Positions 1-55,959 of a stretch of 55,959 bases of DNA are shown here, piece by piece (the stretch's first letter is position 1; every line of letters starts with the position of its first letter). The DNA comes from Bacteroidales bacterium (GTDB taxonomy: Bacteria; Bacteroidota; Bacteroidia; Bacteroidales; VadinHA17): assembly GCA_025454755.1 (NCBI GenBank), contig JALONV010000034.1, positions 1 to 55,959 of the forward strand, given 5' to 3'. The position numbers and the translations under genes were made by a program. The notes under the pieces were generated by a model, which worked only from the letters and a program-made list of their open reading frames with translations, was not told the DNA's origin and ran no database searches.

Positions 1-2
1 TT

Positions 3-122
3 TCCGATCGTTTTGGATTAAAGGCCGGATACCGTATACTTGAAGGAGGTGCTGACAATGATGAGGTTTACAATTTTGCTCTGTTCAATTATGCTTCTGC
101 CAGCCTTTTAATATACCTGTGA
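3..122 (+). CDS. C-terminal end of an outer-membrane beta-barrel protein (partial)
   Basis: The frame is open from the window edge to TGA at 120-122 and encodes about 39 residues. It contains GLKAGYRILEGGADNDEV and ends NYASASLLIYL. The pattern KAGYR.LEGGADND.VY..A..HYA is one I recall from the last strands of small Bacteroidota outer-membrane barrel proteins, with alternating hydrophobic residues at the terminus. Such barrels usually end in an aromatic residue; this one ends in Leu. The start lies outside the window. Family assignment is from memory of the motif only. Confidence 0.5.
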   Translation, partial: SDRFGLKAGYRILEGGADNDEVYNFALFNYASASLLIYL

Positions 123-178
123 TTAAATTGATTTAAGATATATCTTAAAATGAGTAACCTGATTATTATCTTATATGA

Positions 179-241
179 GTATTCGGTAAAAAGACTCTTG
201 TGATTTATTATTATCCTAAAGACAATAGGTCATGTAAATGA
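179..241 (+). pseudogene. Peroxiredoxin relic (short fragment)
   Basis: One frame here reads FGKKTLVIYYYPKDNRSCK and then stops. This matches the beta-strand and active-site approach of BCP/AhpC-type peroxiredoxins (GKK.LV.FFYP.D...C). It closely resembles the same segment of the second, longer copy at about 652-711. There is no start codon and nothing recognisable after the stop, so it is likely the remnant of a duplicated or recombined peroxiredoxin gene. The call rests on roughly 17 residues. Confidence 0.45.
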
Positions 242-516
242 CAGCAGATTCAGGATTAGAACATTTTTTGGAGTTTATTGTTATTATTAATATATTTAAG
301 AGTCCCTGCTCATTGGAAAAACAATACTATTATGTAAATGTACTTTCGAAGCATAATAATGTTTGTGCTCCTCCAGACTGTGATAGTCTTTTCATTGTCC
401 GCCCAGTTCCTGATCTGAGATTCAAACCTGACTGGAGCGACAGGGATCAGATATTTGACAGCATCATTGAGGATTTTTCAGGAAGAACAGAGGAATACAC
501 CAGGGAAAATAGTTGA
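238..516 (+). CDS. Hypothetical small ORF, possibly remnant
   Basis: A 92-codon frame starts with an ATG that overlaps the stop of the preceding peroxiredoxin fragment. The first half is rich in Ile, Phe and Tyr and looks like translated AT-rich intergenic DNA. The second half, from about residue 42 (APPDCDSLFIVRPVPDLRF), has a more protein-like composition and could be the tail of a lost gene. I do not recognise a family. It may not be expressed. Confidence 0.22.
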   Translation: MTADSGLEHFLEFIVIINIFKSPCSLEKQYYYVNVLSKHNNVCAPPDCDSLFIVRPVPDLRFKPDWSDRDQIFDSIIEDFSGRTEEYTRENS

Positions 517-570
517 TGACATTTATTTCTTAAAATAGATTGAGTTAATGAATAAAATTGTATTTCTGCA

Positions 571-1051
571 ATGAAGCCCATAAAGATTGGAGATCAGATT
601 CCTGATTTTTCGCTAAAAGATCAGGATGGGAATCTTCTGGAAATTAGTAATTACCTGGGAAAGAAGAAATTGGTTATCTTTTTCTATCCTCAGGACGGAA
701 GTCTCAATTGCACCAAAGAAGCATGTTATTTCCGAGATCTGTTTGATGTTTTTGAAGAAGCAGATGCTGGTTATTGGGATAAGCAGCCAGTCGGTGGAAA
801 GTCATAAGGAGTTTGCTGAAGTTAACAGGCTGAAATATACTTTGTTAAGTGATTGTGATAATGTTGTAAGGAAACTTTTCGGAGTGCCGGGATGGATGTT
901 CGGATTAATTCCGGGTCGAGTTACCTATGTCGCAGACCGGTCCGGTAAAGTAGTTTATATTTTTGATTCACAGACAAAGATTCAACGTCATGCAGATGAA
1001 GCTATGAAGATCTGTCTCCTGCTGAAAAAAACTGATAATGGTAGAAATTGA
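571..1051 (+). pseudogene. Peroxiredoxin (BCP/PrxQ-like), frameshifted
   Basis: This would be a thiol peroxidase reducing peroxides in the cytoplasm. The first frame (from ATG 571) gives the N-terminal thioredoxin fold with IGDQIPDFSLKDQDG and the active-site region FYPQDGSLNCTKEAC, with the peroxidatic Cys about residue 49. The expected continuation, VIGISSQSVESHKEFAEVN through LLSDCDN..RKLFGVPGW, lies one base out of register. Dropping one G of the GG at 769-770 joins the two halves into about 160 residues, the usual family length. Either a real 1-bp insertion inactivates the gene or the base is a sequence error; no homopolymer longer than two is involved, which slightly favours a real mutation. 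The CTKEAC motif keeps both cysteines. Confidence 0.8.
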
Positions 1052-1402
1052 TTTTCCAGGATACAATGCTCAATTCTTCTAATCGTCAGAAACGAATAAT
1101 TTTAACTGGTTTTTACTCCTGCTCCCCTGACAGATTTGCAATAGGTTATACCGTTACCGTACCAGTGCCCGCAACAAAACTTTGTACCCTTGCCGATAGT
1201 TATCAGCAGGCAAAAACTACACCCCCGACTTCGCTCGCCGGTGCACAGCATTCCCTCCCCATATTGCCGGGCCGTTAGTTAATTGTCTGACATCCTGCAT
1301 ACCAGGAGATCATACAACAACTAACCATAACGGGTCAGGATTAGACAAGGATTACAAGGACCAATCCTTGATTTTTACGTGATAAATCTGTGATAAAATG
1401 AC
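1052..1402. other. Intergenic stretch, no gene seen
   Basis: About 350 bases between the peroxiredoxin and the toxin-antitoxin genes. A 76-codon frame at 1048-1278 has low-complexity, non-protein-like translation (runs of Pro, Thr and Ala from a CCCCCGACTTCGC stretch) and I do not accept it as a gene. The GC-rich patch at about 1210-1275 looks like fragments of dispersed intergenic repeat rather than coding sequence. Confidence 0.5.
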
Positions 1403-1410
1403 TAATTTTG
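1403..1410 (+). promoter_or_regulatory. Bacteroidota -7 box for the toxin-antitoxin pair
   Basis: TAATTTTG matches the Bacteroidota sigma-ABfr -7 consensus TAnnTTTG exactly and lies 16 bases before the antitoxin ATG at 1426. I found no convincing -33 TTG at the usual spacing. The predicted transcript would have a very short leader. Confidence 0.45.
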
Positions 1411-1425
1411 TAAAAACATTCACAA

Positions 1426-1662
1426 ATGAGTAATGTTGAACTTAGACATATAATAATTGAGAAGCTATCAAATATCGATGATATCTCATTCCTTAAGGCC
1501 ATCAAGACTATTGTAGAATCAAAAGCTGATGAAAAAGTCTACCAACTTTCTGTTTTTCAAAAGAAACGAATAGAAGCAAGCCGAGAGCAGTTAAAGAAGG
1601 GGCAGACAATTTCAAATGAAGCAGTTAATAAAGAGGTTTTCCAATGGCTAAATTCAAAATAG
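1426..1662 (+). CDS. Antitoxin of a type II toxin-antitoxin module
   Basis: A 78-residue, mostly helical, charged protein directly upstream of and overlapping a RelE/ParE-type toxin gene. The first half (MSNVELRHIIIEKLSNIDD, then FLKAIKTIVES) resembles the small Bacteroidota antitoxins paired with RelE/ParE toxins. The second half (KKRIEASREQLKKGQTIS) has the R.Q...G..IS.E pattern typical of the toxin-wrapping tail of such antitoxins. It would bind and neutralise the toxin and probably autoregulate the promoter at 1403. Overlap with the toxin start by 19 bases implies translational coupling. Family is inferred from size, order and the tail motif. Confidence 0.75.
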   Translation: MSNVELRHIIIEKLSNIDDISFLKAIKTIVESKADEKVYQLSVFQKKRIEASREQLKKGQTISNEAVNKEVFQWLNSK

Positions 1663-1955
1663 AATGGTCTATTGAGGCAAGACTGGACCTTCTTGATATT
1701 CTAGATTTCTATGTTATTAGGAAAAAATCTGCAGCTTACAGCAAGAAACTCAACTCAAAAATTTATAACAGTACTAAGCTTATTGCTAAACAACCATACA
1801 TTGGCACTCAAACCGGGATTGACACTGTTAGAGCCTTGGTCACAGGTGATTATCAGATTATTTATGAAATCCCTGGCAACAAAATCATGATTTCGATGAT
1901 CTGGGATTGCCATAGGGATCCAGAGGACAAAATAATAGATTCAAGGGAAAAATAA
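1644..1955 (+). CDS. RelE/ParE superfamily toxin
   Basis: A 103-residue protein with the RelE/ParE signature: an N-terminal strand-helix WSIEARLDLLDILDFY, a helical pair with SKKLNSKIYNSTKLIAKQPYIG, then the VRALVTGDYQIIYEI strand and MISMIWDCHRDPED, which match the R....Y.I.Y.......I..V.D.R.DP core of the fold. ParE members poison gyrase and RelE members cut mRNA at the ribosome; the sequence does not decide which. The length is typical. It sits in an accessory stretch beside gene remnants and an AT-rich gene, which fits acquisition by transfer. Confidence 0.85.
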   Translation: MAKFKIEWSIEARLDLLDILDFYVIRKKSAAYSKKLNSKIYNSTKLIAKQPYIGTQTGIDTVRALVTGDYQIIYEIPGNKIMISMIWDCHRDPEDKIIDSREK

Positions 1956-2109
1956 ATAAATAACCATAACACGGACGGTGCTAAAATTTACAGGCTTCCC
2001 GCTTTGTGGGACTACGCGTCCCGTGAAAAGGGAGGTCGTCACATTCTCTGCACTGGCATTCAGGTACTTAAACAGCTTTGTAAAACAATACTAATATAGC
2101 TTTTAAAAA

Positions 2110-3252
2110 ATGATAGAATTAAAAAGAAGAATTTCAATAATAATTATTTTAATAATTAATTTAGTTTTTTTAATAAAATACGTCGAGCGTATAACTAATT
2201 ATTACATAATATTATCTATAATAATTTCAGTTGTATATTACCTGTTTTACCATTTTAGAAATCTCTTAAATACAAAAGAAAATTTTAAAAAAATATTCTT
2301 TTATATTGTAATATTAAGCTATATTATTCTTTCAGTATTCCTATTTAATTTAAAACCTCAGTCGACTTTAAATGTCGATAGATATAGTGTTATAACTTCT
2401 TTCTGGGATAGTTTTTTTAATTCAGAATATGTATATGATTCCAAATCCCATCTAGGGAACATGCCGGGTCCTATGCCTTTTTATTTTTTATTAGCATTTC
2501 CGTTTTATTTAACAGGTGAATTGGGCTATTTTTCCCTGTCAGGTTTAATAGTTTTTGCATTTATTCTAAAGTATTCAAAGCTAAATATTAATAATCAAAT
2601 TTCCGGAATACTACTTATTACATGCTCAGCATTTTATTTGTGGGAAGTAATATCAAGAAGTAATATTTTTCTTAATAGTACCTTGATTTTATTCTCAATT
2701 ATATTTTTTATCAATTCATTGAATATGAAAAAGAATAAGCATATAATAATACATGGTGTAATTATTGGATTGATTTTATCTACAAGAAATGTATTAATTT
2801 TGCCATTTATTGTATTGTTCCTTTATATCCTAAAAAATAAAATTTATCATGTAAGTGATTTTCTAAAAATTAGTGTAATAGTATTAATTACATTTGCAAC
2901 CACATTTTTGCCTTTTGTAATTAATCATTTTCAATCGTTTTTAAAAATAAATCCGTTCATTATACAATCATCGTTTTTAATGCCGGGTTGGCTGAGTTTT
3001 ATTTGTATTATTACAACTTTTATTTCATTTTTTTTAGTAAAACGAAAAGACGATATCTTCTTTTTTAGTGGCTTCTTTGTGTTTATAACTATAATGACCT
3101 ATTTCTTCTATCAAGTATTAATAAATGGATTTCAAAATACGCTGTGGGGTAGTAAAGCTGACATATCATATTTCATTTTGTGCATTCCATTCCTATTGTA
3201 TTTCGTATTAATTGAAGTAAAAACAAATGAATTTTTAAAGAAACACAGCTAA
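2110..3252 (+). CDS. Polytopic membrane protein, possibly GT-C-fold glycosyltransferase
   Basis: A 380-residue protein with about ten hydrophobic helices spread over its length. A longer loop after the second or third helix carries NVDRYSVITSFWDSFFNSEY and then LGNMPGPMPFYF. An acidic residue in the first extracytoplasmic loop followed by PGP.PFYF, before further TM helices, is what I would expect of GT-C lipid-linked sugar transferases, but there is no decisive motif. Base composition is strikingly AT-rich (long runs of ATA, AAT and TTT codons) compared with the neighbours, suggesting recent transfer. It stands alone between non-coding segments of about 150-180 bases. Confidence 0.6.
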   Translation: MIELKRRISIIIILIINLVFLIKYVERITNYYIILSIIISVVYYLFYHFRNLLNTKENFKKIFFYIVILSYIILSVFLFNLKPQSTLNVDRYSVITSFWDSFFNSEYVYDSKSHLGNMPGPMPFYFLLAFPFYLTGELGYFSLSGLIVFAFILKYSKLNINNQISGILLITCSAFYLWEVISRSNIFLNSTLILFSIIFFINSLNMKKNKHIIIHGVIIGLILSTRNVLILPFIVLFLYILKNKIYHVSDFLKISVIVLITFATTFLPFVINHFQSFLKINPFIIQSSFLMPGWLSFICIITTFISFFLVKRKDDIFFFSGFFVFITIMTYFFYQVLINGFQNTLWGSKADISYFILCIPFLLYFVLIEVKTNEFLKKHS

Positions 3253-3433
3253 TCTCCGCAACGTCAGGACGGCATTAGACTGCTGGTCTCCTACCCTCGA
3301 AGGCTGAGGATCAGGTGAAAACCTCGACAGGGGTCAGCGAAGAAGTTTCTGGAGTATGTGAAACAGTTAAATTAAATACGGAAACAGAAAAGTTACCTGA
3401 ATCAACAATGATCATAACATGCAATAAACAGAA

Positions 3434-3799
3434 ATGATCAAATACCACGATACTCCTAACGGAGCTAAAATTGCTGAAATAAAGCCAGAATCCGGATTAA
3501 TAAACAGCGCTGATGAAATGCTTGACATTCTGGCCAACTCATGGTATAACGGATGCCATGGAATAATTCTTCATGAAGAGAATCTTAACCGCAATTTCTT
3601 TGACCTGAAAACGGGACTGGCAGGCGAGATCCTTCAGAAGTTCTCGAACTACAGGACAAAGCTTGCAATAATCGGTGATTTCTCTGAAGTAAAAAGCAAG
3701 AGCCTCAGGGACTTCATCAGGGAAAGCAATAACAGGGGTACTATAAACTTTGTACCTTCTATCACTGAGGCGCTCTCTATACTTGACCAAGTTAAATAA
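3434..3799 (+). CDS. DUF4180 domain-containing protein
   Basis: A 121-residue cytoplasmic protein that I recognise as DUF4180: an early strand pair, the segment GLINSADEMLDILANSWYNGCHGIILHEENL, FFDLKTGLAGEILQKFSNYRTKLAIIGDF, and the C-terminal NNRGTINFVPSITEALSIL. The family is small, of unknown function, and often found as stand-alone genes in Firmicutes and Bacteroidota. The fold is probably similar to STAS or SpoIIAA (inference). ATG 3434 gives a full-length protein. The next gene begins 40 bases downstream, so co-transcription is possible. Confidence 0.8.
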   Translation: MIKYHDTPNGAKIAEIKPESGLINSADEMLDILANSWYNGCHGIILHEENLNRNFFDLKTGLAGEILQKFSNYRTKLAIIGDFSEVKSKSLRDFIRESNNRGTINFVPSITEALSILDQVK

Positions 3800-3839
3800 A
3801 AACTCTAACTTTCCGGAGAGATAAACCTGTTTAATAAGC

Positions 3840-5078
3840 ATGAAATCCATTCTGATAAAGATTTCCATCTTTTGCATCCTTGCGATATATGGAATCGAAG
3901 CTATTGCCTGTACAACATTTATCATATCAGGCAAATATACACCAGATGGGAAACCTGTACTTTACAAGAACAGGGATACCGATGAGATGCATAATTCGCT
4001 TGTTTATTTCAGCGACGGAAAGTACAAGTATATAGGGCTGGTAGACGGTAATGAAGACTGGAATAATAATGTATGGGGCGGATACAATGAAACCGGTTTT
4101 GCAATTATAAACTCGGCAGCATATAACAATAATCTTGGTGATACTTCAAAGTTCCATGATCAGGAAGGCATAGTGATGAAGCTTGCTTTGCAGACCTGCA
4201 AAACACTTGAAGATTTCGAAAATCTTCTCAGAAATATGCTGAAGCCACTGGGTGTGGATGCCAACTTTGGCGTAATTGACGCGAACGGTGGCGCGGCATT
4301 TTATGAGACCGGCAACTATAAATTTGTTAAATTCGATGCAAACGATCCGGCTGTTGCACCTGATGGCATTCTTATCAGGACAAATCATTCAACGAGCGCC
4401 GATATCACTAAAGGTTATGGCTTCTGCAGGTACTATACAGCAGATATTGCACTTAAAAAAGCGGTTGGAGAAAAGAATTTCTCGCCTCAATATCTTTTCG
4501 ATAACATCTCTCGAAATCTGTATCATTCACTGACAAAAACCGATCTTCTAACAAACATTCCTGAGAAAAGGACTGAACCTAACTACAAATTCTTCATCGA
4601 CTACATCCCTCGTCAGATAACAGCATCAGCAATAATGATCGTCGGTGCCAGGGATGAAAAACATATCGGTGATGCAATGATGTGGACCATACTTGGCTTC
4701 CCGCTTACCTCTGTTTCAGTTCCGGTATGGATATCAGCCGGAGATAAATTGCCCGAGTGCGTTGCAATGACCGACAGTCTGAGAGCTCCCCTATGCGAAG
4801 CAGCCCTTAAATTCAAGGAAGAGTGCTTTCCGATTACCTATGACAGGGGAACTAACTACATAAACCTTTCTGCCATAATTAATAAGGAAAACAATGGGTA
4901 TCTGCAGCTGCTCCGCCCCATCGAAAATGGAATCTTTGAAATGACGTACAGGTTGATTGAAGGGCTCGAAAAAGGGAAGAAATCCGTGAAGGATATCCAG
5001 GATTTCTACAAGTGGCTTGACCAATATTTGTCGACAACATACAATGAGAAGTTAAATTATATCCTGTTTAATAATTGA
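3840..5078 (+). CDS. Exported linear amide C-N hydrolase, Ntn fold (C45/choloylglycine hydrolase-like)
   Basis: A 412-residue protein with a signal peptide (residues 1-23, ending EAIA) followed immediately by Cys24 in CTTFIISGKYTPDGKP. An N-terminal Cys exposed by processing is the nucleophile in the Ntn hydrolases of the penicillin V acylase, bile salt hydrolase and C45 group. The following YKNRDTDE and the N-rich GGYNETGFAIINS region match the conserved Arg and Asn positions of that fold. It would cleave an amide bond in the periplasm; the substrate cannot be read from sequence. Total length agrees with the C45-like family. It probably shares a transcript with the next two genes (gaps of 6 and 19 bases). 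Confidence 0.78.
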   Translation: MKSILIKISIFCILAIYGIEAIACTTFIISGKYTPDGKPVLYKNRDTDEMHNSLVYFSDGKYKYIGLVDGNEDWNNNVWGGYNETGFAIINSAAYNNNLGDTSKFHDQEGIVMKLALQTCKTLEDFENLLRNMLKPLGVDANFGVIDANGGAAFYETGNYKFVKFDANDPAVAPDGILIRTNHSTSADITKGYGFCRYYTADIALKKAVGEKNFSPQYLFDNISRNLYHSLTKTDLLTNIPEKRTEPNYKFFIDYIPRQITASAIMIVGARDEKHIGDAMMWTILGFPLTSVSVPVWISAGDKLPECVAMTDSLRAPLCEAALKFKEECFPITYDRGTNYINLSAIINKENNGYLQLLRPIENGIFEMTYRLIEGLEKGKKSVKDIQDFYKWLDQYLSTTYNEKLNYILFNN

Positions 5079-5084
5079 GCTAAA

Positions 5085-5273
5085 ATGAAAAATACTATAA
5101 TAGAACTGACGGATACAGATAATCAGAAGTTTTTGATAAACGTCCTGAAAATAGTGTGGATTGAACCAACAAAGGGTGGCACGAGTATCAGGATGGAAGA
5201 GTATTCCTTCCCCAAAAAAGTCAGGGAATCTTATGAGGAGATCAAGGCTCTGATTAAAGCACTGGATTCTTAG
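5085..5273 (+). CDS. Small FlbD-like beta-strand protein
   Basis: A 62-residue protein: two short strands (IIELTDTDNQKFLINVLKIVWIEP), a turn (TKGGTSIRM), then a helix (VRESYEEIKALIKAL). The layout L...G..F.VN...I..IE.....T.I.......V.ES..EI...I is that of the small FlbD/YlzI-like family, which in Bacteroidota occurs without flagella; its role is unknown to me. It begins 6 bases after the amide hydrolase stop and 19 bases before the methyltransferase, so it is probably translated from a common mRNA. Confidence 0.6.
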   Translation: MKNTIIELTDTDNQKFLINVLKIVWIEPTKGGTSIRMEEYSFPKKVRESYEEIKALIKALDS

Positions 5274-5292
5274 CAATTATAAAACATAAACA

Positions 5293-6042
5293 ATGAAAGA
5301 ATATCCGAAGAACTTTGCGAGGTTTTATGACCTTATCTACCACCGTATAAGGGATGAAGCCGATCTGGAGTTTTTTCAGAACGAGGCAATACGGATTAAA
5401 GGCAAAGTGCTGGAAATAGGTGTCGGCACAGGCAGGCTTTTTATGAATTCACTGAATCATGGAGTCGATATCTACGGCATTGATATAAGCGATCCGATGC
5501 TCAATGTTCTGTATGACAAGCTTGACCGCAACGAGCATTACAGGGTAAGTTTGCAGGACATGACAGACTTCAGGTTCGATTTCAAATTCGATCTTATTGT
5601 TGCGCCGTTCAGGGTTATAATGCATATACCGGACAAAAGCGATCAGCTTAAAGCTATTAATAACGTCTATAAGCATCTGAATAAAAACGGGAAATTCATT
5701 TTTGATACTTTCATACCCGACCTGAAATCGTTAATTAATGGGCTTAAGGATATCACAGATTTCCAGGGAGAATATGAGCCGGGTAAAATGGTAAGGAGGA
5801 TCGTGTCGACCACTCCGGACCTGCTGAACCAGATAATAGATGTCAGGTTCATAATGGAATGGGAAGAAAATGGCAAACTGGAGAGAGAAGACTGGTCAAC
5901 CCCCATGAGGTATTTCTTCAGGTTTGAACTTGAACACCTTGTTGAGCGCTCAAAGTTCGGGAAGTGCAAGATACTTGGCGATTACAAAGGCAATGAGCTG
6001 AATAAGGATTCCAAAGAATTTATAGTAGTTTGCCAGAGATAA
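5293..6042 (+). CDS. Class I SAM-dependent methyltransferase
   Basis: A 249-residue Rossmann methyltransferase. Motif I is VLEIGVGTGRLF (residues about 38-49), with the acidic end of strand 2 in VDIYGIDIS. FDLIVAPFRVIMHI gives motif IV, and the strand-helix after YKHLNKNGKFIFDTFIPD gives motif V. The N-terminal FYDLIYH is the usual cap helix of the Methyltransf_25 or _11 type. C-terminal strands (RYFFRFELEHLV) are those seen in small-molecule methyltransferases. The substrate is unknown. It lies last in a short run of closely spaced plus-strand genes. Confidence 0.85.
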   Translation: MKEYPKNFARFYDLIYHRIRDEADLEFFQNEAIRIKGKVLEIGVGTGRLFMNSLNHGVDIYGIDISDPMLNVLYDKLDRNEHYRVSLQDMTDFRFDFKFDLIVAPFRVIMHIPDKSDQLKAINNVYKHLNKNGKFIFDTFIPDLKSLINGLKDITDFQGEYEPGKMVRRIVSTTPDLLNQIIDVRFIMEWEENGKLEREDWSTPMRYFFRFELEHLVERSKFGKCKILGDYKGNELNKDSKEFIVVCQR

Positions 6043-6120
6043 AAGAATTTTAATAATATCTGCAACTTTTAATCCTGGAACACGTCTTTATACAGATCAA
6101 ACCAAATCAAAACGTATAAA

Positions 6121-6894
6121 ATGAAGAAGCATCATCTGTACATTACCTTCGGGCTGGCTGCAACTTTTATAGTAATTGCAGGTTTTATTACCGTTCCCCA
6201 GGAGGTTAAAAGAAATGTCGATACCGAAAAGGCCAAAAAGGTAAAAACCGAAATAACCTTTCCGGCAGGAAAGCTTTATATTAGTTCAAATGCTAAATCC
6301 TTTTGCGAAGGTATTTACAAATACCGCCATGACTTCTGGAAGCCTGAAATTTCTTATTACGAAGAATCAGAAACCGGATATCTTGATATTGAATTCGAGG
6401 ACGACAGAGATCACAGAGATTATGATGATGCGGACGAAAATGAATGGATCATAGCATTCGACAGGAACACCAGAAATGACATGAAAATTGAAATGATCGC
6501 CGGTGAAAGTGACATTGATCTTCAGGGTTGCAGGCTCGATGGATTTGAATTCGTAATGGTTGCAGGAGAATCAAAGATAAATCTCAGAAATACTTCTGTT
6601 CCATTCGTTGAATTCAGGGCAGTCGCCGGCGAAGCTGAAATAGACCTGACTGGTGACTGGGATAACGACCTTGATGCAGAGATCAAGGGTGGTGTAGGAG
6701 AGTTGACAATCCTGGTACCTTCGAAGGTCGGTGTCAAAGTAAATATAACCGGCGGTCTGGGAGATGTGGATGCACATGGCTTACACAAGCATAACAAGGA
6801 TTATATGAACGATCTGTACGGCAAGACAAAAGCAAGCCTCTACATAGATATAACAGGCGGGATAGGCAATGTCAATATCCGGACAGTAGACTAA
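6121..6894 (+). CDS. Envelope protein with toastrack (LiaF/DUF2154-like) beta-helical domain
   Basis: A 257-residue protein with one N-terminal hydrophobic segment (residues 7-24, signal anchor or signal peptide) and an all-beta body. From about residue 125 there is a regular repeat: MIAGESDIDLQGC, MVAGESKINLRNT, AVAGEAEIDLTGD, GGVGELTILVP and GGLGDVDAHG, ending TGGIGNVNIRTVD. The GxGx repeats and length are those of the toastrack or cell-wall-active antibiotics response domains found in stress-response proteins. It presumably sits in the periplasm; ligand and pathway are unknown. A 78-base gap separates it from the methyltransferase. Confidence 0.75.
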   Translation: MKKHHLYITFGLAATFIVIAGFITVPQEVKRNVDTEKAKKVKTEITFPAGKLYISSNAKSFCEGIYKYRHDFWKPEISYYEESETGYLDIEFEDDRDHRDYDDADENEWIIAFDRNTRNDMKIEMIAGESDIDLQGCRLDGFEFVMVAGESKINLRNTSVPFVEFRAVAGEAEIDLTGDWDNDLDAEIKGGVGELTILVPSKVGVKVNITGGLGDVDAHGLHKHNKDYMNDLYGKTKASLYIDITGGIGNVNIRTVD

Positions 6895-6947
6895 AATCCC
6901 GGATTTTCTTATCAAAATAATTATCTAGAAAGACTGAATTCTGAATG

Positions 6948-8888
6948 TTATTTTCTTACAATCATATCATTGTCGATAAGCCTGCTGTTATATGTCTGAA
7001 TAATAGCCTTCAGCTTCTCCTCCATAAAGGCTGCAAGCCCTGGCTCGGTTCCTAAAATATTATTTTCAAGAAACTTATCTGTCTTGTAATTGTACAAACC
7101 GACAGGCTTATTATCTATCATTTCCATCAGATGATCTTTCATATAGAGATGATATGTGCTGCCATTGGTGTTGAAGGCGAAAGATTCAGAAGAATCGTCC
7201 AGAAGGTTATTGCCAAATGCTATATATTCCTCATCGTAATTCAGATAGCTCAGGATTGTAGGCATAATATCGATCTGCTGGGCTATCCTGTTTTTCTTTC
7301 CCCTGAGATCACTTCCGGGTTTGTAAAAAATAACAGGAATGCTGTATGAACCGAAATTATTCTGAAACTCCCTGTGAATAGATTCATTGGTATGGTCAGC
7401 AGTGATTACGAACAATGTGTTCCCGAACCATTCCTCATCTGATATCTCGCTGAAGAATTCCCTCAATGCGAAGTCGGTATACCCGACAACCTCTACAATA
7501 GGGGCCGGACCTTTTGTAAACTTATCCTTGTACTTATCCGGTACCTTGAAAGGATGATGCGATGAAATTGAAAATATTGACGCCAGAAAAGGTTCTTTAA
7601 AGGTATTGAGCTTCCCTGCAAAAAATCTGAAGAATGGTTCATCCCAGACACCCCACATACCATCAAAATCATTCTTTTCAGGATATTATTCATTAAGACC
7701 AAAATAATCATCAAATCCGGTCATCCTGGAAAAGGAATCGAAGCCCATAGAACCGTTAGGGGCACCATGGAAGAAAGAAGTATAATACCCTTTCTTTTTC
7801 AGAAGTACGGCCAGCCCATTAACATCATTATTCGCGTAATGAGATATAATATAAGGTGTTTCCAGTGAAGGCAATGAGGCCAGTATCGAAGGCATGGCAT
7901 CAATCGATTTTTTGCCGTTACCCAGCGATACTTCAAATGTAAGACTCTCATTTATAAGAGAATCCACAAACGGAGTATACCCTTTGTAGGTGCCGTTTTC
8001 AAGATGCCCACTCAGTGCCCCTATGTATTCACGTGCAAAGCTTTCCAGGATAATTATTATTACATTATCATTCCTGAATTGCCCTTTAACTGCAGGTTTA
8101 TAGTGAGGATTATAAAGTGAGTCAAGTTTTTCTTTTTCAAAAAATTCATATCTGACCAGGGTCTTTTTCCCGTAAGTCCTTAGAATGCTGAAAGGAGTGT
8201 TTAGAACGATCGCCACGTCTCTTGGTGATTTGACAAAACGGGCTGCATTACTGATTGTGATTGGTCTTGTAGAATGCTTGTAACCGCCTCTTGCTCCGCC
8301 AATAACCAGGGCAATTACAACCGGAATAAAAAGGAAATTTATGAAGTAGTAAGCAATTCTGTTTCGCGGTTCCGGCTTAACCGGCTTAACTATTTTATAA
8401 AGCCATACCATCAGGATCCAGAGGGCTATACAGGTCAATGCTGCCGGCCAGTAATCGAGCATCCATTTGAAAAACATCTTTCCCAGATGCTCCTCATTTC
8501 CAAAAGTTCCGAATACATCGGCCGTGGCTCTTTTAAGTATAAAACGGTAATAGACATAATCTGCGCTGTTTAAAGCAAGTGCCAGTCCATTCGTAATAAA
8601 AAAGAGCCACATGCAAATCTTCTGGTAGACCCTGTTATATCTGAAATCGAATGGAGCAATCTGCAGAAGAATGAAGAGCATATTGATATAAACAGATGCC
8701 GAAATATCAAAAATCAATCCACCTCTGAGTATTGAAAGAAATTCGCCCGTTGTAATTCCGGGGAACATTTTAAAGTTGAAGATATAGAAGCCGATCCTGG
8801 ATAATAAAAACAGAAGCAGGACAATAAATATCCTGTAGATCAGAACTATAAGGACATTCCTGGAAAATATCCAGTTTCTTTTCAGCAT
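6948..8888 (-). pseudogene. LTA synthase-like sulfatase-family phosphotransferase, interrupted by in-frame TAA
   Basis: The gene encodes about 645 residues: five N-terminal membrane helices (residues 1-180), then an extracytoplasmic alkaline-phosphatase-fold domain with IIILESFAREYIG, GNGKKSIDAMPSILASLPSLE (catalytic Ser/Thr region) and FFHGAPNGSMGFDSF. An in-frame TAA (7686-7688) follows YFGLNE. The next codons continue in the same frame with YPEKNDFDGMWGVWDEPFF, SSHHPF and the metal-binding ITADHTNES region, so the two halves belong to one gene. Such proteins transfer phosphoglycerol or phosphoethanolamine to envelope lipids or glycans. Only one codon separates intact from broken, so either inactivation is recent, the stop is read through, or the base is wrong. 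The upstream piece alone (400 residues) lacks the C-terminal metal ligands. Confidence 0.85.
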
Positions 8889-8980
8889 TCCGATAATTAT
8901 ACTTTGATAAAAATATAAAATCTATTTCTCCGACACAAATGACTTATAGTAAAACCTGAGAATTTGTAGTCAAAGAGACA

Positions 8981-9015
8981 AAAATGCCGGGACCATCCAT
9001 GGAGCCCGGCAAAAT
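8981..9015 (-). terminator. Rho-independent terminator downstream of the DUF805 gene
   Basis: TGCCGGG at 8985-8991 pairs with CCCGGCA at 9005-9011, with further partial pairing across the loop. Read on the minus strand the stem is followed by ATTTTTG. It lies about 55 bases past the DUF805 stop. Confidence 0.7.
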
Positions 9016-9066
9016 TGAAATGAAATTTGAGTAAAGTTACTCCGATATGGTCAGATTCTTGTGTTT

Positions 9067-9441
9067 TTAACTTGCAGCAACTGCTTTTGGATTTGGGCCA
9101 TATTCATTTTCTTCAGGTTCACTGTCTAACAGCATTAATACCAATAACCAGATTGCACCGATTAACGGAACCAATGAAATCAGGATCCACCAACCACTTC
9201 TTCCGGTATCGTGAAGGCGCCTGACAACAACTGCTAAACCTGGTATTAATACAGCAAGCGCATAAATAAGATATAAGAACCCATACGGCAAATCGCCAAA
9301 AGTGGTCCCAATAACATTATCCAGAACGATTGCAATGGTCAGAAAAATAATATTGAACAACACGAACATCCAGTATTCGGTCCTTCTTGCTCTTCCATTG
9401 AAGTCAGCATACTGTTTCAGAACTTTTAAATACCATTTCAT
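9067..9441 (-). CDS. DUF805 family inner-membrane protein
   Basis: A 124-residue protein with the DUF805 (YhaH/YhaI) signature: N-terminal MKWYLKVLKQYADFNGRARRTEYW, where the aromatic F.GRA.R.EYW motif is diagnostic, three to four membrane helices, the loop VRRLHDTGRSGWW, and the C-terminal EPEENEYGPNP tail. The function of DUF805 is unknown; family members are inner-membrane proteins often linked to stress. It is transcribed alone and followed by its own terminator. Confidence 0.92.
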   Translation of the reverse strand: MKWYLKVLKQYADFNGRARRTEYWMFVLFNIIFLTIAIVLDNVIGTTFGDLPYGFLYLIYALAVLIPGLAVVVRRLHDTGRSGWWILISLVPLIGAIWLLVLMLLDSEPEENEYGPNPKAVAAS

Positions 9442-9610
9442 AATCTTTCTATTTTGGTTTTCCTACTCGTAAGGCTTTTCGGTTACACCCTGTTTTTTAA
9501 TGTGGTTGCTTGACTCCACAAAACCAGAAGAGTTATTACAGAAATATTTAGTTAAGTTAAACAAAATATTTCTTGTTAAGGTATAATTTCAAGAAATTTT
9601 TAATAATCCG

Positions 9611-11503
9611 TTATTCCAGATATGTATATCCGTACAAACCCGAACGGTAGTTTGACAGGAACTCCTTACCCTCCTCAAGGGTGATAATACCTGCCTTCAC
9701 TGAGGTTGTAACCCATGTCTCGACTGTCCTTACCATTTTCTTCGGATTATACTGAACATATTCAAGAACTTCAGCAACTGTTTCACCATCAATAACCTGG
9801 TCGATTTTATAACCGTCTTCATCAACAGATACATGAACTGCATTGGTATCTCCGAACAGGTTGTGCAGGTCGCCCAGTATCTCCTGATATGCACCCACGA
9901 GGAACACGCCCAGGTAATAAGGTTCTCGTCCTTTGAGAGGATGAACAGGCAGGTGGTATGACAGGTTTTTTGTAGAGATGAAATTATCAATCTTGCCATC
10001 GGAGTCACAGGTCATATCCTGGATGGTAGCAAATACGTGCGGTTCTTCATTGAGCCTGTGAATAGGCATTATCGGAAATATCTGATCTATAGCCCAGGCA
10101 TCGGGAAGCGACTGGAACAGGGAAAAATTACAGAAGTATTTATCTGAGAGTATCCGTGATACCTGCTTCAGCTCAACAGGAACATGCTTGCTTACGCTTG
10201 CAGTCTGATACACTTTGCGGGCAATTGACCAGAAAAGACATTCGATCTGGGCTCTTGTTTTGAGGTCGATAAGCCCAAGGCTGAAACGGTCGAGAGACTC
10301 TTCACGTATCTGCTGGGCATCATGCCATGTTTCCAGGATGCGCGGCTGGCTGAAATTATCCCACAAACTGTATAGTTCCCTTACAAGTTCATGATCATTT
10401 TCATTTATAGTTTCCTCCGGATCCCATACCGGCAGAGTTGCCGTCTCAAGGACTTCAAAAACCAGAACCGAATGGTGAGCAGTAAGAGAACGGCCTGATT
10501 CGGTAATGACATTCGGATGTGGTATGTTGTTCTTATTGCTCGCATCCACGAAAGTGCTTACGGAGTCGTTTACATATTCCTGAAGAGTATAATTCATACT
10601 GCTCTCGCTGTTGGACGATCCGGTACCATCATAATCAACTCCAAGTCCGCCTCCGATATCAACGAATTCGACGTTGAAGCCAAGCTTACGCATCTGCACA
10701 TAAAACTGTGATGCTTCGCGAAGGGCTGTTTTAATGCGTCTTATCTTTGTGACCTGGCTGCCGATATGAAAATGTATAAGCTTGATGCAGTTTTTCATTT
10801 TGTTCTTTTCGAGGAAGTCAATGGCTTCAAGAAGTTCGCTCGAAGTAAGACCGAACTTGCTGATGTCTCCTCCCGAATCTTCCCATTTGCCTGATCCGAC
10901 ACTCGCCAGTTTGATTCTGATACCAAGATTAGGTTTCACCTTAAGACGCTTTGAAATGGTTGTGATAAGCTTCAGTTCATTGAGCTTCTCCACAACCAGA
11001 AAGATCCTTTTTCCCATCTTCTGTGCCAGAAGTGCGAGCTCGATGTAATCTTCATCCTTGTAACCGTTGCAGATAATAAGTGATTCAGGGTCAGTGTTGA
11101 TGGCAATTACGGCATGAAGCTCAGGCTTGGATCCTGCTTCCAGACCTATGTTGAATTTTTTTCCATGGCTGACTATTTCCTCAACCACAGGTCTCATCTG
11201 GTTAACCTTGATGGGGTAGATAATGAAATTCTGGGCTTTATAATTGTACTCTTCTGATGCTTTTTTGAAGCATTTGGAAATGCTTACGATCCGATCGTCA
11301 AGAATATCTGGAAAGCGGATGAGAACCGGCGTTGAAACGTCAGTCAGCATCAGCTCATCAAGCAGTTCTTTCAGGTCAACTGTGAAGCCGTCTTTCTGAG
11401 GCGTCACTGTGACATTGCCTTTTTCATTGATCGAAAAGTAATCAACACCCCATCCATTGATATTATAGAGCTCTGCAGAATCTTCAACTCGCCATTTTCT
11501 CAT
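9611..11503 (-). CDS. speA: Biosynthetic arginine decarboxylase (PLP-dependent)
   Basis: The enzyme decarboxylates arginine to agmatine, the first step of the agmatine route to putrescine. At 630 residues it has the SpeA length. It opens with MRKWRVEDSAELYNINGWG..YFSI, a conserved start. The PLP-binding lysine is in YPIKVNQMRPVVEEI (about residue 100), and the TIM-barrel motifs HFHIGSQV and FVDIGGGLGVDYDG (about residue 287) follow. TESGRSLTAHHSVL contains the phosphate-binding glycines; the C-terminal beta domain includes CDSDGKIDNF. An agmatinase-type protein at the right edge of the window could take the next step. The upstream minus-strand ORF at 11500-11682 does not look coding. Confidence 0.95.
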   Translation of the reverse strand: MRKWRVEDSAELYNINGWGVDYFSINEKGNVTVTPQKDGFTVDLKELLDELMLTDVSTPVLIRFPDILDDRIVSISKCFKKASEEYNYKAQNFIIYPIKVNQMRPVVEEIVSHGKKFNIGLEAGSKPELHAVIAINTDPESLIICNGYKDEDYIELALLAQKMGKRIFLVVEKLNELKLITTISKRLKVKPNLGIRIKLASVGSGKWEDSGGDISKFGLTSSELLEAIDFLEKNKMKNCIKLIHFHIGSQVTKIRRIKTALREASQFYVQMRKLGFNVEFVDIGGGLGVDYDGTGSSNSESSMNYTLQEYVNDSVSTFVDASNKNNIPHPNVITESGRSLTAHHSVLVFEVLETATLPVWDPEETINENDHELVRELYSLWDNFSQPRILETWHDAQQIREESLDRFSLGLIDLKTRAQIECLFWSIARKVYQTASVSKHVPVELKQVSRILSDKYFCNFSLFQSLPDAWAIDQIFPIMPIHRLNEEPHVFATIQDMTCDSDGKIDNFISTKNLSYHLPVHPLKGREPYYLGVFLVGAYQEILGDLHNLFGDTNAVHVSVDEDGYKIDQVIDGETVAEVLEYVQYNPKKMVRTVETWVTTSVKAGIITLEEGKEFLSNYRSGLYGYTYLE

Positions 11504-11699
11504 GTTCCAAATTTTTGTTCAGTTAGAAATACCAAAGACCAGGTTACAAAAATTTTTGCAATGTTATTAAAATTAGATGAATATGTCGAGTGTTTAGACA
11601 AATAATTGTCTTGAGGTCGTTCAACACGGGATTTCTTTGATGAGAAAGGGAATCTGTTGCCGGTGATTACCGTATTCGACAAGTGGACCAGAAAATGAT

Positions 11700-13331
11700 T
11701 TAAAAGAGAACACTTTTAATCTCGATAGGTTCAATTATTTTATAGACAGGATACGGGTTATATCCTATACCCCATTGCGGGACCAGGTACCTGTCAAAAT
11801 AATTCCATGTCATCAGTCCATCATTCGACTGTGGCTCAAGAAGATATGCCGCCAGGTTTGCAAGAGGCTGACCACTTCTTATGACCAGTATTCCGGCAGG
11901 AAAGTCAACTGTTGCATTAATGAAGCGGCCTTTGATAGTATTGGTATAATGACCCTGGTTCAGACGTCCTGAACCTTTTACTTCTGCAATATCAAATCTC
12001 TCAGCTTTTGTTTTCATATCACCGGTAAGCTTCTCAACTATTATTCCATGACTTTTCAGAAGTGAAATTACTTCAGGGTCATTATTTGTGATTAGATATG
12101 CATACGGGAATTTTACATTCCGTGACGCATAGTAGTCGATGTAATAAGGGACAGTAACATCCTTTCGCCTGTCGGTCCTCCTGAAGGGAGGATAAACATC
12201 AGGTTCGTTTGTCCGCTCTGCCTCATATGTCTTGATGGTAACATTTTCATCAAGAGGCCTGACCTTAAATTCTATTGCAAATGAATCTGCTGCGGATGGA
12301 TTCATGCCTCTCGCGATACTCTTTTTATCAGCCTCAAGAAGCATGTTTATGATCTCTGCTTTGTGTACAGATGCATAATCTGCAAGAGATTTAATAAGGT
12401 AATAACAACCCCAGACGCGGGATTTATAGTCGGCGTAAACATAGTTCTCGTTAAGTATCGCGAGCCTGTTTCTTAATCCATAATAGTTTACCAGATATCT
12501 CGGGTCAGCAGCATCATAAAACCAGCCGCTTTCGGGATTCATCATATTGTTGAACTCCCCATAATAGCAGTTTTCAACTTTATATTTATTCAGAAGCGTG
12601 GCGGACATCTCTGGCATCATCTTCGATCTCATGAATTTAATAAGCGAGTTGTCTCCGCAGGGATTCACCATCCACGTGAATGTTACGGGCTCTATATGAA
12701 ATGATCCGTCGGTGGTATGGCAGTCCATGAAAATGTCCGGATCCCAGGCATTAAAGACTCTGTTTATCAATCCACGTACCTCCGGAGATTCAGCTTTCAT
12801 CCCGTCGCGGTTCAGGTCTAGCATCTGGCCGTTATATCTTACTCCTACCCCGTTGACCGGTCCGTTCTGATATGATCTGTTGCCCGGACTTATTTTTTCA
12901 TTTCCGTCAGGATTGAAATTCGGACAGATAAGAAGAATAATATGCTTAAGAAGTTCCGGATCCTTTTCCGCAAGCAGGTCCCTGGCAAACATGAGTGATG
13001 CTTCCTTCCCCTCAACTTCACCCGCATGTATGTTTGCCTGGATATAGACAATTACTCTTTCATCATTCACAAGCTGTGCAGGAGATTTTGGCAATGGTTT
13101 ACCGATGATCAGCAGTGGCACATCCCTGCCTTCAGCAGTTTGAGCAATCGTTTCTACTCTCAGAAATTTTGAAGAACTTTTAAGTTTTTCAATAAATGAC
13201 ATAACATCATTATAGTTTGATGTCGATTTGAAATCAGAGCTTTCGGCAACAGTCAGAAAAGCCGGTTGTGATAATAAATACTGGAAAGAAACCAGGACAG
13301 AAACAGCTGTTATTAACACTCTTCTTATCAT
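11700..13331 (-). CDS. Exported M14-family zinc carboxypeptidase
   Basis: A 543-residue protein with a signal peptide (residues 1-21, ending LLSQ). The zinc site H..E is in NIHAGEVEGKEA (about residues 95-105), with the third ligand His in MDCHTTDGSF (about residue 203). DLNRDGMKAESPEVRGL carries the conserved substrate-side Asn and Arg. LNENYVYADY (about residue 295) is where the catalytic Glu region is expected. A C-terminal beta-rich tail follows. It would trim C-terminal residues from peptides in the periplasm or outside the cell. It is separate from speA by about 200 bases with no overlap. Confidence 0.88.
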   Translation of the reverse strand: MIRRVLITAVSVLVSFQYLLSQPAFLTVAESSDFKSTSNYNDVMSFIEKLKSSSKFLRVETIAQTAEGRDVPLLIIGKPLPKSPAQLVNDERVIVYIQANIHAGEVEGKEASLMFARDLLAEKDPELLKHIILLICPNFNPDGNEKISPGNRSYQNGPVNGVGVRYNGQMLDLNRDGMKAESPEVRGLINRVFNAWDPDIFMDCHTTDGSFHIEPVTFTWMVNPCGDNSLIKFMRSKMMPEMSATLLNKYKVENCYYGEFNNMMNPESGWFYDAADPRYLVNYYGLRNRLAILNENYVYADYKSRVWGCYYLIKSLADYASVHKAEIINMLLEADKKSIARGMNPSAADSFAIEFKVRPLDENVTIKTYEAERTNEPDVYPPFRRTDRRKDVTVPYYIDYYASRNVKFPYAYLITNNDPEVISLLKSHGIIVEKLTGDMKTKAERFDIAEVKGSGRLNQGHYTNTIKGRFINATVDFPAGILVIRSGQPLANLAAYLLEPQSNDGLMTWNYFDRYLVPQWGIGYNPYPVYKIIEPIEIKSVLF

Positions 13332-13438
13332 TTTTTCAGATTTATTTCAGATGATAAAAGTAGATTATTTTTCAAAATATTTAGAAATATGAATAATTAT
13401 ATGTATTTTTACGCCCTAAATTTTTAAAACAGAATGCA

Positions 13439-13630
13439 ATGAACAAAGGAACAGTTAAATTTTTTAATGTATCAAAAGGATTCGGATTCATTAAAGACGC
13501 AGATTCAGAAAATGAATATTTTGTACATGTTTCTGGACTGATCGACAAGATCAAGGAAAATGACGAAGTAACATTTGAGCTAGCTGAAGGTAAAAAAGGA
13601 ATTAATGCAGTAAACGTAAAACTGGCTTAA
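13439..13630 (+). CDS. Cold-shock domain protein
   Basis: A 63-residue single CSD protein of the CspA type, binding single-stranded RNA or DNA and melting secondary structure. The RNP1 motif is KGFGFIKD (residues 13-20) and RNP2 is YFVHVSGL (residues 27-34). The N-terminal GTVKFFN is standard. Length is normal for Bacteroidota Csp. The gene is monocistronic: its own terminator follows 21 bases after the stop, and the next gene is convergent. Confidence 0.96.
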   Translation: MNKGTVKFFNVSKGFGFIKDADSENEYFVHVSGLIDKIKENDEVTFELAEGKKGINAVNVKLA

Positions 13631-13651
13631 TTTACCATACTAGAGAATAAA

Positions 13652-13680
13652 GGCTGTCAGTTTCTGACGGCCTTTTTTTT
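13652..13680 (+). terminator. Rho-independent terminator of the cold-shock gene
   Basis: A nine-pair stem, GGCTGTCAG (13652-13660) with CTGACGGCC (13664-13672), a three-base loop and eight T residues (13673-13680). Confidence 0.93.
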
Positions 13681-13716
13681 ATAAAAAAACTTGCAGGACA
13701 CATGGACCTGCAAGTA
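13680..13716 (-). terminator. Rho-independent terminator of the 35-residue basic protein gene
   Basis: ACTTGCAGG at 13689-13697 pairs perfectly with CCTGCAAGT at 13707-13715. On the minus strand the stem is followed by a T tract (the A run at 13683-13689 on the plus strand). It sits back to back with the terminator of the convergent cold-shock gene. Confidence 0.88.
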
Positions 13717-13749
13717 AAACAGTCAGAAGCCGTTTTTTGAAAGCTTATT

Positions 13750-13857
13750 TTATTTCTTTGCGGCTTTCTTTGTCTTCTTTTCAGCGCGCTTTTCTTTCAA
13801 AGTCTTCTTAGGGGCCTTTTTCGTTTTAGGTTGTGCTTTTGCTTTTTCTTTTGCCAT
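13750..13857 (-). CDS. Very basic 35-residue protein (Lys/Ala-rich)
   Basis: ATG at 13857-13855 opens 35 codons ending TAA at 13750. About half the residues are Lys or Arg (MAKEKAKAQPKTKKAPKK at the N-terminus, KKTKKAAKK at the C-terminus). Composition and KKA repeats recall the C-terminal tails of histone H1-like proteins, so a nucleic-acid-binding role is plausible, but there is no folded domain. A strong terminator 35 bases downstream on the same strand supports it being a real transcription unit. The gap to the 3' end of pgl on the right is about 80 bases. It is short enough to be missed by gene callers. Confidence 0.65.
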   Translation of the reverse strand: MAKEKAKAQPKTKKAPKKTLKEKRAEKKTKKAAKK

Positions 13858-13938
13858 GACTTCAGGATTTTGATTAAACTGTTTCAAAATTAAACATTCA
13901 ATAAAAAAATAAACTGCAAGTTTTTAACAGTTTAAGCA

Positions 13939-14670
13939 TCATAAAATGAATTTAGCAGCCTCATTATCAAGAAGCCATGTTGTTGTTCCATTAATTGATT
14001 TTATATGAGCAGCGGGAAACATGCCTGAAACTGAGCTGTTCCTGAATATCTCATTAACAATCTCTGATTTTTTAATTCCTGTTACAAGAAAATAAATTTC
14101 TTTTGAGTTGTTAATAACTTTCACAGTGACAGTAACTCTCTTTTGATTTGAAAAAGGATGTACGACAGTTTCACAAATTTTTTCACTCGCAAGCAGTCGT
14201 TTGTCCCCCGGAAAAATTGATGCAGTATGTCCGTCATCACCCATTCCAAGAATTACAATATCGAATACGGGAATATTCTTTTTGCTGCGCGTATACCTCT
14301 CTATTACTGCTGAATACCGTAATGCTTCCTTTGAAGGATCATCTTCTCCGATTATCCTGAAAACATTTCCTGATGGAATTTCAATCTTGCTCAGAAGTAT
14401 TTTTTCAGTCATCCCGAAATTACTTTCAGGATCATCAGGCGGAACACAACGCTCATCAACCCAGAAAATGTGAACGTAATTCCAGCTGGTTGAGCGGCCA
14501 TATTTTTCTGCAAGTATCGAAAACAAGATTTTTGGAGTAGAGCCGCCCGAAAGAGCAATGTTTATGAGCTCTTCTTTCTTTGCTGCCCTGTTGATTCTTG
14601 TTGATAGTACCTTAGCAAAATACCCGGCAAGATCGTGAGGTGTTCGGAATATTTTTACTTTACGTTTCAT
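13939..14670 (-). CDS. pgl: 6-phosphogluconolactonase (DevB type)
   Basis: Hydrolyses 6-phosphogluconolactone, the product of the upstream zwf enzyme, in the oxidative pentose phosphate pathway. Motifs are IALSGGSTPKILF (about residue 36), VHIFWVDERCVPPDDPESNFGM and VFDIVILGMGDDGHTASIFPG, all diagnostic. I take ATG 14670 (MKRKVKIFRT), giving 243 residues, the family length. The frame can be extended to a GTG at 14742 that overlaps the zwf stop, but that adds 24 residues encoded by a GC-rich palindromic repeat (14679-14724), so the longer form is unlikely to be the original. Confidence 0.93.
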   Translation of the reverse strand: MKRKVKIFRTPHDLAGYFAKVLSTRINRAAKKEELINIALSGGSTPKILFSILAEKYGRSTSWNYVHIFWVDERCVPPDDPESNFGMTEKILLSKIEIPSGNVFRIIGEDDPSKEALRYSAVIERYTRSKKNIPVFDIVILGMGDDGHTASIFPGDKRLLASEKICETVVHPFSNQKRVTVTVKVINNSKEIYFLVTGIKKSEIVNEIFRNSSVSGMFPAAHIKSINGTTTWLLDNEAAKFIL

Positions 14671-14678
14671 AATAACCC

Positions 14679-14724
14679 ACCCCTTCCCCCCGCCGAAGCG
14701 GGGCAGGCTCTCCGAGAAGGGGAT
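14679..14724. repeat. GC-rich palindromic repeat between zwf and pgl
   Basis: CCCCTTC and GAAGGGG arms (about 14689 and 14715) flank CCCCGC/GCGGGG-type inner pairing around GCCGAAGC. This kind of clustered palindrome recurs between Bacteroidota genes. Here it separates two genes of one operon and could act as an mRNA stability or processing hairpin. Confidence 0.5.
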
Positions 14725-14731
14725 CATATAA

Positions 14732-16258
14732 TTACAACTCACAATACAATCCGTCGTCCGAAAGATTCTTACAGGGATAACGCCACGTTAGTCCGCACCC
14801 TTCAATAAGGTCGTTTGAAACAGACGGTCCCCATGTGCCTGCAGGATAACCATAAACTTTTATTTCACGATTATTCGCCCAGGCTTTCTGAATTGGTTCT
14901 ACAAACTTCCATGCGGTTTCCACTTCATCGTCACGTGAGAAAAGTGTCGAATCGCCGATCATGACATCATAAAGCAATCTTTCATATGCCGACGGCACTC
15001 TAATGTCAGCAAAATCCCTGTAATGAAAATCCATATTTACATTTTTCACATTGAATCCGGCACCTGGTTCTTTCATATCAAACTTCAGAAGTATTCCTTC
15101 GTCAGGCTGGATTCTTATTATCAGTTGATTTGATGCAAGATTCCCAACTTCACGCTGGAATAAATGATGAGGAGTCTTTTTAAAATGAATAACTATTTCC
15201 GTGACTCTTGTCGGCAAACGCTTCCCGGTTCTGATATAAAATGGCACTCCTCCCCAGCGCCAGTTATTAATGAAAAATTTTATTGCGACATACGTTTCCG
15301 TCCTTGAATCCTTTGCTACACCATTTTCATACCTGTAACCCGGTACACATACGCCTCTGATGGTCGAACCGGTATATTGTCCTCTTACCACCTGACCGGG
15401 GACATCTGCTTCTTTTATGGTTTGTAACGATTGCAGAACCTTAAGCACTTCGTTCCTGATTGAGTTTGATCCAAGCGAAGAAGGCGGTTCCATGGCGGTG
15501 AGTCCTACCATCTGCAGAAGATGATTTTGCACCATGTCGCGAAGAGCTCCTGACGAATCATAATAGCCTCCCCTCTCTTCAACTCCAATGCTCTCGGCAG
15601 ATGTTATTTCAACACGGTGAATGTAATTCCTGTTCCACAGAGGTTCAAAGATACCGTTTGCAAATCTGGTGACAAGAACATTCTGAACTGTTTCTTTTCC
15701 AAGATAATGATCGATCCTGTATATCTGATCTTCAGTTATGAGTTCATGCAGTGTCCTGTTTAGTTCCCTTCCCGATTCAAGATCATAACCGAATGGCTTT
15801 TCAATAATGAACCTCCTGAAACCTGAGGAGTATTCTGCGAGCTGAACTTTGTGAAGGTTCTCAGCTATCTTCGAATACATGCTCGGAGGTGTAGCCATGT
15901 AAAAAATGAAATTCGGCGGAGTATCAATCTCTATCGCCCTTGCAAACAGTTCTTTTTTCAGCTTTTCAAAATCAGATGGATTTGAGTTATCAACTGAACA
16001 ATATGAAAGGTACCCGGTGAACTCATCAATCAACCCTTTGTCATGATCTTTTTCCTCTGAAAAAGAAAGAATACTCTCTCTCATCTTTTTTCTGAAATCA
16101 ATATCAGAGTATTCCGTACGGCCGCATCCTAAAATGGCAAATTTTTCCGGCAGAAGCTTCTGAACCTTCAGGGAAAAAAGAGCAGGTATAAGCTTCCGTG
16201 AAGTAAGGTCGCCTGATGCGCCGAAAATGACAAGGATAAGATTACCTGGTTTTTCCAT
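14732..16258 (-). CDS. zwf: Glucose-6-phosphate 1-dehydrogenase
   Basis: Oxidises glucose 6-phosphate to 6-phosphogluconolactone with NADP+ (or NAD+), the entry to the oxidative pentose phosphate pathway. The 508-residue protein has the Rossmann motif IFGASGDLTSRKLIPALF (residues 11-28), the substrate and catalytic motif RIDHYLGKETVQN (about residue 178) and RWGGVPFYIRTGKRL with the conserved lysine, all standard. It is followed by pgl in the same direction. A gnd gene was not seen in the window. Confidence 0.96.
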   Translation of the reverse strand: MEKPGNLILVIFGASGDLTSRKLIPALFSLKVQKLLPEKFAILGCGRTEYSDIDFRKKMRESILSFSEEKDHDKGLIDEFTGYLSYCSVDNSNPSDFEKLKKELFARAIEIDTPPNFIFYMATPPSMYSKIAENLHKVQLAEYSSGFRRFIIEKPFGYDLESGRELNRTLHELITEDQIYRIDHYLGKETVQNVLVTRFANGIFEPLWNRNYIHRVEITSAESIGVEERGGYYDSSGALRDMVQNHLLQMVGLTAMEPPSSLGSNSIRNEVLKVLQSLQTIKEADVPGQVVRGQYTGSTIRGVCVPGYRYENGVAKDSRTETYVAIKFFINNWRWGGVPFYIRTGKRLPTRVTEIVIHFKKTPHHLFQREVGNLASNQLIIRIQPDEGILLKFDMKEPGAGFNVKNVNMDFHYRDFADIRVPSAYERLLYDVMIGDSTLFSRDDEVETAWKFVEPIQKAWANNREIKVYGYPAGTWGPSVSNDLIEGCGLTWRYPCKNLSDDGLYCEL

Positions 16259-16489
16259 TATCGTTTTTAGTTATATATACTGACAAGAATCAGTCTTCCA
16301 GTCTCATTTATTTGAACCAATAATAAAGACAAGGTAACATTAATATCTTACTGTTGTTCGTCATTCAGGCAGATTCAGCTTCTTTTGAGGTTAGAATTGT
16401 TGATTAATAAGTTTATAACTTTTTTGTATCTTAATTACTTTTATTAATATTTATATCAATATTTACATCAAATTGAAAGATAAATATTA

Positions 16490-16497
16490 TATTTGCA
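16490..16497 (+). promoter_or_regulatory. Bacteroidota -7 box of the gltB leader
   Basis: TATATTTG fits TAnnTTTG exactly. A start of transcription a few bases downstream (about 16503) would put the leader ORF ATG (16513) about 10 bases from the 5' end and give a leader RNA of about 140 bases before gltB. I did not find a good -33 element at standard spacing. Confidence 0.55.
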
Positions 16498-16512
16498 ACA
16501 GAATCTTTAAAA

Positions 16513-16575
16513 ATGGCAGAGCAAGTTTCCATTATATCATCACTACTCTATAAAAGGTATTCCGGCATAGAGTGA
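16513..16575 (+). CDS. Putative 20-residue leader peptide upstream of gltB
   Basis: ATG 16513 opens 20 codons (MAEQVSIISSLLYKRYSGIE) closed by TGA at 16573-16575. Its position between a consensus -7 box and a terminator-like hairpin just before gltB, and the fact that its stop codon abuts the antiterminator strand (16574-16582), are the hallmarks of an attenuator leader peptide. It has no Shine-Dalgarno sequence, which is usual in this phylum. There is no run of one amino acid: Ile, Ser and Leu pairs (codons 7-12) and Glu/Gln at codons 3 and 4 are the only candidates for sensing. Expression is inferred, not shown. Confidence 0.5.
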   Translation: MAEQVSIISSLLYKRYSGIE

Positions 16576-16638
16576 GAATGGTATATGGTATAGGATTAGG
16601 GATAACCGTTCTCTCGTAAAACAGGGAACGGTTTTTTT
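16545..16638 (+). promoter_or_regulatory. Transcription attenuator (antiterminator/terminator) before gltB
   Basis: Three pairings can be drawn. (a) ACTCTAT 16545-16551 with ATAGAGT 16567-16573, inside the leader ORF. (b) Antiterminator: GAGAATGGT 16574-16582 with ACCGTTCTC 16605-16613, nine pairs including one G-U. (c) Terminator: 16604-16613 with 16624-16633, ten pairs with one G-U, a ten-base loop, then T 16634-16638. Pairings b and c share the strand 16605-16613 and exclude each other. A ribosome at the leader stop codon would cover 16574-16582 and favour termination; one held further upstream would allow b and transcription into gltB. The hairpin ends four bases before the first gltB ATG. 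Confidence 0.62.
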
Positions 16639-16642
16639 GTAA

Positions 16643-19600
16643 ATGAAGAGCATAGAAAATAAGAAAATGAAAACTGAAAGGCCAGAGAGCCAGGGATTGT
16701 ACAGACAGGAATTCGAACATGAGAGTTGCGGTATCGGCTTTGTGGCACATCTAAAGGGCAGAAAATCGCATTCAATTATCAACCAGGGACTCGACATTCT
16801 CAGGAATATGGCTCATCGCGGAGCAGAAGGAGCCGACAGCAAAACCGGAGACGGTGCCGGAGTGCTGATACAGGTGCCACGCGATTTTTACCTGATACAG
16901 GGGTATGCCCTTCCTCCTTCAGGTCAGTTTGGAACAGGTCTCCTGTTCCTTCCTGGAAATGAAAATGATGCTGCCAGATGCACTGAAATCCTTCTCGATA
17001 TAATCAAAGAAGAAGGAGTGGAATTGATCGGCTTCAGGGATGTTCCCTGCAACAACAGTGTGCTCGGAGAAATATCTCTGGCAGCAGAACCTAAAATAAC
17101 TCAGATACTTCTCGCAGCAGATGTTGAGCAGGAAGATCTTGAAAGAAAACTATATATAATAAGGAAGCGTACGGAAAGGATCATCCGGGATTCCGACATC
17201 GCACAGAAAAGCTTCTTTTATATTCCAAGCCTCTCAACAAAAGTGCTGGTATATAAAGGTATGCTCACCTCCCTTCAGCTTGGTGAGTATTTTCTTGATC
17301 TCAGAGATGAAAGGCTTCAAAGCGCAATTGCGCTGGTCCACTCCAGATTCAGCACCAACACTTTTCCAAGCTGGGATCTTGCACAGCCATTCAGGGTCCT
17401 CGGACATAATGGCGAGATAAATACCATCAGGGGAAACAGACTCTGGATGGAAGCAAGGGAATCGATCCTGAAGTCGGACAAGCTTGGAGACCTTTCGAGG
17501 ATATATCCTGTTATAGAACCAAATAAGAGCGACTCAGCCTCGCTTGACAACGTACTTGAATTCCTGCTCATGAGCGGCAAGTCGCTTCCCTATGCGATGT
17601 CGATCCTGATTCCGGAATCAATAAATGCAAAAAATCCGATATCAACTGAGCTGAGAGCTTTTTACCATTACCATTCGACATTCATGGAGCCCTGGGATGG
17701 CCCGGCATCGCTCATTTTCTCAGACGGCCGTTACATTGGTGGAATGCTCGACAGGAACGGTCTGCGCCCTTCGAGATATGTGATTACCTCAAATGATCTT
17801 ATAGTACTGGGTTCCGAGGCAGGTGTCCAGAGATTTGATCCCGGCGAAATCAGAGAAAAAGGCAGGCTCAAGCCGGGAAAAATGCTGCTTGTCGATACAG
17901 AAGCAGGTAAAATTTTCTATGATGAAGAACTGAAGACAACCCTGGCAGCCGAATATCCATACGGAGAATGGATAAGGCAAAACATGGTCAATCTGGAGGA
18001 GATAGAGACAGGCCAGGTGGTAACACCCGATATTGGCACTGATTATAAGAAATATGCAACATCCTTCAACTACTCGATGGAGGATACAGAAAGGATAATC
18101 AGGGAAATGGCAGCCACAGGAAAGGAACCGATTGGATCAATGGGTAATGATGTGCCGCTTGCTGTGCTCTCAAGAAAACCTTACCGTCTGTTCAATTACT
18201 TCAAGCAGCTTTTTGCTCAGGTCACGAATCCGCCCATCGATCCGATCAGGGAGGAGCTGGTAATGACTCTGTCGGGATATCTCGGATCTCTCCAGCAGAA
18301 TCTTCTTGACAGTTCGCCCGACCATGTTAAGATGGTACGGTTCAGGAATCCGGTCATCTCCAATACTTATTTCCAGGTAGTGAAAAATCTCAGGTGGAAA
18401 GGCTTTTCTGCCGCCAGCCTGAAAATGCTCTTCAATGTCGTTGATGGAGCCAATGGACTTCAGTATGCTGTGGATCAATTATGTATTGATGCCGAAAAAG
18501 CAGTAGATGAAGGGAAGAATTATATTATCCTCTCCGACCGGGGCATCAGCCAGGATGTTGCTCCTATTCCATCTTTACTTGCTGTATCGGCAGTACACCA
18601 TCACCTGATAGCCAAACGCAAACGCATGCAAATCGACATCGTGGTCGAGAGCGCAGAACCTCGCGAAGTAATGCATTTCGCGCTTCTGTTCGGATATGGA
18701 GCCAGCATCATAAATCCATATATGAGCTTCGCTGTTATCAATAAGCTTGTAAATGACAAATCAATCCAGCTCGATTACCACACCGCCGAAGCCAATTACA
18801 TAAATTCGATAAATAAAGGCATCCTTAAAATAATGTCGAAGATGGGCATAAGCACGCTTCGAAGCTACAGGTCATCTCAGATATTTGAAGCTGTGGGCAT
18901 CCATCCCGAAGTGGTGAATAAATATTTTGCAGGAACCATCTCCCGTATCGGAGGTATAGGAATGGAGGAAATTGCTGAGGAGGTTCTAATACCACACAGG
19001 AAAGCGTTTATTGAGGAACAACAGCCGGAAATTCTTACGGAGGGAGTCTATTCCTTCAGGAAACATGGAGAACACCATGCCTGGAATCCGGAAACAATAT
19101 CACTCCTTCAGTGGAGCACCAGGACGGGTGACCGTGAAAAATTCAGGGAGTACTGCCGTATTGTCAACAAGGACACAGCTCATCCGGGATTCATTCGCGG
19201 ATTGCTCAGGATCAGGAAGAATCCGATTCCTCTTGATGAAGTAGAACCGGCAGAAAACATCCTGAAACGGTTTGTGACTGGAGCAATGTCGTACGGTTCC
19301 ATAAGCCGTGAAGCACATGAAACGATGGCCATCGCCATGAACCGCATCGGGGGCAGAAGCAACACAGGTGAAGGCGGCGAAGATCCTGAAAGGTTTAAGC
19401 CCAGGGAAGACGGGACCAGCACTCGAAGTGCCATCAAGCAGGTGGCGAGCGGACGCTTCGGCGTGACAACCGAATATCTTGTCAATGCAGATGAGATCCA
19501 GATAAAAATAGCGCAGGGCGCAAAACCAGGTGAAGGTGGACAGCTGCCCGGCCATAAGGTTGACAAGATCATTGCAAAAACGCGCTATTCGATACCCGGC

Positions 19601-21196
19601 ATCACACTGATCTCTCCGCCTCCTCATCATGATATTTATTCAATTGAAGATCTTTCTCAACTGATTTTTGACCTGAAAAATGTCAATCCGGGGGCAAGGA
19701 TAAGCGTCAAGCTTGTATCGGAGAGCGGTGTAGGCACCATTGCTGCAGGAGTTACAAAAGCAGGCGCTGATCTCATTACCATCAGCGGCTACGAAGGAGG
19801 TACCGGCGCCAGCCCTTCATCATCCATAAAACATGCAGGTCTCCCGGTTGAACTTGGTCTTGCCGAGACACAACAGACACTGGTTCTCAATAATCTCCGG
19901 CGCAAAGTGAAGCTCCAGGCTGATGGCCAGCTAAAAACCGGATGGGATGTCATCATGATGGCACTTCTGGGTGCAGAGGAATACGGCTTTTCAACAGCAG
20001 CGCTTGTTGTTCTGGGATGCGTAATGATGCGCAAATGCCACCTCAATACGTGCCCTGTTGGCGTTGCAACACAGAACCCTGAGCTCAGAAAAAGATTCAT
20101 GGGCAAAGCCGATAATCTTGTGACTTTCTTCCGTTTTCTGGCAGAAGATGTCCGTGAACAACTTGCAGAACTTGGATATAAAAGCCTTGATGAAGTGATC
20201 GGTCGGTTCGGCCTGCTGGAGCGTGATCCTGAAGTTGACCACTGGAAAATTAAAAATATTGATCTTTCCGGTTTTCTGACAATGCCTTCCGGATATGATG
20301 GCCATCCATTGCATTGCGTTGAAAAACAGGAAGATAAATTAAGCAACATCCTCGATCTGGAACTTGTCGCTGAATCAGAAAAAGCTTTGACCGAAAAACA
20401 GCAGGTCGAGATTATCAGGAATATACGCAACACTGACAGGACTACCGGCGCAATGCTTTCCGGAAGGATTGCTAAATTATACGGTTCAGCAGGTCTGCCT
20501 GACGGTACAATCAGGTGCCGTTTCACAGGCTCGGCCGGTCAGAGTTTCGGGGCATTTCTTGCTCCCGGAGTGGAGCTCAGGCTCGAGGGTGATTCCAATG
20601 ATTACCTTGGAAAAGGTCTTTCGGGAGGAAGGATAATTGTTGTCCCGCCAGCAGGTTCAACTTTTGAATCAGACAAGAATATAATCATCGGCAACACGGT
20701 GTTGTACGGGGCAACAAGCGGTGAGATCTATATTTCGGGAATTGCCGGAGAAAGATTTGGCGTGCGCAACAGCGGCGCCAATGCTGTGGTTGAAGGGGTT
20801 GGCAACCATTGCTGCGAGTATATGACAGGAGGAAGGATTGTAGTCCTGGGAAGAACAGGGAGCAATTTTGCTGCAGGTATGAGCGGCGGTATTGCATACG
20901 TGTTCAATGAGCATGGAGACTTCGATTACTACTGCAATATGGGAATGGTCGAGCTTTCGCTGGTGGAAGATGTCAGCGACATCAACGAGCTCACCGGACT
21001 TATTGCGCGTCATTATCAATTCACCGGCAGCTTAAAAGCGAAAATGATCATTGATGATCCCGATAAATATTTTCAGATGTTCATAAAGGTCATACCTTAT
21101 GATTATAAGAAAGTCATCCAGGAACAAATGCTGGAAGAGCTCCGAAAGAAGATTGCCGGCGTGGAAATGGATGTCGAATTCGGAGCCGGGAACTAA
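16643..21196 (+). CDS. gltB: Glutamate synthase, large (alpha) subunit
   Basis: Makes two glutamates from glutamine and 2-oxoglutarate. The 1517-residue protein has: a short propeptide ending at Cys29 in HESCGIGFVAHLKG, the class II amidotransferase nucleophile once processed; the GATase domain to about residue 430; a central domain; the FMN-binding barrel (about 800-1190) with SREAHETMAIAMNRIGGRSNTGEGGE; the [3Fe-4S] cysteines in CVMMRKCHLNTCPVG (about 1126-1137); and the GXGXG beta-helix with YGATSGEIYISG and GMSGGIAYVF. Either ATG 16643 or ATG 16667 could start it; the second leaves more room after the attenuator hairpin. gltD follows after 31 bases. Confidence 0.97.
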   Translation: MKSIENKKMKTERPESQGLYRQEFEHESCGIGFVAHLKGRKSHSIINQGLDILRNMAHRGAEGADSKTGDGAGVLIQVPRDFYLIQGYALPPSGQFGTGLLFLPGNENDAARCTEILLDIIKEEGVELIGFRDVPCNNSVLGEISLAAEPKITQILLAADVEQEDLERKLYIIRKRTERIIRDSDIAQKSFFYIPSLSTKVLVYKGMLTSLQLGEYFLDLRDERLQSAIALVHSRFSTNTFPSWDLAQPFRVLGHNGEINTIRGNRLWMEARESILKSDKLGDLSRIYPVIEPNKSDSASLDNVLEFLLMSGKSLPYAMSILIPESINAKNPISTELRAFYHYHSTFMEPWDGPASLIFSDGRYIGGMLDRNGLRPSRYVITSNDLIVLGSEAGVQRFDPGEIREKGRLKPGKMLLVDTEAGKIFYDEELKTTLAAEYPYGEWIRQNMVNLEEIETGQVVTPDIGTDYKKYATSFNYSMEDTERIIREMAATGKEPIGSMGNDVPLAVLSRKPYRLFNYFKQLFAQVTNPPIDPIREELVMTLSGYLGSLQQNLLDSSPDHVKMVRFRNPVISNTYFQVVKNLRWKGFSAASLKMLFNVVDGANGLQYAVDQLCIDAEKAVDEGKNYIILSDRGISQDVAPIPSLLAVSAVHHHLIAKRKRMQIDIVVESAEPREVMHFALLFGYGASIINPYMSFAVINKLVNDKSIQLDYHTAEANYINSINKGILKIMSKMGISTLRSYRSSQIFEAVGIHPEVVNKYFAGTISRIGGIGMEEIAEEVLIPHRKAFIEEQQPEILTEGVYSFRKHGEHHAWNPETISLLQWSTRTGDREKFREYCRIVNKDTAHPGFIRGLLRIRKNPIPLDEVEPAENILKRFVTGAMSYGSISREAHETMAIAMNRIGGRSNTGEGGEDPERFKPREDGTSTRSAIKQVASGRFGVTTEYLVNADEIQIKIAQGAKPGEGGQLPGHKVDKIIAKTRYSIPGITLISPPPHHDIYSIEDLSQLIFDLKNVNPGARISVKLVSESGVGTIAAGVTKAGADLITISGYEGGTGASPSSSIKHAGLPVELGLAETQQTLVLNNLRRKVKLQADGQLKTGWDVIMMALLGAEEYGFSTAALVVLGCVMMRKCHLNTCPVGVATQNPELRKRFMGKADNLVTFFRFLAEDVREQLAELGYKSLDEVIGRFGLLERDPEVDHWKIKNIDLSGFLTMPSGYDGHPLHCVEKQEDKLSNILDLELVAESEKALTEKQQVEIIRNIRNTDRTTGAMLSGRIAKLYGSAGLPDGTIRCRFTGSAGQSFGAFLAPGVELRLEGDSNDYLGKGLSGGRIIVVPPAGSTFESDKNIIIGNTVLYGATSGEIYISGIAGERFGVRNSGANAVVEGVGNHCCEYMTGGRIVVLGRTGSNFAAGMSGGIAYVFNEHGDFDYYCNMGMVELSLVEDVSDINELTGLIARHYQFTGSLKAKMIIDDPDKYFQMFIKVIPYDYKKVIQEQMLEELRKKIAGVEMDVEFGAGN

Positions 21197-21227
21197 ACAG
21201 GATCGGGAATAAAATTCAAGCAGAACT

Positions 21228-22652
21228 ATGGGTGACACAACAGGTTTTTTAAAGATAAAAAGGAAGGAAGCGGGCAACAGGCCCTTAAATGAGAGGATCT
21301 GCGATTTCAGCGAGGTTGAGCAGGTGCTTAACAGCGAAGACAGGATGCTTCAGGCATCCAGGTGTATGGATTGCGGTATCCCATTCTGCCACTGGAGCTG
21401 CCCTGTGGATAATCTGATCCCCGAATGGAACGATCTTCTCTATAAGGGCGACTGGAGGGCTGCTTATGAAAGACTCAGCGCCACAAACAATTTTCCGGAA
21501 TTTACCGGCAGAATATGTCCGGCAAGCTGTGAACATGCATGTGTCCTGAACCTGAACCAGGAACCTGTGACCATTAGAGAGAATGAAGTGGCAATAACCG
21601 AAAAAGCTTTTGCTGAAGGATATATTAAACCTGTTCCTCCCAAAAAGCGTACCGGTAAAAGTGTGGCAATAATAGGAAGCGGTCCTGCCGGAATGGCAGC
21701 AGGAGATCTGCTGAATAAAGCAGGACACGATGTAACCATATTCGAGAAAGATGAGAAAGCCGGAGGTCTGCTGAGATTCGGAATACCTGATTTTAAATTA
21801 AGCAAGGCAGTTGTCGAGCGCCGGCTCAACCTCATGGAAAAGGAAGGAGTGAAGATCCGCACCGGAGCTCATATCGGGAAAAATATCCCGGGAAGTGAGA
21901 TCACCGGCAATTTTGATGCAATCTGCGTTGCTACCGGATCCGGGCATCCGAGACGCCTCAATGTTGAAGGTAGTGAATTCGACGGGATACATCTTGCAAT
22001 GGATTATTTATCTGCCCAGAACAGGGTTAACTCAGGTCTTTTATCACCAGGCGAAAACAGGATTGTTGCTTATGGAAAAATGGTCCTGGTAATCGGCGGG
22101 GGCGATACAGGATCAGATTGCGTCGGAACTGCTATACGCCAGAGAGCAAAAAGCGTAACTCAGATTGAGATACTGCCTAAACCGCCATTGTTCAGAACTC
22201 CGGAAAACCCATGGCCATATTTTGGGAAAGTGCTAAAAACCTCAACTTCTCATGAAGAGGGATGCGAAAGAATGTGGAACATCTCCACATTAAGATTTGT
22301 CGGAGACGGAAGAATAACACGCGGAGCAGAAATTGAAGAGGTATCATGGGAAACGGTCAGCGGTAAGTATATTATGAAACCGGTACCCGGAACCCGCAGG
22401 GTGATTGAAACAGACATGGTGCTCCTGGCTCTTGGTTTTGAACATCCTGTTCTTGATGGGCTTCTTACTGAACTTGGGCTGGAACTTGATGGAAGAAAGA
22501 ATGTGAAAGTGAACAGCTCTATGACCACTAACCATCCGAAAGTTTTTGCCGCCGGTGATACCGTTACCGGTGCAAGCCTTGTAGTAAATGCGATCGCCTC
22601 CGGAAGAAAGACAGCGAAGGCGATCGACAATTACCTGAGAAATAACACTTAG
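21228..22652 (+). CDS. gltD: Glutamate synthase, small (beta) subunit
   Basis: Passes electrons from NAD(P)H through FAD and iron-sulfur centres to GltB. The 474-residue protein begins MGDTTGFLKIKRKEAGNRP. The N-terminal cysteine-rich domain has CMDCGIPFCHWSCP (about residue 45) and RICPASCEHAC (about 95), ligands of two [4Fe-4S] clusters. The FAD fold shows VAIIGSGPAGMAAGDLL (about 146), the NAD(P) fold LVIGGGDTGSDCVGTAIRQ (about 287), and the second FAD motif FAAGDTVTGASLVVNAI is near the end. Its stop overlaps by four bases (TTAG, 22649-22652) with the stop of the convergent vWA gene, leaving no room for a separate terminator. Confidence 0.97.
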   Translation: MGDTTGFLKIKRKEAGNRPLNERICDFSEVEQVLNSEDRMLQASRCMDCGIPFCHWSCPVDNLIPEWNDLLYKGDWRAAYERLSATNNFPEFTGRICPASCEHACVLNLNQEPVTIRENEVAITEKAFAEGYIKPVPPKKRTGKSVAIIGSGPAGMAAGDLLNKAGHDVTIFEKDEKAGGLLRFGIPDFKLSKAVVERRLNLMEKEGVKIRTGAHIGKNIPGSEITGNFDAICVATGSGHPRRLNVEGSEFDGIHLAMDYLSAQNRVNSGLLSPGENRIVAYGKMVLVIGGGDTGSDCVGTAIRQRAKSVTQIEILPKPPLFRTPENPWPYFGKVLKTSTSHEEGCERMWNISTLRFVGDGRITRGAEIEEVSWETVSGKYIMKPVPGTRRVIETDMVLLALGFEHPVLDGLLTELGLELDGRKNVKVNSSMTTNHPKVFAAGDTVTGASLVVNAIASGRKTAKAIDNYLRNNT

Positions 22653-24511
22653 AATGAGCCGCTGTCGGCCAGTCCTCTCATATCCTTCACGGTGGAGATA
22701 AGCCTGATCATTTCAGACCGGTAACCGTCTTCGTCCTCCCCTTTTGCTGATTTAGCCATTCTGGCAGCACTTTCCAGCGTTGAAGTACCTTTGAATTCAG
22801 ATTCTCTCAGTATCATCCCGAACTCAACTACAGCAGCAGCAAATCTCAGGTTTCCGGATACTTCCTCGATTGAAACCGGGTTGCTTCTTACAGCCTTCTC
22901 AAGGAGCTTGCTTGTATTGCCATCAGGTTGTTTGTAGCGAACCTTTATTGTAAGAAGCTCATCAGAGAAGTTTTCTTCCTGGGTCTTTTTTGTAGCCTGG
23001 TATTTGAGCGGATCAACCGAAGGGATCTTTTCGCCAGAGCCTGCAGGAACTATCTCATAAAGCGCGGTAACCATGTGCCCTGAACCCATTTCACCTGCAT
23101 CCTTGGTATCGTCATTGAAATCCTCATCGTTGAGGATCCTGTTCTCGTAACCAATAAGCCTGTATGAATCGACCTTTGCCGGGTTGAACTCAAGCTGGAA
23201 TTTGACATCTTTGGCAATCGTGAAGAGAGTGCCTCCAAATTCGCGAACCAGCACCCTGCGTGCTTCCTGGAGGTTGTCTATATACGAATAGTTACCATTG
23301 CCCTTGTCGGCAATAATCTCCATCTTGTCATCCTTGTAGTTGCCCATACCGAAACCGAGTACCGTAATGAATACTCCAAGTTCACGTTTTTCCTCGACAA
23401 GCCTTTCCATTCCTCCGTTGCTCGATTCACCAACGTTGAAATCGCCGTCTGTTGCAAGGATGATCCTGTTATTTCCACTTTTGACGAAGTTCTTTTCAGC
23501 TTCCCTGTATGCAAGTCTCAGACCTGCGCCGCCTGCTGTCGAACCACCTGCCTCAAGGTTATCGATTGCGCTCATTATAGCTTCTTTCCTGTTGCCGGGT
23601 GTCGATTCAAGAACCAATCCTGCTGCACCAGCATATACTACTATTGCGACATGATCCTCAGCCCTCAGTTCATTTACCAGAAGTCCGAATGCTGATTTCA
23701 ATAACGGAAGCTTGTTAGGATCATTCATTGAACCTGAAACATCGATCAGGAATACAAGGTTTGATGGAGGAAGCGAGGATTTGTCGATGCTCTTTCCGCG
23801 CAAACCTACCTGGAGAAGCAGATGCTTTGTGTTCCAGGGGCATGTTGCCAGCTCGGTTGATACTGAAAACGGATGTTCGCCTCCCGGTTCAGGATAATCA
23901 TATTTGAAATAGTTGATCATCTCCTCAATCCTGACCGCATCGGCCGGCGGCAATGAGCCACTATTTATAAATCTTCGGATGTTGGAATAAGAGGCATTGT
24001 CGACGTCAATGGAAAATGTTGATAACGGATTGTTTCTCACATTTTTGTAACCGTTTTCATTTACCGATGCATAACCTTCGGTATTAAAATTATTGTTATA
24101 CCTCTGGAAATTTGATCTTGACTCATATGCCACTCCGGCAACCATCGGAGCCGATTTTGCAGGATAATCCTTTTTGGATCCATAACCAGTGACCACTAGC
24201 TCATCCATGGACAGAGCCTCCGGCTTCATGGCGACATTAATTACATTCCTGTCGCCTATCTTCTGTTCGGTGGTAATAAACCCAACACAATAGAAAACAA
24301 GGATCTTATCCTCCTGACCGACCAGGATTTTATAATTACCCCGGAGATCAGATATAGTACCTGTGGGTGCGCCTTTAACCTTTACTGTTACTCCGGCCAG
24401 AGGTGTTCCCTGATCATCTGATACCTTTCCTGTAATTGTCTTTGTCTGAATAAAGGAGATCGCTACAGCTGAGAGGATCAGTATTACGAAAATTTTAAAA
24501 CTGTTTTTCAT
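22649..24511 (-). CDS. von Willebrand factor A protein with carboxypeptidase-regulatory-like domain (YfbK-like)
   Basis: A 620-residue exported protein. Residues 1-20 are a signal peptide. Residues 24-95 form a carboxypeptidase-regulatory-like beta domain (ITGKVSDDQGTPLAGVTVKVKG) followed by the SusC-style motif MDELVVTGYG. An N-terminal YfbK-type segment includes FSIDVDNASYSNIRRFI and EEMINYFKYDYPEP. The vWA domain begins NLVFLIDVSGSMND (about 248) with MIDAS residues D.S.S and later ILATDGDFNVG. A C-terminal DUF3520-like region follows. It probably binds a divalent cation and a protein partner at the envelope; the role is unknown. It is divergent from the ECF sigma factor gene. Confidence 0.87.
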   Translation of the reverse strand: MKNSFKIFVILILSAVAISFIQTKTITGKVSDDQGTPLAGVTVKVKGAPTGTISDLRGNYKILVGQEDKILVFYCVGFITTEQKIGDRNVINVAMKPEALSMDELVVTGYGSKKDYPAKSAPMVAGVAYESRSNFQRYNNNFNTEGYASVNENGYKNVRNNPLSTFSIDVDNASYSNIRRFINSGSLPPADAVRIEEMINYFKYDYPEPGGEHPFSVSTELATCPWNTKHLLLQVGLRGKSIDKSSLPPSNLVFLIDVSGSMNDPNKLPLLKSAFGLLVNELRAEDHVAIVVYAGAAGLVLESTPGNRKEAIMSAIDNLEAGGSTAGGAGLRLAYREAEKNFVKSGNNRIILATDGDFNVGESSNGGMERLVEEKRELGVFITVLGFGMGNYKDDKMEIIADKGNGNYSYIDNLQEARRVLVREFGGTLFTIAKDVKFQLEFNPAKVDSYRLIGYENRILNDEDFNDDTKDAGEMGSGHMVTALYEIVPAGSGEKIPSVDPLKYQATKKTQEENFSDELLTIKVRYKQPDGNTSKLLEKAVRSNPVSIEEVSGNLRFAAAVVEFGMILRESEFKGTSTLESAARMAKSAKGEDEDGYRSEMIRLISTVKDMRGLADSGSF

Positions 24512-24603
24512 GACAATAAGATTTTGGTTAAACTTTTCTCATAGGATGCAGAAGTTCTCCAAATTCCATAAGATGTTCAAATATTTTTTTTGAAATGAAA
24601 TCC

Positions 24604-24702
24604 ATTAACCGCAGAGGCCGCAAAGAGATTTTGAAAAGGGTATCGCTTTGCGTTCTTTGCGTTTCTTCTCCGTTTACGGAGCTTTGCGCTCTTTGCGGTT
24701 AA
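24604..24702. repeat. Intergenic inverted repeat of the GCAAAGAG type
   Basis: TTAACCGC...CGCAAAGAG (24604-24626) is mirrored by CTTTGCGCTCTTTGCGGTTAA (24682-24702), with further CTTTGCGT copies between. It lies in the divergent gap between the vWA and sigma factor genes. Similar elements occur at 26408 and 29078. No coding content is visible in this 220-base gap. Confidence 0.65.
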
Positions 24703-24734
24703 AATATTATATCTTTATTATCTGAATTATCTGC

Positions 24735-25328
24735 ATGCATCTAATGGTTTTAAAGGTCCCTGGAAGAGAATCGAAGAAAAGATCGGACGATAAACTGATA
24801 GAGGAATTCACCTCCACCGGTGATCTTGAAGTTCTCGGGGAACTATATTCAGGTTATATGCACCTGGTCTATGGTGTTTGTTTAAAGTATCTGAAGGACA
24901 GAGATGAATCTAAGGATGCTGTAATGCAGATATTTGAGAAGCTCATAATCGAAATCCCGAAACACAAGATCGAAAACTTCAGGAGCTGGCTCCATGTTGT
25001 CACCAAAAACTATTGCCTCATGCTGCTCAGGTCACAAAAATCGGGTAACGAAAAATATAGAGAGTGGGCAATTGATCCCTCAAACTTTATGGAAAACAGT
25101 AACGATCTGCATCCTATAGACAAAGACGAAGAAGATATGGACAAAGCTCTTGCAGATTGTATTGAGAGACTGAAGGATGAACAAAAGGAATGCATCCGTC
25201 AGTTCTATTACGAGAACAGGTGCTACAGCGAGATAGCAAAAAATCTCGGTATGGATGAGAAGAAGGTTAAGAGCCATCTTCAGAACGGAAAAAGAAACCT
25301 GAAACTTTGTCTTGAAGCAAAAAAATGA
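24735..25328 (+). CDS. ECF-type RNA polymerase sigma factor
   Basis: A 197-residue sigma-70 family protein of the ECF class. Region 2: ELYSGYMHLVYGVCLKYLKDRDESKDAVMQIFEKL (core binding and -10 recognition). A short acidic linker contains KDEEDMDKALADCI. Region 4 is the helix-turn-helix CYSEIAKNLGMDEKKVKSHLQNGKRNLKL (about 163-191). It overlaps the next gene by ATGA (25325-25328), the usual sigma/anti-sigma coupling. The start could be the second Met (MVLKVPG), three codons in. Target promoters are unknown. Confidence 0.92.
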   Translation: MHLMVLKVPGRESKKRSDDKLIEEFTSTGDLEVLGELYSGYMHLVYGVCLKYLKDRDESKDAVMQIFEKLIIEIPKHKIENFRSWLHVVTKNYCLMLLRSQKSGNEKYREWAIDPSNFMENSNDLHPIDKDEEDMDKALADCIERLKDEQKECIRQFYYENRCYSEIAKNLGMDEKKVKSHLQNGKRNLKLCLEAKK

Positions 25329-26347
25329 AAGAGGAAGACAAAAACGAAAAAACAGATCTCCCTGGTTTCCACCGGTATATAAAAGGGGAAATGACTGACA
25401 GGGAGAGGAACGCATTCGAAAGGGAGCTTCAGAGAGACCCTTTTGCAGCTGATGCTGCCGAAGGCTTTTCGGAGATCTCAGCTGAAAATGCCGAAAGCGA
25501 TTTAACAGTACTTGAAAGACAGCTGAAATCAAGAACTTCAAAAAGACAGAGATTTGTCTATTACCGGATTGCCGCTTCAGTCGCAGTATTAATGATAATA
25601 TCTTCCATCTTCATTATTGTTCAAAGGAACAGGGATATTGCAAAGGAAGAGAGTGGATTAATCGCCAAACAGGTTCCTATGGAGATAATCCAGCCTCAGG
25701 CAATTACCCGGCCTGAAGTTCAAAAAGATGAGAAGGTTGTCATTACTGAAAGCAGATCTGAAAAGGCGGTAAAGGCTTTAGAGGCGGTAGAGGCTGTAAA
25801 GGCTGTAGAGGGTACTAAAACGATAGAGGCTGTAATCGCAGATGAAATCCCCAGTGAAATTTCAGAAAAAAAGGAAGAACCTGTAATTGTCGCAGAAAAT
25901 AAAGCGCTTGCAGATGATGCCGAGAAAGTCTATCCGGCAGCTCCGGTGGCAGGTGTTGCATATGGTGTTGAAAAGAAAGCTGTTAGGAAACCCGAGGAAA
26001 CAGATCTTGACGAGGTGGTAGTAATTGGCTATGGTCAGCCAAAGGAAGAAGTAACAGGCTTCTCTCCCGCCCTGCCTGCCGGAGGTAAAAGAGATTTTGA
26101 TAAATATGTGGAGGAAAATATCAGGGTACCTGAAACTTTAAATGAGGGAGAAAAGGCAGTTGTAGTAGTTAACTTCATAGTAAAAACCACAGGCGCAATT
26201 GACAGCTTAAAAGTAATAAGAAGTCCCGGAGATGAATTTTCAGCAGAAGCGAAACGCCTTGTTATTGAAGGTCCTCAATGGAGCCCTGCAACAAGCGATG
26301 GCAAGAAGGTAGATGACGAAGTGAAACTTAGAATAGTATTCAAGTAG
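25325..26347 (+). CDS. Anti-sigma-like single-pass membrane protein with TonB C-terminal domain
   Basis: A 340-residue protein coupled to the ECF gene. Residues 1-75 form a charged cytoplasmic anti-sigma-like region (IKGEMTDRERNAFERELQRDPFAADAAEGF). One membrane helix follows (about 81-98, IAASVAVLMIISSIFIIV), then a periplasmic low-complexity stretch with repeated KAV/EAV units (about 143-175). A SusC-like motif, DLDEVVVIGYGQP, lies at about 227-239. A TonB C-terminal domain covers about 255-340 (FDKYVEENIRVPE...VVVNFIVKTTGAIDSLKVIRSPGDEF). The layout suggests a sensor that holds the sigma factor and reads an envelope cue, perhaps through the TonB-like end. This is inference. Confidence 0.78.
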   Translation: MKEEDKNEKTDLPGFHRYIKGEMTDRERNAFERELQRDPFAADAAEGFSEISAENAESDLTVLERQLKSRTSKRQRFVYYRIAASVAVLMIISSIFIIVQRNRDIAKEESGLIAKQVPMEIIQPQAITRPEVQKDEKVVITESRSEKAVKALEAVEAVKAVEGTKTIEAVIADEIPSEISEKKEEPVIVAENKALADDAEKVYPAAPVAGVAYGVEKKAVRKPEETDLDEVVVIGYGQPKEEVTGFSPALPAGGKRDFDKYVEENIRVPETLNEGEKAVVVVNFIVKTTGAIDSLKVIRSPGDEFSAEAKRLVIEGPQWSPATSDGKKVDDEVKLRIVFK

Positions 26348-26407
26348 TTTTTGAAAGGTGCATGTTGAGTTCAATACTGATTTCTATTAAGGGCAATGGA
26401 TCTAATT

Positions 26408-26475
26408 CACCACGGAGGACACGGATTTCACGGAGACTATCTGTGAAAACTCCGTGCCACCCTGCAATCCGTGGT
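26408..26475. repeat. Intergenic inverted repeat of the CACGGAG type
   Basis: CACCACGGA at 26408-26416 pairs with TCCGTGGT at 26468-26475, and inner CACGGAG (about 26430) with CTCCGTG (about 26450). It lies between the anti-sigma gene and the glycoside-hydrolase-like gene and could fold in RNA on either strand. Otherwise this 226-base gap shows nothing. Confidence 0.6.
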
Positions 26476-26573
26476 AAAAAAAATATCGTAATAAATTTCT
26501 CTTTTCCAGATAAGTAATTTTGGATTACTTTTAGACATTCATTAATGCAATAATTACTTTATGCACAATAGAA

Positions 26574-28553
26574 ATGTTTAAGAAATCTCTGCTGATAATT
26601 GTCTTAATTATAATTTCATATGAAGGATCTTTCTGCCAGTCTGCAGATTCTACATCCTTTAAATTATGCTCCAGGTTAAGCTTTTATTCGTATGAAGATA
26701 GCGGTGAGATGCTTCTTCATGTTCCTCAATACATGATTTATAACAGAATAGAGGTATCACTTGCATCAGGAGGGAATGAATTCTGTCGGTGGAACGGAGT
26801 GCCAGGCAAAAAGATATTAAGATTACCATTTAACCTCAGCCTTCAGCCTTCAAACTATATCGCAGATGCTGCTATTAAGGTTTCCGGCAGATCAACCAGA
26901 TATACCGCATCAACAGAATTAACAATACTTCCATACAAACCAAACGAAGTCAAGACCGACCGGTTCACAGGGGGTCTGATAGTAAATAAAAGGATCTTCT
27001 TTCCATTCGGATTCTATACCTATACTCCTGTACATCCTACTCTTCCCGAGGAAGAGGTCGTTAAAGGCTTTAACACGATCTCTCCATATCAAAGGATTAT
27101 ACCATCCACCTTCCCCATGCGAAAAGCATACATGGACAGATGCGCACAACTGGGGATGAAGGTGCACTACAACCTCCTTTCTGTATCAGGAGGCGGTGGC
27201 GTGTCATCGAAAATTGAAGGCATCAGTGAACAGCAAAAAAAAGAACTTCTTGTCAGTGAGATAAAAGCATTCCGCGATCATCCGGCACTGCTTGCATGGT
27301 ACATAGCGGATGAACCAAACGGATTTAAAATTCACCCAGATTCACTTATTCAGATCTATAAGCTGATCAAAGAACTTGATCCCTGGCATCCGGTCTCTGT
27401 CGTATTTATGGCTCCCTTCATGTCGTCGCGGCAATATGCTGACGCTCTTGACATTGTGATGGCTGATCCTTACCCCGTACCAGGCACACCAATTACAATA
27501 GTGGGTGATGTCGCAGGTCAGCTGATGTCAGAGTTTTCAGGGAAAAAACCGGTCTGGATAGTTCCGCAGGCTTTCGGAGGCGGCGAATGGTGGGAAAGGG
27601 AACCTACACTTCAGGAATTGAGGTCGATGACATATCAGTCAATAATTAAAGGTGCAAGGGGAATTCAGTACTTTGTAAGACAAGGGCTTAATCTCTTTCC
27701 TAAATCCACATCTGCCTGGGCTGAGTGCGGAAGGATGGCTGTTGAGATAGCAGAACTTACACCATGGCTGCTGTCGGATGAGGAAACGATCGCAGTACGA
27801 TCCGGTTCAAAGGATATAATAGTGACATCAGCCCTGCACGATGGTCAGCTGATGATTATGGCTGTTAATAAAACCAATGCACCTCAGAGAGCCGATCTTT
27901 CCATTGCCAGGGCAGTTTCAACAAAAGCAAAAGTCCTCTTTGAGAACCGGAATGTCAACGTCAGTGGAGGCTTTTTCTCTGATCAGCTTTCAGCCTTCGG
28001 TTCACAGGTTTACCTGATAAATCTCAAAACGGGGAAAGAACCTTCTGCCCGGTGGAAGAAAAACCTTATAATTGATCCTGGTTTTGAAGATAGTTCGAGT
28101 CCCGGAATACCTGCTTCATGCTATGCACGCGGCGGAGGCGACAGAGGTGCCACATATTTCCCTGATTCAAGGGAACATATCGAGGGAAATCATTCGATCA
28201 GAATTATAACTCCAACCGCCGGCAAGAGCATAAAACTCAGGTTCTTCCCTTTTACCGGAAGGAACGGTGCAATATATTATATATCCGTATGGGCAAAGGC
28301 TGATCAGGAAAGAGGACAATATTTTGAGATCTCGCTTGGCGATTACGGGAGTACAAAGTTTGAGCTTACCAACGATTGGCAGGAATATGTAACAAATGTT
28401 ACAATTCCATATTTTAATGATCAGCCTCCAAGGACCAATATCATTCTGCAGATGCTATCTGCCGGTGTCGCATGGTTTGATATGCTGCAGGCAATGGAAT
28501 GTGTTGATATTAACAGATCTATAAACCCGGAATTGAATCCAAATGATTATTGA
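26574..28553 (+). CDS. Exported glycoside-hydrolase-like protein with C-terminal carbohydrate-binding domain
   Basis: A 659-residue protein with a signal peptide ending GSFCQ (residue 22). An N-terminal beta-sandwich (25-130) precedes a TIM-barrel-like domain: FFPFGFYTYTP, KVHYNLLSVSG, the likely acid/base in AWYIADEPNG (about 240-249), MADPYPVPG and KPVWIVPQAFGGGEWW (about 325). The ADEP motif after strand 4 is typical of clan GH-A enzymes. From about residue 500 (NLIIDPGFEDSSSPG) a CBM4/9-type sandwich follows with WAKADQERG. I cannot name the GH family or the substrate. It appears to be a lone gene, near a GH127 relic. Confidence 0.72.
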   Translation: MFKKSLLIIVLIIISYEGSFCQSADSTSFKLCSRLSFYSYEDSGEMLLHVPQYMIYNRIEVSLASGGNEFCRWNGVPGKKILRLPFNLSLQPSNYIADAAIKVSGRSTRYTASTELTILPYKPNEVKTDRFTGGLIVNKRIFFPFGFYTYTPVHPTLPEEEVVKGFNTISPYQRIIPSTFPMRKAYMDRCAQLGMKVHYNLLSVSGGGGVSSKIEGISEQQKKELLVSEIKAFRDHPALLAWYIADEPNGFKIHPDSLIQIYKLIKELDPWHPVSVVFMAPFMSSRQYADALDIVMADPYPVPGTPITIVGDVAGQLMSEFSGKKPVWIVPQAFGGGEWWEREPTLQELRSMTYQSIIKGARGIQYFVRQGLNLFPKSTSAWAECGRMAVEIAELTPWLLSDEETIAVRSGSKDIIVTSALHDGQLMIMAVNKTNAPQRADLSIARAVSTKAKVLFENRNVNVSGGFFSDQLSAFGSQVYLINLKTGKEPSARWKKNLIIDPGFEDSSSPGIPASCYARGGGDRGATYFPDSREHIEGNHSIRIITPTAGKSIKLRFFPFTGRNGAIYYISVWAKADQERGQYFEISLGDYGSTKFELTNDWQEYVTNVTIPYFNDQPPRTNIILQMLSAGVAWFDMLQAMECVDINRSINPELNPNDY

Positions 28554-28578
28554 AAAAATAACAGAAAGTTAAAGAGAT

Positions 28579-28800
28579 GCTGGCGCCGATTTGCAATCGG
28601 TGCCCGTTAAAGAGAACTACCTTTAACCGGGCAAAGGCACGGATTACAACCGAGCAAAGGCACGGATTACAACCGAGCAAAGGCACGGATTACAACCGAG
28701 CAAAGGCACGGATTACAACCGAGCAAAAAATCCGCGCCAGCGGAACCTGAGGCTAACATTTGCGAGCTCGGCGAAGCCAAATCCGCGCCAGCGGAGTATA
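28579..28800. repeat. Palindromic repeat with four 23-bp tandem copies
   Basis: It starts with an imperfect palindrome GGCGCCGATTTGCAATCGG (from 28581). Four identical 23-base units then begin at 28636, 28659, 28682 and 28705, each opening GGCACGGATTACAACCGAG. The array ends in AATCCGCGCCAGCGGA, a second half-palindrome, followed by TTTGCGAGCTCGGCGAAGCC and another AATCCGCGCCAGCGG. The same units recur at 30970-31147 and a related palindrome at 55742-55838. The rest of the 28554-28833 gap holds nothing else visible. Confidence 0.9.
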
Positions 28801-28833
28801 AATCCTGAATTAGCAATTCATGAATTTTAAAAC

Positions 28834-29052
28834 ATGAAGAAAGTAGCCGTTACATTAATTTCAGCAATTTTAATTCTCTCAGGATGCAATGGAAGAAAAG
28901 AGAATAATAACTAGAATGGCAATCCTAAACCATTGATTCAGAATGCCTGCATTAAACTGCCTCTTGGGTCAGTGAAACCTGAGGGATGGCTGAAAGATCA
29001 GTGCGAAACTCAGGATAACGGAGTTCCCGGTCATAGATGTTACTTTGATTGA
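28834..29052 (+). pseudogene. Relic of a GH127 (beta-L-arabinofuranosidase-type) lipoprotein gene
   Basis: ATG 28834 encodes a lipoprotein signal (MKKVAVTLISAILILSGCNG) and stops at TAG 28912. The frame continues past it: NACIKLPLGSVKPEGWLKDQ, then stops again at 29050. The phrase PLGSVKPEGWLKDQ is the N-terminal signature of GH127 (DUF1680) proteins as I remember them, which are normally more than 600 residues. The rest of the gene is absent and a hairpin repeat follows at once. It is therefore a deleted relic. Confidence 0.72.
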
Positions 29053-29077
29053 GGATGTTATCAGGTAATTCTTCCTC

Positions 29078-29176
29078 TGTGTCCCTCTGTGCTTCTCCGG
29101 ATTTCCTCTGTGTAATAAAAGAATTAAAGAACTTACACAGAGTTCCACAGAGAACCACAGAGAATTACACAGAGAT
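29078..29176. repeat. Intergenic inverted repeat of the CACAGAG type
   Basis: Three CTCTGTG units on the left (29082-29116) face four CACAGAG units on the right (29134-29174), able to form a long multi-branched hairpin. It replaces the expected body of the GH127 relic and sits just past the stop of the minus-strand aminopeptidase gene, where it may act in 3' end formation. Confidence 0.7.
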
Positions 29177-29181
29177 AAATA

Positions 29182-30855
29182 TCAGATTGTTTCAGTTTTC
29201 TCCTTAAGCCATGTTCTTTCTTCAACATTTAGCCAGGGGCTTAGCTTTTCGAAAACTTCTGAATGATATGAGTTGATCCAGGCTATCTCTTCCCTGGTCA
29301 GCAATGATTTATCAATCAGAGATTTATCGATATAACACAGAGAGACTGTATCAAACTTCAGAAATTGTCCGAATTCAGTCTCTTCATCTTCATAGCATAA
29401 AACAAGATTCTCTATCCTTATGCCATACTCCCCTTCCCTGTAGATGCCGGGTTCGTTTGAAATGAGCATACCGGCCACCAGTGTTGTCTTATTGCCGGCA
29501 GGACTTATCGACTGGGGTCCTTCGTGCACGTTCAGGCAATATCCGACTCCATGACCTGTGCCGTGTCCGTAATTATATCCATGATCCCATAGAGCCTTGC
29601 GTGCCAGCATGTCAATCTGATAACCACGTGTACCCAGAGGGAATTTAGCCCGGGCGAGTTCAATGTGGCCTTTCAGCACAAGTGTGAAATCCTTCTTTTG
29701 CTGTAGTGCCGGATTGCCAAGTGAAACAGTTCTTGTAATGTCAGTTGTACCCCCGGGATAATGGCCGCCTGAATCTACAAGCAGTATGCCGCTTTCTCCG
29801 AGGATAGCGTCACTTTCGGAGGAAACTGTATAATGAGGAAGAGCTGCATGTTCATTATATGCAATAATTGTTGAAAATGAAGGTCCCAGATAGCCTTCCT
29901 GCTGAGCCCTAAGTTCATGCAGCCTGATCGCGGCCGAATGTTCTGTCATTGGAACAAGTCCCAGGTTCTCCCCAATCCATCGGAAGAATCTTGTCAGAGC
30001 CACACCATCCTTTATCATTACCCGAGAAATATTCTCAATCTCTGTACTGTTCCTGACAGCTTTCAATCGGGCAGGAATGCATGCATCTTCAACAATTCTG
30101 ATATGTGATGGGATAGAATTGTAAATGGATACCGAAGTGACAGAAGGTGTAATCAGAATGGATGATCCTTCAGGCAGTGATGATATCATACCGGCGCACT
30201 CCTCATATGGGAGCATCAGTATTCCAAGCCTGTCAAACTCTCCGGCAAGATGATCCGGGATCTTCTTTTCTTCTACAAACAGGAGCACCTGCGTCTCTCC
30301 GACAATGGCATACGAAATACACAACGGACTGTATGCCAGATCGTTGCCCCTGATGTTTAACAACCACATTATATCATCAGGAGAAGTCAGAAGATGAAGG
30401 TCTACACCTTTCTTCTTCATCTCCTCCCTCACCTGAGCAATTTTTGCTGAACGCTCCCTGCCCGAGAATCGTGCCGGAAAATCCCATGCTTTCGATCCTG
30501 GCATCGATGGTCTCTCCTTCCATAAATCACTTATCGGATCAAAGTCATTCCAGAAGTTTATCCTTTTATCTTTCAGGTGCTGTTCCATCTTCCGGTAACC
30601 TGTTACAGAAAATATTCTGCCGTCGAATCCAATTGTGCTCTCGTCTCTTACATTCTTTTCCAGCCAGTCGATATAAGTCAAAGGTTTAATGGATGCCGGT
30701 CTGACAAGATCGAAGCCTGAACCCGCCAGTTGCTTCTCAGCCTGGATAAAGTACCTTGAATCGGTCCATAATCCGGCAAATGAATCTGTTATAACAACCG
30801 TAGCTGCTGACCCGGTAAATCCCGTCAACCATGGTATTATTTTCCAGTGATCCAT
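29182..30855 (-). CDS. Xaa-Pro aminopeptidase (M24B), 5' end displaced
   Basis: Removes an N-terminal residue before proline; cytoplasmic. The 557-residue frame from ATG 30855 carries TGFTGSAATVVITDSFAGLWTDSRYFIQAEKQL, then a middle domain, then the M24 pita-bread domain with the metal ligands: LLVDSGGHYPGGTTDITRTV (two Asp), HGTGHGVGYCLNVHEGP (His), NEPGIYREGEYGIRIENL (two Glu). Without a shift the protein would lack about 35 N-terminal residues, which are encoded in the adjacent frame at 30856-30961. The intact family length is about 590. The catalytic domain is complete. Confidence 0.9.
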   Translation of the reverse strand: MDHWKIIPWLTGFTGSAATVVITDSFAGLWTDSRYFIQAEKQLAGSGFDLVRPASIKPLTYIDWLEKNVRDESTIGFDGRIFSVTGYRKMEQHLKDKRINFWNDFDPISDLWKERPSMPGSKAWDFPARFSGRERSAKIAQVREEMKKKGVDLHLLTSPDDIMWLLNIRGNDLAYSPLCISYAIVGETQVLLFVEEKKIPDHLAGEFDRLGILMLPYEECAGMISSLPEGSSILITPSVTSVSIYNSIPSHIRIVEDACIPARLKAVRNSTEIENISRVMIKDGVALTRFFRWIGENLGLVPMTEHSAAIRLHELRAQQEGYLGPSFSTIIAYNEHAALPHYTVSSESDAILGESGILLVDSGGHYPGGTTDITRTVSLGNPALQQKKDFTLVLKGHIELARAKFPLGTRGYQIDMLARKALWDHGYNYGHGTGHGVGYCLNVHEGPQSISPAGNKTTLVAGMLISNEPGIYREGEYGIRIENLVLCYEDEETEFGQFLKFDTVSLCYIDKSLIDKSLLTREEIAWINSYHSEVFEKLSPWLNVEERTWLKEKTETI

Positions 30856-30961
30856 GATCTCTTCTCCGAGATGAGGGTCAGCTAAAGGGATAATAAAGGC
30901 ATCGATGCTGTTCTGTTTTAAAGCAGAACGGATAGGTAAGTTTTTTTTCTGCGGATCCCAT
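30856..30961 (-). pseudogene. Out-of-frame N-terminus of the Xaa-Pro aminopeptidase
   Basis: In frame with ATG 30855 but without a start of its own, this reads LPIRSALKQNSIDAFII, then PLADPHLGEEIMDHW, the expected beginning of the family. A candidate start ATG (30961-30959, MGSAEKK) lies in another frame. The two frames meet at eight A residues (plus-strand T 30941-30948); seven would restore one 592-residue ORF. Either a homopolymer sequencing error or a real, possibly variable, tract length. Confidence 0.7.
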
Positions 30962-30969
30962 CACAATAA

Positions 30970-31147
30970 ACTGTCACGGATTACAACCGAGCAAAGGCAC
31001 GGATTACAACCGAGCAAAGGCACGGATTACAAATCCGCGCCAGCGGACTAAGAGGTCAACCTTTGCGAGCTCGGCGAAGCCAAATCCGCGCCAGCGGCCA
31101 TTGTGGTCAACCTTTGCGAGCTCGGCGAAGCCAAATCCGCGCCAGCA
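30970..31147. repeat. Second array of the 23-bp and palindromic repeats
   Basis: Two 23-base units begin at 30973 (one mismatch) and 30996, and a third start at 31019 runs into AATCCGCGCCAGCGG. Then two copies with a 51-base period (from 31054 and 31105) each carry CAACCTTTGCGAGCTCGG and end in AATCCGCGCCAGC. The array fills the space between the aminopeptidase 5' end and the 3' end of pntB. No gene is visible within it. Confidence 0.9.
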
Positions 31148-31203
31148 TTCTATTTATAATCTTATAAACTTTTCACCTCATTAACAAGATTCTGCAATGT
31201 ACT

Positions 31204-31331
31204 CTTGGCATCACCGAAGAGCATCCTTGTTTTATCATTGAAGAAAAGCATATTCTCAATTGCGGCACTTGGCATCACCGAAGAGCATCCTTGTTTTATC
31301 ATTGAAGAAAAGCATATTCTCAATTGCGGCA
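31204..31331. repeat. Perfect 64-bp tandem duplication at the 3' end of pntB
   Basis: Bases 31204-31267 and 31268-31331 are identical. Sixty-four is not a multiple of three, so the second pass of the reading frame is shifted. In pntB the sequence after GDAK reads CRN and stops, while the displaced original tail STLQNLVNEVKSL and its stop (31162-31164) follow the outer copy in another frame. Confidence 0.97.
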
Positions 31332-32680
31332 TAACCCTTGCCCATTCCTCTTTTCATAACAATAATATTTTTTGCTTCACGGGCTCTTACTATGGGCATT
31401 CCATATATCGGGCTGGAAGGATCATCCTCAGCTGCAGGATTTACAACATCATTGGCCCCGATAACAACAAGAACATCAGTGTTGGGAAGATCGGGATTTA
31501 TTTCATCGCTTTCAATCAATTGTTCATAAGGAACATCAGCTTCGGCAAGAAGTACATTCATGTGTCCGGGCATTCGGCCGGCAACAGGATGGATTGCATA
31601 TTTCACCTCCACTCCTTTCTCGTCGAGAAGCTTGTCAAGCTCATGACATATATGCTGTGCCTGAGCAACAGCAAGTCCATAACCCGGAACAATGACCACC
31701 TTCTTTGAATAGCTCAGAAGGACAGCTGCATCGGAAAGCGTTATCTCCTTTATCGATCCTGCAACTGCACCAGCGGCTTGTCCACCGCCTCCGAAGACTC
31801 CGACGATCACGTTCAGCAGCGACCTGTTCATTGCCCTGCACATAAGTATTGTAAGTATTGTACCTGCTGAACCGACAAGAATACCTCCGGTCAGCATAGC
31901 CTGGTTATTATAAAGGAATCCTCCCATAGCCGCAGCCACACCGGTGAATGAGTTCAGGAGCGAAATGACCACCGGCATATCTGCCCCTCCGATCGGCATT
32001 ACGAACAATACGCCATAGACAACTGCCACAGCAAACATAATATATATATAAGGTGTAAGCTCAGATGTTGAAGGGACATTTCGTGTCATTATGAAAACAA
32101 TGAAACCGATCAGCACCGCAAGTATGGTGAGATTTACATATTTCATCCATTTAATCCTCAGGTCGCCAATCCAGCCGTCGAGTTTGCCATAAGCGATCAT
32201 ACTGCCGGCCCAGGATACCGTACCAATCATCAGTCCCAGAAGTATTGCAAGAACATGTCCGTTCGACATTCCTTTCTCTGCTATAAGCTCAGGACTTACA
32301 TGCGGGAATTCCATCATCGATATCAGCGCCGCTGCCGCGCCTCCCATTCCATTGAAGAAGGAAACGAGCTGCGGCATTGCGGTCATCTTCACCTTTTTGG
32401 CAATAGTCCATCCGATGATGGTACCAATTACTATTGCACCTAAAATCCAGGGAATATTACCTATATGTTTTCCCTCTTTTTGGTGCCAGAGGATGGTGGC
32501 AACAATGGCAGCCGCCATTCCGCATGCAGCCAGTATGTTTCCTCGCCGTGCAGTAAGCGGATGGCTCAGCATCTTCAGCCCGAATATAAAAAGTATTGAA
32601 GCAACAATATAAGTAATCTCAAGAAGCGAGATCTGATTTATGACACTGGATAGCTGATCCACTATATATAAATGTAGCAT
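31256..32680 (-). CDS. pntB: NAD(P) transhydrogenase beta subunit, altered C-terminus
   Basis: Carries the membrane domain and the NADP(H)-binding domain III of the proton-translocating transhydrogenase. The 474 residues include about nine membrane helices (res 15-270), then VVIVPGYGLAVAQAQHICHELDKLL, the conserved domain III start, HPVAGRMPGHMNVLLAEADVPYE, VLVVIGANDVVNPAA and MKRGMGKGYAAIEN..FF, all canonical. The protein should end about 13 residues later; a 64-bp tandem duplication replaces the last helix with CRN. The NADP(H) pocket motifs are all upstream of the break, so some function may remain. Operon order is pntA, membrane subunit, pntB. Confidence 0.95.
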   Translation of the reverse strand: MLHLYIVDQLSSVINQISLLEITYIVASILFIFGLKMLSHPLTARRGNILAACGMAAAIVATILWHQKEGKHIGNIPWILGAIVIGTIIGWTIAKKVKMTAMPQLVSFFNGMGGAAAALISMMEFPHVSPELIAEKGMSNGHVLAILLGLMIGTVSWAGSMIAYGKLDGWIGDLRIKWMKYVNLTILAVLIGFIVFIMTRNVPSTSELTPYIYIMFAVAVVYGVLFVMPIGGADMPVVISLLNSFTGVAAAMGGFLYNNQAMLTGGILVGSAGTILTILMCRAMNRSLLNVIVGVFGGGGQAAGAVAGSIKEITLSDAAVLLSYSKKVVIVPGYGLAVAQAQHICHELDKLLDEKGVEVKYAIHPVAGRMPGHMNVLLAEADVPYEQLIESDEINPDLPNTDVLVVIGANDVVNPAAEDDPSSPIYGMPIVRAREAKNIIVMKRGMGKGYAAIENMLFFNDKTRMLFGDAKCRN

Positions 32681-32695
32681 ATTACTCTTTTTTAA

Positions 32696-32998
32696 CTATT
32701 TCTTCTTTTTGAACATTTCAAGCATTCTGTCAGTTACCACGAAGCCTCCGACCACATTCAGAGTGCCCAGTACCACAGCAAGAAATCCGAGTATCATCGA
32801 TCCTGTAGTATCGGCATGTCCCATCACGATAATTGCACCGATTATTACTACCCCATGGATTGCATTGGCGCCCGACATAAGAGGTGTATGAAGAATGGCC
32901 GGAACATGGCTGATAACTTCAATACCAAGAAAAATAGAAAGGATGACGAGGAATATAGCCTCCCTGTGATAAAAAATAAATTTCAGTATATTTTCCAT
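32696..32998 (-). CDS. NAD(P) transhydrogenase, small membrane subunit (alpha-2)
   Basis: A 100-residue protein with three to four helices. SHVPAILHTPLMSGANAIHGVVIIGAI is the diagnostic motif of the PntA C-terminal membrane segment, here a separate polypeptide as in Rhodospirillum-type enzymes. It contributes to the proton channel of domain II. It lies 8 bases after pntA and 15 before pntB, so all three are co-transcribed. The C-terminus ends in a lysine run. Confidence 0.94.
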   Translation of the reverse strand: MENILKFIFYHREAIFLVILSIFLGIEVISHVPAILHTPLMSGANAIHGVVIIGAIIVMGHADTTGSMILGFLAVVLGTLNVVGGFVVTDRMLEMFKKKK

Positions 32999-33006
32999 TT
33001 GAGAAT

Positions 33007-34137
33007 CTATTTGATATTTAGCATTTGTTTTACTCTCTGACTGACATATTCTTTCGCATGAACGGCAGTGGTTCCATTGATAATGTCGTCCTGCATATTG
33101 AGTGCAAGGTTCCCCTGTTTGTCTATCATTATCTTAAGCAGGTTAATGATATTGCTGCCGAACATCTTGCTGGCATCAGTGGGCATATCCGATGGGTAAT
33201 CCGATTTCCCGACAATGGTAACACCGTTGACAACCTCTGTCTTCCCGTTTTTGGTTAGCTCGCAGTTGCCGCCTGATGATGCTGCCAGGTCAATTATCAC
33301 AGACCCTGGCTTCATCTTTGTAACAGTTTCCTTCAGCAAAAGTACCGGAGCTTTTTTCCCGGGTATCTGTGCTGTTGCTATTACAACATCAGCTGCCACT
33401 GCTCTCTGCTGGATGAGCTCCTGCTGTTTCTTCCTGAATTCCTCTGTTTGCTCTACTGCGTATCCTCCGGCTGCGGCATCTTCTTTTGCACCTTCAACCT
33501 CAATGAATTTTCCGCCGAGGCTTTTGACTTCTTCCTTAACTGCAGACCTCACATCGAACACCTCAACTACTGCTCCAAGCTTCCTTGCTATGGCAATAGC
33601 CTGTAATCCTGCAACGCCGGCACCAAGTATAAGTACTCGTGAAGGTTTGATGGTCCCGGCTGCCGACATGAACATGGGGAAGAACCGGGGAAGCAAAGAG
33701 GCTGCATGCAAAACAGCCTTATATCCGGAAACAGTGGCCATGGAAGAAAGAATATCCATCGCCTGTGCACGGGTAGTACGTGGTACCAGATCAAGAGCGA
33801 GAACTGTAAGTCCCTGAAGTCTTGCTTTTTCCAGCCAGCTGCTGTTTTCTACCGGATTCAGCACAGAACAGAGCACCTGTCCTTCCATGCATGATTTAAG
33901 ATCGTCGTCAGGCAATGGACTGACAGACAGAAGCAGTGCTGACTTCAAAATTACTTCCTTTCTGGATAATGGAGTGACACCTGCCGCTTTATACTCCTCG
34001 TCAGAAGTAAAGGAATTTTTTCCTGCATCATTTTCGACAATGATATCAACCCCCGCTTTTTTTAGTCCGGCAGCTTCACCGGGTAACATAGCTACCCTAT
34101 GCTCAGCTCCGGATTCCCTGAGTATACCTATTACCAT
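33007..34137 (-). CDS. pntA: NAD(P) transhydrogenase alpha subunit (NAD(H)-binding domain I)
   Basis: The 376-residue soluble subunit resembling alanine dehydrogenase. Motifs: GILRESGAEHRVAMLPGEAAGLKKAG at the N-terminus, VLILGAGVAGLQAIAIARKLGAVVEVFDVR (about 170-200, the NAD-binding Rossmann core), ATAQIPGKKAPVLL and MKPGSVIIDLAASSGGNCE. It binds NAD(H), while PntB binds NADP(H); hydride passes between them with proton movement. The split into separate alpha-1 and alpha-2 chains is common in Bacteroidota. It is first gene of the operon. Confidence 0.95.
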   Translation of the reverse strand: MVIGILRESGAEHRVAMLPGEAAGLKKAGVDIIVENDAGKNSFTSDEEYKAAGVTPLSRKEVILKSALLLSVSPLPDDDLKSCMEGQVLCSVLNPVENSSWLEKARLQGLTVLALDLVPRTTRAQAMDILSSMATVSGYKAVLHAASLLPRFFPMFMSAAGTIKPSRVLILGAGVAGLQAIAIARKLGAVVEVFDVRSAVKEEVKSLGGKFIEVEGAKEDAAAGGYAVEQTEEFRKKQQELIQQRAVAADVVIATAQIPGKKAPVLLLKETVTKMKPGSVIIDLAASSGGNCELTKNGKTEVVNGVTIVGKSDYPSDMPTDASKMFGSNIINLLKIMIDKQGNLALNMQDDIINGTTAVHAKEYVSQRVKQMLNIK

Positions 34138-34249
34138 ATAATCATAATTTATTTATGCCTCCAAGATAACAAACAAAACAAATTCACCTGAAAATAAAAA
34201 TCATAATCTACTGAAAAATATCAAACTACTGAAAATGTTACATGTTCCT

Positions 34250-34325
34250 TGTTGACCCCCGTCATCAGCCGTCTGGCTGATGACTGCCCCCTCCCGCTCC
34301 GCGGGATTTCATGCCGGGGGCTTAA
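34250..34325. repeat. GC-rich intergenic palindromes
   Basis: GTCATCAGCC (34261-34270) pairs perfectly with GGCTGATGAC (34275-34284) around a four-base loop, followed by a C-rich and G-rich segment, CCCGCTCCGCGGGA, and a closing GCCGGGGGC. It lies between the pnt operon start and the next gene's 3' end. There is no T run, so I do not call it a terminator. The rest of this 223-base gap shows nothing. Confidence 0.6.
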
Positions 34326-34360
34326 AACCAATACAAAACTTGATTAGTTGTGGGTTACCC

Positions 34361-36331
34361 CTATTTCTCAGGTGTAAGAACCAGAGTATTAGAACCTTTC
34401 AATCCCGCATTGATAAACTCCATTCTGATCCTTGTTACACCATCTGGCCAGTATCTTCTCAATGACCTGTCTTTGATTTCAATAAATTCTATCTTCGGTG
34501 TGACAGTTTTGGGATTATATGTCATATTGATCGTAAATCCATCTCCGTCAAGTTTCAAAAATCCTTCTTTTATCTGGGTTACCTTACAGTAAGTGATCAG
34601 GTTGGTACTTGTTATCCCGCCTGTCTTTTCAGTGAGCTCATAACTATCATTTATCACGAAGTTTTTGCCTCTGTTCAGCGTATAATTGCGTATCCATCTT
34701 TTGACTTTTGCATTTTCAGGATATGCTCCTGCTATATCCGTTGAAAATGAAGCAGACTTCGGAGCAGCTTTAAAAGATGTATTCTTCGCCTTGTAATTGG
34801 CACCCTGCATCTGTTCAACACCATTAATTACAGGCAGGTTATGGTAACCCGACTGCATAGTCCATATCTCATAACGGCGTGAGCTGAAAGTCTTAGCGAC
34901 ATACTCTTCGCGTCCCAGGTCAATAAGACACGGCTTTCCATCGTAATACAGAAGGAATGAACCAACATCATTATGGTTATGGCTCTCTGCGTTGAAGCCT
35001 CCCTTGGCACCGAAAAAGAAACCTGAAAAGCTTCCCTCTTTGTCACGGGCACCTGCTATCTCTGTATCGGGGAACCAGAAATCTGATACGAGGGCTTCTT
35101 TCCCTTCCGCATTTTTTAATTCATCCAGCAGGCTCAGGTTCCTGATCTGGCTTCCTACCCTGCCTCCAAAGGGGCCTTCACCCCATTTGCCGAGTTTAGC
35201 AAGGTATGCCCCGAATTTCATCATAACCGGATCATTGATGGCTTTGCCGTAACGGTAGACTATCGATGGATTGCCTCCTGTCGTGGCATCCGCATCGGCG
35301 AAGTTTATAAAATAAGGTGCGTGTATATTTACCTGATAAAAATATTTCCCTATGTTCTGAACAAGGGGATCATCAAAGACATCGAATTTCCCATCTGTGA
35401 CTTTCTTCATGAGCTCAAGGCTTTCATAGAGAAGAGCTCCTGCAGCGCCCCAGTAAGAGGGACCCTCGTCACAGCCGCCATCATCAGAATACCCATTTAG
35501 GAATTTATCGAGTGAGTTCAATATCTTCTCCACTTCTGCAGCTTTTTTAACCGGGTCGGTTTCAATGAGAAGGTAACTCGTCAGCATATTGTAATTTACC
35601 CATGGATTCCAGTTATTAGGCCTTCCACCCTTAAAACCCATATACCCGAAATCGGTCCTTTCAAAATAAGGATCCAGCGCTTTTCTTTCAATCTCCTGTT
35701 TCAGCCTTTGTGAGATCAGCGGATGAACCTTGTCAAATTCATCCCTGAATAAATAGTATGTCCACGAAAGGTTGCTTGTCACCTCTCCTACTCCCAGGTC
35801 GACGGTAGGTTCGTTATTATCAGGCAATCCGAAAGATGCTTTCTGAAAGTAAAGGTGTGCCGACCAGCCCCACCATGTCTGTTCGCTATAGTACCATACA
35901 CCATTGATTATCTGATCCATAAAACGTCCTTTGCCCTCGATGAGCTCACCCATAACGAGTGATATCAGGGCATTGCTGCAGGCAGAATATGCACTCTGGC
36001 GACGGTCTCCGGAACGTATGAACTCAAGGTAATCGGTAGCCTTTACAACGGGCCAGTTATAATTCAGATACTCTTCAGCATCCTTTATATACTGCTGCCT
36101 GATGTTTGCAGGCAAATTTTCCCAGAACTGTCTCTCCCTGTAAACAGGCAGATTGTTCCATGAATCATCTGTTATAAGAACTTTTGAGAGCTCAATCGCC
36201 TTAGCTTCTTTCACCAGTATATTTCTCTCCTTATTTGTGAGTTCAGGAGCAGTTGCTGAAGCAATTGTGCTGATTGCAACTGAGAAGATAGCTAAAATGA
36301 AGCCTACTGAAAAACTTAGATTACTCTTCAT
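34361..36331 (-). CDS. Heparinase II/III-like (polysaccharide lyase-type) exported protein
   Basis: A 656-residue protein with a signal peptide (residues 1-27, ending ASATA). A long alpha/alpha toroid (about 50-370) contains RERQFWENLPANIR, GVWYYSEQTWWGWSAHLYF and DGGCDEGPSYWGAAGALLYE, with conserved Trp, Tyr and His residues of the lyase barrel. The C-terminal beta domain has FFFGAKGGFNAESHNHNDVGSFLLYYDG (about 430-460), the hallmark HNHND of heparinase II/III proteins. It would cleave uronic-acid polysaccharides by beta-elimination in the periplasm; substrate and PL family cannot be named. No SusCD genes are nearby. Confidence 0.87.
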   Translation of the reverse strand: MKSNLSFSVGFILAIFSVAISTIASATAPELTNKERNILVKEAKAIELSKVLITDDSWNNLPVYRERQFWENLPANIRQQYIKDAEEYLNYNWPVVKATDYLEFIRSGDRRQSAYSACSNALISLVMGELIEGKGRFMDQIINGVWYYSEQTWWGWSAHLYFQKASFGLPDNNEPTVDLGVGEVTSNLSWTYYLFRDEFDKVHPLISQRLKQEIERKALDPYFERTDFGYMGFKGGRPNNWNPWVNYNMLTSYLLIETDPVKKAAEVEKILNSLDKFLNGYSDDGGCDEGPSYWGAAGALLYESLELMKKVTDGKFDVFDDPLVQNIGKYFYQVNIHAPYFINFADADATTGGNPSIVYRYGKAINDPVMMKFGAYLAKLGKWGEGPFGGRVGSQIRNLSLLDELKNAEGKEALVSDFWFPDTEIAGARDKEGSFSGFFFGAKGGFNAESHNHNDVGSFLLYYDGKPCLIDLGREEYVAKTFSSRRYEIWTMQSGYHNLPVINGVEQMQGANYKAKNTSFKAAPKSASFSTDIAGAYPENAKVKRWIRNYTLNRGKNFVINDSYELTEKTGGITSTNLITYCKVTQIKEGFLKLDGDGFTINMTYNPKTVTPKIEFIEIKDRSLRRYWPDGVTRIRMEFINAGLKGSNTLVLTPEK

Positions 36332-36354
36332 ATTTATAAAAATTCCTGGAGTTT

Positions 36355-36394
36355 TACCGATTACTGATTACCGATTACTGATTACCGATTACTT
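36355..36394. repeat. Short tandem repeat of a 14-base unit over the DPP IV stop
   Basis: ATTACTG and ATTACCG units alternate (CCGATTACTG..., 36358-36393). The repeat supplies the TAA of the minus-strand DPP IV gene (36389-36391). It could vary in copy number by slippage without changing the protein. Confidence 0.75.
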
Positions 36395-38554
36395 GCCAAA
36401 GAAACACCCGAGCCAGAACTGGTTTGCCTCATTTCTCGAGTGCAAGGCTTTCGCACCGCCCCATCCGTGTCTGCCATTGGGGTATATCATGAACTGAAAA
36501 GATTTTCCTTCATCTTCAAGCTTCGATATAAGGTAGATGGAATTTTGCATGTGAACATTATCATCCATGTCTCCATGGTTAAGATAGAGCTTGCCCTTCA
36601 GGTTGGATGCAAACGTCAGAGTCGAGCCATTTTTGTAACCGTCAGGATTATCCTGCGGTGTATCCATAAATCTTTCTGTGTATACATTATCGTATAGCCT
36701 CCAGTCGGTCACAGAAGAACCGGCAAATCCGTGGGTCCAGTATTCAGCACCTTTTGTCAGAGCCAGGCATGTCATATATCCTCCATACGAGGTGCCTGTA
36801 ATGCCTATTTTTGCGGAATCAACAAAGGGTTTTGCCGTAAGCCATTTCACAGCATCTGCATAATCGAGTATCTCCCATTTTCCAAGTGAACGGTGCAGGT
36901 AATCGAGTCCTTTTCTGCCAAACTGGCCTGAGCCCCTGTGGTCAACGGCAAATGTTATTATCCCGTTCTGTGCGTACCACGAAGGATTTGTGCCCTGCCA
37001 CCTGTTGTAGATATTCTTAGCATCAGGTCCCCCATAGATCGTGAAAACCACAGGATATTTCTTCGAAGGATCAAAATTGAGTGGATAGGTTATGACCGCC
37101 GGCATATTGAACAATCCGTCGGATGTCATTATTTTAACAAATTCTGATTTCGGGTGTTCGGCAGGATTATATTCCGGTTGTTCGAACTTATGAATTTCCC
37201 TGAGCATTTTGCGCTTTTTATCATATGCGAGAATTGAACCGGTGCTGGCAATACTGTTCCATGTATCCGTATAATAACTTCCTTTTGGAGAAATATTTAC
37301 GGTATGTGAACCATTGCCGCTTGTAAGCTGAATAAGTCTCTTCCCATCCAACCCTACACAAAAAGCATGATTATCAGTCGATTCCGGACCCGCTGACGAG
37401 AAGTAAACAGTTTTCAGAGCCTCATCAACACGGTCTATGGATGTCACCCTGAAGTTCAGGTTTGTCAGCTGTGCTATCTGTCCTCCGTCCCATCCAACAT
37501 AATAGAGGTTATCCCAGCCATTCTTATAGCTTCGTATAATAAAACCTGAGCCATTCTTCATAACGTGAATATCTTCATGGAATTCAATCCATGTCTTCCA
37601 TGATTCTTCATATATCTGCCTGAAATCACCCGTGAGAGGATCGGCGAGAATGATCTTCAGGTTATTCTGGTCGCGGTTCAGTACCTGGATTGCCAGATTC
37701 CTGCTGTCGGGAGTCCAGAATGGCCAGGCAAGATACTGGTCGACGGAATAATCAGTTTTCACCCATGTTGTTTTTCCCGTTGCTATGCTGGCTATTCCCA
37801 TTTTGACCTTCGGATTCGGATCTCCGGGTTTCGGATAGTGGACAACCTCCAGGGTACCATGGATACCATCGGGTTCATCAAGGCGGTTGAGAGTGAATAC
37901 CGGCACTTCGCTTTCGTCGAATCTCAGGTAAGCTATACTGTTGCCATCAGGGGCCCACCAGAATGCTGCATAGCGGCTGGGCCTGCCAAGTATCTCTTCA
38001 TAATATACCCAGGCAGCATAACCGTTATAAACATCCTTGGATGCGTCGGTGGTAAGCCGGATCTCTTTATTAACTTCAATATCAAACACATAAAGGTCCT
38101 TTTCTTTTGTATAGGCAATTTTTCTGCCATCCGGTGAGAAGCGGGCGTTTACTTCCTCTTTTTCATCAGAAGTAAGTCTTTTAAGTTCCTTCCCGCCTTT
38201 AACAAACAACCAGAGATCGCTATCCTTTATAATTACAACGCTTTTCATATCGGGACTTACAACATCATTTATTCCAATAGTAACGCCTGACGGTAATGAT
38301 TCGTTAAGGAGATCCCGATCGCTTTTTGAAGCAGGAATTGTAACACTTTTCCCCGTCTTAATATCGACACTCTGCGTTACAGGCTTTTTGTCAGCATCTG
38401 ATGTTCGTAGTATATAATGTGTATCATCAGTCCAGCCTATAACTGAAATCTGATCGGGATTCCGTATTGGCCGCTGGGCAGAAATCCTGGCTTCTGCTAA
38501 CACAAGTGTAAAAATAAGCAGCAACAGACTGACAGGGAGGTGGTTTTTTCTCAT
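36389..38554 (-). CDS. Dipeptidyl peptidase IV (S9B)
   Basis: Releases X-Pro dipeptides in the periplasm during peptide use. The 721-residue protein has a signal peptide (1-26), an eight-bladed beta-propeller (about 40-470), with WVYYEEILGR carrying the paired Glu that binds the substrate N-terminus, and the alpha/beta hydrolase domain with catalytic Ser in GITGTSYGGYM (about 587), Asp in NHGDMDDNVH (about 659) and His in NGRHGWGG (about 692). The C-terminus LGCFFGK is the usual end of Bacteroidota DPP IV. It is alone in its direction, with a tandem repeat at its stop. Confidence 0.94.
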   Translation of the reverse strand: MRKNHLPVSLLLLIFTLVLAEARISAQRPIRNPDQISVIGWTDDTHYILRTSDADKKPVTQSVDIKTGKSVTIPASKSDRDLLNESLPSGVTIGINDVVSPDMKSVVIIKDSDLWLFVKGGKELKRLTSDEKEEVNARFSPDGRKIAYTKEKDLYVFDIEVNKEIRLTTDASKDVYNGYAAWVYYEEILGRPSRYAAFWWAPDGNSIAYLRFDESEVPVFTLNRLDEPDGIHGTLEVVHYPKPGDPNPKVKMGIASIATGKTTWVKTDYSVDQYLAWPFWTPDSRNLAIQVLNRDQNNLKIILADPLTGDFRQIYEESWKTWIEFHEDIHVMKNGSGFIIRSYKNGWDNLYYVGWDGGQIAQLTNLNFRVTSIDRVDEALKTVYFSSAGPESTDNHAFCVGLDGKRLIQLTSGNGSHTVNISPKGSYYTDTWNSIASTGSILAYDKKRKMLREIHKFEQPEYNPAEHPKSEFVKIMTSDGLFNMPAVITYPLNFDPSKKYPVVFTIYGGPDAKNIYNRWQGTNPSWYAQNGIITFAVDHRGSGQFGRKGLDYLHRSLGKWEILDYADAVKWLTAKPFVDSAKIGITGTSYGGYMTCLALTKGAEYWTHGFAGSSVTDWRLYDNVYTERFMDTPQDNPDGYKNGSTLTFASNLKGKLYLNHGDMDDNVHMQNSIYLISKLEDEGKSFQFMIYPNGRHGWGGAKALHSRNEANQFWLGCFFGK

Positions 38555-38698
38555 GGGATTTTGTTTTAGCAGGCAAATGAAAGGGTTTTAATAAGTAAAC
38601 AAAAATAAGGTTTTTAAGATAATCCCCTCACTTCTCAAAAGGTTAAAGAAGAATATTTTAAGAGGCATTTACCTGTTAATAAAATGAATATAATTGCG

Positions 38699-38925
38699 GT
38701 AAATGCAGGGAGATTTCTCGCTTAAGCCCGGAATGACATAAGCCAGACTTGCAGTAAATGCAGGGAGATTTCTCGCTTCGCTCGAAATGACAGGTTTAAT
38801 TGTAGTCAATATGGGGAAGGCAGCGCAAGGCCATCAGCCTTGCGCCGCCTTCCCCATATATTGACCCAAATAAATCGTGTCATTCCGAGTCCCGAGGACT
38901 CGGGACGAGGAATCTCCCTCATTGG
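38699..38925. repeat. Composite inverted repeat, MITE-like, in the long gap before the hydrogenase genes
   Basis: Two direct copies of 25 bases (38699-38723 and 38754-38778, with AGGGAGATTTCTCGC) face an inverted arm CGAGGAATCTCCCT (38906-38919). In between are a 23-base stem with one mismatch (38809-38831 with 38837-38859, ATATGGGG...CCCCATAT) and a perfect stem GTCCCGAG-GA-CTCGGGAC (38889-38906). No ORF is present. The remaining parts of 38555-39136 show nothing I can name apart from AT-rich DNA. Confidence 0.8.
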
Positions 38926-39136
38926 GCTGTGATGCATATTAATAGTGTTGTTATTGCGGGATTTAGTGAGAAATCACCATATTAAATACAACTCCCACTT
39001 TGTTCACATTACAATAGGTCACACAAAAAATGATTTTGTACCTTACAAAGGATAACCAGATTGAATTGTTTAACAGCTAACGTTATCATATTTGCCTTAA
39101 AGACAGAATACTTTATTTAGAACTATTATAAAATAC

Positions 39137-39170
39137 TGTTATTTTATTAACATTGTTATTTTAATAACAA
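39137..39170 (+). promoter_or_regulatory. Two tandem Rex-like dyads in the hydrogenase promoter
   Basis: Site A, TGTTATTTTATTAACA (39137-39152). Site B, TTGTTATTTTAATAACAA (39153-39170). Each has perfect outer arms (TGTTA/TAACA; site B extends to TTGTTATT-TT-AATAACAA). Their cores differ at one base of sixteen and are spaced 17 bases apart. The half-site TTGTTA...TAACAA is that of Rex, the NADH/NAD+ sensor that controls fermentation and hydrogenase genes in other bacteria. Site B ends 9 bases before the -7 box, so a bound protein would block initiation. Which protein binds is inference. Confidence 0.62.
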
Positions 39171-39179
39171 TAAATATAT

Positions 39180-39187
39180 TACTTTTG
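39180..39187 (+). promoter_or_regulatory. Bacteroidota -7 box of the hydrogenase operon
   Basis: TACTTTTG matches TAnnTTTG and lies 61 bases before the ATG of the first gene, immediately after the two dyads. Confidence 0.55.
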
Positions 39188-39248
39188 TAGAGAATTTCTA
39201 TTGATATAATTCGAACTATTTAACTATAAACCTGTAAATCAAGTGATT

Positions 39249-39620
39249 ATGAAAAAGATAAAATCACCTGAAGAGCTTAAAAAACTGAAGACTGAAGCCC
39301 TGGAAAGGCTTTATGGCAAAGAGAAAATCCGTGTGAGGGTCCATATGGGCACCAGCGGACTGGCATCCGGAGCTAAAGAAATATACGATTTCCTGAGGCT
39401 TGAACTGGAAAAGAGAAGCATCGAAGCTGATGTGATCGGAACCGGTGACATGGGCTACAGTTTTGCTGAGCCAACCATCGAAGTCAAACGTCCGGGAGAA
39501 ACCCCAGTTGTATTCGGAAATGTCGACAAGATCAAAGCCGATGAGATAATCGAGAAATATATTAAGAACGGCGAGTATGTTGACGGGATACTCCCGGTAA
39601 ACTACCAGTCAATCTATTAA
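39249..39620 (+). CDS. Cysteine-less ferredoxin-fold protein, first gene of the hydrogenase operon
   Basis: A 123-residue protein of the thioredoxin-like [2Fe-2S] ferredoxin family, as found ahead of NADH-linked hydrogenase genes in Bacteroidota. It shows an N-terminal helix, VRVHMGTSGLASGAKEIYDFL, IEADVIGTGDMGYSFAEPTIEVKRPG and a C-terminal EKYIKNGEYVDGILPVNYQSI. Positions that hold cysteines in the relatives I remember (TCG.A.GA and SGCMGYC) read TSGLASGA and TGDMGYS, so no cluster can be bound in that way; there is no Cys in the protein. It may be structural or regulatory. A GTG at 39243 gives two extra residues; ATG 39249 is preferred. Confidence 0.8.
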   Translation: MKKIKSPEELKKLKTEALERLYGKEKIRVRVHMGTSGLASGAKEIYDFLRLELEKRSIEADVIGTGDMGYSFAEPTIEVKRPGETPVVFGNVDKIKADEIIEKYIKNGEYVDGILPVNYQSIY

Positions 39621-39641
39621 AACATCGGGGGAGGTAAAACC

Positions 39642-41435
39642 ATGCCAAGAGAAAAGATGCAAATAATAGTGTGCGGCGGAACCAGTTGCAACGGTAATAA
39701 TGGTGAAGCAGTTATCGATAATATAAGGCTCGAGCTTGAGGCGAATGCGCTCGAGAATGATATCCGGGTTGTCAGGTCCGGTTGTTTCGGCCTCTGCACA
39801 ATGGGTCCGATAGTAAAGATCATGCCGGGCGATACCATCTATACCAAAGTAACTCCTGATGACGCTCATGAGATAGTAAGCGAACACATTATGAAAGGCC
39901 GCAAGGTCGAGAGGCTGCTCTATAAAGATCCGGAAGGAAAGAAGCCGCTCACTACCGAAAAAGAACTCACATCGCATAAGAAACAGATCAGGATAGCGCT
40001 GAGAAATTGCGGAATAATAAATCCGGAAAATATCGAGGATGCAATTGCACACAAGGGTTACGAAGCCCTTGCGACTGTTCTTACAGAACTGAAACCACAG
40101 GATGTGATCAGGATCATCAAGGACTCGGGTCTGAGAGGCAGAGGGGGTGGCGGCTTCCCAACAGGATTAAAGTGGGAAATAGCTTATAAAAACAAATCGG
40201 ACGAAAAATATGTAGTCTGCAATGCCGACGAGGGCGACCCGGGAGCATTTATGGACCGCTCTGTGCTCGAAGGTGATCCGCATGCTGTTCTGGAAGCAAT
40301 GATTATCTGCGGTTACGCCATTGAGGCACATAACGGTTTGATCTATATCCGCGCTGAATATCCTCTTGCCGTGGCACGCCTCAAGAGTGCCATTCAGCAG
40401 GCAAGGGATTATGGTTTGCTCGGAAAGGATATTTTGGGGACCGGGTTTGATTTCGACATTGATATCAGGTACGGTGCAGGTGCATTCGTCTGCGGAGAAG
40501 AGACAGCTTTGATCCACTCAATGGAAGGCTTGCGCGGTGAACCGACAGTCAAGCCACCCTTCCCCGCTGAATCAGGATTCAGGGGAAAACCCACCAACGT
40601 GAATAACGTTGAGACATTTGCATGCATATCACCTATAATATTGAAAGGTGCAGCCTGGTTCGCAGGCATCGGCACAGAAAAGTCAAAAGGAACCAAGGTT
40701 TTCGCACTGGCAGGTAAAATAAATAATGTCGGCCTCATAGAAGTCCCGATGGGAATCACTCTCCGTGAGGTGATCTTTGAAATCGGCGGAGGCATCAGGA
40801 AAGGCAAGAAATTCAAAGCCGCACAGACAGGCGGTCCTTCGGGAGGCTGTCTTACTGAAAAACATCTCGACCTGCCTATTGATTTCGACAATCTCACCGC
40901 TGCAGGCTCGATGATGGGATCAGGCGGTCTTATTGTAATGGATGAAGATGATTGCATGGTATCTGTTGCCAAGTTCTTCCTCGATTTTACCGTTGAGGAA
41001 TCATGCGGGAAATGCTCTCCATGCCGTATAGGGAACAAACGTCTTCATGAGCTTCTTGAGCATATAACCAAAGGTAAAGGCACTCTTGCTGACCTTGACA
41101 GGCTGAAGAATATGAGCCTGGTGATAAAGGATACATCACTCTGCGGACTGGGTCAGAGCTCGCCTAATCCTGTTCTTTCAACCCTGACAAATTTCAGGGA
41201 TGAGTATGAGGCTCATGTAACCCTGAAAAAATGCCCTGCAGGCAAATGCAAGGATCTGATGGAATATTTCATAATATCAGCAAACTGCGTGGGATGCACG
41301 GCTTGTGCAAGAGTTTGTCCCGTTGGTGCAATAACAGGCGAACGCAAGGAGCCGCACCTGATAAACCCATCAATATGCATCAAGTGCGGAGCATGCATGG
41401 AGAAATGCAAGTTTGACGCTATCATCATTCAATAA
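39642..41435 (+). CDS. hydB: NADH-linked hydrogenase flavoprotein subunit (HydB/NuoF-like)
   Basis: Carries FMN and NADH sites and electron-transfer clusters of the bifurcating [FeFe] hydrogenase. The 597 residues contain: an N-terminal ferredoxin-like domain with IVCGGTSCNGNNGEA and GCFGLCTMGP; the NuoF core with GLRGRGGGGFPTGLKW (about 160, NADH/FMN) and CNADEGDPGAFMDR; an SLBB segment; the [4Fe-4S] motif ESCGKCSPCRIG (about 453); and two C-terminal ferredoxin motifs, CVGCTACARVCP (about 548) and CIKCGACMEKC (about 578). An unusually strong purine-rich ribosome site, GGGGGAGG (39627-39634), precedes ATG 39642. Confidence 0.95.
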   Translation: MPREKMQIIVCGGTSCNGNNGEAVIDNIRLELEANALENDIRVVRSGCFGLCTMGPIVKIMPGDTIYTKVTPDDAHEIVSEHIMKGRKVERLLYKDPEGKKPLTTEKELTSHKKQIRIALRNCGIINPENIEDAIAHKGYEALATVLTELKPQDVIRIIKDSGLRGRGGGGFPTGLKWEIAYKNKSDEKYVVCNADEGDPGAFMDRSVLEGDPHAVLEAMIICGYAIEAHNGLIYIRAEYPLAVARLKSAIQQARDYGLLGKDILGTGFDFDIDIRYGAGAFVCGEETALIHSMEGLRGEPTVKPPFPAESGFRGKPTNVNNVETFACISPIILKGAAWFAGIGTEKSKGTKVFALAGKINNVGLIEVPMGITLREVIFEIGGGIRKGKKFKAAQTGGPSGGCLTEKHLDLPIDFDNLTAAGSMMGSGGLIVMDEDDCMVSVAKFFLDFTVEESCGKCSPCRIGNKRLHELLEHITKGKGTLADLDRLKNMSLVIKDTSLCGLGQSSPNPVLSTLTNFRDEYEAHVTLKKCPAGKCKDLMEYFIISANCVGCTACARVCPVGAITGERKEPHLINPSICIKCGACMEKCKFDAIIIQ

Positions 41436-41453
41436 TATCAAGAAGTGTTGGAA

Positions 41454-43232
41454 ATGGAAACTATCAAGCTTACAATAGATAACAAGACAGTTGAAGTACC
41501 AAAAGGTACTACAATAAATAAAGCTGCGAAAGAGCTGGGTATCGATATACCGGTTCTCTGCTACATGGAGCTTAAGGATCTTTGTATCGAGAACAAACCT
41601 GCCGGATGCCGCATATGTGTCGTCGAAGTACAGGGAAGGCGTAATCTTGCTCCTTCATGTGCAACAAAATGTGAAGAGGGAATGGTTGTAAAAACACATA
41701 CAACCAGGGTTTTGAATGCCCGCCGTACGGTCATGGAATTCATTCTCTCCGATCATCCCAAAGAGTGCCTGATTTGCGCAAAATCGGGCAACTGTGAGCT
41801 TCAGTCTATGGCTCATCAGCTGGGCATAAAGGAAATACCAGGTCAGGAGATAGCAGCAATGTCGACCTATAAGAAAGATACATCTCCATCAATAATAAGG
41901 GACCAGGATAAATGCATCCTCTGCCGCCGCTGCGAAATGATGTGCAACGAGGTTCAGACCGTTGGCGCCCTGTCAGCTGTCAACAGGGGTTTTATGGCCA
42001 CCGTGGCTCCGGCATTTGAGCAGAACCTTGAGCACTCAACCTGCACATACTGCGGACAGTGTGTTGCTGTCTGTCCTACAGGGGCGCTTACTGAAGTAGA
42101 TAATACACCCGACGTATTGAGAGCACTGGCAGATCCTTCAAAAACAGTCATTGTACAGACCGCGCCTGCAGTACGCGCAGCTCTCGGCGAGATGTTCGGA
42201 ATGGAACCCGGAACTCTGGTTACTGGCAAAATGGTGACAGCTCTGAGAGCTCTGGGATTTGATTACGTCTTCGATACTGATTTTGCAGCCGACCTTACAA
42301 TAATGGAAGAAGGTACCGAACTTCTCGACAGGCTGACCAGGCACCTGAATGGAGACAAGACAGCAAGATTACCTATACTCACCTCATGCTGTCCGGGTTG
42401 GGTTAATTTCTTCGAGGAATATTTTCCTGATCTCAAGGACGTGCCCTCAACAGCCAAATCGCCTCAGCAGATGTTCGGCGCCATTGCAAAGACTTACTTC
42501 GCCGACAAAATAAAGATTGACAGAAAGGATCTGGTTGTTGTGTCGATAATGCCATGTCTTGCAAAGAAATATGAATGCCAGAGAGATGAATTCTCTGTCG
42601 ATGGAAACAGGGATGTGGATTTCTCGATATCGACAAGGGAGCTTGCTTCATTCATAAAGCAGGCAAACCTCGACCTTAATAATCTTGAGGAAGGTGAATT
42701 TGATGCTCCTCTTGGCGAATCAACCGGAGCAGGAGTGATTTTCGGCGCTACCGGGGGAGTTATCGAGGCTGCTGTCAGAACCGCTTATGAATTACATACC
42801 GCCAAGAAACTCGACAGACTGGATTTTACTGAACTGAGAGGTCTCGAGGGCGTTCGCTCAGCAACAATCGATTTCAATGGTCTCCCGATAAATATAGGTA
42901 TAGCTCACGGACTCGGCAATGCGAGGAAGCTGCTGAATGATGTCAGAGCCGGCAAATCGCTGTTCCATGCCATTGAAGTAATGGCATGTCCCGGCGGATG
43001 TATCGGCGGCGGCGGACAGCCTCTGCACCATGGAAATTCAGAGATCATAAAAGCAAGAGCAGCTGCCATATACAGGGAAGACAAGCAGAAGCCGCTGAGG
43101 AAATCCCATGAGAATCCATTCATAATCAAGCTGTATGAGGAGTTCCTGGGCAAACCGAATAGTGAAAAAGCTCATCACCTGCTTCATACTCATTATTTTG
43201 ATAAGAAGAAGAAAATCATTGTAAAACAATAG
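41454..43232 (+). CDS. hydA: [FeFe]-hydrogenase catalytic subunit (HydA, M3-type with extra clusters)
   Basis: Makes or oxidises H2. The 592-residue protein has a [2Fe-2S] domain (residues 1-75, CRICVVEV and SCATKC), a His-Cys3 [4Fe-4S] motif HPKECLICAKSGNC (about 102), two [4Fe-4S] motifs CILCRRCEMMC and CTYCGQCVAVC (about 147 and 197), and the H-cluster motifs: L1 TSCCPGW (about 310), L2 MPCLAKKYE (about 365), L3 MACPGGCIGGGG (about 508). The domain set fits group A3 trimeric enzymes coupled to NADH. GTG 41445 would add three residues; ATG 41454 gives METIKLTID. Maturation genes hydEFG are not in the window. Confidence 0.96.
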   Translation: METIKLTIDNKTVEVPKGTTINKAAKELGIDIPVLCYMELKDLCIENKPAGCRICVVEVQGRRNLAPSCATKCEEGMVVKTHTTRVLNARRTVMEFILSDHPKECLICAKSGNCELQSMAHQLGIKEIPGQEIAAMSTYKKDTSPSIIRDQDKCILCRRCEMMCNEVQTVGALSAVNRGFMATVAPAFEQNLEHSTCTYCGQCVAVCPTGALTEVDNTPDVLRALADPSKTVIVQTAPAVRAALGEMFGMEPGTLVTGKMVTALRALGFDYVFDTDFAADLTIMEEGTELLDRLTRHLNGDKTARLPILTSCCPGWVNFFEEYFPDLKDVPSTAKSPQQMFGAIAKTYFADKIKIDRKDLVVVSIMPCLAKKYECQRDEFSVDGNRDVDFSISTRELASFIKQANLDLNNLEEGEFDAPLGESTGAGVIFGATGGVIEAAVRTAYELHTAKKLDRLDFTELRGLEGVRSATIDFNGLPINIGIAHGLGNARKLLNDVRAGKSLFHAIEVMACPGGCIGGGGQPLHHGNSEIIKARAAAIYREDKQKPLRKSHENPFIIKLYEEFLGKPNSEKAHHLLHTHYFDKKKKIIVKQ

Positions 43233-43265
43233 TATACCGTCAGGTACAATATAAAACTCAATGTC

Positions 43266-43748
43266 ATGTCAAGCATAAAAATTGAACTGAGACAGGAAGA
43301 TGTCAACAAGATCAGGGAAATATGTACATCTTTCAAAAATGATCCGCAGGAACTGATAAACGTCCTTCACAAATGCCAGGAACATTTCGGATACCTTCCT
43401 GCAGAGGTGCAGGAGGTTATCTCCAATGAGCTGGTTGTTCCCGTTGCAAAGGTTTACGGAGTCGTCACATTCTACTCATTTTTTACGATGACACCCAAGG
43501 GTAAGCACCCTATAAGCATCTGCATGGGAACGGCATGCTATGTAAGAGGCGCCGAAAAGGTGCTTGAGGAATTCAAAAAAGAACTGGGACTCCAGGTTGG
43601 ACAGACCTCTGCAGACGGCAAGTTCTCGCTGTCGAGCCTTCGCTGCGTGGGCGCCTGCGGACTTGCCCCTGTTGTAATGGTTGGCGATAAGACATATGGC
43701 CGTGTGGCACCCGACGATGTCAGGAATATCATTAAGGAATATGAATAG
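43266..43748 (+). CDS. hydC: Hydrogenase [2Fe-2S] subunit (HydC/NuoE-like)
   Basis: A 160-residue thioredoxin-fold ferredoxin that pairs with HydB. N-terminal helical bundle (KIREICTSF..DPQELINVLHKCQEHFGYLP), then VAKVYGVVTFYSFFTM, and the four cluster cysteines in ICMGTACYVRGA (about 87) and LRCVGACGLAP (about 129). The NuoE length and motifs are complete. It is the last gene of the operon, ending in a terminator about 45 bases later. The start at ATG 43266 (MSSIK) is standard. Confidence 0.95.
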   Translation: MSSIKIELRQEDVNKIREICTSFKNDPQELINVLHKCQEHFGYLPAEVQEVISNELVVPVAKVYGVVTFYSFFTMTPKGKHPISICMGTACYVRGAEKVLEEFKKELGLQVGQTSADGKFSLSSLRCVGACGLAPVVMVGDKTYGRVAPDDVRNIIKEYE

Positions 43749-43794
43749 ATTTTAGTTAACTGGTTTTTAGGTTTATTATTCAAATGTCAATTGA

Positions 43795-43827
43795 AAGCGG
43801 TTGATTGTAAAGTCACCGCTTCTTTTT
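43795..43827 (+). terminator. Rho-independent terminator of the hydrogenase operon
   Basis: AAGCGGT (43795-43801) pairs with ACCGCTT (43815-43821), followed by CTTTTTATT. It lies 47 bases after the hydC stop and before the chosen start of the next gene, which supports that later start. Confidence 0.75.
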
Positions 43828-43877
43828 ATTCCCTGTTATTTAGTTTTAGCTGTAATTCAAACCTAAACTTCAGATAT

Positions 43878-44561
43878 ATGATAAACAGTGGAAACATAAG
43901 GCATCTTCTTGCAGCAGCTTTTATTGCCTTCTCAGGAGTTACAGGATATTCGCAAAACGCCGACTGCAAAGTCAGTATGCCCTCCATCTCCGGCACATAT
44001 TCAGGGGATTGTAAGAAAGGATTGGCTCATGGCCATGGTACTTCCCAGGGAATTGACAATTATTCCGGGAACTTCAGGTTCGGACTGCCTCACGGGACCG
44101 GAATATATACATGGTCAAACGGATCGAGGTATGAAGGCAACTGGAGCAAAGGGATGAAAGATGGAGCAGGTAAGATGGTAACCAGGGATTCAACATACAC
44201 TGGGATATGGAAAGAGGATGTTTATATAGGCAAAGAGGTTATTGCTCCGTACAGAGTGACCCATTCACAAAATATTACCAAGTGGTCATTTTTCAAGTCT
44301 AAAAGTACTTATAATGCGATCAGGATAAGGTTTTACCAGGGAGCCGTTGAAGGCGGAGGTCTCATATCAGTTGATATAGCGACCAGTACCGGAGAACAGT
44401 ATCGCGATGGCGGCATATATGGAATTCAGCATCCCTCATTTCCAATCGAAGTAAGAATAAGGTTTACAGCAATGAACAGCCTCGGAATGTCACAATTCAC
44501 CGGGGATTTTGTTTTTACCATCACCGAGCCCGGCGCCTGGGATATAAAAATCTCATATTAA
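43878..44561 (+). CDS. Exported MORN-repeat protein
   Basis: From ATG 43878 a 227-residue protein with a signal peptide (MINSGNIRHLLAAAFIAFSG...GYSQ). Three to four MORN-like repeats follow: GTYSGDCKKGLAHGHG, YSGNFRFGLPHGTGIYTW, YEGNWSKGMKDGAGKM. A beta-rich C-terminal half (about 110-227) includes SVDIATSTGEQYRDGG and ends GAWDIKISY; I do not recognise it. The frame reaches back to 43791, but that part contains the hydrogenase terminator and lacks a signal sequence, so I prefer the later ATG. Role unknown; MORN strands usually mediate binding. Confidence 0.78.
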   Translation: MINSGNIRHLLAAAFIAFSGVTGYSQNADCKVSMPSISGTYSGDCKKGLAHGHGTSQGIDNYSGNFRFGLPHGTGIYTWSNGSRYEGNWSKGMKDGAGKMVTRDSTYTGIWKEDVYIGKEVIAPYRVTHSQNITKWSFFKSKSTYNAIRIRFYQGAVEGGGLISVDIATSTGEQYRDGGIYGIQHPSFPIEVRIRFTAMNSLGMSQFTGDFVFTITEPGAWDIKISY

Positions 44562-44571
44562 AGCTCCTGAA

Positions 44572-46395
44572 TTATTTTTTCCGGTAGCCGGAAGCCCCAC
44601 CTGCGGAAAGCTTCGGTGGGCGAAGCGGTGACCGGTTGCCGGTCTTATACCAGAAGAAGTACTCTTTCTGACGTTTTTTCTCTTCAGATTTTCTGGCTAC
44701 ATGAACTTTCTTTCCTGTAAAAGGATTAAAGCCGGTATAATACATTAATGTTGAAAGGGTCATAGGTGTCGGAGTAAAATCCTGAACCTGTTCAGGTCTG
44801 ATTCCCATGCTTCTGACCTCCTCAGCCAGCTCTCTCATATTGTCATCCGTACAGCCGGGATGTGAAGAAATGAAATAGGGAATGATCTCATAACCGAGGC
44901 CTTCCCTCCTGATGATCTCATCAAACTTTCGCTTCAGTTTACGGAACAGATCAAAGGGAACTTTACGCATCTGGGTCAGAACACCAGGATCTGTATGCTC
45001 CGGCGCTACCTTCAGCCTGCCTGATACATGGTTCTTTACCAGCTCTTCAAGATATTCATTCTCAGCCCTTCCGGCATTTTTATTCCATTCCTGAAAAAGG
45101 AGATCATACCTTACACCGCTTCCTATGAAAGCCTTTTTTATACCCGGAAGCCTGTTGACCTTTTTATAAAGTCCGGTTAATGCAGCATGGCTGGTTTCGA
45201 GATTATTGCAAACAGATGGCCAGATACAGGAAGGCCTGGAACATCCGCGGCATATTTCCATATCTTTTCCTTTCATCCTGTACATGTTGGCCGAAGGACC
45301 GCCCAGGTCCGATAAATATCCCTTAAAATCAGGCAGCTGTGAAATCCTGGCGATCTCATTAAGTATTGATTCCTCCGACCGGCTTACCACCTGTTTCCCC
45401 TGGTGCGCGGCTATGGCACAGAAGCTGCATCCGCCGAAACAACCCCTGTGTATATTGACCGAGAATTTTATCATTTCATACGCAGGTATCGGCCCCTTTT
45501 TGTCATACTTCGGATGGGGAAGATATTTATACGGAAGGTCGAATGAGCGATCGAACACCTTTTCATCCATTGGCGGATAAGGTGGATTGATAATGACCAT
45601 TTTATCGCAGGAAGGTTCAATCAGCCTTGCAGAATTCATCCTGTTAGATTCCTTTTCAAACACAACGAAATTTTCTGCAAATTTCTTCTTATCGCCAAGG
45701 CAATCATGGAATGAATAGAGCTTTATATCTTTCCATGTCTTTTGAGGAGGAAGCGATTCATTATTTTTTAAAGCAATTGCAGTTTGCGGAATATTCTTTA
45801 GTGATTCAAAGGGAACGCCTTTGCCAAGAAGTCTCATTATTTCCCTTACAGGCTGTTCTCCCATCCCATATATAAGAAGGTCTGCTCCGCTGCTCAGAAG
45901 AATGGATGGCTCCAGTTTATCTTTCCAGTAATCGTAATGCGAAAGGCGGCGCATAGATGCCTCTATTCCTCCAATTACAACAGGAACATCAGGGAACAGA
46001 TCCTTCAATATCCCGGTGTATACAATTGTCGGGTAATCGGGCCGGAAGCCTGATTTTCCGCCAGGGGTATATGCATCGTCGGAACGGAGGCGGCGGGCAG
46101 CAGTGTAATGGTTCACCATCGAATCCATGTTTCCTGCAGTAACCGCGAAAAAGTATTTCGGTTTGCCAAGTTTCTTAAAATCACGTAAATCGTCTCTCCA
46201 GTTAGGTTGGGGAACTATTGCCACACGGAATCCTTCATCTTCAATCACACGACCGATTACGGCCGGTCCGAATGACGGATGGTCGACATAGGCATCACCG
46301 CTGAATATTATAACATCCAGGTCATCCCAGCCGCGGATTTCAAGGTCTTTTTTTGAAACCGGCAGCCAGTCGTTAATATTTGGCCGTTCTTTCAA
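44572..46395 (-). CDS. YgiQ family radical SAM protein
   Basis: A 607-residue protein. The N-terminal B12-binding-like and DUF part includes DVIIFSGDAYVDHPSFGPAVIGR. The radical SAM motif CFGGCSFCAIAAHQGK (about 313-328, Cys-x3-Cys-x2-Cys) binds a [4Fe-4S] cluster. HVSGRLKVAPEHTDPGVL and a C-terminal ygiQ domain with TPTPMTLSTLMYYTG follow. The exact reaction is not established. The final residues (PPKLSAGGASGYRKK) are encoded by a GC-rich hairpin stretch, perhaps a repeat that entered the 3' end. Its 3' end faces the MORN gene. Confidence 0.93.
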   Translation of the reverse strand: MKERPNINDWLPVSKKDLEIRGWDDLDVIIFSGDAYVDHPSFGPAVIGRVIEDEGFRVAIVPQPNWRDDLRDFKKLGKPKYFFAVTAGNMDSMVNHYTAARRLRSDDAYTPGGKSGFRPDYPTIVYTGILKDLFPDVPVVIGGIEASMRRLSHYDYWKDKLEPSILLSSGADLLIYGMGEQPVREIMRLLGKGVPFESLKNIPQTAIALKNNESLPPQKTWKDIKLYSFHDCLGDKKKFAENFVVFEKESNRMNSARLIEPSCDKMVIINPPYPPMDEKVFDRSFDLPYKYLPHPKYDKKGPIPAYEMIKFSVNIHRGCFGGCSFCAIAAHQGKQVVSRSEESILNEIARISQLPDFKGYLSDLGGPSANMYRMKGKDMEICRGCSRPSCIWPSVCNNLETSHAALTGLYKKVNRLPGIKKAFIGSGVRYDLLFQEWNKNAGRAENEYLEELVKNHVSGRLKVAPEHTDPGVLTQMRKVPFDLFRKLKRKFDEIIRREGLGYEIIPYFISSHPGCTDDNMRELAEEVRSMGIRPEQVQDFTPTPMTLSTLMYYTGFNPFTGKKVHVARKSEEKKRQKEYFFWYKTGNRSPLRPPKLSAGGASGYRKK

Positions 46396-46574
46396 AATCA
46401 GTTCAAGAGTTCTTCAAATGTAAATAATGTTTCAGAGAGACTGTCAAACAGATCGATGTTTATTGTCCGGCCTGATTGTTGCATATATTGAATGTAACGG
46501 GAACAATGATATTTTGTCATTTGTTCCTATATTACATAAAATTCGATGGATATTGCCTTGATATTCTGTCTGAT

Positions 46575-48713
46575 ATGATTGCGTCAACTACTTCGGGACA
46601 TTTGCGTGACGAGTATGAAGACCTGGTTATGACCTACAGGAACATGCTTTCCTATACTATTGAGGGAATAAACGATCCTGAGAGGAATAAGGTATATCTT
46701 AAGCTCATCCAGTCGATTCTCGAACTCTCCGACAAGGTCAGACAGGACATATTGTCACATAATTCAGGATGGAACACCTACTGGGTAAAACAACAGACAG
46801 AAAAAGAGCAGAAGCTGACGGGAAAAACCATTGTTGAGAGTGTCGACGACCTGATGTTCAAGTCGGAGCTCGACGAATGGCTGAAACTGACCAATGAGAT
46901 AAATCCCGATCCGGAGTCAGAGATATCGAAAAAGCATAAACAACTCATAAAGAACATATTCAATCACTTATGGCTTACTGATTTTTATGGTGAGGCTGAA
47001 GAGAGCCTTATCAACATCATACTGAATTCCGGCAAATTCAGATGGTATGAGTCGTGTATCTTTACCACGGCAATAACTCTCAGTTCGTTCAGAAGCTGGC
47101 AGACGGAGAAGCTTCATTACCTGATTGACATATATGAATCGGGAAAGGAACAGGTAAAGGAGAGGGCTCTTTCGGGACTGATCCTGAACCTGCATTACTA
47201 CAATGGCAGGATCCTGCTCTATCCTGAGATCAGCAAGCGTATCAGTGAATTGGCCGGCGTTCCGGGATTCAGGGAACACTGCAGGATTATTGTCCTGCAG
47301 ACTATAAGATCGCGCGAGACTGAAAAACTTGGAAGGAAGCTTCACGATGAAATCCTGCCGCAGGTCGCAAAGCTGAAACCGAGAATCGAGGAAAAACTCG
47401 ACCTTGACAATATTCTTCCAAATGAAAAGAATGAAGGGAAGAACCCCGACTGGTCAGCCATGTTCAACGATTCCGAGGAGATATTCAAGACAATGGAGGA
47501 GCTTACCAAGCTTCAGATGGAAGGAGCCGATGTATATATGTCTGCATTTGCCAACCTCAAGCATTTCGACTTTTTCAAGGATTTCCAGAACTGGTTTGTG
47601 CCATTCTATCCCGATCACGAAGTGGTGGATGAAATATTCAGGGATGAGATCCTTGGTCCGGGTACCAATGAGATGGCAGAGGCAATGTACAAAACGCCTT
47701 TTATCTGCAATTCCGACAAGTATTCCCTGATACTGAACCTGAAGTATCTGCCTTCCTCACAGAAGAGCATGATGCTCAAGGTATTCCGTATGGAGCTTGA
47801 AGGTCTCGAACAGCTTGAGGATGAGGAGTCAGTGACTGATCCCACAAGGAAATTCAGGACAAATGTAACACAGTATCTTCAGGATATCTACCGGTTCTTT
47901 AAGCTTTCTCCCTACAGAAAAGAGTTTGAAGATATCTTTACCGGTAAGCTTGATATATATAATTCGGTATTCTTCAGGCTCACATGCAATGCAGCCGAGG
48001 CTGAAGCAGGTCTTGCAGACTATTTCTTCAGCAAGGATTTTTATGATGATGCGCTTTCGCTTTACATAAGGCAGGCTGCCGCGAAGCCTGATGATGCTCA
48101 GCTATATGAGAAAATAGGATATTGCTGTCAGGAAATCGGAGACAACGAGGAGGCTCTCAGGTATTACAGGAGGGCAGAACTTATTGACAGGAAAGCCTGG
48201 ACGATCAAGAAAATAGCTCTTTGCCTCCGAAGGCTGGGGAGAAATGATGAGGCTCTGGAATACTATCTCCAGGCGGCCGGCATGGAACCGGATAACCTGC
48301 ATACAGCAATAATGACAGCTCACTGCTATCTTGACCTCAGGGAGTATGAAAAAGCCCTGAACCATTACTTCAGGGTCGAATATAACGATCCCGGCAATCT
48401 TAAGATACTCAGGCCTATAGCATACTGTTATTTTGCACTCGGCAAGTTTGATGAATCGGTGAAATATTATGACAGGTTATCTGCAGGAAAACTTACCGCT
48501 CATGATCTCATCAACATGGGACATCTGGCGCTTTGCCAGGGAAAGAAAAAAGAGGCTGTTGATCTTTACAAGCAGAGTATTATCACCGGTGAAATAACTA
48601 AGGATAAATTCATGTCGATATTTGCCGAAGACAGGAACCTGCTCATTTCACTGGGAGTAAGCAGTGATGATCTGCCAATTCTTCTCGACTATCTTTTATT
48701 TGCAATCGGGTGA
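46575..48713 (+). CDS. Large TPR-repeat protein
   Basis: From ATG 46575 a 712-residue protein with no signal peptide or membrane helix. The N-terminal 450 residues are helical, charged and unfamiliar to me. From about residue 490 there are tandem tetratricopeptide repeats: DALSLYIRQAAAKPDDAQLY, EEALRYYRRAELIDRKAW, EALEYYLQAAGMEPDNL, EKALNHYFRVEYNDPGNL, DESVKYYDRLSAGKL. These act as a protein-docking scaffold. The frame extends back to 46476, but the extra 33 residues look non-coding. The stop overlaps the convergent Spy-like gene by 18 bases. Confidence 0.82.
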   Translation: MIASTTSGHLRDEYEDLVMTYRNMLSYTIEGINDPERNKVYLKLIQSILELSDKVRQDILSHNSGWNTYWVKQQTEKEQKLTGKTIVESVDDLMFKSELDEWLKLTNEINPDPESEISKKHKQLIKNIFNHLWLTDFYGEAEESLINIILNSGKFRWYESCIFTTAITLSSFRSWQTEKLHYLIDIYESGKEQVKERALSGLILNLHYYNGRILLYPEISKRISELAGVPGFREHCRIIVLQTIRSRETEKLGRKLHDEILPQVAKLKPRIEEKLDLDNILPNEKNEGKNPDWSAMFNDSEEIFKTMEELTKLQMEGADVYMSAFANLKHFDFFKDFQNWFVPFYPDHEVVDEIFRDEILGPGTNEMAEAMYKTPFICNSDKYSLILNLKYLPSSQKSMMLKVFRMELEGLEQLEDEESVTDPTRKFRTNVTQYLQDIYRFFKLSPYRKEFEDIFTGKLDIYNSVFFRLTCNAAEAEAGLADYFFSKDFYDDALSLYIRQAAAKPDDAQLYEKIGYCCQEIGDNEEALRYYRRAELIDRKAWTIKKIALCLRRLGRNDEALEYYLQAAGMEPDNLHTAIMTAHCYLDLREYEKALNHYFRVEYNDPGNLKILRPIAYCYFALGKFDESVKYYDRLSAGKLTAHDLINMGHLALCQGKKKEAVDLYKQSIITGEITKDKFMSIFAEDRNLLISLGVSSDDLPILLDYLLFAIG

Positions 48714-49163
48714 CGGAGCAGAATCCGGGTGAAATCTCCTTCCATCCCTGTTGAAAGATCTCATATCATTGTTATCTGAAGAGTCTCTGCGGTCTCTTCT
48801 CCCGTGGCGGATCATTTCCTGCCTGCGTTCATCCATCTCTTTAAGTCTTGCCAGCTGCTCTTTGGTGAGCTTTGAATCTATTTCTTTCCTGAACTCTTTC
48901 ATATTTGAATCGAGTTCTTTTCTGAAATTCCCCTGAAGCCCGGAGTTCAGCTTTGCGTACTTCTCAATGATCTTTTCAATCTCAGTTTTTTGTTTTTCGT
49001 CGGGTTCAATTGTTTTATAGAATCCTTCCCTGAAACGTTCCTCGGAAAAATATACTCTGACCGGCTTGAGCCTTTGATACCTCAACTGAGCTGATGTCAG
49101 CATTCCAAGGATAAATCCAATAATCAGAGTGACAATAACAAGCAGAATCGGTTTTGCTTTCAT
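48696..49163 (-). CDS. Membrane-anchored Spy/CpxP-like protein
   Basis: A 155-residue protein with one N-terminal membrane helix (residues 5-24) and a long alpha-helical periplasmic part: EERFREGFYKTIEPDEKQKTEI, EKYAKLNSGLQGNF, DSKLTKEQLARLKEMDERRQEM. The LT..Q...L..L and TKEQ pattern recalls Spy/CpxP or heavy-metal-resistance proteins that act as envelope chaperones or sensors. A basic, disordered tail rich in Arg, Asp and Asn ends the protein. It lies third in the sigma/anti-sigma operon, which fits an envelope-stress role. Confidence 0.7.
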   Translation of the reverse strand: MKAKPILLVIVTLIIGFILGMLTSAQLRYQRLKPVRVYFSEERFREGFYKTIEPDEKQKTEIEKIIEKYAKLNSGLQGNFRKELDSNMKEFRKEIDSKLTKEQLARLKEMDERRQEMIRHGRRDRRDSSDNNDMRSFNRDGRRFHPDSAPSPDCK

Positions 49164-49173
49164 GCAGATAGAT

Positions 49174-49527
49174 TTATTTACCGGTTAACATACTGATGAT
49201 GCCTTCATCATAGGTATCGCCAATTCCGAGAAATGAATTAAATGACAGTGATCCTTCGGCCAGGAAAATGGAAAGAAGCAGCAACACAATTGCGGCCACC
49301 CCTGTAAGAGCGACACGGTTGAATGCAAATCTCATCGACCTGGTGAACTCGATTTCACGTGTTACAGCATCAGTACCTGACATGATTTTGTTCAGGACCT
49401 TATCGCTGAATCCTTTGCTGAAATCAAATAAGACACCCTCCTCCACAAGCCTCTTTGCGCTTAACTGAGGATCAGTATTTTCATCAAGTGATCCGATGAT
49501 AAACTTTTTCAGTTCTGAAGGTTTCAT
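49174..49527 (-). CDS. Putative anti-sigma factor, single-pass
   Basis: A 117-residue protein with a soluble N-terminal part (MKPSELKKFIIGSL..NTDP..SAKRLVEEGVLFDFSKGFSDKVLNKIM) and one membrane helix (about 73-91, VALTGVAAIVLLLLSIFLA), then a short periplasmic tail. It has no zinc-finger Cys/His motif. The 4-base gap to the ECF gene and the overall topology make an anti-sigma role likely, but the sequence alone does not prove it. Confidence 0.62.
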   Translation of the reverse strand: MKPSELKKFIIGSLDENTDPQLSAKRLVEEGVLFDFSKGFSDKVLNKIMSGTDAVTREIEFTRSMRFAFNRVALTGVAAIVLLLLSIFLAEGSLSFNSFLGIGDTYDEGIISMLTGK

Positions 49528-49531
49528 AGTT

Positions 49532-50089
49532 TTACAGCTTTTTCAATATTTCCTTAAGTTGTTCCTGTGCTCTCGAAAGCCTGGAGAGGACTGTTCCCAG
49601 AGGCAGGTCGAGTATTTCTGCAGTCTCTTTGGTGGAGTAACCCTGCAGCATCCTCATTGCCACAATGATCCTGAACTTTGGGTCGAGTTCCTTTAAAGCT
49701 TTATTTACCAATTCCGAAGCATCTCTTTTTTCCTCGCTTTCAAAATCTGCTATTTCATACTCATACATTTCGCTGTTCCCTTTCTGCGAGAACATTGAAA
49801 AGAATCTTTTTCTTCTTTTTATCTCATTCAGGGTAAGGTTTATTGCTATCTTCTGAATGTAAGTCGACAATTTCGCCTCTCCCCTGAATTCCGGCAGGGA
49901 GTGGTATAGTTTAATAAATACCTCCTGTCCGATATCTTCAGCATAAACTGAATCTCCAAGCATCCCTTTGACTATCCGGGCGACCATTTTACGATACCGC
50001 TCCATGATCTCTCCGAAAGCCAGCTTATCGCCTGCTATTGAAGCCCTGACAAGTTCGTTTTCATCGGTCTGCCTGTACGATTCTTTCAT
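49532..50089 (-). CDS. ECF-type RNA polymerase sigma factor (SigW/RpoE-like)
   Basis: A 185-residue ECF sigma factor. Region 2 has FGEIMERYRKMVARIVKGMLG, AEDIGQEVFIKLYHSLPEF and STYIQKIAINLTLNEIKRRKR; region 4 has LDPKFRIIVAMRMLQGYSTKETAEILDLPLGTVLSRLSRAQEQLK. All segments are standard. First gene of a three-gene operon with a membrane protein and a Spy-like protein. A 22-base palindrome sits about 35 bases upstream of the start. Confidence 0.95.
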   Translation of the reverse strand: MKESYRQTDENELVRASIAGDKLAFGEIMERYRKMVARIVKGMLGDSVYAEDIGQEVFIKLYHSLPEFRGEAKLSTYIQKIAINLTLNEIKRRKRFFSMFSQKGNSEMYEYEIADFESEEKRDASELVNKALKELDPKFRIIVAMRMLQGYSTKETAEILDLPLGTVLSRLSRAQEQLKEILKKL

Positions 50090-50123
50090 TTAATAGACAA
50101 CAACCGGGTGCTGAATATTCCCG

Positions 50124-50145
50124 ATTGTTAATTTTTATTAACAAT
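50124..50145 (-). promoter_or_regulatory. Perfect dyad upstream of the sigma factor operon
   Basis: Nine-base arms, ATTGTTAAT and ATTAACAAT, separated by TTTT. The half-site resembles those before the hydrogenase operon (TTGTTA/TAACAA) but with two more spacer bases. It lies between the LysM gene stop (50162) and the sigma factor start (50089), both on the minus strand. There is no T run after the stem, so an operator is more likely than a terminator. Confidence 0.5.
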
Positions 50146-50161
50146 AGCAATTTTGACCAGG

Positions 50162-52141
50162 TCACTGCGCAACATCAGGGAGCAGAACAACTTCATATCC
50201 TTTTGTATACTTTATGGAGTACAGTTTCTGGTTTTCAAGGCCGTCATTCATGCCTTTTCTCCGGAAATCGAACTGAGTATGAAGCAGATCAGGATTGTGT
50301 ATTTCGGGATGAGCGATAAAATCATTGCCATGTATCGCCAGCCCGCTTATGAAAAAATAAGCAATATCATAGCCTAACCATGCATAACTCAGTTCCTGGG
50401 GTTCTGTCATAAATTTATTCCGGAAATCGGCATTGAACTGTCTGACATCTCTTTTTGAATAGTCGATCCAGTAGGGAGAATACATCAGGATGTCTAGCTC
50501 AAAGAAGTATTTTGGTTCCAGGTTTTCGATCATTCTCATTGCAGGATAGCCGAATACTTTAACAGGGTATCTTTTTGAGAGACTATGAATTTCCTGAAGC
50601 GTTTCGCTTATAACTGGTGCCTCCTCCGAAGCTAGGATGATCGTATTGTCAATATCCCTGGAAAGTGCATGGCTCAGTCTGTTAATAGAGTCATTGTCAA
50701 ATGCCGACCTGCTGTAAAACAGGAATTCCTTGAATTTGATCTCCTCCCATGGAAGCCTGTTGCTAAGCTCTGCAAATATCTTATCCTTGAAATTCTTCAC
50801 ATCTGAATCTACTCCGGAAGAGTCGCTATGTATGAATACAATATTATTGTCGAAGTACTCTCCTACTTTCCTCGCGAGAACATTCTGGGCTACATCCAGT
50901 GATGCATTTGCCATAAAAAGGTTGGGATTATCAACAAGTGCCGAATTATTGAAAAGAGGTACGGGCGATACAACTGGTATGCCAAGTGGTTTTGCATAGG
51001 CTGTCATTATTCCAAGATTATGCGAATAGACAGGACCTATTATGAGATCCATTCCTGAAAGCCTGCCGCTGTTGATGAGCCTGGTAAGCTCAATTGTATC
51101 TGATCTGATATCAAAAACATGCAGATTAATATCCAGTCCCAATGCCCTTATTGTATCAGCTGCAAGCAGGATTCCCTCGTACATCTCGAGGAATCCGATA
51201 CTGCTGGAATAGATCCATTCACCGGAACGGGGAACAATCTTATAAACACGCCTCCCCTTTGATATTTTTGAGGAATCAATATCAGTTCTGACAGCATTTT
51301 CGCGAAGATATAACGGCAGAAGCAAGGCTACGTCAATTGATCCCTTCAGGTTCCGCACCGGAGTATACCCTGATGGTCTGTCCAATAAAACCGGAGGCTG
51401 GCCGGCAACTGCTTTTGTTGTATCAGCGCCCGGAATCCGCACAACAGCTTCCATTGCTTCAGGCTTCTTTGGCACAGGTATCCTTAAATAATCACCAACC
51501 TGAGGGAATCTTATATTTCTGTTTTCTTTCCTCAGGTCCCTTACTGAGAGACCGTATTTCTCTGCAATTGAAGCAAGTGATTCCCCTCTGACGACCTTGT
51601 GAAAGATATAGTCAGAATCCTGCACGGCAAACTCCTGCCTTTCACTCATAAACTCCCGTCTGGGAACGGCGATCTCAGCATTCACAGGCAAACGGGAAAT
51701 GTCAACTCGCGGATTGCTTGCAACGATTTCATTTTCGGATACTCCGTAAAGCTTTGACAGATAATAAATCGTTTCTCCAGGCTGGAGCTTATGGTAAATA
51801 TATCTGGCCTCATCACGTTTTACAGGGGCAGTGACAGTTTTAGCCGGTTCATTCAGCGACATCTCCCTGACCGGTATCCTCAGCGCCTGGCCCTCTTTTA
51901 TTCCATATACTGCCGGAGGATTTTCCTTATTGATCTCTTCCACAGTGACGTTGTATGCCCTGGCAATTGAATATGCGGTTTCTCCTTTTTTTACAACATG
52001 CACATAGTAGGGTGTACCCGATATTATTACCTTGTCCTTAGATCTCTCCACTACAACCTGTGTCCAGGCGGGTGAATTAACCATAATGAACAGGAGCGCC
52101 GCCAGGTATACCTTTATTCCATTCCTGAAGTCCATCATCAT
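50162..52141 (-). CDS. Exported LysM protein with periplasmic-binding (receptor-ligand) domain
   Basis: From ATG 52141 a 659-residue protein with a signal peptide ([24 protein letters not shown]). Three LysM domains follow at about 46-91, 113-160 and 185-231 ([54 protein letters not shown]), each ending in RIP or AVP, which bind peptidoglycan. From about residue 275 ([16 protein letters not shown]) an alpha/beta domain of the leucine-binding-protein type runs to the end. The start overlaps the purC stop (ATGA), suggesting coupling. It presumably ties a sensor or lipoprotein-type domain to the wall; the ligand is unknown. Confidence 0.85.
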
Positions 52142-53097
52142 TTCATTTTCAATGTTGCCAGGAAGTTCATGCAATTTTTTTCTATCCGCTCCCTGACATC
52201 GGTTATATCAGCCCTCACGAAACTTTCACCTGTGATCTTTTCATAGAGCTCTATATATCTTTCAGATATTTCTGTTACAAACTCATCTGTCATCTCCGGC
52301 ACTTGCTGGCCTGTCTGTCCCTGGAAGCCGTTTGCCATAAGCCATTCACGCACAAATTCCTTTGACAGCTGCTTCTGGGGAAGTCCCTTATCGAAGAGCT
52401 CCCGGTAACCATCAGCGTAGAAATAACGCGAAGAGTCAGGAGTGTTGATCTCATCAATCAGATATATCTTCCCATCCTTGCTGCCAAATTCATATTTGGT
52501 ATCAACAAGAATCAATCCATGCTGCGCTGCAATCTCCGATCCGCGCAGGAAAATTTCCATTGTATATTTTTCAATCAGGTCGTATTCCTTTTGAGGCACC
52601 AGGCCTTGTCTGATTATCTCGTCCCTGGATATATCGGCATCATGCATTCCATGTTCCGCCTTGGTGGTAGGAGTTATTAAAGGCGTTTGAAAACGTTGGT
52701 GTTCCTTCATCCCGTCCGGTACCGGAATACCGCAGATTTCGCGTGCGCCTGCTTTATATGTCCGCCATGCACTTCCGGTCAGATAAGCCCTTACAATCAT
52801 CTCCAGCGGATATGGTTTGCAGATATGACCAATAGTTACATTCGGATCAGGAGATGCGATCTTCCAGTTTGGGACGATGTCGCTTGTCGCATCCAGGAAT
52901 TTGGAAGCGATCTGGTTCAGCACCTGTCCTTTGTAGGGAATCCCGCGCGGAAGAACAACATCGAATGCCGATATCCTGTCGGACACGACCATAAGCAGGA
53001 ATTGGTCATCTATATTGTAAACGTCCCTGACCTTTCCCTTGTAGATGCTCTTCAGGCCTGGGAAACTGAAATCTGAATTAACGATTGTCTGTGCCAT
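52138..53097 (-). CDS. purC: SAICAR synthase (phosphoribosylaminoimidazole-succinocarboxamide synthase)
   Basis: Joins CAIR and aspartate with ATP in purine synthesis. From ATG 53097 ([10 protein letters not shown]) 319 residues. Motifs: [32 protein letters not shown] (N-terminal ATP-binding), [26 protein letters not shown] and [15 protein letters not shown]. An upstream ATG at 53142 adds 15 residues that are inside the phoH gene and not conserved-looking. It lies five bases after phoH and overlaps the LysM gene. Confidence 0.96.
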
Positions 53098-53101
53098 AGG
53101 A

Positions 53102-54070
53102 TTAATGTTTTTCCTCTTGTCTGGTATTCTCTTCATCTTCATATGCTCTGACGATCCTTTTAACGAGCTTATGACGCACTATATCTCTCTCATCAAATTT
53201 TATGATTGATACACTATCGATTCCTGATAGTATTCTCATCGCCTGCAGCAGTCCCGACTCGCCTCTTTTCGGAAGATCGATCTGTGTCGAATCGCCTGTC
53301 ATGATGAACTTGGAGTTTACTCCCATCCTGGTCAGGAACATCTTAAGCTGGCTGATAGTAGCGTTCTGAGCCTCATCAAGGATCACGAAGGCGTTTTCGA
53401 GTGTTCTTCCTCTCATGAAGGCCAGTGGCGCTATCTGGATAGTGCCGTCTTCGAGCCATGTTTCCAGCTTCTTGAAAGGGAGCATATCATGAAGGGCATC
53501 ATAAAGAGGCTGAAGATAGGGATCAAGCTTTTCCTTCATATCGCCTGGAAGAAAACCAAGTCTTTCACCGGCTTCAACAGCAGGGCGGGTAAGAATTATC
53601 TTCTTCACTTCCCTCTCCTTTAATGCCCTGACTGCCAGAGCAATGGATGTATATGTCTTTCCCGTACCCGCAGGTCCTTCAGCAATTATCAGGTCATTCG
53701 TTTTGTAATCATTTACAAGTGCAAGCTGATTGACTGTCCTTGCTCTTACAGGTTTTCCGCTTGTGCCGAAGACAAGTATCTGTTCAAATTCGCCGTTTGA
53801 TACTGATTTCATATGATCGGCGTCAAAAAGGTATCTTTCAAGATCTTCTTCTTCGAGACGATTGAACTTCCTGTAATATTCGATGAGTCCGTTGAACTTT
53901 TCGGCAAATATGGTGATCTCCGATTCCTCCCCCATGCATTTTATCTCATTGCCCCTGGAGAGTATTTTCAGTTTTGGGAAGAAACCGCGGATTTTATCCA
54001 GAAGAGAATTGCTTGTGCCGAAAAAGTCGACAGGATCAATATCTTCAAGAAAAATAACTATCTCTGTCAT
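53102..54070 (-). CDS. PhoH-like ATPase (KH-PhoH family)
   Basis: A 322-residue P-loop ATPase of the PhoH type. Residues 1-110 form the N-terminal KH-like domain. The Walker A motif is [13 protein letters not shown] (about 130-142), and Walker [24 protein letters not shown] (about 231). [18 protein letters not shown] is the second family motif. Usually linked to RNA metabolism or stress. First gene of the phoH-purC-LysM run; the SAM hydrolase-like gene is divergent. Confidence 0.93.
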
Positions 54071-54189
54071 CGAATATCAACTTTTTATGCTCAGACCTTC
54101 TTTGCCATTATTAACCGCAAACCCGGCGATAGTTCATAAAAATTAAGTGCCGGAGTGTTGCAAAGTAAGTTTATTTTTCATTAGAAGAT

Positions 54190-54197
54190 TATCTTTG
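54190..54197 (+). promoter_or_regulatory. -7 box of the SAM hydrolase-like/mazG transcript
   Basis: TATCTTTG fits TAnnTTTG and lies 17 bases before ATG 54215, in the divergent gap opposite phoH. No clear -33 element was seen. Confidence 0.45.
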
Positions 54198-54214
54198 TCT
54201 TAAGTTTTTTCCCT

Positions 54215-55009
54215 ATGCCGGTAATTACACTTACAACTGAATGGAAGCCTGATGACATATACCACGGTATCATAAAGGGAAAAATTTGTAACCTGTGCCC
54301 CGGCGTCACTATTATTGATAATGCAGTAGGAATTCCGGCTTTTAACATAGCGCATGCTTCCTTTGTGATCAGAAACACTTACGGTAATTATCCAAAAGGA
54401 ACAGTGCATATTATCTGTGTTCATTCCGAAGCAGTGAGCGGACAGAATTACCTGATTGTAAAGGCAAAGGATCATTACTTTATCGGCACCGACAATGGCA
54501 TATTCAATCTGATCCTGAATGCTGATCCGGATGAGATTGTAAAGATCGACTGCATGGAGAGCTCCGACGAGCTGGATATTTTTGCCAGGGCTGCATCGGC
54601 TCTGCTCAGCGGTAGAAAGCCATCAGAGCTTGGCAAACAGGTTAAGAATATCAGTGAGAGAGTGCCGCTAAGGGCGACTATCGAGAAGGATGTGATTATC
54701 GGCAGCATCATTTTCATTGATTCTTACGGAAATGCAATTTCAAATATAACACGGGAAGTATTCAACAGGGTTTTTGAGGAAAGAGAATACAGGATACTCA
54801 TTCAGAGCAACAAGAATTACACTGATCATATCCTCGAAAAATACAGCGATGTGCCTGTCGGAGAGATGCTTGCAAGATTCAACTCACTCGACCTTCTTGA
54901 GATCGCAATTAACGGAGCCAATGTTTCTGAATTGCTGGACCTGAATGTAGGATCTGTTTTGCGGATCGATCAGAGAGTCAGGCAGACATCACCTAACCAC
55001 TTGTTCTAA
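54215..55009 (+). CDS. SAM hydroxide adenosyltransferase (DUF62, chlorinase-like fold)
   Basis: Family members split S-adenosylmethionine with water into adenosine and methionine. The 264-residue protein has MPVITLTTEWKPDDIYHGIIKGKI, where relatives usually show LTDFG..D.Y; here the Asp-Phe pair is replaced by Glu-Trp. CPGVTIIDNAVGIPAFNIAHASFVI, GTVHIICVH and FIGTDNGIF (the GPDNG position) are recognisable, and the C-terminal beta domain holds IIFIDSYGNAISNI (the DSFGN-type motif). The first-motif variant is common in Bacteroidota members as I recall. The next gene begins 12 bases later. Confidence 0.86.
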   Translation: MPVITLTTEWKPDDIYHGIIKGKICNLCPGVTIIDNAVGIPAFNIAHASFVIRNTYGNYPKGTVHIICVHSEAVSGQNYLIVKAKDHYFIGTDNGIFNLILNADPDEIVKIDCMESSDELDIFARAASALLSGRKPSELGKQVKNISERVPLRATIEKDVIIGSIIFIDSYGNAISNITREVFNRVFEEREYRILIQSNKNYTDHILEKYSDVPVGEMLARFNSLDLLEIAINGANVSELLDLNVGSVLRIDQRVRQTSPNHLF

Positions 55010-55021
55010 AAATAATTACTG

Positions 55022-55879
55022 ATGGATGATAAGAAAAAAAGCGTTGAAGAGTTCGGGAAGCTCCTCGACATCCTGGATAAGCTGAGGGCCACTTGTCCGT
55101 GGGATATGAAGCAAACCAATGAGAGTCTTCGCAAGCTGACCATTGAAGAGACCTATGAGCTATCCGAAGCTATCTTCTCGAATAACGACGACGGCATCCG
55201 GAATGAGCTTGGCGACCTTATGCTCCACCTTGTCTTTTATACAAAGATCGGATCGGAGAAAAAAGCATTTACGATGACTGACGTTCTGAAAGGTATAAAT
55301 GAAAAGCTTGTTTACAGGCATCCGCATGTATTTGGCGATGTAAAGGTATCCGGGGCTTCAGAAGTAGAGAAGAACTGGGAACATCTTAAAATAAAGGAGA
55401 ATAACGGATATAAGCCTGTGCTTTCCGGGGTTCCGCCTTCAATGCCGGCAATTGTCAAAGCAAACAGGATCCAGGAGAAAGTAAGAGGCGTTGGATTTGA
55501 CTGGGAAAAGAGAGAACAAATCTGGGATAAGGTCCTTGAGGAGATCACTGAGCTTAAAAAGGAAGTGGATAACCACGACAGTGAGAAAATAGAATCGGAG
55601 CTTGGTGATGTAATGTTCTCACTCATCAATGCTTCAAGGCTTTACGGCATCGATCCGGAAGCTGCACTTGAAAAGACAAACAGGAAATTTATAAAGAGGT
55701 TCAACTACCTGGAAAATAAAACCATGAGAAAAGGCCGGTCGACCCCCCGCCGCTGCGCGGCGACCCCCCGCAGATTGCTGGCGCGGATTTATAATCCGTG
55801 CCTCCTAAAAATTGGCACCGATTACAAATCGGCGCCAACTATTATCTCTGGAAAATATAACTCAGCAGCTGATAAATGA
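55022..55879 (+). CDS. mazG: MazG nucleotide pyrophosphohydrolase, 3' end replaced by repeat
   Basis: Removes pyrophosphate from non-canonical or damaged NTPs. Two MazG helical domains are clear: CPWDMKQTNESLRKLTIEETYELSEAI..., ELGDLMLHLVFY (res 25-75), and EEITELKKEVDN...ESELGDVMFSLINASRLYG (about 177-215), each with the EE..E...D metal motif. Native sequence runs to about MRKGRS (residue 240). The remaining 45 codons (RIYNPCLLKIGTDYKSAPT and neighbours) are translated palindromic repeat, in place of the usual short C-terminus. The tail also overlaps the 3' end of the next, convergent gene by 38 bases. Confidence 0.92.
   Translation: MDDKKKSVEEFGKLLDILDKLRATCPWDMKQTNESLRKLTIEETYELSEAIFSNNDDGIRNELGDLMLHLVFYTKIGSEKKAFTMTDVLKGINEKLVYRHPHVFGDVKVSGASEVEKNWEHLKIKENNGYKPVLSGVPPSMPAIVKANRIQEKVRGVGFDWEKREQIWDKVLEEITELKKEVDNHDSEKIESELGDVMFSLINASRLYGIDPEAALEKTNRKFIKRFNYLENKTMRKGRSTPRRCAATPRRLLARIYNPCLLKIGTDYKSAPTIISGKYNSAADK
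55742..55838. repeat. Palindromic repeat inside the mazG 3' end
   Basis: GC-rich ACCCCCCGC...GCGGCG stretch, then two imperfect palindromes: GGCGCGGATTTATAATCCG (from 55780) and GGCACCGATTACAAATCGG (from 55814), each closing with GTGCC or GGCGCC. Core and arms match the repeats at 28579 and 30970. Confidence 0.85.
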
Positions 55880-55959
55880 CCTTTGCTGCTACGAAATCGG
55901 GATATTTATTTCCGGGCATCGGGCAGAGTTCAACAACATCAAATCCGACTATCTTCTTT
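55842..55959 (-). CDS. Agmatinase/arginase family protein, C-terminal end (partial)
   Basis: On the minus strand the window edge is open in a frame reading KKIVGFDVVELCPMPGN and KYPDFVAAKVIYQLLSY before TAA at 55844-55842. The VGFDVVE.cP.......A..AAK.iy.ll pattern is the conserved C-terminus of the ureohydrolase family (agmatinase, arginase, formiminoglutamase). With speA in the same window, agmatinase (agmatine to putrescine and urea) is the most likely. The start and active site are outside the window. Confidence 0.75.
   Translation of the reverse strand, partial: KKIVGFDVVELCPMPGNKYPDFVAAKVIYQLLSYIFQR

Follow-up and report, generated by a model that had tools for sequence, protein, structure and literature searches.

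A probable Rex operator of two dyads in a fixed register upstream of hydrogenase operons in Bacteroidales

Two near-identical dyads precede a hydrogenase operon

The window examined here (the entire 55,959 nt stretch of Bacteroidales DNA) carries an operon that begins with a gene for a small subunit-like protein and continues with genes for HydB, HydA and HydC (Table 1). The gene upstream of this operon lies on the minus strand, and its start is located 582 bp before the first of two dyads found at the operon promoter. A preliminary description of the locus had reasoned that an NADH sensor would suit an enzyme that uses NADH, and this redox logic, like the assignment to Rex, withstood the refuting conditions set out in that description.

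Table 1. Features of the hydrogenase promoter and operon (window coordinates)
Feature	Sequence or match	Position	Strand	Remarks
Second box (TTTAGA-N5-TATAAA)	TTTAGAACTATTATAAA	39116-39132	.	4 bp before dyad 1
Rex-type dyad 1	TGTTATTTTATTAACA	39137-39152	.	Outer bases C and T, core without the full 18-mer; basis: sequence and tandem partner in relatives
Rex-type dyad 2	TGTTATTTTAATAACA	39154-39169	.	Full arms TTGTTA/TAACAA; 20-mer at 39152-39171
Predicted 33 bp composite operator, two dyads		39137-39169	.	Start-to-start 17 bp, one base between; basis: recurrence across genomes
-7 box (TAnnTTTG) of the hyd operon promoter, Bacteroidota type	TACTTTTG	39180-39187	+	Basis: placement relative to the tandem in 14 promoters
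First operon gene, small subunit-like protein (123 aa)		39249-39620	+	First ORF 3′ of the operator; no NCBIfam match
HydB, NuoF-like, NADH-binding subunit	TIGR01959, E = 2.5e-145	39642-41435	+	Under the curated cut-off of the model
HydA, NADH-dependent [FeFe] hydrogenase, group A6	NF040763, 903.6 bits	41445-43232	+	Cut-off 765
HydC, NuoE-like	NF005722, 147.2 bits	43266-43748	+	Cut-off 141

The sequence agrees with the original account of two near-identical 16-base cores set 17 bp apart before a TAnnTTTG box. Specifically, a single base distinguishes the two 16 bp dyads, and 10 bp separate the end of dyad 2 from the box, which we take to be the -7 consensus of Bacteroidota promoters. The arms TTGTTA/TAACAA that had been ascribed to both dyads are present in dyad 2, but the outer bases of dyad 1 depart from them. 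Dyad 2 therefore shows in full the shape of a Rex operator (a palindrome of 18-20 bp whose arms, TTGTGA or TTGTTA, are separated by 6 bp), whereas dyad 1 shows only the core. Also, the 20-mer of dyad 2 agrees with the Thermoanaerobacter ethanolicus Rex motif ATTGTTA-N6-TAACAAT at all 14 specified bases.

A spacing of 17 bp is calculated to correspond to 1.62 helical turns, or about 223 degrees, and the two dyads thus occupy nearly opposite faces of the helix. This result overturns the initial assertion that the sites lie on nearly the same face, and with this phase between the dyads we abandoned the idea of same-face cooperativity.

Single dyads are frequent and close pairs are not

Within the window, the pattern TTGTTA-N4..8-TAACAA is found twice when 0.02 occurrences are expected, and none of 100 shuffled versions contained two. 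The second match (50125-50144) is away from the hydrogenase promoter and has an 8 bp middle. About 35 bp separate this 20 bp palindrome, TTGTTAATTTTTATTAACAA, from the start of a downstream gene on the minus strand (49532-50089), whose product resembles an ECF sigma factor by eye.

A looser core, TGTTA-N6-TAACA, has 31 matches across the genome, compared with nine for a reversed control. Sixteen of these cores are wholly within ORF calls and 15 are not, three of the latter overlapping an ORF end. Five of these 15 cores precede NAD-linked operons, namely both window sites and the cores that head a NuoE/NuoF/hydrogenase operon on contig C37 (C37:18127), a NuoE/NuoF operon on contig C47 (C47:30659) and nqrA (C107:4344), but the other ten adjoin genes that have no obvious link to NAD or redox metabolism. 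The 18-mer is found four times in the genome and its control twice. Because this background is high, we rejected single-dyad statistics as proof: a lone dyad is weak evidence, and the tandem is strong evidence. Likewise, the suspicion that the sites might occur at random in AT-rich DNA is countered by the tandem, which is far above its reversed control; the single 18-mer is only weakly enriched.

Of 295 genomes that represent the order, 65 contain the 33 bp tandem (one mismatch or fewer); these belong to 45 of the 183 genera sampled, and the reversed control is present in one genome. When exact dyads were sought without mismatch, allowing any gap from 0 to 30 bp and hence spacings of up to 46 bp, 74 close pairs were recovered (control matches in six genomes). 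The 17 bp spacing accounts for 52 of the 74, and the remainder are at 22-24 bp (5), 31-32 bp (3) and 42-46 bp (14). The inner six bases of the dyads vary while the 17 bp register stays. Among the matches listed are 40 one-mismatch tandems. One arm reads TGTGA in 23 of these, CGTTA in seven and TGTTT in six, and the remaining four have other changes. Eleven of the 52 exact 17 bp tandems contain TAnnTTTG on one strand, and therefore a dyad may overlie the -7 box in some promoters. A phylum sample contributed 246 further genomes, of which two belong to the order, and none of them has the exact tandem.

The 22-24 bp and 42-46 bp pairs form secondary spacing classes (in G202, G296 and other genomes), and several of the 42-46 bp pairs enclose a TAnnTTTG-like box.

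The tandem precedes hydrogenase operons of relatives

We surveyed the best 80 of at least 581 loci that carry relatives of hydB. A 17 bp tandem with no more than one mismatch per dyad is present upstream in at least 13 of the 80, a number that is a floor since five of the 67 tandem-less loci have less than 500 bp of upstream sequence. Five other dyad pairs within 60 bp are spaced by 23, 43, 52, 59 and 60 bp, so that 13 of 18 pairs at these loci have the 17 bp spacing. In a genome of the same genus (G343), 463 bp separate the tandem from a hydB that is 88% identical, compared with 473 bp in the window. As compared across upstream regions, the tandem is thus conserved in some of the relatives, namely at these loci and in G343. 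Two close relatives that lack the tandem, G161 of the same genus and G261 of the same family, do not count as evidence against conservation, because their best hydB matches are only 49% and 41% identical and the orthologous operon seems to be absent.

In 14 promoters, including that of the window, the -7 box starts either 8-10 bp (nine promoters) or 30 bp (five promoters) after the tandem. The box therefore has two set positions relative to the tandem, about two helical turns apart.

Rex proteins, as judged by Pfam family PF06971, are encoded in 44 of the 49 hydB-locus genomes searched. All 22 genomes with a dyad upstream of the hydrogenase genes (one core mismatch or fewer) have Rex, as do 22 of the 27 genomes without a dyad (p = 0.056).

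The tandem is associated with one type of Rex and with NAD(H)-linked genes

PF06971 matches 181 of the 295 genomes of the order. Rex is encoded in 64 of the 65 genomes with a tandem, compared with 117 of the 230 others, in counts uncorrected for relatedness. We divided Rex proteins into two types by the best PF06971 match, using E = 1e-15 as an arbitrary line. Again uncorrected for relatedness, the tandem is present in 63 of 131 genomes with a weaker-scoring Rex, in one of 50 with a higher-scoring Rex (E < 1e-15) and in one of 114 without a detected Rex. This last genome, G185, carries tandems although Rex was not detected in it. A Rex operator would be expected to be conserved in relatives with Rex and absent from those without it, and apart from G185 the tandem follows this pattern, though many genomes with Rex are tandem-less.

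Single 18-mers outnumber their control in the weaker-scoring group (432 versus 325), but not in the stronger-scoring group (16 versus 59) or in genomes without Rex (129 versus 279). The surplus of the weaker-scoring group is confined to tandem genomes. Specifically, there are 231 dyads versus 119 for the control in all 65 tandem genomes, and 203 versus 208 in the 68 tandem-less genomes with a weaker-scoring Rex. In seven genomes without detected Rex, dyads exceed their controls by two or more. Two of the seven, G126 and G230, were examined as counter-examples and set aside, as all six of their 18-mer dyads are inside coding genes.

A tandem and a rex gene share a contig in at least 27 genomes among the matches listed, our own genome included, with pairs picked by eye. 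The distance between them is 7.0-9.0 kb in 23 of these 27 genomes and 1.5, 19.6, 42.4 and 55.5 kb in the others.

To assign targets we considered 45 loci, from which four wider pairs (L187-L190) were left out to give 41 tandem loci. Eight of these are outside the assignment (L158, L164, L172, L177, L195, L197, L198 and L200; L172 and L177 are near contig ends). The nearest gene at the other 33 encodes NuoE or NuoE/F (17 loci), glutamate dehydrogenase (gdhA; six), the first protein of a HydABC operon (four), a DRTGG-domain protein (four, one divergent from a rex), HypA (one) or a 4Fe-4S protein (one). Pfam was used to check the divergent rex and seven of the first genes, among which the DRTGG protein of L173 is just below its cut-off; the other targets were read by eye from N-termini. 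Placement before the hydrogenase operon, the operon that encodes rex1 (see below), nqrA, a NuoE/F operon and the targets at these 33 loci is what would be expected of a Rex operator, as such sites are found in front of rex and of NAD(H)-linked genes for energy metabolism.

The Rex protein encoded in hydrogenase operons shares family PF06971 with the higher-scoring Rex of relatives. The usual Rex segment is QxRKDL. Four of five aligned higher-scoring proteins have QVTKDL as their recognition segment and the fifth has QIAKDL, whereas the hydrogenase-operon Rex has QVRRDL or QVRRDI. Four loci with a higher-scoring Rex carrying QVTKDL (L128, L129, L130 and L133) come with hydrogenase promoters (L098, L079, L077 and L095, respectively) that have no dyad.

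Two Rex paralogues are encoded in the genome

The genome that includes the window encodes Rex, a point that the preliminary description had proposed to check: two genes are above the PF06971 cut-off, and the product of one matches solved Rex chains. This protein, rex1 (contig C37), has a winged-helix domain (PF06971) and a CoA/NAD-type domain (PF02629), both over their cut-offs, in keeping with the N-terminal winged helix and C-terminal NAD-binding Rossmann domain of Rex proteins, and residues 2-200 of its 207 align with the solved Rex 5zz5 as the best match (E = 1.6e-31).

The rex1 gene closes a second hydrogenase operon. At the head of this operon is a dyad identical to dyad 2 (G000:C37:18127). 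A second dyad, with one mismatch, is exactly 17 bp upstream of it, and a TATATTTG box is found 9 bp downstream. The hydrogenase genes are separated from rex1 by genes for a short protein resembling a receiver and for a receiver-kinase (the kinase by Pfam), and 21 of the 32 rex loci inspected have a homologue of the receiver-kinase before rex. In the C37 operon as read on either side of 21.1-23.0 kb, no DNA-binding regulator besides Rex was recognized. In the same region (covered by L031 616-2788 and L032 1389-3552), a gene with an Fe-hydrogenase C-terminal domain and a small gene resembling one for a [2Fe-2S] protein are divergent from this operon.

The second paralogue, rex2 (contig C47), is divergent from multi-subunit hydrogenase-like genes and stands before hyp-type genes, as judged by eye. 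Its intergenic region (L033 3190-3463) contains two TGTGA-N6-TCACA dyads, a pattern that occurs six times in the genome and not at all in the control. These sequences suggest that rex1 and rex2 read different arms. On the same contig, a dyad composed of TTGTTA and then TAACAG precedes the NuoE/F operon. A protein of 155 aa with a cNMP-binding domain is encoded near rex2, and the sensor domain is the only domain found in it.

A second box may provide another input

Upstream of dyad 1 is a further box, TTTAGA-N5-TATAAA. In L048, L063, L072 and L074, a box of this form is found at a distance of 21-22 bp from the tandem, and the form is also present upstream of the tandem-less hydrogenase operons of L059, L090, L104 and L107. 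In a search of 46 genomes, its genome-wide frequency is not clearly above that of the reversed control. The box differs at two positions from an assumed Fur/PerR-type inverted repeat, close to TTTAGAAT-N-ATTCTAAA, which occurs seven times in the genome versus four in the control. The box may represent a second, oxygen- or iron-linked input and may bring in a second regulator. Some other copies are near genes that by eye resemble those for superoxide dismutase, glutathione peroxidase, cytochromes and molybdopterin oxidoreductases.

A model for control by two Rex dimers

Taken from sequence, the two dyads very probably constitute one composite operator for the NADH/NAD+-sensing repressor Rex. 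We infer that Rex binds and represses here, that NADH releases it and that two dimers bind jointly. When the NADH/NAD+ ratio is low, two Rex dimers would be bound to the 33 bp operator, one nearly opposite the other on the helix. Dyad 2 ends so close to the -7 box that, given the usual spacing of the -33 element, it would overlap the position of that element. The bound dimers would thus mask the DNA immediately upstream of the -7 box and block RNA polymerase, and by approaching from nearly opposite faces they could clasp the promoter. A rise in NADH would then cause release of Rex and production of the hydrogenase, by which NADH electrons would be discharged as H2. The likely reader of the site is rex1, the paralogue at the end of the C37 operon, which would also control itself because the head of that operon carries the same operator.

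A suggestion made at the outset, that the two dyads serve two distinct regulators, is unlikely, since the two share a core and recur together at a constant spacing. Reading of the site by rex2, or by both paralogues rather than rex1 alone, is also unlikely. The gene is present and the TTGTTA/TAACAG dyad is on its contig, but its own divergent region carries dyads of the TGTGA type, suggesting another preference, and the typical separation of tandem and rex in the linked genomes listed is that of the C37 rex1 operon.

We consider it improbable that only one dyad functions and the other is a leftover or weak spare that is never jointly occupied with it. A spare copy would hardly be expected to stay in register, yet the 17 bp spacing predominates both among exact pairs across the order and among pairs at hydrogenase promoters. 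The single dyads before nqrA, the C47 NuoE/F operon and the hydrogenase operons of several relatives are what speaks for this possibility. Joint occupancy is favored here because the register is fixed while the inner six bases vary.

CRP-type sites have the same geometry and the same TGTGA arm as Rex sites, and consequently motif shape alone cannot decide between the two families. An activator or repressor of the Crp/Fnr family, whose half-sites are almost the same as those of Rex (TGTGA-N6-TCACA geometry), would accommodate the TGTGA variants equally well, and the cNMP-binding-domain protein near rex2 might appear to be a candidate. However, its short length with only a sensor domain found, the way in which the tandem follows Rex type across 295 genomes and heads rex-encoding operons, and the confinement of the dyads in G126 and G230 to coding genes make such a regulator very unlikely. 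Finally, chance palindromes in AT-rich DNA, for which the abundance of single cores and their frequent location inside genes might argue, can be dismissed almost entirely on the shuffles, the reversed-pattern control and the set position relative to the -7 box.

A broader proposal, on which we are evenly divided, is that a lineage of Bacteroidales-like bacteria has evolved this operator (17 bp register, nearly opposite faces), which a dedicated hydrogenase-operon Rex paralogue reads as two interacting dimers. A graded NADH signal would thereby act as a steep switch on the genes for hydrogenase, for glutamate dehydrogenase and for proteins of the NuoE/F type, with the -7 box at either of two fixed distances from the operator. 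The predicted operator poses a clean question, namely whether two Rex dimers on a 17 bp register cooperate and so sharpen the response to NADH. Also, the operator pattern could be used to find NADH-controlled genes in uncultured hydrogen-metabolizing bacteria.

Comparison with known Rex systems

In the accessible portions of the published accounts, Rex represses when the NADH/NAD+ ratio is low (PMC5317091), and its binding motif is given as TTGTGAANNNNTTCACAA with a TGTGA arm for the general consensus (PMC6391272), as ATTGTTANNNNNNTAACAAT for T. ethanolicus (PMC5886521) and as TTGTTAANNNNTTAACAA for Clostridiaceae (PMC9600882). The Rex operators of Thermoanaerobacter and Clostridia have the same arms and spacing as the dyads described here (PMC5886521, PMC9600882), and hydrogenase and rex genes are Rex targets in Clostridia too (PMC8457756). 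The arrangement of sites differs, however. According to the same partial texts, the iron-only hydrogenase operon of Clostridium thermocellum has one predicted site, although some other targets have two (PMC8457756), and adhE of T. saccharolyticum has two sites, at -151 and -32 (PMC5886521). An abutting, fixed-register pair is not described for the Thermoanaerobacter and Clostridia systems in the portions compared (PMC5886521, PMC8457756).

The Rex regulon of Caldicellulosiruptor bescii, in the available part of its description, includes NiFe and FeFe hydrogenases, PFOR and rex (PMC6391272). Control of hydrogenase operons and rex by Rex is thus common to both cases, with gel shifts there and predicted binding here; in contrast, that text describes 18 bp sites and no tandem Rex operator (PMC6391272). 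The section available on Caldithrix abyssi reports a bifurcating [FeFe] hydrogenase cluster that includes rex, with a Rex site before rex, but this is one candidate site of the TGTGA type and rex is the first gene of the cluster (PMC5317091).

We found no published record of a Rex regulon in Bacteroidota, or of a fixed tandem Rex operator in any group, in the literature covered, which was mainly that outside subscription and in part excerpts, and the whole word 'Rex' is absent from the main text of a Bacteroides thetaiotaomicron regulon paper (PMC3878776). The published Rex work found, as far as its accessible text goes, concerns Gram-positive bacteria and thermophiles, and here the double operator, with its matching Rex type, marks a candidate redox regulon in about a quarter of the sampled genera (45 of 183) of one order. 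The dyad type and the control of hydrogenase by Rex were already known; the fixed double operator appears to be new, and its geometry is corrected and its reach much wider than in the preliminary description.
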